IMG/VR virus record: IMGVR_UViG_3300042988_001446
Coordinates: 1 to 28,756 of that record
Reading direction: 5' to 3' (one strand)
DNA: 28,756 bases
Source of the DNA: a virus
Every line of letters begins with the position of its first letter. The stretch's first letter is position 1. Of the stretch, positions 1 through 28,756 are shown in pieces. The position numbers were made by a program, and so were the translations under genes. The notes beneath the pieces were generated by a model, which was given only the letters and a program-made list of their open reading frames with translations, had not been told where the DNA came from and did not search any database.

Positions 1-303
1 AGAGGACCAAGCATCAAATGCTAAGGACTTCGCGTTCTTCGCTGCAGCCAACGAGCCCATGGTAAACATGGCTCTCGCCGCCGCCTAAAAAACGGCACTG
101 CACGCCGGGTAGGGGATGGGTCCCTTAGCCTATCAGGCGATAAACCGAGTATATGGGATCTGCCGCCGAGGGGGTGGGCCACCGGACCCCTCGGAATAAG
201 TGATTGAGTGGCGAGTGCCCGGCGGCGGGGTTCAGCCGACAAGCTTGTAGTGATCGCTGGTTAGTAACTTTGGACGGGGGTTCGATTCCCCCCGGGTCCA
301 CCA
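1..303 (+). ncRNA. ssrA: tmRNA (3' part; 5' end lies before the window)
   Basis: Transfer-messenger RNA rescues stalled ribosomes: it is charged with alanine, enters the A site and switches translation to a short degradation tag. Seen here: a tag frame ending N-M-A-L-A-A-A-stop (stop at 86-88), followed by GC-rich, pseudoknot-like helices (for example 166-173 with 187-194). The 3' tRNA-like domain has a GGGGG/CCCCC T-stem around TTCGATT (276-292), acceptor strand CGGGTCC, discriminator A300 and encoded CCA 301-303. The stretch AAGCTTGTAGT...TTTGGACG (241-275) closely follows the 3' domain of known bacterial tmRNAs. T70 of the acceptor fits the G3-U70 alanine identity pair, but the 5' strand is outside the window. 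The tag may start at GCT 20 (22 codons, context AAATGCTAAGGA) or GCC 47 (13 codons). No terminator separates it from the gene starting 14 nt downstream, so it may be processed from a longer transcript. Confidence 0.93.
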
Positions 304-316
304 TTTTGGAGGCATA

Positions 317-1510
317 ATGTCGCACCATGAGCTGGTGAAGCACATCCCACCTGGAGCCAGGAACATCCTCCACTTCGGAAATGTTGATCGTCAGTTGGTA
401 GCGTCTTTGCCCGGTGCGAATGACATCGCCGAAAAGGGTTTTGATCCCAGCCGCTCAGCGTATTACGACGTTGTTGTCGCGTCAGACGTCTTTGAGCAGT
501 CAGATAACCCGCATGAAGCGCTGAGAATCTGCAACATGGCTCTCGGCCCAAAGGGAATACTGATCTCATCCTTCCTGAACGCCCAATACGGAGAGAAGCT
601 TTACGACCTGCTGATGGGAGATGATGTCGTCGGCGAAAGGTACTACACAGTCCAGGGGTTCTTTAGAGCTGTGTTGGACGCTGGGTTCACTCCCATCTTC
701 ATGGGAGGTGAGCAAACGTATGCACCCCCAGAATATCTCAAAAAGATCGCTGATGAGCAGGGTGAGCGTGGACAGGCGTTAACCTCACTGATGACTCTTC
801 TTCGTCCCACATTTATAGCAGAGAAGCTGCCCTCAGTCAGCGCGAGAGATTACGATGGTCTTGCATTACTTGTCAGCACGAACGATGAACGGGTCTTTCG
901 GAATAACATTGAGACGTCGGAAGAGTTTAACAGTAACAAGCACGAGAGGTTCGTGGCGAAGAATCCGGCCAACATGGCTGAGGTTTTTCACATGGCTAGA
1001 AACACCAGAAAGAAATTGATGACGATGATCCATCACGACCTGTACATCCCGAAAGATTGGGGACGGCGGATGTGGTCTCAATTCTGGGCTGAGGATGCGA
1101 AGAGACCTGTCGGTGTTGCTGGTCTGTTTGGAGTCAATGGGAACAGGACTAAAGGAAATAGACACGAGTGTGGCAACATCGTGGATCTTCTAGGACTCCG
1201 GACGATGAAATACGGAAATCTGCCAGAGGACTGCAGGGTGCTGGATGGTCTGTCCCTGACGATTAAAACCGCAGGCCCTATCCGTCCTGACCCTGCTCTT
1301 GGATTTCATTTCTACGATGCAGACGTCTGTATGCAAGCAGAGGAACGAGGAGAGCGTGTGATTGCTGTGAACGCTCCAGCTCTACATTCAAGTTTCGTTT
1401 TGCTGCCACCCCCAGTCTTTGAAGACAGTAAGAAGCTGTTCGTCGAGAAATGGAAGCATAGACTTCCTGTCGAGACGCCCTGCGCAATTGTCGAGAAACC
1501 CTCTACTTAG
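317..1510 (+). CDS. Methyltransferase-like / GT2-type glycosyltransferase fusion
   Basis: 397 aa, with a clear GGAGG ribosome site (308-312) before ATG 317. Residues about 15-115 look like a class I methyltransferase fold (YYDVVVASDVFEQ near 49-61, then a helix and a LGPKGILISS strand). The usual glycine-rich SAM loop is replaced by ILHFGNVDRQ, so methyl transfer is doubtful. Residues about 225-365 resemble the GT2-like family around StrF (Glyco_tranf_2_5): IHHDLYIPKDWGRRMW at about 238, VLDGLSLTIK at about 308, and GFHFYDADVCMQAEERGERV at 329-348, a typical nucleotide-sugar transferase end motif. Likely role: sugar transfer in the glycan programme encoded further downstream. Domain names come from motif recognition only. 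The substrate is unknown. Confidence 0.72.
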   Translation: MSHHELVKHIPPGARNILHFGNVDRQLVASLPGANDIAEKGFDPSRSAYYDVVVASDVFEQSDNPHEALRICNMALGPKGILISSFLNAQYGEKLYDLLMGDDVVGERYYTVQGFFRAVLDAGFTPIFMGGEQTYAPPEYLKKIADEQGERGQALTSLMTLLRPTFIAEKLPSVSARDYDGLALLVSTNDERVFRNNIETSEEFNSNKHERFVAKNPANMAEVFHMARNTRKKLMTMIHHDLYIPKDWGRRMWSQFWAEDAKRPVGVAGLFGVNGNRTKGNRHECGNIVDLLGLRTMKYGNLPEDCRVLDGLSLTIKTAGPIRPDPALGFHFYDADVCMQAEERGERVIAVNAPALHSSFVLLPPPVFEDSKKLFVEKWKHRLPVETPCAIVEKPST

Positions 1511-1513
1511 AGG

Positions 1514-1660
1514 ATGCGCTGGCTGTTCTTGCTTCTTTTCTTGGCTTCCTGCTCTCACGTCAAAGTGACTCAGATTCCTCTGGCTTGTCCTGGCCTGGCT
1601 GCTGAATGCCTGCCTCAAGTGACGCCAGAATACGCAGCAGTATTAACTTTGGGCCCGTAG
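1514..1660 (+). CDS. Small lipoprotein (possible outer spanin-like)
   Basis: 48 codons from ATG 1514, too short to be noticed by length alone. The N-terminus MRWLFLLLFLASC is a short signal peptide with an LASC lipobox, so Cys13 would be lipidated. The mature part (about 36 aa) is rich in Pro, Ala and Cys and has no recognised domain. An AGAGG stretch lies directly against the start codon, which is poor spacing for a ribosome site, so expression may depend on translation from the gene ending at 1510. The stop codon lies inside the first ten bases of the tRNA-Ala gene. Small lipoproteins of this kind occur as outer spanins in Gram-negative phages, but this one is about 2.5 kb from the lysis cluster. 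A chance frame is possible. Confidence 0.5.
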   Translation: MRWLFLLLFLASCSHVKVTQIPLACPGLAAECLPQVTPEYAAVLTLGP

Positions 1661-1725
1661 TGATAACGGGAGCATCCTCCCCTCGCACGGGAGAGGTCCG
1701 GGTTCGATTCCCGGCGGGTCCACCA
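1651..1725 (+). tRNA. tRNA-Ala(CGC), CCA encoded
   Basis: Cloverleaf read by eye: acceptor GGGCCCG (1651-1657) pairs with CGGGTCC (1715-1721) including a G3-U70 wobble, the alanine identity element. The anticodon arm is CTCCC-CTCGCAC-GGGAG with anticodon CGC, decoding GCG. The T-arm is CCGGG-TTCGATT-CCCGG. Discriminator A1722 and CCA 1723-1725 are encoded. The D-arm is short, with a weak GTG/CAT stem. The 3' acceptor strand and tail are identical to those of the tmRNA at 293-303, so both RNAs should be charged by the same alanyl-tRNA synthetase. Confidence 0.92.
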
Positions 1726-1771
1726 TTTCCTGATAAATCATCTACTTATCCCTTGAGGAGGGCCGTGCAAG

Positions 1772-4057
1772 ATGGCAAAGCCACGCAACCCCAAGGGAAA
1801 AAAGAAGGAAATCACTCCCGCTGGTGATTTTGAATCTACTGAGGACCGCACCCCCAAGAAGAAGGGTGAGGAGTCAGTAGAGGATCAAGAAAAGAAAAAG
1901 CTACGGCTTAAGATCCTCAAGAAGTTGATGAAGGATTTCCCGCCATGGACTGATCTGGGAGCTGAGGACCCTGAGTACATAAAGGCGATTCAGGATAAGT
2001 ACCAGTCTCTGCTTGCTAGCTTGAGGCCGCCTCCGGCACCGCCTGCGCAGTGGAAGCAAGATCTTGCTAAGATCCCGAAGTCAGATCTAGCTCCAACAAC
2101 GGCAGTCAAGGGCGTCCAGGGAACGACGATAGAACCTAGAAGCAGGTGGGCCGGAGGTCGTAAGGTCGGTGGTCCGTTTGGTGCCGCCAGTGGTCCGAAT
2201 CCTCCTGTTAGAAGCGGTGACATTGACATTGACCCACAACCAACTGGTGCGGCTCCTGTGGAGCCTGATCCCATTCCGGCAGGTTTGGACGTGCCCGCCG
2301 GAAAGACTCCCGCTCAGTTTGCTGGTACGACTAAGCAGATTGCCACGAAGCAGTCACCTGGTCTCACACCCCAGCAGGGTGGTCCGACGATAGACACGAG
2401 AGTGGGAGATGCGCCCGATGATGTTCCTACGGGGATAGAGATCGACCCAAATAACCCCGAGTGGAAAGCTCTCTCCCCTGAGGTTCAGGGTGAGATCATC
2501 CGGCGTATTAGGATGTCGATACTGAAGGCGCGAGGTGCTGCGTCTGGTTTCACCGGGGGTGGGAAGGGTGGCAAACGCAAGATCTGGGGTACGGACATGT
2601 CCGGCCCAGGTATTGACCCCGACGAGAAGGACCCAGAGAAGCAGCCAAAGGAGCCTATCACGGGACGCATGGCTCCCGCTCCTGCAGGAGAGCGTCAGCT
2701 GATCCAAAACGATCTTGACCGGATCAAGCACTTCATCGAGAATTGGGGCGATTACGCCATCGATAAGTTCTCGTCTGTTGGCTCTCGCTCCAAGAAGAGA
2801 GTGACAGATCCAGAAGACGTTGTCGTGAAGAGGTGGGACCCGGAACAGGGTAAAGAGGTTGAGTTCACGTATAAGGGAAGCGGAGGTGGCATCACCAGGA
2901 CGGGTGGCGAGATGGCTCGCAGCAAACAGAGAGCTTTGAATCTCATCGATGCTCTCCCTCGTCTCTCCGGTACGAAGATGCAGCAGGCGCACAACATCAT
3001 CTACGATTTCATCAGAGTGGCGCTCAAGGGAGCGCGTGCAAAACTGCGTAGAGACGCGTACGATCACCTTGTAGACAAGGGACTGATCGATGCGCAGCGT
3101 GGCCGAGGCGTGAAGTTCGACCCCAGAACAGGTGAGCTTTCGTACCTAGCTAACAGAGACGCTGTCGAAAGGTCGAAGGAGTTCAACGACGAGCTTGCCG
3201 CGATAAGCAAGAAGCTTGATGCTGATGCGACCACGGACCTCGCGAATAACAGGTTGTTAGCTAAGATCACCGGTGGTATGAAGAAGATGACGGGCCGCAG
3301 CGGTGGAGCAGACCCTGAGTATCTCTCGTTCGACAAGCCCACGTTCGATCCAGCAACAGGCATCGGCGGCGCAGCACCTGAAAAGACGAGAGCAGCAGGG
3401 GTGTTCTCGGGCGAGAATCCTCCGCTCCAGGATCCTGATCCTGTTGACCCTGTAGCTATTGATCCTGACACGGGTGAAGAGATCGTTGGCAAGCAGTCTG
3501 GAGAGCCTCTTGGCCAGGTTCGCCGCGACCCAGGCGTTGCGAGGACTATGGGTCAGAGATCTCACACGATGGCTCCGGCCTCGAAGATGTCACCCGAGAT
3601 GACGGGTGGACCAGCCATCCGTGTTTGGAACGATCCTCTGCAGAAGAAGGGTGGTGAGGTTGAGGATCGTTGGATGGTCACCGTGAACGGTGTACAGATC
3701 GGCAAGTACTACAAGAAGCAGAGCGAGGCGTGGGACGCAGCGATTGAGGCTAGCAAAAACTTCCCACAGGCTACGAAGCGTAGCAACAAAGAGCCCAAGC
3801 CGAAGCCGGCACGTTCTGTGCATGCCAGAGACCCACGGGTCGCGATCACAGATCCGTGGCTTCGTGCTCAGGTCGCTCCAGCGACTCGAGATCAAGGAGG
3901 AGGCGTTCCAACGCCACAACCAGAGGAACCTCGCAGTCCAGGAGGCTATATACTACGCAAGAAGAAGCCGGTCAAGGATTGGTTCGATCGGTACTCCCAG
4001 CAGGTTCTTGAATCTGTGAACGGAGACGGGTCTCCCAATTGGTGGGATGACCTCTAA
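1772..4057 (+). CDS. Large charged, partly disordered protein of unknown function
   Basis: 761 aa, start set by GAGGAGG about 10 nt before ATG 1772. I do not recognise a family. The N-terminal 60 residues are very rich in Lys/Glu, followed by a proline run (RPPPAPPAQW near 85-94) and a long Gly/Pro/Asp-rich section that looks disordered. The centre (about 310-520) is more ordered and predicted helical, with many Arg/Lys. Near 600-670 a compact segment (RVWNDPLQKKGGEVEDRWMV, then VNGVQIGKYYKK) looks like a small beta-rich domain. The C-terminus ends in GSPNWWDDL. It lies between tRNA-Ala and the lysis-like genes, and the next gene has its own strong ribosome site. A virion-internal or scaffold-type protein is possible, but nothing in the sequence proves it. 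Confidence 0.7.
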   Translation: MAKPRNPKGKKKEITPAGDFESTEDRTPKKKGEESVEDQEKKKLRLKILKKLMKDFPPWTDLGAEDPEYIKAIQDKYQSLLASLRPPPAPPAQWKQDLAKIPKSDLAPTTAVKGVQGTTIEPRSRWAGGRKVGGPFGAASGPNPPVRSGDIDIDPQPTGAAPVEPDPIPAGLDVPAGKTPAQFAGTTKQIATKQSPGLTPQQGGPTIDTRVGDAPDDVPTGIEIDPNNPEWKALSPEVQGEIIRRIRMSILKARGAASGFTGGGKGGKRKIWGTDMSGPGIDPDEKDPEKQPKEPITGRMAPAPAGERQLIQNDLDRIKHFIENWGDYAIDKFSSVGSRSKKRVTDPEDVVVKRWDPEQGKEVEFTYKGSGGGITRTGGEMARSKQRALNLIDALPRLSGTKMQQAHNIIYDFIRVALKGARAKLRRDAYDHLVDKGLIDAQRGRGVKFDPRTGELSYLANRDAVERSKEFNDELAAISKKLDADATTDLANNRLLAKITGGMKKMTGRSGGADPEYLSFDKPTFDPATGIGGAAPEKTRAAGVFSGENPPLQDPDPVDPVAIDPDTGEEIVGKQSGEPLGQVRRDPGVARTMGQRSHTMAPASKMSPEMTGGPAIRVWNDPLQKKGGEVEDRWMVTVNGVQIGKYYKKQSEAWDAAIEASKNFPQATKRSNKEPKPKPARSVHARDPRVAITDPWLRAQVAPATRDQGGGVPTPQPEEPRSPGGYILRKKKPVKDWFDRYSQQVLESVNGDGSPNWWDDL

Positions 4058-4070
4058 CAGGAGGAATAAC

Positions 4071-4298
4071 ATGTTTGAATCGATCAAGAATTTCTTTGCT
4101 GAGAACTGGAAGAAGCTGCTCGCGGCTATCGCGGCTGCTGTGCTTACTTTCTTCCTGCTGAAGTACGTGCTCGCGACGTTTCTCAGCCTTACTGTCGTCG
4201 CCACTGTCGGAGCCGTGGTGGTAGGGTACCTGGTCTTCACGAAGGTCGCGTTCTGGGAGCTCCAGGCGCTGGCTAAGAAGGCCGGAGTGGATATCTAA
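4071..4298 (+). CDS. Small two-helix membrane protein, holin candidate
   Basis: 75 aa from ATG 4071, chosen because AGGAGG (4059-4064) precedes it at ideal spacing. An in-frame ATG at 4047 would overlap the previous gene and lacks such a site. After an amphipathic start (MFESIKNFFAENWKK), two hydrophobic segments follow at about 16-34 and 37-57 with almost no turn, and then a short charged tail. Size, topology and position 150 bp before an endolysin gene fit a holin, which makes holes in the inner membrane at the end of infection. Holins share no diagnostic motif, so the role rests on context. Confidence 0.7.
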   Translation: MFESIKNFFAENWKKLLAAIAAAVLTFFLLKYVLATFLSLTVVATVGAVVVGYLVFTKVAFWELQALAKKAGVDI

Positions 4299-4361
4299 GA
4301 GGCCCACGCCCTTTCAGAAGGGCCGGGGTTGGGGGATGGTGTACCCCAAGGTATAACACAC

Positions 4362-4386
4362 CTGCGGCCCCCGGGAGGGGCCGCAG
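4362..4386 (+). terminator. Strong GC hairpin, terminator-like without U-tract
   Basis: A perfect 10-bp stem, CTGCGGCCCC paired with GGGGCCGCAG around a CGGGA loop, sits between the holin-like gene and the endolysin. A weaker hairpin (GCCCTT-TCAG-AAGGGC, 4308-4323) precedes it. No run of T follows, so intrinsic termination is doubtful. An RNA-stability or attenuation role is equally possible. Confidence 0.45.
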
Positions 4387-4447
4387 CACTTTCAGATGGT
4401 GGTATGGGTGGGGGTGGGTATTACCCTTACCCAACACTATCTATGAA

Positions 4448-4918
4448 ATGGACATCTCCCCTCATTTCACGCTAGAAGAGCTCACGCATACCGACACTGG
4501 GCTCCCGAATAATCCCTCTCCGGATCAGATCAAGCGTTTGACTTATTTGGCGAATTACGCCCTCGAGAGAATCAGGAGCTCGCTGGGTGTTCCCATCAAG
4601 ATCAACTCCGGATTCCGTAGCCCCGCGGTCAACGACGCCGTTCATGGGTCAAAGACGTCCGCTCACCTCCGGGGAGACGCGGCGGACATGGTCCCGAACA
4701 TGGATCTCCTGACGGCCTACAAGGTCATCATGGATGACCCAGGGTTAGGCTACGACCAGATTATCTGGGAGGCCCACACGACAGCTAGAGGTGGGATGAC
4801 GAGGTGGATCCACATTGGCCTTGCCGGCCAGAACTCTATCGCCAGACGCCAGAAGCTTATTTTCACTCCTAAGACAAATGGAAAGTATCTGCCGTTTGAT
4901 GAATCATATATCGTATGA
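4448..4918 (+). CDS. Endolysin, peptidase M15 family (D-Ala-D-Ala carboxypeptidase / L-Ala-D-Glu peptidase type)
   Basis: 156 aa. It cuts peptide cross-links in peptidoglycan during lysis. Family hallmarks: HFTLEELTHTDTG at the N-terminus, VPIKINSGFRSPAVNDAV near 49-66, the zinc motif S-A-H73-L-R-G-D-A-A-D80, and a third zinc ligand H122 in RWIHIGL. The single-domain length is typical of T5-type M15 endolysins. There is no signal peptide, so release needs a holin, and a candidate lies just upstream. No ribosome site is visible before ATG 4448. Instead the leader carries G-runs and hairpins. The stop overlaps the next start (ATGA at 4915-4918), so translation is probably coupled. Confidence 0.9.
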   Translation: MDISPHFTLEELTHTDTGLPNNPSPDQIKRLTYLANYALERIRSSLGVPIKINSGFRSPAVNDAVHGSKTSAHLRGDAADMVPNMDLLTAYKVIMDDPGLGYDQIIWEAHTTARGGMTRWIHIGLAGQNSIARRQKLIFTPKTNGKYLPFDESYIV

Positions 4919-5400
4919 CTCTATGGGAACAGGAAGTAGCGCGGCTCACCGCGTTGAACCCTAAGTTTCAGGTCAGAGACCTGAACGATAGCTGGTTCTT
5001 TCGCACTTTCAATGTCGACGCGGCCGGCATAACCGTCTGGAACACGATCTACATGACCAAGAGATACCTTTTCACCGATCTCGGTGCGGAGGCACTGCGT
5101 CATGAGAGTGTGCACATGATGGACCAGCACAGGTGGAACGTGCTGTTCTTCCTATCGTACTTCTTGTTCCTTCCGATCGGTCCGTCCTTCAAGGCGTTCT
5201 GGGAGTGGCGAGGGTTCAGGGAGAACCTCCGATGGGTGCGTGAGCACACGCCAGCTGGGACGTACCGCAATATGCTTGAAGAAGCAAGGGTCAAGTGGAT
5301 CGCCGATTCTTTCTGTGGTAAGATGTATCTCTGGATGTGGCCATTCCGCTCGACCGTCGAGGGGTGGTGCAGAAAATTTTTAGAAAGGCTACCTAAATGA
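4915..5400 (+). CDS. HExxH metallopeptidase-like membrane protein
   Basis: 161 aa, coupled to the endolysin by an ATGA overlap. It shows a zinc-binding helix motif H63-E-S-V-H67 followed by a hydrophobic segment (about 74-90, WNVLFFLSYFLFLPIG). Further on, E122-E-A-R..I-A-D131 is in the position of a third, glutamate ligand as in gluzincins. Two more aromatic stretches occur near the C-terminus. I do not recognise the exact family. Its place inside a lysis-like cluster suggests an envelope or maturation protease, or a catalytically marginal accessory lysis factor. The next gene starts within its stop codon. Confidence 0.7.
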   Translation: MTLWEQEVARLTALNPKFQVRDLNDSWFFRTFNVDAAGITVWNTIYMTKRYLFTDLGAEALRHESVHMMDQHRWNVLFFLSYFLFLPIGPSFKAFWEWRGFRENLRWVREHTPAGTYRNMLEEARVKWIADSFCGKMYLWMWPFRSTVEGWCRKFLERLPK

Positions 5401-5516
5401 GCGCAAAGAACGCATGGCAGATGACCTTTGCGACAGCAATGATCTTCTGCATGCTGTTCACGTTGACGTCTCTGGGTTGCTTTATCTACTACATGTTCAA
5501 AGCGCACGTTTTCTAA
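5397..5516 (+). CDS. 39-aa single-pass membrane protein
   Basis: ATG 5397 overlaps the previous stop (ATGA), so it should be translated by re-initiation. One hydrophobic helix spans about residues 9-33 and includes two cysteines, with a short polar N-terminus (MSAKNAWQ) and a basic tail (KAHVF). It is the fourth consecutive gene of the lysis-like cluster and could be a holin, antiholin or pinholin. Only the transmembrane nature and the coupling are visible. Confidence 0.6.
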   Translation: MSAKNAWQMTFATAMIFCMLFTLTSLGCFIYYMFKAHVF

Positions 5517-5572
5517 GTTTGTGTCGGTCTTCAGTATGTCCTAGGCTACGTAACTGGAGATGAGGCAGTGAA

Positions 5573-5637
5573 GCTGCGTGGGCGTTGTGACTGCCACTCC
5601 GCCCTTGTTGGGATCAACGGGAAGTGTCTCACGCAGC
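5573..5637 (+). other. Candidate structured RNA element upstream of the tRNA
   Basis: GCTGCGTG (5573-5580) is exactly complementary to CACGCAGC (5630-5637), closing a 65-nt domain. Inside are GGGCG/CGCCC (about 5580-5584 with 5600-5604) and a GTTG-GGAT-CAAC hairpin (5607-5618), giving a cloverleaf-like outline. The closing helix and GGGCG share base 5580, so they cannot both be complete. It lacks a T-loop (TTCGA), a normal anticodon arm and CCA, so I do not call it a tRNA. It ends about 15 nt before the CAT tRNA. It could be a decayed tRNA or a separate small RNA. Confidence 0.35.
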
Positions 5638-5652
5638 CCGGCACATTTTTTC

Positions 5653-5723
5653 GCTACAAAGGGTGGGATGCCCCACTGGGACTCATAATCCCGGTCGCTA
5701 AGGTTCGAGTCCTTCTTGTAGCA
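5653..5723 (+). tRNA. tRNA with CAT anticodon (Ile2 or elongator Met), no encoded CCA
   Basis: Acceptor GCTACAA (5653-5659) pairs with TTGTAGC (5716-5722), with discriminator A5723. The anticodon loop is CTCATAA on a TGGGA/TCCCG stem (anticodon 5684-5686). The T-loop is TTCGAGT. GGACTCATAATCC...GGTCGCT is reminiscent of minor tRNA-Ile (CAT, normally modified by TilS). A paired 1-72 and the stem sequence argue against initiator tRNA. The D-arm is atypical (GTGG/CCAC, three bases after the acceptor) and 49-65 is mismatched. CCA must be added after transcription, unlike the tRNA-Ala at 1651. RNase P RNA starts four bases downstream. Confidence 0.82.
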
Positions 5724-5726
5724 TTT

Positions 5727-5984
5727 TGTAGGGTCGGACCGTCGCGGCAGCTGGATGGCCTCAGTCTGTCGAGGAAGTTCGCGGGTGCGCAAGACAGGTG
5801 CCCAAGCTCTGTGGGAGCATGAAGGGGCTGAAGGGTCAGTATTCCGGAAGCCGACCGATGCAGTTAACCACAACTTGGCCCGCACTAAGCCAAACAGGAC
5901 CTGACGATCTCGTCTGGGGAGGGTCCGGGTTGGTGCTCAGATGAATGACGGTAGAGAAACAGAACCGCGGCTATGAGCCCTACA
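5727..5984 (+). ncRNA. rnpB: RNase P RNA, compact bacterial type
   Basis: Catalytic RNA that trims tRNA 5' leaders. Conserved blocks: GAGGAAGTTCGCGGG (5771-5785) matches the GAGGAAAGUCCGGG region. CAGTTAACCAC...ACTAAGCCAAACAGG (5861-5897) matches GGUAAACUCC...GCAAGGCCAAAUAGG. CAGATGAATGACGG...ACAGAACCGCGGCTATG (5938-5975) matches the hallmark 3' block AGAUGAAUGAC...ACAGAACCCGGCUUAU. Helices in correct order: P1 5727-5734/5977-5984; P2 ACCGTC 5738-5743 with GACGGT 5947-5952; P3 CGGCAG with CTGTCG; P4 CGCGG 5780-5784 with CCGCG 5965-5969; P15 GGACC 5897-5901 with GGTCC 5922-5926. At about 258 nt it is far shorter than the usual 350-400. The P16-P18 region is nearly gone, since P15 runs almost straight into the 3' block. 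No RnpA-like protein gene is in the window. Confidence 0.9.
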
Positions 5985-6024
5985 ATTTCTTTTCAGCTGT
6001 TCAGAGAGGTATCAGTCGTATAGA

Positions 6025-6061
6025 GACTATAGATAAGACTATCTTTTGATTGCTTATAGTC
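6025..6061 (+). promoter_or_regulatory. Three GACTAT boxes, operator-like
   Basis: GACTAT occurs at 6025-6030 and 6037-6042 (12 bp apart, same face of about one helical turn) and in inverted form, ATAGTC, at 6056-6061. Two alternative hairpins are possible (6025-6031 with 6055-6061, or 6032-6042 with 6056-6065). The inverted copy lies between the -35 and -10 boxes of the proposed promoter, where a repressor would act. Confidence 0.4.
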
Positions 6062-6077
6062 TATCTGCTTATATTAT
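6050..6077 (+). promoter_or_regulatory. Sigma70-like promoter candidate
   Basis: TTGCTT (6050-6055), a 16-bp spacer and TATTAT (6072-6077) lie in the AT-rich stretch between RNase P RNA and the nuclease gene. It would start a transcript about 45 nt before the coding region. The match is to general bacterial consensus only; AT-rich DNA gives chance matches. Confidence 0.4.
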
Positions 6078-6130
6078 AGGATCTACGCAGTAGATAGAAG
6101 AATAAGTATAGAAGAAAGGTAAGCGCCCGC

Positions 6131-6976
6131 TTGCGACCATACGTTAGTTACTCAGAGATCAGCAGCTTTGCGAATGACTGTCAGTGGCGTTGGAAGCTAG
6201 ACTACCTTGAAGGTGGTCGCTCCGATAAGTTCTCGCTGCACTTTGATTTCGGCGGCGCGGTCCACGAGGCCATCGAAAAGTATCTCTCACGGAAAGATCC
6301 CGTCTCAGTCGATGAGGCATGCGAGATCTTCCGAACTCAATTCAAGAAGCTATACGCAGAGAACAGCCCATTCTACGGCGGCGAGCCCATCGCTGAGAAA
6401 GAGATAAACGAGCTCTTGGCTTCTGGCGCGAACATCATCACGCGCCTCAAGGATTGCGAGGAGCTCAAAAACGCTGAGGTGGTTCATAACGAGTATGCTC
6501 TGCTCGAGGACATCGGACGTGAGAATCCGGCTGAGGAGATAAAGTTCAAGGGCTTCATCGACATCATCCTGAGAGCGAAGGACAAGCGCGGTAACACGAT
6601 CCTTTGGGTATGCGACTTTAAGACCTGCCGGTGGGGTTGGGACCGCGACACTCGCCAGGACCGCTGGAAGCACTACCAGCTGTTCCTGTACAAGCACTAC
6701 CTCTGCAAGAAATTCAACCTGGATCCCAAGCTTGTCAGGACTGCGTTTATCCTCCTGAAGCGTATGCCCCCAAAGGGTGCGCCGCCCATCGAGTTTTTCC
6801 AAGTCAGCGCCGGGCCTGTGAGCGTGCAACGCGCGCTTGATACGCTCGGCAGCATCATAACTGAGATGTACGAAAAAGAGAAGACCGGAAACTTTGACAA
6901 GAACAGAAACTCATGTTCTGATAGATATGGGAACAAGTGCCCGTATCTCGGTAAGCCTGCCTGCCCGGAGAAATAA
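6131..6976 (+). CDS. PD-(D/E)XK nuclease, Cas4/AddB-like with Fe-S cysteines
   Basis: 281 aa from a TTG start. AGAAAGG lies about 12 nt upstream, and the family's N-terminal SYSEISSFANDCQWRWKLDY begins right after. Nuclease core: D144 in GFIDIIL, D162-F-K164 in WVCDFKTC, and Q183-x3-Y187 in HYQLFLYKHY, the RecB-family motif set. One cysteine near the N-terminus (C17) and three at the C-terminus (C262, C270, C278) follow the 4Fe-4S layout of AddB and Cas4. These enzymes resect DNA ends. In phages they are linked to recombination and genome processing. No CRISPR genes are nearby, so a Cas4 adaptation role is not supported. The stop overlaps the next start (TAATG). Confidence 0.85.
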   Translation: MRPYVSYSEISSFANDCQWRWKLDYLEGGRSDKFSLHFDFGGAVHEAIEKYLSRKDPVSVDEACEIFRTQFKKLYAENSPFYGGEPIAEKEINELLASGANIITRLKDCEELKNAEVVHNEYALLEDIGRENPAEEIKFKGFIDIILRAKDKRGNTILWVCDFKTCRWGWDRDTRQDRWKHYQLFLYKHYLCKKFNLDPKLVRTAFILLKRMPPKGAPPIEFFQVSAGPVSVQRALDTLGSIITEMYEKEKTGNFDKNRNSCSDRYGNKCPYLGKPACPEK

Positions 6977-8301
6977 TGGAAAAGAAGAAAATTCTGACGA
7001 TCTCGGACCACCCGTTGATCCCCAGTGGCGTCGGTCTTCAGACTCGGTATGTTATCGAGGGCCTGCTCAAGACAGGCAAATACAAGGTTCTTAGCTGGGG
7101 AGCTGCTATTAAGCACGCTGATTATCGTCCACAGAACGCCTTCCCAGAGATTTACAAGGGCGACTGGATGATTTATCCGATCGATGGGTATGGCGATCGT
7201 GATCGGATGAGAGCATTCATCCTCAATGAGAAGCCGGACGCTCTGTTTATCGTGACCGACCCACGGTTCTACACGTGGCTCTTCGAGATGTCGGACGAGA
7301 TTAAGCAGAACGTACCGGTCGTCTACTGGCATGTCTGGGACAATGACCCGACGCCAGAGTTCAACGATGCGTACTACGAGAGCATTGACTACATGGTTCC
7401 GCTCTCGCTGAAGACGTACGGCCTTCTCCAGGACATGGAGAAGCTCAAGCTGTACAGCGGAAAGTACAAGTACGTCCCGCACGCCATCCCTCCTGATGTG
7501 TTCAAGATCATGCCTGAGCAACAGGTGATGGAGTTCAGAAAGGCGAAGCTTGGACCCCACTGGGACAAGAAGTTCATCATCTTCTGGAACAACCGGAATG
7601 CGCGTCGAAAGATGAGCGGCGATGTCGTGGTCGCAGCAAAAATGCTGGCGGACGTGGTCGGGAAGCAGAATGTGGCTCTGTTCCTGCAGACCCAAACGAA
7701 GGATCCGGAGGGCCAGGACCTGATCGCGGTCGGCAAGAAGTTCGGCTTTGAGAACAACATGATTATCTCTGAACAGCGGGTGTCGCCAGAGGATCTGAAC
7801 ATGTTCTACAACTCAGCCGACCTCACTCTCAACATCGCAAACAACGAGGGATTTGGTCTTGGAACCTTGGAGAGCATGATGTGCGGCACTCCCATCGCTC
7901 TCCAGATGACGGGTGGGTTGCAGTTCCAGATCGGTGACTGGTGGGAGGGACTGACTGACTTCTCTAACCAAGACAAGCTCACCGAGATCGCCAAGTCAAA
8001 GTGGACGCGTAAGGAAGGAAAGTGGTTTGGAGTCCCTATCTTCCCGGCTGCAAGGTGCTGCACAGGCAGCCAACCTATCCCGTATATCTACGACGACCGT
8101 GTCTCGTACGAGGACACAGTGAAGGCGTTGAAGCAAGTGTACGATATGGGTCGTCCTGCCCGAAAGGAGCTCGGGATCAAGGCTAGAGAGTGGGCGGTGA
8201 AGACGTTCAACATGGACGTGATGCTTAACAGCTTTGACGACATTATCACTCAGTCTATCGCAGACTGGAAGAAGCCGGTACCTAGGGTGGTGACGTTGTG
8301 A
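6976..8301 (+). CDS. Glycosyltransferase, GT4-like (GT-B fold)
   Basis: 441 aa. The N-terminal half starts with a Rossmann strand and glycine-rich loop (ILTISDHPLIPSGVGLQTRY), as in retaining GT-B enzymes. The C-terminal half has FIIFWNNRNARRKMSGDVV near 197 and the EX7E signature E291-GFGLGTL-E299 followed by MMCGTPIA, which binds the nucleotide sugar donor. Residues about 345-380 contain an insertion with two cysteines. It is coupled to the nuclease gene upstream (TAATG) and to a membrane protein downstream (GTGA). It is the first gene of the glycan block. Donor and acceptor are not deducible. Confidence 0.85.
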   Translation: MEKKKILTISDHPLIPSGVGLQTRYVIEGLLKTGKYKVLSWGAAIKHADYRPQNAFPEIYKGDWMIYPIDGYGDRDRMRAFILNEKPDALFIVTDPRFYTWLFEMSDEIKQNVPVVYWHVWDNDPTPEFNDAYYESIDYMVPLSLKTYGLLQDMEKLKLYSGKYKYVPHAIPPDVFKIMPEQQVMEFRKAKLGPHWDKKFIIFWNNRNARRKMSGDVVVAAKMLADVVGKQNVALFLQTQTKDPEGQDLIAVGKKFGFENNMIISEQRVSPEDLNMFYNSADLTLNIANNEGFGLGTLESMMCGTPIALQMTGGLQFQIGDWWEGLTDFSNQDKLTEIAKSKWTRKEGKWFGVPIFPAARCCTGSQPIPYIYDDRVSYEDTVKALKQVYDMGRPARKELGIKAREWAVKTFNMDVMLNSFDDIITQSIADWKKPVPRVVTL

Positions 8302-8522
8302 GCTACTACGATAAACCCGAAGCATTCACTTATACCACGCGTCTGTGGTTATCTGGGTTTCTTGCAGCGGTATTTCTAGCTGGAATCATAAGTTCTTTGG
8401 TCTTCTCATGGAAGAACATGGGACAAGAGATGGCACCGCTTCTTATGATTTCAGCATTAAGTCTGCTCGTATCAATCATCTCTGCTGTAAGTGGTGTTTC
8501 AAACCTAGAGGTGAAAAAGTAA
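8298..8522 (+). CDS. Small two-helix membrane protein
   Basis: 74 aa from GTG 8298, which overlaps the previous stop (GTGA). Two hydrophobic segments lie at about 17-37 and 46-67 with a short polar linker (SWKNMGQEMAP). No family is recognised. Coupled to a glycosyltransferase and an epimerase-like gene, it might anchor or help a membrane glycan activity, but this is inferred only from position. Confidence 0.7.
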   Translation: MSYYDKPEAFTYTTRLWLSGFLAAVFLAGIISSLVFSWKNMGQEMAPLLMISALSLLVSIISAVSGVSNLEVKK

Positions 8523-9097
8523 TGCCGGTCGCGGTCATAGGTGGAGCGGGCTTCATTGGAAGTCACCTGGTCGATGAGCTGCTAGTACAACAGTTTGAGG
8601 TTCACGTTATCGACAATCTGTCAACGGGTAAGATTGACAATCTGCGTCGGTGGAAGAATCATCCGAAGCTTGAGTTTGTACGAGCAGATGCAAACGATGA
8701 AGAGAGGATGGAGAGGTTTTTAGATCACAAAACGTGGGTCTTCAATTTTGCTCCTATCCACACTCCAACGTTAGCAGACAATTGTATGCTTGCTGGAGCG
8801 CAGAGGTTGGTAAATAACAACGACGATCTTTTGGCTTGCGATTGGGAACAGGAATTTCCTGTTGTGTCATTGAAGATGCCCAGTATTTACGGTCCAAGAG
8901 GGCCAAAGACAGGTGACATGTTTGTGAGTGATGTTGTCAGAGCGAACATGATGCTGGCGATGAACAGGGATATCATAGAGATCATAGACCTGAGCAAAAG
9001 GCAGTTTGGTGGATGGAAGCCGCTCGTCGATGAGACACTAGGTAAGCAGATAATGGAACAATACGAGCGGGCCAACTCGCTCATCATCATGGGGTAA
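8522..9097 (+). CDS. Shortened NAD-dependent epimerase/dehydratase-like protein
   Basis: 191 aa from ATG 8522, overlapping the previous stop (TAATG) with GAGGTG upstream. An in-frame reading from 8345 lies inside the membrane protein gene and is not used. The NAD-binding loop G7-GAG10-FIG13 and D31-NLSTGKIDNL are typical of extended SDR sugar epimerases, as is SLKMPSIYGPRGPKTG near 118-133. The usual length is 300-340 aa. The section holding catalytic Ser/Thr and Tyr-x3-Lys is missing: the chain passes from FNFAPIHTPT to PVVSLKMPSIYG with only about 40 residues and no YxxxK. The C-terminal substrate domain is also cut short. It may bind NAD or a sugar nucleotide without the normal reaction. 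Confidence 0.75.
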   Translation: MPVAVIGGAGFIGSHLVDELLVQQFEVHVIDNLSTGKIDNLRRWKNHPKLEFVRADANDEERMERFLDHKTWVFNFAPIHTPTLADNCMLAGAQRLVNNNDDLLACDWEQEFPVVSLKMPSIYGPRGPKTGDMFVSDVVRANMMLAMNRDIIEIIDLSKRQFGGWKPLVDETLGKQIMEQYERANSLIIMG

Positions 9098-9099
9098 AC

Positions 9100-10968
9100 A
9101 TGAAGAAGCTAATCTTTCGCGGTCCCGTCCAGACAGCTTCAGGCTATGGCGTTCATGCGCGAATGCTACTAAAGGCTCTCGATGAGAGTGGCAAGTTTGA
9201 CATCACTGTGATGTCAGTTCCTTGGGGTGCTACGCCTCTCATTTACGAAGATACGCCGGAGATGAAGCGTATCAAGGAGCTTGCCTCAAAGTTCAACCCA
9301 CAAGTACCGCCAGACTTCGACGTGTCATTCCAGGTAACAATACCGAATGAGTTCATGAAGATGGCTCCGGTGAATATCTGCGTGACAGCCGGTATTGAAA
9401 CCGACCGGGTCGCAAAGATCTGGCAGGAGAAGACGAATGAGGTCGCTGACGTTTTGGTGGTCCCATCTATACACTCAGCTCGCTCGTTTACGACAGCTAT
9501 CTACGGCGCTGAGAAGGGACCGTCACAGGTCCTGCTTCGCAAGCCGATGTGCGTTCTCCCAGAGTGGGTAAACACTGAGATTTTCAACACTGATCCGCTG
9601 AAGTCAAAGGTCACGTTGAAGAGCGATCCTCTCGCTCTCTCTGACGCTCCTGACTTCAATTTCATCTCTGTCGGTCTTGGCCTCGATAAGGCTGATGGAG
9701 AGGACAGAAAGAATTTCGCGCTGCTGATTAGGTGGTTCTGTGAGCAGTTCAGAAACAACCCGAACGTCGGGTTGGTGCTCAAGCTGAGCATGGTTAACAA
9801 CTCAAATGTTGACTTCAAGAACGTGAAGAACAGAATCCAGTTCATCAAAGCGCAGACAGGCTGTGGCCAGTTTCCCAAGATCACGCTCATTCACGGGCGC
9901 TTGAGCGACCTTGAGCTGGCCACACTTTACAAGAACGATAAGGTCAAGGCGTTCATCACCCTCACTCACGGTGAGGGATACGGGTTGCCTATCATCGAGG
10001 CTGCAGCGTGCGGTCTCCCGGTGATCGCGACGAACTGGTCAGGCCACCTTGATTTCTTGAAGGTCGGTGGTAAGAACAAGTTCATCCCGCTGGACTACAA
10101 GCTGGAGCCGATCCCACCTTCGTGCGTGTGGAAGGATGTTCTCGAGGAGGGAACTAAGTGGGCCAACCCGATTGAGGCCGATGTGAAGATGAAGATGGCC
10201 AAGGTTGTGCTAAGCCCGCAACGGCCCAAGGAATGGGCTGTAGAGCTCGCTGCACATATCGCCAGCACGTATAACGACAACATCGGCAAGGAGTTTGCTG
10301 ATGAGCTCGCGCGGATGCTAGATGGTGAGAAGGTATACATCCACCGCAACCGGATGGTCAAGACAGCTCCATCGACTAAGAAGCTCGATAACGTTATGTT
10401 GATCGCAGCGTCAGACGTTAAGATTCCAGAGACACTGCATGCGCTGTCAAAGTCGCTGGACCAGATCGGATTCGCCAACGCAACCCTGTTCACATCCTTG
10501 GACGTTGTCACCACAGATCCACGTATTGGAGTGGTAAAGCTCGCGACACCACTTGACAGCGTTGCAGCGTATGACAAGTTCGTAGGCAAAGAGCTGCACA
10601 AGTATGTGACGACGTCTCACATCCTGATGGTCCAATGGGACGGGTTCGTTCTCAACGGATCTGCCTGGAACGATGATTTCCTCAAGTATGACTTTGTCGG
10701 AGCTCCGTGGTTCTGGGACGATGTTGTCGGAAACGCAGCTATGGCTCTTCAATCCAAGAAGCTGCTTGAGGAGCTGTCCCGTGACGATTACCCTGACATC
10801 GCTCCGTATGATGTTCAGGTTTGCAGAACATACCGTAAACAGCTTGAGGACGTGGGTATCACATTCGCGCCGAGCGAATTGGCCTACACTTTCGCTGTTG
10901 AAAATTTACCGTACACAGGTCAGTTCGGTTGGCACGGTGAAAACCCATTTAGTGGCGAACCCATGTAA
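9100..10968 (+). CDS. GT4-like glycosyltransferase fused to a DUF5672-like domain
   Basis: 622 aa. Residues 1-400 form a GT-B enzyme: GPVQTASGYGVHARMLL at the start, FISVGLGLDKADGEDRKNF near 189, and the EX7E motif E292-GYGLPII-E300 with AAACGLPVIATNWSG. Residues about 430-615 resemble the DUF5672 family: ILMVQWDGFVLNG near 508, YDFVGAPWFW near 529 and VGNAAMALQSKKLLEEL near 542. DUF5672 is found with bacterial and phage glycosyltransferases and has a transferase-like character. The protein could thus add two successive sugars. It follows the short epimerase after 2 bp and precedes the UDP-sugar dehydrogenase. Confidence 0.83.
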   Translation: MKKLIFRGPVQTASGYGVHARMLLKALDESGKFDITVMSVPWGATPLIYEDTPEMKRIKELASKFNPQVPPDFDVSFQVTIPNEFMKMAPVNICVTAGIETDRVAKIWQEKTNEVADVLVVPSIHSARSFTTAIYGAEKGPSQVLLRKPMCVLPEWVNTEIFNTDPLKSKVTLKSDPLALSDAPDFNFISVGLGLDKADGEDRKNFALLIRWFCEQFRNNPNVGLVLKLSMVNNSNVDFKNVKNRIQFIKAQTGCGQFPKITLIHGRLSDLELATLYKNDKVKAFITLTHGEGYGLPIIEAAACGLPVIATNWSGHLDFLKVGGKNKFIPLDYKLEPIPPSCVWKDVLEEGTKWANPIEADVKMKMAKVVLSPQRPKEWAVELAAHIASTYNDNIGKEFADELARMLDGEKVYIHRNRMVKTAPSTKKLDNVMLIAASDVKIPETLHALSKSLDQIGFANATLFTSLDVVTTDPRIGVVKLATPLDSVAAYDKFVGKELHKYVTTSHILMVQWDGFVLNGSAWNDDFLKYDFVGAPWFWDDVVGNAAMALQSKKLLEELSRDDYPDIAPYDVQVCRTYRKQLEDVGITFAPSELAYTFAVENLPYTGQFGWHGENPFSGEPM

Positions 10969-10976
10969 GGAGAGTT

Positions 10977-11903
10977 ATGGACATCAACGCACCTGATTTC
11001 ATTCAGAGCTTCAAGTTGGAAAACGCCACTGTCGGTATCATTGGGCAGGGATTTGTTGGCTCAGCCATGCGTGCGTATTTTGAGCGCAAGGTGCGGGTAC
11101 TCTCATACGACAAGTACAAGAATGATAGGGACGAAAGTCACGTCGACCTTGAGACTGTTGTCAGGGAGTCAGACATCATCTTTGTCTGCGTCCCAACTCC
11201 GATGCGCGAGTCTGGGGAATGTTACACGGGAATTCCAGAATCTGTGTTTGACGATATCTCTCGCACTGCAAAGGAGATTGGTCGTCCCGGTGATTCATTC
11301 GTGTGTTGCCTAAAGAGCACAGTCCCGCCAGGATTTACGCAGAACTTGCAGGGCAAGCACCTAGACCTAAGAATAACGTTCAGCCCAGAATTTCTGACAG
11401 AAAAGAATTCGATCCAGGATATGCTCCAAGCCAATAGAGTTATCGTTGGCGGAGATTTGGGATCTGCTGCTGTTGTTCTTCAGTTCTTCCTTGAGGTCGA
11501 CAAGCGTCGTGTTGAAGAGGGAAAGTGTGTTCTTGTTCAATGCTCGACGATGGCTGCTGAGATGGCAAAGCTTTTTGGTAACGGGCTGCTGTTTTCGAAA
11601 GTCGTTTTCAGCAACGAGATCTATCTGCTGTGTAAGAAGATGGGCATCAATTACGACGAAGTAAAGGTTCTTACTGCGCTTGACCCACGCATTGGTGGAA
11701 ACCATGTCTCGGTACCTGGGCATGACGGCCATATGGGTGCTGGTGGTCACTGTTTCCCCAAGGACATGCACAACCTTCGTTTTACCGCACGCAAGTATGG
11801 TGTCGACGAAAAAATGTTCACGGCTGTTCTCGAGCGGAATAACGAGGTCAGAGAAGAGAAGGACTGGGAGAAGATGGGCGATCGGGCGGTGACTGATAAG
11901 TGA
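10977..11903 (+). CDS. UDP-glucose/GDP-mannose dehydrogenase family, shortened
   Basis: 308 aa, with AAGGAG before ATG 10977. The family oxidises the sugar C6 alcohol of a nucleotide sugar to a uronic acid using two NAD. Seen: the NAD loop G23-Q-G25-FV-G28, VCVPTP near 80, STVPPGF, the central helix lysine K198 in EMAKLFGN, and the catalytic cysteine C259 in GAGGHCFPKD. Full-length enzymes have 390-450 aa with a C-terminal UDP-sugar domain. Here the chain stops about 50 residues after the catalytic cysteine, so that domain is missing. All visible catalytic residues are kept. It could supply uronic acid donors to the neighbouring glycosyltransferases. The stop overlaps the next start. Confidence 0.83.
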   Translation: MDINAPDFIQSFKLENATVGIIGQGFVGSAMRAYFERKVRVLSYDKYKNDRDESHVDLETVVRESDIIFVCVPTPMRESGECYTGIPESVFDDISRTAKEIGRPGDSFVCCLKSTVPPGFTQNLQGKHLDLRITFSPEFLTEKNSIQDMLQANRVIVGGDLGSAAVVLQFFLEVDKRRVEEGKCVLVQCSTMAAEMAKLFGNGLLFSKVVFSNEIYLLCKKMGINYDEVKVLTALDPRIGGNHVSVPGHDGHMGAGGHCFPKDMHNLRFTARKYGVDEKMFTAVLERNNEVREEKDWEKMGDRAVTDK

Positions 11904-12235
11904 ACATCATCAAAGATAAGATCCTGATAGTCGACATCCTGACTTATCTTGGGATGCGCCCTCCTGTCGAGAAGGACTACGACTACGTAATCTCTCTCAG
12001 CGAGTACGGAGCTGACGTTAGTTTTTACGAGGAGATGTACGTGCCTCGCACCCGCCAGCACAAATACGCAGTGCACACGGAGAGCTTTAAGTTCAGTATC
12101 GAAATCCCAATGACATCGCATATGCACACAGCATTCTTTACGTTCTTTGAAGAGGCGTACGCAAAGGATCCAGTGGATGTAAGGAAAGCTGTGCGTCACG
12201 CTGTCAGTGAACTTCAGATGTATTACGCTAAGTGA
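11900..12235 (+). CDS. Hypothetical protein, 111 aa
   Basis: GTG 11900 overlaps the previous stop codon (GTGA), so translation is coupled. The protein is mixed alpha/beta, acidic in the middle (EKDYDYVISLSEYGADVSFYEE) and ends in an amphipathic helix (DVRKAVRHAVSELQMYYAK). No signal peptide, membrane helix or metal motif is visible, and I recognise no family. A promoter-like sequence for the next gene begins at its 3' end. Confidence 0.65.
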   Translation: MNIIKDKILIVDILTYLGMRPPVEKDYDYVISLSEYGADVSFYEEMYVPRTRQHKYAVHTESFKFSIEIPMTSHMHTAFFTFFEEAYAKDPVDVRKAVRHAVSELQMYYAK

Positions 12236-12242
12236 GTATCTG

Positions 12243-12251
12243 TGGTACAAT
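12243..12251 (+). promoter_or_regulatory. Extended -10 promoter candidate
   Basis: TGTGGTACAAT contains TG-n-TACAAT, an extended -10 box. Seventeen bases upstream of TACAAT is only a weak -35 (TTACGC). Transcription would start near 12258 and give a very short leader holding the AGGAGG of the gene at 12270. Confidence 0.4.
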
Positions 12252-12269
12252 AGCAAAAGGAGGCAGCAT

Positions 12270-12470
12270 ATGAAACTTGGACCAGAATCACTTCTGGAGA
12301 TCGTGGCTATCTTTCAGGATGCAATGTTGAATGGTACGGACGCTTCGCAGGCCCTGCGTGATCTGGACCTCGCTGAGAACAGTGACGGTACCCTTTCTTT
12401 GTCTTTCAATTATCTCAAGGAACACCCTCGCGCCACAGTGTGGCCAGAGCAAGAGCCTGAGGAGGCTTAA
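12270..12470 (+). CDS. Hypothetical protein, 66 aa
   Basis: ATG 12270 is chosen because a strong AAGGAGG (12257-12263) precedes it. An in-frame ATG at 12207 would overlap the previous gene without such a site. The small acidic protein has one clear helix (ESLLEIVAIFQDAMLNG) and ends in EPEEA. It looks soluble. No family is recognised. The next gene begins directly after its stop, with GAGGAGG embedded in its own last codons. Confidence 0.65.
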   Translation: MKLGPESLLEIVAIFQDAMLNGTDASQALRDLDLAENSDGTLSLSFNYLKEHPRATVWPEQEPEEA

Positions 12471-12737
12471 ATGCCCACTTACGTCTTCAAGTGTGCGAAG
12501 TGTGGCAACATGCTTGAACAGATGATGTCTCTGGGTGAGTACGCGCAGAACCCGTTTCCTCTGTGTATGGAAGAAGGATGCGATGGGCAGCAGAAGATGA
12601 AGGTACAACTGCAACCAGTTGGGTTTATCCTCAAGGGAACTGGTTGGACACCCAAGTACGCAGGCGGCGCAGGCGAGGGTCCGTCAACAGATCTTGCTAT
12701 GCCCAAAAAAAGGACAACAGCTAGACGGAGAAAGTGA
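12471..12737 (+). CDS. FmdB-type zinc ribbon protein
   Basis: 88 aa. The N-terminus MPTYVFKCAKCG is the hallmark of the FmdB/CxxC regulatory family. A zinc ribbon is formed by C8-x2-C11 and C32-x4-C37, the second pair looser than usual. The C-terminal half contains PVGFILKGTGWTPKYAGG, also common in this family, and a basic end (KKRTTARRRK) that could contact nucleic acid. Such proteins are frequent in phages and bacteria, with no firmly known role. Regulation or nucleic-acid binding is inferred. It is adjacent to the 66-aa protein and the membrane-anchored protein that follows. Confidence 0.85.
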   Translation: MPTYVFKCAKCGNMLEQMMSLGEYAQNPFPLCMEEGCDGQQKMKVQLQPVGFILKGTGWTPKYAGGAGEGPSTDLAMPKKRTTARRRK

Positions 12738-12738
12738 T

Positions 12739-13062
12739 ATGATTTGGTGGATTGCAATGGCCATTCTTGGCTGGACCTGTACGGCCATGATGACGTATGT
12801 CTCGTACCGGTTCTACAGGAAGGCAGTCGTATATGACGTTATTTTCAAGGTCATCAATGACGACCTGATTGCTAACATCAAGCAGTTTGCAAAGATGGCA
12901 CACAGTCCAGTCCTGGGGAATGACGCAGAGATCCAGGAGGCGCACAGGCTCATGATGATTATGGGCAAGCGTTTCAACGAAGTTTCGTTGCAGATGGAGG
13001 AAGCGACCGGCCTCGCTCTCCGTCCACCCCCGCCTCTGCCCCGGCCGAAGATTCATGATTAA
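12739..13062 (+). CDS. Membrane-anchored hypothetical protein, 107 aa
   Basis: ATG 12739 lies one base after the previous stop with GGAGAAAG upstream. An in-frame ATG at 12619 would overlap the zinc ribbon gene. Residues 2-22 form a membrane anchor (IWWIAMAILGWTCTAMMTYV), followed by basic YRFYRK, which places the rest in the cytoplasm by the positive-inside rule. The remainder is helical, possibly a coiled coil, and ends in a proline run (RPPPPLPRP). No family is recognised. Confidence 0.65.
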   Translation: MIWWIAMAILGWTCTAMMTYVSYRFYRKAVVYDVIFKVINDDLIANIKQFAKMAHSPVLGNDAEIQEAHRLMMIMGKRFNEVSLQMEEATGLALRPPPPLPRPKIHD

Positions 13063-13071
13063 CGGGAACCC

Positions 13072-13794
13072 ATGGCCAATTACTTCACTAAGGCAACGGA
13101 CGCAAGCATCGAAGCATTCCAGGTAGCGCCCACGGATGAAGAGAAGCACCACATCTTTGATAAAGAGATCAGGCCCGCTTTTGAGAAGCTGATCGAGAAC
13201 CTGATCTTCGTCTACGGCTTCTACAGCTTGGGCGACCCAGAGACCCTCAAGCGTGAGTGTTTGACAGATCTCTACAACACTCTGCCTAAGTTCGACGCAA
13301 GCAAGTCAGCAAACCCTGGTAAGCCGACGTCCACCAGTTTCAGCTACTTCAACATGGTGGCAAAGAACTGGTTCATCGCTCGTTCTCGTGAGAACCACCG
13401 TCGCAACAAGAATGAGTCTGAGCTCTTCTATGATCTTGACCACGAAAAGGTAAAGACTGACCCGAACTTCATTGTTAGCCCTCATGAGACTCTTCTGGAG
13501 GAGAAGGAAAAGTGGCTTGAGTTCTATAAGGCCATGGACTCGTGGCGTCACCGGTTGACCAAGAAGAACGAGAAGCAGATCTTGGAGGCCATCATCTTCA
13601 TCATGAAGAATGCTGAGATGGTCACGATCTATAACAAGAAAGCGGTCTATGTATACCTGAGGGACCTAACTGGGCTTAACACGAAGCAAATCGTGGTAAA
13701 CCTAAAGAAGATCAAGGCCCTGTATGAAGAGTGGTGCGAGGAGTACTACTCGACAGGAGCATCTAGCCATGGCAGAAAAGAAGACATTGGTTGA
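13072..13794 (+). CDS. gp55-like sigma factor for late transcription (probable)
   Basis: 240 aa. Residues about 35-110 resemble sigma70 region 2 as it is kept in T4-type gp55: a helix with FEKLIENLIFVYGFY, then LKRECLTDLYNTLPKFDASKSANP and FSYFNMVAKNWFIARSREN. The pattern F-D-x-x-K-x-x-N-P...F-x-Y-F followed by a helix matches the gp55 core-binding and -10 recognition part. A C-terminal helical segment (about 165-225) could be a region 4-like or adaptor domain. gp55 is 185 aa in T4, so this is longer. In T4 it acts with the sliding clamp and gp33 at TATAAATA-type promoters. I found no such clear late promoter in the window. The next gene overlaps its end by 26 bp. Confidence 0.62.
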   Translation: MANYFTKATDASIEAFQVAPTDEEKHHIFDKEIRPAFEKLIENLIFVYGFYSLGDPETLKRECLTDLYNTLPKFDASKSANPGKPTSTSFSYFNMVAKNWFIARSRENHRRNKNESELFYDLDHEKVKTDPNFIVSPHETLLEEKEKWLEFYKAMDSWRHRLTKKNEKQILEAIIFIMKNAEMVTIYNKKAVYVYLRDLTGLNTKQIVVNLKKIKALYEEWCEEYYSTGASSHGRKEDIG

Positions 13795-14110
13795 TGAGGT
13801 AATCGAGAACGCACGCAGAGATCGCAAGCGCTTAGAAGCCGTAGCTGACGGCCTCACACATGGGTTCGATTCCAAGGATGATTCCGAGGAGTTGGACCCA
13901 GAAGTGTCTGCGGCGTTTGCTGAGGAGATTGCAAAGATCTCTGACTCGCTGACCAAAGTGAACCAACAGCTGGTGGAACTGATCAAAGTAGACGCTAAGA
14001 AAAACCCGCCAGCAGATGCCGCTAAACCAGAGAAGCTATCAAAACAGGATAAGGAAGACCTGTACGATGAGCTTTCTGACGGCAGCCCTCTCGACAAGGA
14101 ACTCAACTAA
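13769..14110 (+). CDS. Acidic helical protein, coupled to the sigma factor gene
   Basis: 113 aa from ATG 13769, preceded by CAGGAG. The start lies 26 bp inside the sigma-like gene, so the two are probably co-translated. The sequence is almost all helix-forming and charged (VIENARRDRKRLEAV, FAEEIAKISDSLTKVNQQLVELIK). The C-terminus is acidic with spaced hydrophobics (EDLYDELSDG). By size and place it might be a late-transcription partner comparable to T4 gp33 (112 aa), but I see no direct sequence likeness and treat this as a guess. The stop overlaps the following baseplate gene (TAATG). Confidence 0.65.
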   Translation: MAEKKTLVDEVIENARRDRKRLEAVADGLTHGFDSKDDSEELDPEVSAAFAEEIAKISDSLTKVNQQLVELIKVDAKKNPPADAAKPEKLSKQDKEDLYDELSDGSPLDKELN

Positions 14111-14751
14111 TGTCGTCAGAGTGGTCAAACGAAAAATTTCGTAGGCCCACAATCAGCTTCACTGAGACGCTGATGAAGGGAGCGTCAGGCGCGTACAGAG
14201 AGCGGGATGAATACGTCCAGTTCATGTATAAGGCGCTTGTCATCGCGTTGGACCCAATCGGTGGCAAACTGGAGACGCCAGATGGAAAACCCGTCGGGGC
14301 GTATCTTGTCCAAAAGGATGGTAAGAAGAAGAGCTACACGATCAAAAATGATGAAGGCATGATCAACATGGGTCCACGCAACCCAAAGAACAGCGTGAAG
14401 GCAAGGATCATCTCAAACACGATGGACGCGCTGGTTGATGACGACGATCTACGCGTGTATTGGCCACTGTTTCCAGGTGTCGCTAACCCGACAGCAGGTG
14501 AGGTTGTGTACGTCGTCTTTGAAGATGAGACGATGAATCACGGCCTGTGGCTCTCTCGTGCCCCGCTAAATGGAAACCACGACACCCCAAACCAGGTGCT
14601 GATGCCAGAAGAAGCTGAAGGTAAGGCGCCACTTATGGGAAACTTTGTGGGCTCCACAGATGGCTCTAGTGCCCCTAAAGCTACTGTCCCTCCCCTCTCT
14701 AAGGATAGGTTCCGCTTGACGCGCAGATTCGTCAGCGTCCCAAAGGGATAA
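14110..14751 (+). CDS. Baseplate hub protein, gp5/gpV-type OB-fold (probable)
   Basis: 213 aa. Residues about 90-150 contain beta-strand patterns typical of phage hub OB domains: VKARIISNTMDALVDDDDLRV, YWPLFPG, then PTAGEVVYVVFEDE and HGLWLSRAP. The N-terminal 80 residues are unrecognised and the C-terminus is loop-like with Ser/Pro. In T4 the OB domain and the needle are in one protein (gp5). Here the needle-like part is encoded separately by the next gene, 1 bp downstream. Likely role: collar that attaches the central spike to the baseplate. Confidence 0.6.
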   Translation: MSSEWSNEKFRRPTISFTETLMKGASGAYRERDEYVQFMYKALVIALDPIGGKLETPDGKPVGAYLVQKDGKKKSYTIKNDEGMINMGPRNPKNSVKARIISNTMDALVDDDDLRVYWPLFPGVANPTAGEVVYVVFEDETMNHGLWLSRAPLNGNHDTPNQVLMPEEAEGKAPLMGNFVGSTDGSSAPKATVPPLSKDRFRLTRRFVSVPKG

Positions 14752-14752
14752 T

Positions 14753-15766
14753 ATGGCAGGATACCTAAAGGTCATAGAGAACGTCCCTGTCTCTTTTACT
14801 CGTCGCTCTGGTGACTGGGTGCAGGAGGGAGGTAACAACGCTTTGGTCGTGCTGGGAACTGATAGACTGATCCCAGACGGACCAGCGACTTTTGATGACG
14901 GGTTGGGATCTGTAGACGCAGAGGGCGGGGGTGAAGGTACCGGAACGGCCATGATCGTTGTGGGCCGCAAGGACATGGAAGAAGGCAATCCAGATGTCTC
15001 TGTCGACGACGCGATGTTGTACATGTCGATGAAGACGAACGTGGATCAGAATTTGAAAATGACAGAGATCCCTGAAGCTCATCCTGACGGATTAGAGCCA
15101 GAGGATTTCACTGGTCCTGCCTCTCTGTTGAAAGCTGACGCTCTACGATTGATGTTCAGGCAGAGCTTCAAGATGGCGCCCGAGGACGCGTCAAGCTACA
15201 TTTACCACAACAACGACGTCATCCAGATGAAGATGAAGGACAACGTCTTTATCACAGTCCAGGAAGACAACGTCCTCATCGAGGTAATGAAGGGTGATAA
15301 CATCATCCACATCAAGGATGACGGGACGATCGATATTCTGTCGACAGCTGAGGTCAACGTAAAGACGAAGAAGTTCTCAGTCGTGGCAGATGATGAGATC
15401 ACGATGGAGACAGCAAAGTTCACTCTGGACGCCTCGGACAGTGCCACAGTGACTTCCCCTACGGTTCAGGTGACTGCCGACCAGAGTTTCACTGTCGACT
15501 CGACAGCCGGTCAGCTTATCGTTGACGCGACTGGTGGGCACCTGCGACCAAATCTTGACGTCACAATGATGTTGACGGCAGCCGGTAAGACAATGCAAAT
15601 GTCTGGCGGGGCGATGAGTATCAACGGCACAATATCAACGTCAGGAAACGTTGTCAGCTCTGCCGACGTCCAGGCCGGTGCCATCTCGTTGACGACCCAC
15701 AAGCATCCGGTCGCCGGTGTCAAGGCTGGCCCTGATTCTATCACTACGCTACCATCTATACCTTAG
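14753..15766 (+). CDS. Baseplate central spike, beta-helical needle
   Basis: 337 aa. After a non-repetitive N-terminal half, residues about 150-290 show short alternating beta repeats (NVFITVQEDNVLIEVMKGDN, IIHIKDDGTIDIL, VNVKTKKFSVVADDEITMET), the pattern of gp5/gpV triple-stranded beta-helices that pierce the outer membrane. The end, ISLTTHKHPVAGVKAGPDS, resembles the T-H-x-H region near the C-terminus of many spike proteins, where metal binding can occur. It forms a hub-spike pair with the OB-fold gene upstream and precedes the gp25-like wedge gene. It has no lysozyme domain, unlike T4 gp5. Confidence 0.75.
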   Translation: MAGYLKVIENVPVSFTRRSGDWVQEGGNNALVVLGTDRLIPDGPATFDDGLGSVDAEGGGEGTGTAMIVVGRKDMEEGNPDVSVDDAMLYMSMKTNVDQNLKMTEIPEAHPDGLEPEDFTGPASLLKADALRLMFRQSFKMAPEDASSYIYHNNDVIQMKMKDNVFITVQEDNVLIEVMKGDNIIHIKDDGTIDILSTAEVNVKTKKFSVVADDEITMETAKFTLDASDSATVTSPTVQVTADQSFTVDSTAGQLIVDATGGHLRPNLDVTMMLTAAGKTMQMSGGAMSINGTISTSGNVVSSADVQAGAISLTTHKHPVAGVKAGPDSITTLPSIP

Positions 15767-15772
15767 TATAGA
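15755..15772 (+). terminator. Short hairpin across the spike stop codon
   Basis: TCTATAC and GTATAGA form a perfect 7-bp stem with a CTTA loop and the stop codon inside it, followed by AAAACC. It is AU-rich and lacks a U-tract, so it is more likely an mRNA processing or stability element than a strong terminator. Confidence 0.3.
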
Positions 15773-15801
15773 AAACCTGTCGGCAAGGCTACTTAGACCG
15801 A

Positions 15802-16185
15802 ATGCCTATCGGTCTGACCATGCCTCTAGCAAAATCAACCAGCTCGATGGGGTTCCTTGCGTCGTCTGAGACTGAGATTCAGGCAACCTATTATAACCTC
15901 AGGGCTTTGCTGCTGACAAACTGGGGAGAACGCCCGAATCATTTCCATCTGGGTTGCAACCTAGCAGAGTTCCTGTTCGCCCAGCAGTCAAACGAGACCA
16001 AAGAAAGAATAATCCAGAGGATCGAGACTCAGGTATCTGAGTGGCTTCCCTACGTTAGCCTGAATAACGTGGACGTGACGTACACTCAGGATCACAAGAT
16101 AACTATCAAAGTCACATTCTCTGTCAGGGGCAGGCAGGACATGAGCAGTGTTGTTGAAGTGACCGTTTTCCCTCAGGGAGGATAA
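15802..16185 (+). CDS. Baseplate wedge protein, gp25/GPW family
   Basis: 127 aa. The family core is visible: SETEIQATYYNLRALLLTNWGERPNHFHLGCNLAEFLF (about 21-58), including the conserved G-E-R and F/H-G-C/x-x-L elements, then a helix and RIETQVSEWLPYVSLNNVDV with terminal beta-strands. gp25-type proteins form part of the inner baseplate wedge and help start sheath assembly in contractile tails, so this gene is strong evidence for a contractile tail. It is directly followed by the J-like wedge gene, the usual order. Its final codons provide GGGAGG for the next gene. Confidence 0.88.
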   Translation: MPIGLTMPLAKSTSSMGFLASSETEIQATYYNLRALLLTNWGERPNHFHLGCNLAEFLFAQQSNETKERIIQRIETQVSEWLPYVSLNNVDVTYTQDHKITIKVTFSVRGRQDMSSVVEVTVFPQGG

Positions 16186-16188
16186 CAG

Positions 16189-18021
16189 ATGTCAGCTAAC
16201 ACGCCTCTGAAGGCGACGGACGTAAAGTACATCAACAAAGATTTTGAGTCGTACAAACGCGACCTGATGAAGTATGCTCAGGCGCATTTCTCTGGGTCAT
16301 TCCGAGACTACAACGAGACGTCGCCAGGAATGACGATCCTGGAGCTTCAGGCATACATCGCTGACGTCCTTTCGTTCTACATGGACCAGCAGTTCTTGGA
16401 GATCAAGCAGGAGACCGCTAGGCAGATCGACAACGTCGAGGCTTTTGCCCGGATGCGCGGGTACAAGCCAAAGGGGAAGCGGGCAGCCAGAGTTCCAGTG
16501 CAGTGGGTCATAGAGGTTCCAGCAACGTCTCAGGGTGGTAAACTCGTTCCAGATAACTCGCTGCTTCCCAGGTTGCTGGCTGGCAGTCAAGCTCTTGGTC
16601 CCAATGGCACGGTGTTCGAGACGCTTCAGGACGTAGATTTCTCCGATTACACGACTGGCGACTATCAGCCGTCGCAGACAAACGCTGACGGAACGATAAC
16701 TCATTTCGCGGTTAGAGCCACGGTGGAGTGCATCGGTGGCAGGACAGTCCAGGAGGTTTTGACAGCTCCATCGACTTTCACTCCGTATACCCGTCTGACA
16801 TTGGGTCAGCCTGACATTATCGAAGTGTTGGACGTTTTCGACGAGACTGGTAATAGATGGTACGAAGTTGATTGGCTAGCTCAGAGTGTCGTGTACGATC
16901 AGATTGTAAACACGACTGACGATCAGTCTACGATCCCGTACGTTCTTCGTTGGCGTGCCGCTCCCCGTCGTTTCGTGGTTGAGCGCAGGCTCTCTGACGC
17001 GACGACGTTCCTTCAGTTCGGAAACGGCCAGGGCGCGTCGTACAACGATGAGCTTATCCCAAACATCGCCAACATGTCGCTACCGATCGCGGGGCGTAAG
17101 ACGTTTACTAACTTCGCGATCGACCCACAGAACTTCCTAAAGACTTCGACACTGGGCCTGAGCCCATACAATGTTCGCCTGCTGGCGAAGTACCGCGTGG
17201 GTGGTGGAGTCGAGACGAACGTAGACGCGTTCACTATCAATAAGCCTGGTACTCTGTACTTCGATGAGTTCCCTGCCGGTATCGATCAGAAGACTGTCCT
17301 CAACGTTAGAGCCACTGTAGAGTGCGTTAACCTCGTGGCCTCAGAGGGCGGTGGTCCTGCTGAGACGGTAGATGAGATCAAGCAGAATGCGTCAAGCTAC
17401 TTTGCCGCCCAGGAGCGAGCCGTTACCAAGGATGACTATCTGGCTCACGTGTTCACGATGCCAGAGCGCTTTGGGCGTGTAGAGAAGGCATACATCAAAC
17501 CAAGCGCGTATAACGCTTACGCTGTTGACCTCCACATCCTTTCGCGTGGCACAGATGGGACACTGATCCGCCCGACAACCACGCTACAGCAGAACATCAA
17601 GACGTTCTTCAGCAAGCTGCGTATGGTGACAGAGGGAATCAATGTGCTGCCAGCGTACGTCATCGATATCGGCGTGCTGTTTGGTATCGTTGTATCACCG
17701 CAGTACAACAGAGCCGAGGTGCTGACGAACTGCCTACAGACACTGAAGAACTACCTCGACGTCTCTAACCTTCAGATCGGTGAGCCTCTTGTTCTGTCAG
17801 ATATGAGGTCAGAGCTGCAGCAGGTTCTTGGCGTGATCTCTGTCTACAAGTTGGAGATATCGTCGTTCTTCGGCAGAAATCCAGATACTGGTCTGGTGTA
17901 CCGTGAAGACGTGAGCTTCGATGTGACAGCGAATACGAAACATGGTATCGTCTACGCACCACCAGACAGCATCTTCCAGGTCCACTACCCAGATCGTGAT
18001 ATCATGGGTGAAACAAAGTAA
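16189..18021 (+). CDS. Baseplate wedge protein, gp6/J-like
   Basis: 610 aa, with GGGAGG just before ATG 16189. The N-terminus is typical of gp6-like wedge proteins: a YINKDFESYKRDLM segment near 14, DYNETSPGMTILELQAYIADVLSFYMDQ (about 40-67), then NVEAFARMRGYKPKG. The middle shows the Baseplate_J pattern, with YRVGGGVETNVDAF near 332 and ASSYFAAQERAVTKDDYLAHV (about 401-421). The C-terminal part, with VLSDMRSELQQVLGVISVYKL near 535, is also characteristic. In T4 gp6 dimers build the iris of the baseplate. Following gp25 directly, it confirms the contractile tail assignment. Confidence 0.88.
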   Translation: MSANTPLKATDVKYINKDFESYKRDLMKYAQAHFSGSFRDYNETSPGMTILELQAYIADVLSFYMDQQFLEIKQETARQIDNVEAFARMRGYKPKGKRAARVPVQWVIEVPATSQGGKLVPDNSLLPRLLAGSQALGPNGTVFETLQDVDFSDYTTGDYQPSQTNADGTITHFAVRATVECIGGRTVQEVLTAPSTFTPYTRLTLGQPDIIEVLDVFDETGNRWYEVDWLAQSVVYDQIVNTTDDQSTIPYVLRWRAAPRRFVVERRLSDATTFLQFGNGQGASYNDELIPNIANMSLPIAGRKTFTNFAIDPQNFLKTSTLGLSPYNVRLLAKYRVGGGVETNVDAFTINKPGTLYFDEFPAGIDQKTVLNVRATVECVNLVASEGGGPAETVDEIKQNASSYFAAQERAVTKDDYLAHVFTMPERFGRVEKAYIKPSAYNAYAVDLHILSRGTDGTLIRPTTTLQQNIKTFFSKLRMVTEGINVLPAYVIDIGVLFGIVVSPQYNRAEVLTNCLQTLKNYLDVSNLQIGEPLVLSDMRSELQQVLGVISVYKLEISSFFGRNPDTGLVYREDVSFDVTANTKHGIVYAPPDSIFQVHYPDRDIMGETK

Positions 18022-18034
18022 TTGAGGAAAAACT

Positions 18035-18844
18035 ATGACTAACCCGCTTGTTCCATTCACAGGTCAGTTGTTTACAGGTGGACCTAAAACACAAACATTT
18101 GTGGTTCCAACAGGACTATCTCAGTCATATTGGACTGCTACGGACTCTGCTACTGTTTCTGGTGTTATCGCAGACATCATAAACAGCGGAACAGTTGTTT
18201 TATCGGTGAGCCTAGGAGTAATTTCTGCCTCATTTTCATCTACGATAGGCTCACTATCGTCCGCTTTATCTGTCACTGATGCTGCCTTATCAACTAGCAT
18301 CTCAGCTACCAATCAGTCTGTTTCTATCTTGTCTGCTGATGAGCTCGCGTTGTCATCCAGCTTTGTTGCTCTATCAACGTCGTTCGTGTTTGTAAGTCAG
18401 ACGGTCGATTTGCTTTCAGGATCTGACATATCGATTCTATCTGGAAATCTTGATGCGTCTGCGTCTATTTGGAATGCGAACATGACAGGTGCTCTCAACA
18501 CGTTGTTCAATGTGTTGTCGGGTAACCTGAACTCCAGTGCTTCGATTTGGAATGCAAATACAACAGGTGCGCTTAGTACATCATTCAACACGTTATCTGG
18601 AAACTTAGACTCAAGCGCGTCTATCTGGAACAACAAAGGAAATGCATGGCTGACATCAAGCCAGCTAATGCCAGATGGTGGAGCATTGAGTATTACAGGA
18701 GCATTAAGGATAACGGATGTCTTTAATTTCAAAGACATTCAAAATGCTACTTCGGCTAGCGGAGATATCTGGATGAGCGGCACTGACGTGCTCGTATGCA
18801 TCACGGGTACAACATACAAGATGACGCTTGCCGCCTACCCGTAA
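18035..18844 (+). CDS. Tail fibre-like protein with 26-residue repeats
   Basis: 269 aa, GAGGA before the ATG. The body is extremely Ser/Thr/Leu-rich with a regular hydrophobic spacing (TDAALSTSISATNQSVSIL...) that suggests a trimeric coiled or beta-spiral shaft. Residues about 136-200 carry 26-residue repeats of the type SGNLDSSASIWNANTTGALS. The C-terminus (SGDIWMSGTDVLVCITGTTYKMTLAAYP) resembles short structural end motifs of phage fibres. It follows the baseplate genes and likely connects or decorates the tail tip. Base usage is more AT-rich than in the baseplate genes. Confidence 0.65.
   Translation: MTNPLVPFTGQLFTGGPKTQTFVVPTGLSQSYWTATDSATVSGVIADIINSGTVVLSVSLGVISASFSSTIGSLSSALSVTDAALSTSISATNQSVSILSADELALSSSFVALSTSFVFVSQTVDLLSGSDISILSGNLDASASIWNANMTGALNTLFNVLSGNLNSSASIWNANTTGALSTSFNTLSGNLDSSASIWNNKGNAWLTSSQLMPDGGALSITGALRITDVFNFKDIQNATSASGDIWMSGTDVLVCITGTTYKMTLAAYP
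18440..18634 (+). repeat. Tandem 78-bp coding repeats
   Basis: Two full units (18440-18517 and 18518-18595) and a partial third from 18596 encode SGNL-(D/N)-(A/S)-SASIWN plus spacer. The DNA has drifted mainly at third positions while the protein is kept, so the repeats are maintained for the protein. Confidence 0.85.
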
Positions 18845-18853
18845 GGAGTACCT

Positions 18854-20083
18854 ATGGCTTTCTATCGTCTCTACCCATCTAAAGACACGTCGATCGCCAA
18901 TGGAGATCCGTCCGTGTGGGCACAGGATATCTCTGACGCAAACGTGGGAGCGTCAGAGATTCTAAACATCTACTATACAGTGGAAAGCGTAACTTCATCA
19001 GCCCACACTCTAGTACAGTTCGATCTGGACAAGATACCTCTAGAAGCTAAAAACAGTGGTCCCACCTTCCAGCTGAAGTTGTTTGATGCTCAACACTCTG
19101 GGACAATCCCGACTGAGTTCGATGCTGTTGTCTACCAGGTATCGCAGTCATGGCAGGAAGGAGCTGGCCATGACATGGATTATTACACAGATAATGGAGC
19201 ATCAAATTGGTTCTCTGCTAGTAACAGCGCATCATGGTCTGTCGCTGGTGGGTCATCAAGATCAACTGCTGGATTGGTACTAGACGCTCCTTTGCCTGTT
19301 CCGTTCTTCAACTCTGTTACTTCATCATACCATTTCTACACTGGGCATGAGGATTTAGATACGGACGTTACTCCTGCAGTAAATGATTGGATGACGAATG
19401 GTAATAATTTTGGGTTCTTTATCAAGGTTGACCCAACTCTAACATCCCGTGATTATTACATCAAAAAATTTCACAGTCGACACACTCATTTCCCGACAAA
19501 ACGCCCGTATCTTGACGTTCGTTGGAATGATTGGACAGGTTCTTTCTCGCTCCATAACATCTACACAGCCACTACTGGTCCATACTCTGGCTCTGTTTTC
19601 TCGACGTCCACGTTTACTGCTGCTACATTAGCAGCTTTGATAACCACAGGTTCTTTGGCTGTGTCTGCTGTTCCATCTGTTACAGTGGATCCAACAGGAG
19701 CTCTTGTTTCTCAAATATCTGATCTACGATCTGTGTATTCCAATGATGAAGTTGTGACTCTACACCTGCACACACAGCTTAAGGATTGGAACCCTGCGAC
19801 GGTAGCCACGGCCTCCGCAGCAACACCCAATGTGTTGCTGACTAGTATGTACTATCGCATTACTGATGTGGTGACGGGCGAGGTCGTGGTACCCTTTGGC
19901 ATCGCCCCCGTCGCTTACACGAAACTCAGCTACAATGATAACGGTAACTACTTCAAGCTGCACATGAACAGTCTACCTGAGGGTCAGCTGCTCCAGATAG
20001 ACTTCATATACCAGACCCCGGTCGGAGATTGGATCGTCCTACCTGGAACTGCCAACCGCTTCCGTGTGACTACAAATGGCTAG
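18854..20083 (+). CDS. Virion adhesin-type protein with DNRLRE-like domain
   Basis: 409 aa, AAGGAG before ATG 18854. The N-terminal about 225 residues resemble the DNRLRE/CBM96-like fold seen in surface and carbohydrate-binding proteins: YPSKDTSIANGDPSVWAQD at the start, HTLVQFDLDKIP near 52, YQVSQSWQEGAGHD near 95, and DTDVTPAVNDWMTNGNNFGF near 170. The remaining part is beta-rich without a family I recognise. It probably sits at the tail tip or as a fibre component binding surface sugars. The next gene starts 8 bp before its stop. Confidence 0.7.
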   Translation: MAFYRLYPSKDTSIANGDPSVWAQDISDANVGASEILNIYYTVESVTSSAHTLVQFDLDKIPLEAKNSGPTFQLKLFDAQHSGTIPTEFDAVVYQVSQSWQEGAGHDMDYYTDNGASNWFSASNSASWSVAGGSSRSTAGLVLDAPLPVPFFNSVTSSYHFYTGHEDLDTDVTPAVNDWMTNGNNFGFFIKVDPTLTSRDYYIKKFHSRHTHFPTKRPYLDVRWNDWTGSFSLHNIYTATTGPYSGSVFSTSTFTAATLAALITTGSLAVSAVPSVTVDPTGALVSQISDLRSVYSNDEVVTLHLHTQLKDWNPATVATASAATPNVLLTSMYYRITDVVTGEVVVPFGIAPVAYTKLSYNDNGNYFKLHMNSLPEGQLLQIDFIYQTPVGDWIVLPGTANRFRVTTNG

Positions 20084-23000
20084 ACTTATCGACCTATTCG
20101 GAGAGACCACGCTCAGTGGTCGTGATCTTCTAACTACCTCGCCCAAGAACCTGTCAGATATGGCGGTGTCTGGAGTCGTGTCTCCATCTGGTGTTCAGAT
20201 GGCTTTGGAGATCATCAACAGAGTCACACCCAAGCTTGATTACTCTGACTGGTCCAAGTTTGTCTTCTTCAACTCAGCTCTCGATTACTTCAATATTTCC
20301 GGCGATCGGATGTTGGTCGAGTACCCGTATGATGGGAATTACGATACGTTTCTGGCTTTTCGAAGCTCATCTGACCCGTACCAGAATTACCTGATCACAG
20401 ATTGGCCACACTGGTCTGGGTCTGGATATTTCAGTGGCAGCGGATCAGCGTACATCACCGTTGGCGACACTTCGAACACTACCGGCGCGCCTGCCCTGCT
20501 GGCTCTCAGCTCTGGCACTTCTGGGACGCTATGCAACGCAGTCACGATCGAGTATAGACTTCTGTTTCCGCAGGGAGCAGCGTTCCCTGGGCCCGGAAAC
20601 GGCGTAACGATCCTGCAGCATGTGCCAGCGTCAAGCTCAGTACCAAACTTCAGCGACCCAAACTTCTCAATCTTTATCGGGTCTGGGACGATCAATTTCT
20701 ACCTCAGCGGCGCGACGTTCTCAAATCCGTTGGGCGATGCGACTATTCCGTCCCCAAGTATCGCGTCGATGCCGCTGCCTCAGAATTCAGCGCCTCGAGG
20801 ATCTGGCTTCTTCATGGCTTGGGTCCTGGACCCTGCTTCTGGCACGCTGAAGTTGCATCACACTCCACCGGGGTCGAACGCGTATCCTTTCATGGATACT
20901 CCGACGGGCTCAGCTCAGTGGAATTTCACCACAGGCACGAACAGGTACAGCACAGGGTCCAGCGTGTTTGTTGTGGGCCCGCACCCGTCCGCCACATTGC
21001 CGGTCAACTTGGAATGGCCAAACTACCAGCTATCAGAGCTTCGTTATTGGGGGATGGCCCGTGACCATGATGACATCTACAGGACGTACAACCAGCGTGT
21101 CTACAGGGATGATCCGCTGAAGATATACTGGCGGTTTGCTGAGCCCTACACGGTTCCGTTCACGACAATGTCTCTGAACAACCGTCCGTATACGACGCAG
21201 AGCTACTACGCTCGTGATTATTCTGGAAACAAACTAGACGGTCGTATCTTTAGCGGGACATCAGCGTTCTGGGTACCGGCGACACAGCATGCTGGCGGGT
21301 TTGGCATGAGCCCACAAGATAAGGGTGAGCCGCTGCTGAGCGTGAATGCGACAGGTGTTTTCAATTACGTCGCGGAAGTACAGTGTGGCTGGGTTCCTGC
21401 AAATCCTGGTTGGACGATTGATAGCGAGGGTCTCACATACGCTGAACGGATGTTGCGTCCGCTATCTGGGTCTGCTGCTTACTACGACCGGAACAACGCG
21501 AACCTGATAACCAACCTCGTACCCCAGCAGTACATCCAGATTGAAGATGAGCAGAACACATCGGTGATGAAGAACCTGCTCTACCTTCTCGGTCGTCAGT
21601 TCGACGAGCTTAAGGTGAGCATCGACCAGATGTCTCACCTTTTGGTCGCAGACTACACAGAGACCGATGCTACTCCTGATGCGTTGCTTGATGAGGTGTT
21701 GAATTTCTGGGGGTGGAGCACCAAGGGCAACTTCCTGAATAAGGAAGCGTTCCAGTGGTTCTTCGGGTTGGGAGTTCTTGACCGCACACAGCAGGATGTC
21801 AATCAGGGTATCTACAGCAACGAGAGACTTGACATCCTGCTGTACGAGATCAAGAATGAATTCTGGCGACGCACACTCAACAACCTCTCTTACCTCTACA
21901 AGACAAAGGGAACCAAGGAAAGCGTTGAGGCTCTGTTCAGGATCCACGGTATCGACAGCACGATAGTCAAACTGAAAGAATACGGTCTTAAGCCGTTTGT
22001 GAAGATTGAGACAAACCGCATAAACTCGCTTAAGAGCCGCACAGTTCTTCGTGTCGACCCGCTGGGTGTTACAAGCTCTATCGACCCTATGTTTGAGCCT
22101 GAGCCCTCAGGAGCGCTTCTGCCAGCGGTTAGAAACTATCACCCATCAGGCTCGTATGGCGTGTCCACTGTCGCGCAGTCAGTCGCTGTGAATGGTGGTC
22201 CATTCACAGTGGACATGCAGATAGCATTCCCAGCGTTTGCCAGCAATCTGATGCGTAGCAATATCGCGACGGGATCAATCTATCACATCGACCAGTCGAC
22301 AGGCGGTGCTGGCGGTGCTTTGGCATTTGAGCTGAACGGTGTTAACCAGCTTGCGTCGAATACATCAACAACCACACCGACGTACGAGAGTTTAAGGTAT
22401 GAGCGAGAGGAAAGGTCCGGATCGCTTACTCACGTAGGTAAGCTCGTATACACTGACTTTAGCGGCGGAGAGGTCACATTTGATAGCCTCCCGATCTTTG
22501 ATGGGCGGTGGTATCACATATCTGTGTTGCGTAGCGGCACGACAGTGCAGTTGGATATTCAGTTCCTTGACACTGACCTGTACGGCGCGAAGATGGCAGA
22601 CGTCTCCCCAGTCTCAGTTGCTCTTCCCACAAGAATGAGTGGCACTTTATCAAATGCAGTTGAATCACCGTACATTGCTTTCACTGTAGGGGCAAGCCCA
22701 GATGCTACATCCGTTGGTCAGTTCTGGACGCATAACTTGATGATCTGGTCACTTGCTCTTACAGATCAGGAGAGACTCGACCATACAGCAAACCCGCTAG
22801 GACAGGGAGCTGATACGCCTGAGCGTTACAATGAGCTACGACTTAACTGGCAATTTGACAAGCTGACCGACAGCGACACCTGGACCGAGACACTTCCTAT
22901 GGGAAGCTCGGGCAGTTACTTCTTTGACAGCTCACAGTATGGTGCACATGGCTATCTCGAGGGAGGAGCACCATACACGGGCTCGTGGAACGAGAACGTC

Positions 23001-25313
23001 TATGACCGCTTCAATTTCGCCTATAACTTCATCGCTCCCCCTGATTACAATTGGACAGAGGAAAAGATAAGGTATCTTGACAACCCACGTCCAAATCCAA
23101 AAGATCACTGGAATGAGATCAACGATGTCGGTATCGAGTTCAGCCTCATCGACGCTCTGAACGAAGACATCAGCTATATGATGTCAACGATGGACAACTG
23201 GAACAACATCATCGGTGATCCTGCTAACAAATACCGCGAGAACTACCCGACGCTGGAGAAACTGCGTCAACAGTATTTCACTCGTCTTACGGGTCGCATC
23301 AACTTTAGAACGTTCATCGACTTCCTAGACTTCTTCGATCGTTCGTTCATCGAATTGGTAAAGAGACTGTTGCCGGCCAGGATAGACTTCCAGGGAGCTG
23401 AGGTGGTGGTTGAGAGTCACATGCTCGAACGACCTAAGGTCCAATGGAATTATCGCAGGCAGAATCCTCAGCTTGTTCCAGAGGGTGACATCCTTATTTA
23501 CGGCCACCGCCCTCTGAATTTAGAGACAATGGTCGTTACTCCCGCCAACTTGACAGTCCCTGGTGGTACGCAGGTCCAATACGAGGCGACGATCTACAAT
23601 CTTATGGGTTCGGCTGAGCCTCGTGTTGTCACCACAAGCTCTCGTTGGGATTCATCACAGACAAGATACGCGACGATCGAGACGTTGGGAGATCCGAACC
23701 CAGGTCTTGCTACGACAATATCTGAGGGCGGGGGCGGGACATTCGATGTGGTAGGTCTGATGGAAGGTACTCCAGACACGACGTACACGAGTGGAGCAGC
23801 TCTTCCGGCTGCAGACACGTACATCCTAGAGTTTGACGCAGCCAGAGGTATCTTCCCGTATTGGTTTAAGTTCTCACCACCCGGTGGATTTGACGCAGAC
23901 AATTACTGGAATGACATCAGTATTTTCTTGGAACATCACAATAACGCGCAAATTGGAGATGTTGAACTCACCACCGATCCAGGTGGAGGTGGTGGTGAGT
24001 ACATGACACCTCTTGGAAATAAATACGTAAACAGACATTGGATTCAAGGTGGAGATGGAGGGATAGAAACAACAGAAGTTTTGGCGATATCGGTAGTTCC
24101 AGATTATCTTAGACCAGATCCAAACTCATTCGTGGGTCCGTTTAGTTTGAAGTTTAATTGGGACGTGTCGTTAGACGGAGGTGAGACAGTTGATTATCAC
24201 GAATATACCTTCTCTGCTAGCTTCTATCTTTCAGGTGCAAGTTGGGCTGTACTTGCTGCGCCCATGATAAACTCGATGGACAGGACTCAAATATCAACAT
24301 TGGGTACGCTAGCTTCAGATAACATTACAATCACGGGCGAAAATTTTGTGTATGGAATGGAGGTTGTGATACAGAGTGGTTCGTCTTACAATGTTGTTTC
24401 ACCGTGGCAGATAACTTCCACATCTGCATTGATAGCAGCTCCCGTATTCAATTATTTGCTTACGGGAACATACGAAATATGGGGCAGAGCATACGACTTT
24501 AATGGAGACACCTTTGAGACTCAAGGAACTCCGACATTGCAGTATACAGCGTCTGTAACTCCAGTTTTGACTGAAGTTAATCCTGAAACTACGTACGCAC
24601 AAGTTTCTTACGAGTCTGAAATGTCGATAACTGGTTCTGCTAACATGTACCAAACGTGGGATGTTTATGCATCACGAACGCAAGGAACATGGAGCAGATA
24701 CTACGTTGGAAATTACTACAACTATGGTAACCAAGGACGTAGCATACAGCTTTCAGGCAGCTATCAATATTGGAACAAGATACCTTCTGGAACTTGGGAT
24801 GTGTGGATTGAAAATCCTGATGGGCGTCAATCGAATAGAATCAGAACGTATAGAACAGCAACTCCATACACGACAACTGCGAACTTTGGTAACATGACGA
24901 GTAAGACATCGCTTTCTTGGGGATACGGTCAATGTGAGCTATACGCAATTTGGTCTGTCGGTGGTGGTACATTCGATTTTGCGTTGAGGAATGGCAACGA
25001 CACGATGTATCCAACGGCGTCGTCGTACGGAAACCCACCAGACACTAGGATGACGCTTCGCAATTATGCTGGTTCAGTGTTACGCACAAACGATGATGCT
25101 TCCGGTGCACCGGGTGTTATTGCAAGTTCAATGAAGCCAGCAAGCTCAAACTATTGGTCATTCATTCAGTGGACTCTTTCCCCAAATCAAATTTACTATC
25201 TTGAAGTTGACAATAGGAACGCTGCACTTTACTATAGACTTGACATTGGCAATGTAGGGACGAACGTGCCAGATGTTACAGCAACGATTAGACCGTACAT
25301 ACCTTGGCCGTAA
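20076..25313 (+). CDS. Giant multidomain baseplate/tail-tip adhesin
   Basis: 1745 aa. Domains by eye: an N-terminal adaptor (1-110); a LamG/concanavalin-like module (about 150-340); a helical tail core (about 480-635, EDEQNTSVMKNLLYLLGRQF then NLSYLYKTKGTKESVEALF) resembling GpI-like tail proteins; a second LamG-like module (about 705-905); a second conserved helical core (about 990-1130, FRTFIDFLDFFDRSFIELVK); a Big2/Ig-like domain from about 1150; IPT/TIG-like domains (about 1395-1540); and a PPC-like domain (about 1612-1740) with RTNDDASG. The first two-thirds look like a conserved structural baseplate part, the last third like replaceable receptor-binding modules. Base composition falls near 23930, inside the gene. 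Confidence 0.75.
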   Translation: MARLIDLFGETTLSGRDLLTTSPKNLSDMAVSGVVSPSGVQMALEIINRVTPKLDYSDWSKFVFFNSALDYFNISGDRMLVEYPYDGNYDTFLAFRSSSDPYQNYLITDWPHWSGSGYFSGSGSAYITVGDTSNTTGAPALLALSSGTSGTLCNAVTIEYRLLFPQGAAFPGPGNGVTILQHVPASSSVPNFSDPNFSIFIGSGTINFYLSGATFSNPLGDATIPSPSIASMPLPQNSAPRGSGFFMAWVLDPASGTLKLHHTPPGSNAYPFMDTPTGSAQWNFTTGTNRYSTGSSVFVVGPHPSATLPVNLEWPNYQLSELRYWGMARDHDDIYRTYNQRVYRDDPLKIYWRFAEPYTVPFTTMSLNNRPYTTQSYYARDYSGNKLDGRIFSGTSAFWVPATQHAGGFGMSPQDKGEPLLSVNATGVFNYVAEVQCGWVPANPGWTIDSEGLTYAERMLRPLSGSAAYYDRNNANLITNLVPQQYIQIEDEQNTSVMKNLLYLLGRQFDELKVSIDQMSHLLVADYTETDATPDALLDEVLNFWGWSTKGNFLNKEAFQWFFGLGVLDRTQQDVNQGIYSNERLDILLYEIKNEFWRRTLNNLSYLYKTKGTKESVEALFRIHGIDSTIVKLKEYGLKPFVKIETNRINSLKSRTVLRVDPLGVTSSIDPMFEPEPSGALLPAVRNYHPSGSYGVSTVAQSVAVNGGPFTVDMQIAFPAFASNLMRSNIATGSIYHIDQSTGGAGGALAFELNGVNQLASNTSTTTPTYESLRYEREERSGSLTHVGKLVYTDFSGGEVTFDSLPIFDGRWYHISVLRSGTTVQLDIQFLDTDLYGAKMADVSPVSVALPTRMSGTLSNAVESPYIAFTVGASPDATSVGQFWTHNLMIWSLALTDQERLDHTANPLGQGADTPERYNELRLNWQFDKLTDSDTWTETLPMGSSGSYFFDSSQYGAHGYLEGGAPYTGSWNENVYDRFNFAYNFIAPPDYNWTEEKIRYLDNPRPNPKDHWNEINDVGIEFSLIDALNEDISYMMSTMDNWNNIIGDPANKYRENYPTLEKLRQQYFTRLTGRINFRTFIDFLDFFDRSFIELVKRLLPARIDFQGAEVVVESHMLERPKVQWNYRRQNPQLVPEGDILIYGHRPLNLETMVVTPANLTVPGGTQVQYEATIYNLMGSAEPRVVTTSSRWDSSQTRYATIETLGDPNPGLATTISEGGGGTFDVVGLMEGTPDTTYTSGAALPAADTYILEFDAARGIFPYWFKFSPPGGFDADNYWNDISIFLEHHNNAQIGDVELTTDPGGGGGEYMTPLGNKYVNRHWIQGGDGGIETTEVLAISVVPDYLRPDPNSFVGPFSLKFNWDVSLDGGETVDYHEYTFSASFYLSGASWAVLAAPMINSMDRTQISTLGTLASDNITITGENFVYGMEVVIQSGSSYNVVSPWQITSTSALIAAPVFNYLLTGTYEIWGRAYDFNGDTFETQGTPTLQYTASVTPVLTEVNPETTYAQVSYESEMSITGSANMYQTWDVYASRTQGTWSRYYVGNYYNYGNQGRSIQLSGSYQYWNKIPSGTWDVWIENPDGRQSNRIRTYRTATPYTTTANFGNMTSKTSLSWGYGQCELYAIWSVGGGTFDFALRNGNDTMYPTASSYGNPPDTRMTLRNYAGSVLRTNDDASGAPGVIASSMKPASSNYWSFIQWTLSPNQIYYLEVDNRNAALYYRLDIGNVGTNVPDVTATIRPYIPWP

Positions 25314-25323
25314 GGAATAGTTT

Positions 25324-26094
25324 ATGGGATTAACACGGATCACTGCAACGTCAGGAACGATTTCAGGGTGGACGTATCTGTCTACATCTGAGGGCGGAGC
25401 AACACCAGAAATACAGCCGACCATAATCTCTCTAAACGGCGCGACCATGAATGAATCTCTTGGATACGCGTCCGTGTCATTTCAACCATTTTCTGGAACG
25501 TCTGGAGAAGACCTCGTCATCGCAGGTACAAATCTTGATAGAGTGGTGGGTATTCAGCTAGATTTTGGTTCTTGTTACGAGACGTTCAGTTGGCCAGACG
25601 TATTCACCAATGACCCAAATCTCTCTACTTTCCACATGATTTCAGGTACAGTTATTGTCCCGTCATCAGCAAGTCTTGTAGATGGTAATGTGTATGGACA
25701 ATGTAGTTTCACTATAGACAGCCCATCGCAGATAACGATACCTGCGTTATCGTTTAGACAAATGTGCTATGATTTTGAAGATCCCTCTGTCATGGGGATG
25801 ACAGGCAGTGCTTATTTTCAATTGTACGACTCAGCAATAAGTGGGTTAGCTAGGCCTGAGTGGATTGACGTATGGTATGAATTTCTCAATAACCACAATG
25901 ACGGTGAAGGTTTGCTAGAGACAGTTCTTACTTCAAACTGGTGGGTCCTTAGACTGTGGTACGTGTCTGGTTCACATTTCATCGAGCCTCCATTTTTCTT
26001 TAGATGCGAGCAACCACCTCCAACGTACTTTGTCTCAGCATACACAGGCAGTCTTGCAATTGAGGAACCCTGGTGGCCGCCTCCGGGAGTTTAA
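25324..26094 (+). CDS. Beta-rich adhesin-type protein with IPT/TIG-like segment
   Basis: 256 aa, AAGGA before ATG 25324. Near residues 60-85 the sequence TSGEDLVIAGTNLDRVVGIQ has the IPT/TIG immunoglobulin-like pattern (G-x-x-L-x-I-x-G-x-N-L). The rest is rich in aromatic residues, Ser and Thr, and ends in EEPWWPPPGV. It has the same AT-rich base usage as its neighbours. It is probably part of the distal tail or fibre network. The role is inferred from neighbours. Confidence 0.6.
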   Translation: MGLTRITATSGTISGWTYLSTSEGGATPEIQPTIISLNGATMNESLGYASVSFQPFSGTSGEDLVIAGTNLDRVVGIQLDFGSCYETFSWPDVFTNDPNLSTFHMISGTVIVPSSASLVDGNVYGQCSFTIDSPSQITIPALSFRQMCYDFEDPSVMGMTGSAYFQLYDSAISGLARPEWIDVWYEFLNNHNDGEGLLETVLTSNWWVLRLWYVSGSHFIEPPFFFRCEQPPPTYFVSAYTGSLAIEEPWWPPPGV

Positions 26095-26097
26095 GAC

Positions 26098-28020
26098 ATG
26101 AATTTTTCTGATCATACATTTGGGCAGATGTACCCATCTTGGCTAACAGATCCTCAAGGTCCTGGGTTGACAGGAACTCAGTGCATTGGATATAGATCTG
26201 AGTTTTGGAGAGTTTGGGTTGACGCACCAGTTGACGTATCTTTTGTAGTTCGACCAGTGGGTGACAATCTGTATCCTCAACAGTCTCTGTCACCGGGTAC
26301 ATTTGATTCAAGAATGTGGTTATACGCAAATGGTGGTGACCCTGTAGTCTATAATGATGATGCTTCAAGTGTAAGTCCAAATTACACTCCAATTGAACCA
26401 ACTAGTTTGACGAATGGAGCTGATGATTACTGGTCATTTGCACGATGGGGTGGACAACTTCAAGATGGTAGCATATACGTTATTGAAGTTAGTTCTTACA
26501 CAAACGCTGATAACTTTGATTACGAGCTTCAGGTCGCAAAAGTAAATCCACTGATCAACGTGTATGTAGAGAGAATTCCTTCACCCTACGTAGGGACAGT
26601 TGATGATGGGGTCACATGGTTCTCAGGAACAGTGTTACCACCAATTGCTCTTTCTGGCGGGCAATGGTGGATTGACACACAGACTCTTGCTGGCGATGGA
26701 ACATACGCGATTGGAATTGAGATGTGGGATGCATCTGGAAATGTCATCTACAATGGCGATGGCCCACTATACGGCAATAACGCATCATTTGCGGGAAGTG
26801 TGTACGTTCTGTCGAGTTCCATAACATGGAATGGAACGCCAGGAATAGACACTGAAATACGTTTTGAGCCACGATGGATAGTTTATGATTACTATGGCTC
26901 ACCTCAAATAGGAGTGTCTCCATTTTTGAATGATGGATTCGACACGCCTCTTGAGGAGGGAATATACCAAATCCAGCTTACATTTGCAGGATACGATACA
27001 GGAGGTGGAGAAATCTACTCCCCAACGGGAACGTGCAACTTCCAATTCCAAATAGTGCCAGAACCGCCGCAACCACCAGTCATGATTCATACGTTTGCAA
27101 TATCTGCAAACCCAAATTACTCCACCTCTTCGCAAGATTATCTTGAAGCGTATCCAATGTGGTATGGAACCAATGCATCAGTTTACATGACAGCTTCAAC
27201 AGCCACTCCAAATCCACCTAAAACTGGTCATGCTGCTTTTGGATATAACTCGACAACGGGACTTGTGAATGTATCAAGCTCTGCGTCTACTGGCAACTAT
27301 AAGTGGGATGGATCATACAATCCTGTACAAACCTCAAATGCAAGTCCTTGGATATGGCCTCAATACGCAATGAACCAAACCGGCCCAAATTACTTAACAA
27401 AGGGGTACGCTGGAGCATATTACTCAGCATCATTAAACGACGGCATAAACTGGAGAGCTGCTGCTGCTGACCCAAACAGATTCAATGATCATTTTCAATT
27501 AGAGTTTGACGCAGGGCTGCCAGCTCCGTCGTCTAGTACAAACTACTACGCTCAAACACTTGTAAGCTCGTACTCGTACAACTTTGCATCTCCGCAGGGG
27601 CAACAAGACGCAACTGGTTGGGGGCTTGATGAAAACACAGCGTCAGACAATGAAAATTTGCGAGCAAAAGTGCTTCACGTAATTTCATACGGTGGATCAG
27701 GGTACACGACCTATTTTTCAGATCTTGAATCGATCTACGTGGAATGCCCCGACCCAGGTGAAGTTCCAGAAGCACCTTGGCTTAGAGGTTCGACCCCGCT
27801 GGCGTTTAAGAAAATCTCAGATTATGAACTTCTTGTCTGGCTGCCGGGATACAGGGCAAAGTACGACACGGGATTAGGTGATTTCCCAATCTCCCCTATG
27901 TGGCCGGATGTCACAACTTTATATGGTTTGGGTCACCCACAGGAAGTACGTTTGGTATTTACAAAGACAAGCACAGGTGAAGAAAGTATAGTATCGCTGA
28001 GTTACTTCACCGGAGTCTAA
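26098..28020 (+). CDS. Adhesin-type virion protein with PPC-like domain
   Basis: 640 aa. Residues about 20-150 hold a PPC-like beta domain (FDSRMWLYANGG, YNDDASS, DDYWSFARWGGQL, SIYVIEVSS) that is clearly related to the C-terminal domain of the 1745-aa protein. Several beta modules follow, with many Tyr, Trp, Asn and Gly and few charges, typical of phage fibre tips. No enzyme motif is seen. Near 505-560 there is SSYSYNFASPQGQQDATG followed by LRAKVLHVISYGGSGYTTYF. It is likely a receptor- or glycan-binding component. Confidence 0.6.
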   Translation: MNFSDHTFGQMYPSWLTDPQGPGLTGTQCIGYRSEFWRVWVDAPVDVSFVVRPVGDNLYPQQSLSPGTFDSRMWLYANGGDPVVYNDDASSVSPNYTPIEPTSLTNGADDYWSFARWGGQLQDGSIYVIEVSSYTNADNFDYELQVAKVNPLINVYVERIPSPYVGTVDDGVTWFSGTVLPPIALSGGQWWIDTQTLAGDGTYAIGIEMWDASGNVIYNGDGPLYGNNASFAGSVYVLSSSITWNGTPGIDTEIRFEPRWIVYDYYGSPQIGVSPFLNDGFDTPLEEGIYQIQLTFAGYDTGGGEIYSPTGTCNFQFQIVPEPPQPPVMIHTFAISANPNYSTSSQDYLEAYPMWYGTNASVYMTASTATPNPPKTGHAAFGYNSTTGLVNVSSSASTGNYKWDGSYNPVQTSNASPWIWPQYAMNQTGPNYLTKGYAGAYYSASLNDGINWRAAAADPNRFNDHFQLEFDAGLPAPSSSTNYYAQTLVSSYSYNFASPQGQQDATGWGLDENTASDNENLRAKVLHVISYGGSGYTTYFSDLESIYVECPDPGEVPEAPWLRGSTPLAFKKISDYELLVWLPGYRAKYDTGLGDFPISPMWPDVTTLYGLGHPQEVRLVFTKTSTGEESIVSLSYFTGV

Positions 28021-28057
28021 GCAGTAGATAACTTCAAGTTTTCATATTTAGATTGAT

Positions 28058-28756
28058 ATGCCGAAGTATTATACTCCCAAAGCTGCGCTCAGATTCGCAA
28101 ATCAAGACCAAGCTGCCTTCAAGTCTTTAGGGATGGCAGCTGAGGTTGTCATTGCTTGCGTGTCAGATCATTCGCACCAACATCAATTCTATTCTGGAGT
28201 TATTCGGTATAACCCTGATGATTGGAAGAGGTACACGGTCATCTGGCTGTATGGCACGTCAACAGAGACCGGCAACCAAGATTTCATCGTCCCGTCTATC
28301 TCTGACGTAAGTTCATCTGCTTACTGGGAAAATCATCATGTCGTCCCACCGGTGGTTCCGGGGAATATCGCTATTACGGGAACGAATTTTATCGATGGCA
28401 TGCAGGTGTATTTCAACGGTGAGCTTGGCGATAACGTGGTCACCGTTGATAGGCATCACCTGACAGTGAACCCGCCAGAGTGGCCGTATGAAATTGAGAA
28501 TGTCAAGGTTGTTATCGAGAGACCGGAACCAGATGAAGTATACAGCTCTCCAAACTATGACCTGATCTACGAGCGTCGGCCGACGATCTCAGATGTCTCT
28601 CCTGACACTGTCTATAACGTCGGTCGAGATCTTCTTTCGGTCACGGGCACGTTCCTGAAATTGAACTCAGATGTCCAGTTTATGTCTGGGGCATGGACGG
28701 GTTCCAGCAACAACTCCACCTTCTCATCATCCCTTCTACTAGGGACCTACCTCCCC
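28058..28756 (+). CDS. IPT/TIG-domain protein, cut by the window end
   Basis: An open frame of 233 codons from ATG 28058 (MPKYYTPKAALRF) runs to the last base without a stop. No ribosome site is visible; the leader is AT-rich. At about residues 97-160 there is an IPT/TIG domain (VVPGNIAITGTNFIDGMQVY, FNGELGDNVVTVDRHHLTV). A second one starts near 175 (RRPTISDVSPDTVYNVGRDL, LSVTGTFLKLNSDVQF). Base usage returns to the GC-richer style of the baseplate genes, unlike the preceding adhesin genes. Probably another tail adhesin or stalk protein. The full length is unknown. Confidence 0.75.
   Translation, partial: MPKYYTPKAALRFANQDQAAFKSLGMAAEVVIACVSDHSHQHQFYSGVIRYNPDDWKRYTVIWLYGTSTETGNQDFIVPSISDVSSSAYWENHHVVPPVVPGNIAITGTNFIDGMQVYFNGELGDNVVTVDRHHLTVNPPEWPYEIENVKVVIERPEPDEVYSSPNYDLIYERRPTISDVSPDTVYNVGRDLLSVTGTFLKLNSDVQFMSGAWTGSSNNSTFSSSLLLGTYLP

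Follow-up and report, generated by a model that had tools for sequence, protein, structure and literature searches.

The analysed stretch, referred to as the window, comprises 28,756 nucleotides and is identical with its record, a linear viral contig of 28,756 bases. A cmscan search of the whole window places a tmRNA match at its left end (RF00023, positions 1-303, plus strand, 51.1 bits, E = 1.4e-17), which is cut on the 5' side and covers model positions 75-374, i.e., up to the model end. The score lies above the curated RF00023 threshold of 47 bits, which agrees with the initial annotation, where a phage tmRNA had been read at 1-303 and a comparison with Rfam tmRNA models proposed; in a second program run, the same piece was placed over a shorter span and scored 40.4 bits. 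The window thus holds the 3' four-fifths of the gene, interrupted by the left end of the contig, and the missing ~75 nt on the 5' side fall beyond the record. ARAGORN made no tmRNA call at 1-303, which is expected because the tRNA-like domain lacks its 5' half. The observation is real and the assignment of 1-303 as a tmRNA gene is confirmed; phage-encoded tmRNAs are already known as a kind, and the window gene adds one more. The recognized features are collected in Table 1.

Table 1. Positions of the tmRNA features in the window and the evidence on which each assignment is based.
Feature	Position	Strand	Evidence
One-piece tmRNA gene	1..303	+	RF00023, 51.1 bits, and complete orthologue L251:2547-2927; ~75 nt missing 5'
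Probable pseudoknot 1, 3' strand AGAGGACC	1..8	+	Aligned with L251 GAAGACC, paired with GGTCATC in the Rfam alignment
Resume site CAAAT and resume codon GCT	15..22	+	A at -4, purine (A) at -3, pyrimidine (T) at -1; top profile score in the gene, 8.4
Tag reading frame AKDFAFFAAANEPMVNMALAAA and TAA stop	20..88	+	Translation; aligned with the L251 tag AKFLKNLVAANETMNFALAAA
Nine-codon N-terminal extension AKDFAFFAA (putative)	20..46	+	11-14-aa tags of glycosyltransferase-sharing phages; 9-codon extension in L251
13-residue core ANEPMVNMALAAA, like ordinary tags	47..85	+	Length and start match ANDNVAFDYALAA and others
Helix 5 at the stop codon, GCCG (77-80)/CGGC (93-96)	77..96	+	Read from the sequence; L251 equivalent CUGC/GCAG
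Pseudoknot 2 region helix, GGTAGG (108-113)/CCTATC (129-134)	108..134	+	Three two-sided compensatory changes vs L251
Pseudoknot 3 region helix, CCGAGGGG (166-173)/CCCCTCGG (187-194)	166..194	+	Two two-sided compensatory changes vs L251
Conserved tmRNA segment AAGCTTGTAG	241..250	+	Rfam alignment; identical in L251
T arm GGGGG-TTCGATT-CCCCC	276..292	+	Rfam alignment; one compensatory change vs L251
3' acceptor strand CGGGTCC and ACCA end	293..303	+	Same 7 bases in L251, opposite 5' GGGCCCG

The genes downstream of the tmRNA are of the large tailed phage type and include glycosyltransferases, a UDP-glucose dehydrogenase, and gp25-like and gp6-like baseplate wedge proteins. Relatives of the wedge protein, at ~32-33% identity, are found in the 484-kb phage LR756508 and in phages of Flavobacterium and Microcystis. 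Directly after the tmRNA, the gene at 317-1507 combines a methyltransferase-like N-terminal part with a glycosyltransferase-like C-terminal part; its protein gave no match in phage records and is matched only by L251, the relative described below. The searches with the genes at 317-1507 and 1772-4054 returned no relatives in viral contigs. A tRNA-Ala(CGC) lies at 1651-1725, 1.3 kb 3' of the tmRNA, and is 80% identical to a Rhizobium phage tRNA-Ala; a similar tRNA-Ala also occurs in the 371-kb contig of L020. At the DNA level, comparison of the first 8 kb of the window with phage records revealed only a tRNA-Ala.

The complete form of the gene is provided by a syntenic relative, L251 (IMGVR_UViG_3300032173_000404), which was found by scanning viral contigs with a DNA pattern describing the 3' domain of one-piece tmRNAs. 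This viral contig of 22,059 bases has the same gene order as the window, with protein identities of 45% (485-1495), 60% (6131-6964), 78% (6982-8298), and 77% (13072-13791). Its tmRNA, for which we know of no earlier description, is complete (L251:2547-2927, RF00023, 124.8 bits), begins with GGGCCCG and ends with CGGGTCCA; it is flanked by tRNA genes on both sides, with window-like phage genes downstream, and no SmpB was found in L251. The initial annotation had expected a GGG-starting 5' acceptor strand, complementary to positions 293-299, in the missing upstream sequence. Such a strand is present in the nearest relative, because the 3' CGGGTCC that faces its 5' GGGCCCG is identical to window 293-299; the expectation is consequently borne out by proxy in L251, not on the window's own DNA. 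L251 also shares the one-piece form, whereas it differs from the window in having 21 codons instead of 22, another extension sequence, and a 3' CCA that is not encoded (ATCA). Two other gene forms were considered and rejected: the two-piece permuted form (RF04321), since in the window the tag comes first, at 20-88, followed by the T arm and CCA end at 276-303, and a TLD-only tmRNA, since the tag frame is present in the window and conserved in L251.

Translation from GCT20 yields AKDFAFFAAANEPMVNMALAAA followed by the stop codon TAA, which corresponds to the 22 codons ending in ALAAA that had been proposed from the letters alone. The start was evaluated with a resume-site profile trained on 97 bacterial tmRNA resume sites and carrying no tight limit on tag length. 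Within 1-303, GCT20 ranks first with 8.4 bits (runner-up, 1.5), and a score as high is reached at only 6 of 57,498 positions over both strands of the whole window. Furthermore, the L251 tag, AKFLKNLVAANETMNFALAAA, aligns with AKDFAFFAAANEPMVNMALAAA and therefore supports resumption at GCT20, a frame of 22 codons, and conservation of the ALAAA end; the proposed tag start at GCT20 is upheld by both the profile and the same outer start in L251. An alternative would be resumption at GCC47 or at another inner codon, giving an ordinary tag of 13-15 residues, and the ANEPMVNMALAAA segment that begins at GCC47 does resemble one. However, GCC47 scores -4.3 in the profile and is preceded by T at -4, whereas A occupies -4 in 97/97 bacterial training sites. 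In E. coli, no determinant of the reading frame is stronger than this base (A86), and its replacement by a pyrimidine abolishes activity (PMC2481249). The position of GCT20, 11 nt past the end of pseudoknot 1, a spacing similar to that in E. coli (12 nt), also argues against GCC47, as does the outer tag start kept by L251, and resumption at the inner codon was rejected as extremely improbable.

Both tags start with AK, carry AANE in the centre, and end in ALAAA. In the codons for ALAAA there are two changes between the contigs, both silent (GCT vs GCC). Over the 22 codons, stop codon included, 15, 17, and 13 are identical at the first, second, and third codon position, respectively, a pattern that goes in the expected direction but is not strong alone. 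The extension is poorly conserved (DFAFFAA in the window vs FLKNLVA in L251). The window tag appears to consist of an ordinary 13-residue core with nine codons inserted after the resume point; in the simplest reading, nine codons would have been added in the window lineage, downstream of the resume point and ahead of an ordinary tag.

The fold was analysed by covariation in the window/L251 gene alignment, using 24 pairs in five helices: helix 5 with the stop codon, two helices in the pseudoknot 2 region, one in the pseudoknot 3 region, and the T stem. In this alignment, 95.7% of the cells are paired, a percentage biased upwards since the helices were drawn from these two sequences, and six two-sided compensatory changes are observed. 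When the partners are slid by 1-3 columns, 33-59% of the cells are paired, with 0-1 two-sided changes. In the pseudoknot 3 region helix, 2 of the 8 pairs are broken in L251. The two-sided changes are difficult to account for unless the RNA is under selection. This bears on the possibility of a decayed or decoy tmRNA that binds SmpB without tagging, for which the existing TLD-only forms, in mycobacteriophage DS6A (PMC4131195) and in LR756508 (L012), provide precedents. The window gene retains the tag, the stop codon, the helices, and the 3' end, with compensatory and silent changes between the two phages, and a decoy is very unlikely.

The assignment of the tmRNA to a phage was further examined through the glycosyltransferase at window 6976-8298, for which a scan found 30 related loci. 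A tmRNA above the family threshold occurs in 8/23 of the glycosyltransferase-bearing records searched, some of which are near-copies of one another; according to the coordinates, these eight tmRNAs lie ~3-11 kb upstream of the glycosyltransferase and on the same strand. The tags found near the related glycosyltransferase, ANNNNHFEAAALAA, ANDNVAFDYALAA, ANNNVEFDSVALAA, ANDNVEFDYALAA, and ANDDFQLAQAA, comprise 11-14 residues. The profile search with the wedge protein returned 80 relatives, and no tmRNA was found in the contig of any near one. It could be argued that the piece is a remnant of host ssrA, left where a temperate phage or island integrated into the host tmRNA gene, so that the edge piece would be an attachment-site copy or bacterial DNA: tmRNA genes are common integration sites, the window tmRNA is cut exactly at the contig edge, and one surveyed viral contig, L176, does carry a bacterial ssrA beside smpB. 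However, 303 bases including the whole tag are kept, far beyond an attachment core; L251 has a complete gene between tRNA genes, with window-like phage genes downstream; in 8 other phage records, the related glycosyltransferase has a tmRNA nearby; and no integrase was recognized among the window proteins scanned. An attachment-site remnant was rejected and is highly improbable. The earlier reading as a phage tmRNA is sustained by the RF00023 match, by the complete orthologue in synteny, and by the tmRNAs near related glycosyltransferases elsewhere.

The length of the tag was placed in context by a matched survey, in which viral contigs and bacterial genomes were searched with the DNA pattern that had led to L251 and tags were called by ARAGORN and the bacterial profile. 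Among the matches listed, unique tags of at least 16 aa account for 18/59 of the viral and 2/68 of the bacterial ones (Fisher p = 1.6e-5), and those of at least 20 residues number 14 viral vs 1 bacterial; in these counts a number of the viral contigs represent bacterial or prophage borders, L176 with its adjacent smpB is left out, and related phages are not independent. Long tags are also found in the cultured phages Tonenili (25 aa), Phabba (26), and Phass-1 (probably 24), and in two other phage contigs from the wedge-protein search (29 and 34). At 22 residues, the tag has roughly double the length customary in bacteria, where such tags are rare, whereas in phages they are not. Consequently, the description of the tag as unusual in the initial annotation holds with respect to bacteria and does not extend to phage tmRNAs, among which such lengths are frequent. 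tmRNAs have been counted in 402/18,146 phages (PMC9004378), and no survey of tag length in phage tmRNAs was found in the open-licence literature. Tags ending in AAA occur elsewhere in L129 (MALAAA), L204 (QAAA), and Myxococcus phage Mx1 (MMAAA); a pattern for MALAAA-ending tags retrieved one further phage tmRNA, that of L129, the other matches looking like protein genes. The viral-classed L176/L398 (record G061) holds smpB and a tmRNA with the 21-aa tag AKNNLPTVASNDSDFHMAIAA; it probably represents bacterial chromosome that adjoins a prophage or island, and provides a bacterial instance of a long AK-starting tag. In L145, a GOLLD RNA (RF02032, 256 bits, L145:2548-2970) lies ~0.7 kb 3' of a phage tmRNA with a 34-aa tag.

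Comparison with known systems reveals both shared and distinct traits. The tmRNAs of the Bxz1-group mycobacteriophage Tonenili and of Phabba are, like that of the window, one-piece phage forms among tRNA genes with long tags, but their tags end in LV instead of AAA and are of unrelated sequence. The huge phage LR756508 likewise has a one-piece tmRNA, together with a distantly related baseplate wedge protein (33%); it differs in a 36-aa tag ending in PAAV and in a separate TLD-only copy. The 36-aa tag, GVNNADYESAGFTAEDFAQMDGESLYHGSERKPAAV, is obtained by the resume profile (L010:1501-1947, LR756508.1 92434-92880), whereas ARAGORN calls the 8 aa GRRKPLSW at the same gene, and published ARAGORN tags of long-tag phages may therefore be wrong. 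The second copy, carried alongside the complete tmRNA, is a tagless tmRNA-like tRNA domain of 112 nt (L012:1501-1612, LR756508.1 414804-414915; RF00023, 58.2 bits; fold z = -2.7) and is resembled by the TLD-only gene of DS6A, suggested to be a tmRNA inhibitor (PMC4131195). E. coli ssrA agrees with the window gene in domain plan, resume rule, and C-terminal Ala-Ala (PMC2481249, PMC7652416), while its encoded tag, ANDENYALAA, has 10 codons and ends in ALAA; the extra Ala of the window's ALAAA shifts Leu one place from the end. The two-piece permuted phage tmRNAs (Melnitz, PMC9004378; L016 and others) are also phage-encoded, with similar proposed roles, but their gene order is permuted, whereas in the window the CCA end follows the tag. 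The exact T arm and acceptor pattern of the window recurs in other phages mostly in permuted tmRNAs, plus L035. The permuted two-piece tmRNAs of L016, L017, L018, L023, L030, L031, and L032 share this 3' end exactly, and their tags, judged by eye, vary greatly in length and sequence, from about 10 to 30 codons. Further permuted tmRNAs (RF04321) were observed in phages Xanthomonas X1, Tunturi_5, XacN1, and PaMx31 (L444, L445, L447, L449), in stretches where no tmRNA is annotated.

In trans-translation, tmRNA is charged with alanine and delivered by SmpB and EF-Tu to ribosomes at a broken mRNA end; translation resumes at the tag, and the product leaves the ribosome at the stop codon and is degraded. 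The one-piece tmRNA gene in the window is very probably functional and that of a large tailed phage; direct support is available for gene identity, tag start and length, structural covariation, tag-end conservation, and the phage neighbourhood, and rescue, SmpB use, charging, and proteolysis would follow from the anatomy. Host alanyl-tRNA synthetase would charge the phage tmRNA with alanine, and, during infection, host SmpB and EF-Tu would take it to ribosomes that have stalled on broken mRNAs. Such a ribosome would then resume at GCT20 and append the 22-residue ALAAA-ending tag after the tmRNA-borne Ala, and the protein, released at TAA, would be exposed to ClpXP-type proteases via its C-terminal Ala-Ala. 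The carboxylate of this dipeptide is the main ClpXP determinant (PMC7652416), and the window tag retains it. SmpB has been reported in huge phages (PMC7162821). In the tmRNA-bearing phage records searched here, the only SmpB match is a probable bacterial locus, so the window tmRNA presumably uses host SmpB. The most likely function, as predicted from the anatomy, is the rescue of stalled ribosomes with host SmpB and addition of an -AA degron. Rescue during host shutdown and redirection to a protease are both plausible as putative roles.

A further possibility is that, owing to the long extension, tagged proteins would be handed to a different protease or adaptor, e.g., Lon or FtsH, a function that the host tag lacks. 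In Mesoplasma, a long tag is known to be recognized by Lon, which speaks for such redirection, as do the nine-codon extension of mostly hydrophobic residues in both the window and L251 and the strong enrichment of long tags in viral contigs among the matches listed. The poor conservation of the extension is, however, what a loosely constrained spacer would show, and redirection is on balance unlikely. It is somewhat more doubtful still that lengthened tags constitute a recurrent adaptation of large-phage tmRNAs, in which residues inserted behind the resume codon, nine codons in the window, and an altered end, here ALAAA, would change which proteins are destroyed during infection, at what rate, or by which protease. 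The long ALAAA tag, conserved between two related phages, and the viral enrichment of long tags add modest interest to the finding, and raise a testable question, namely whether the phage tag and the host tag lead to different protein turnover during infection.
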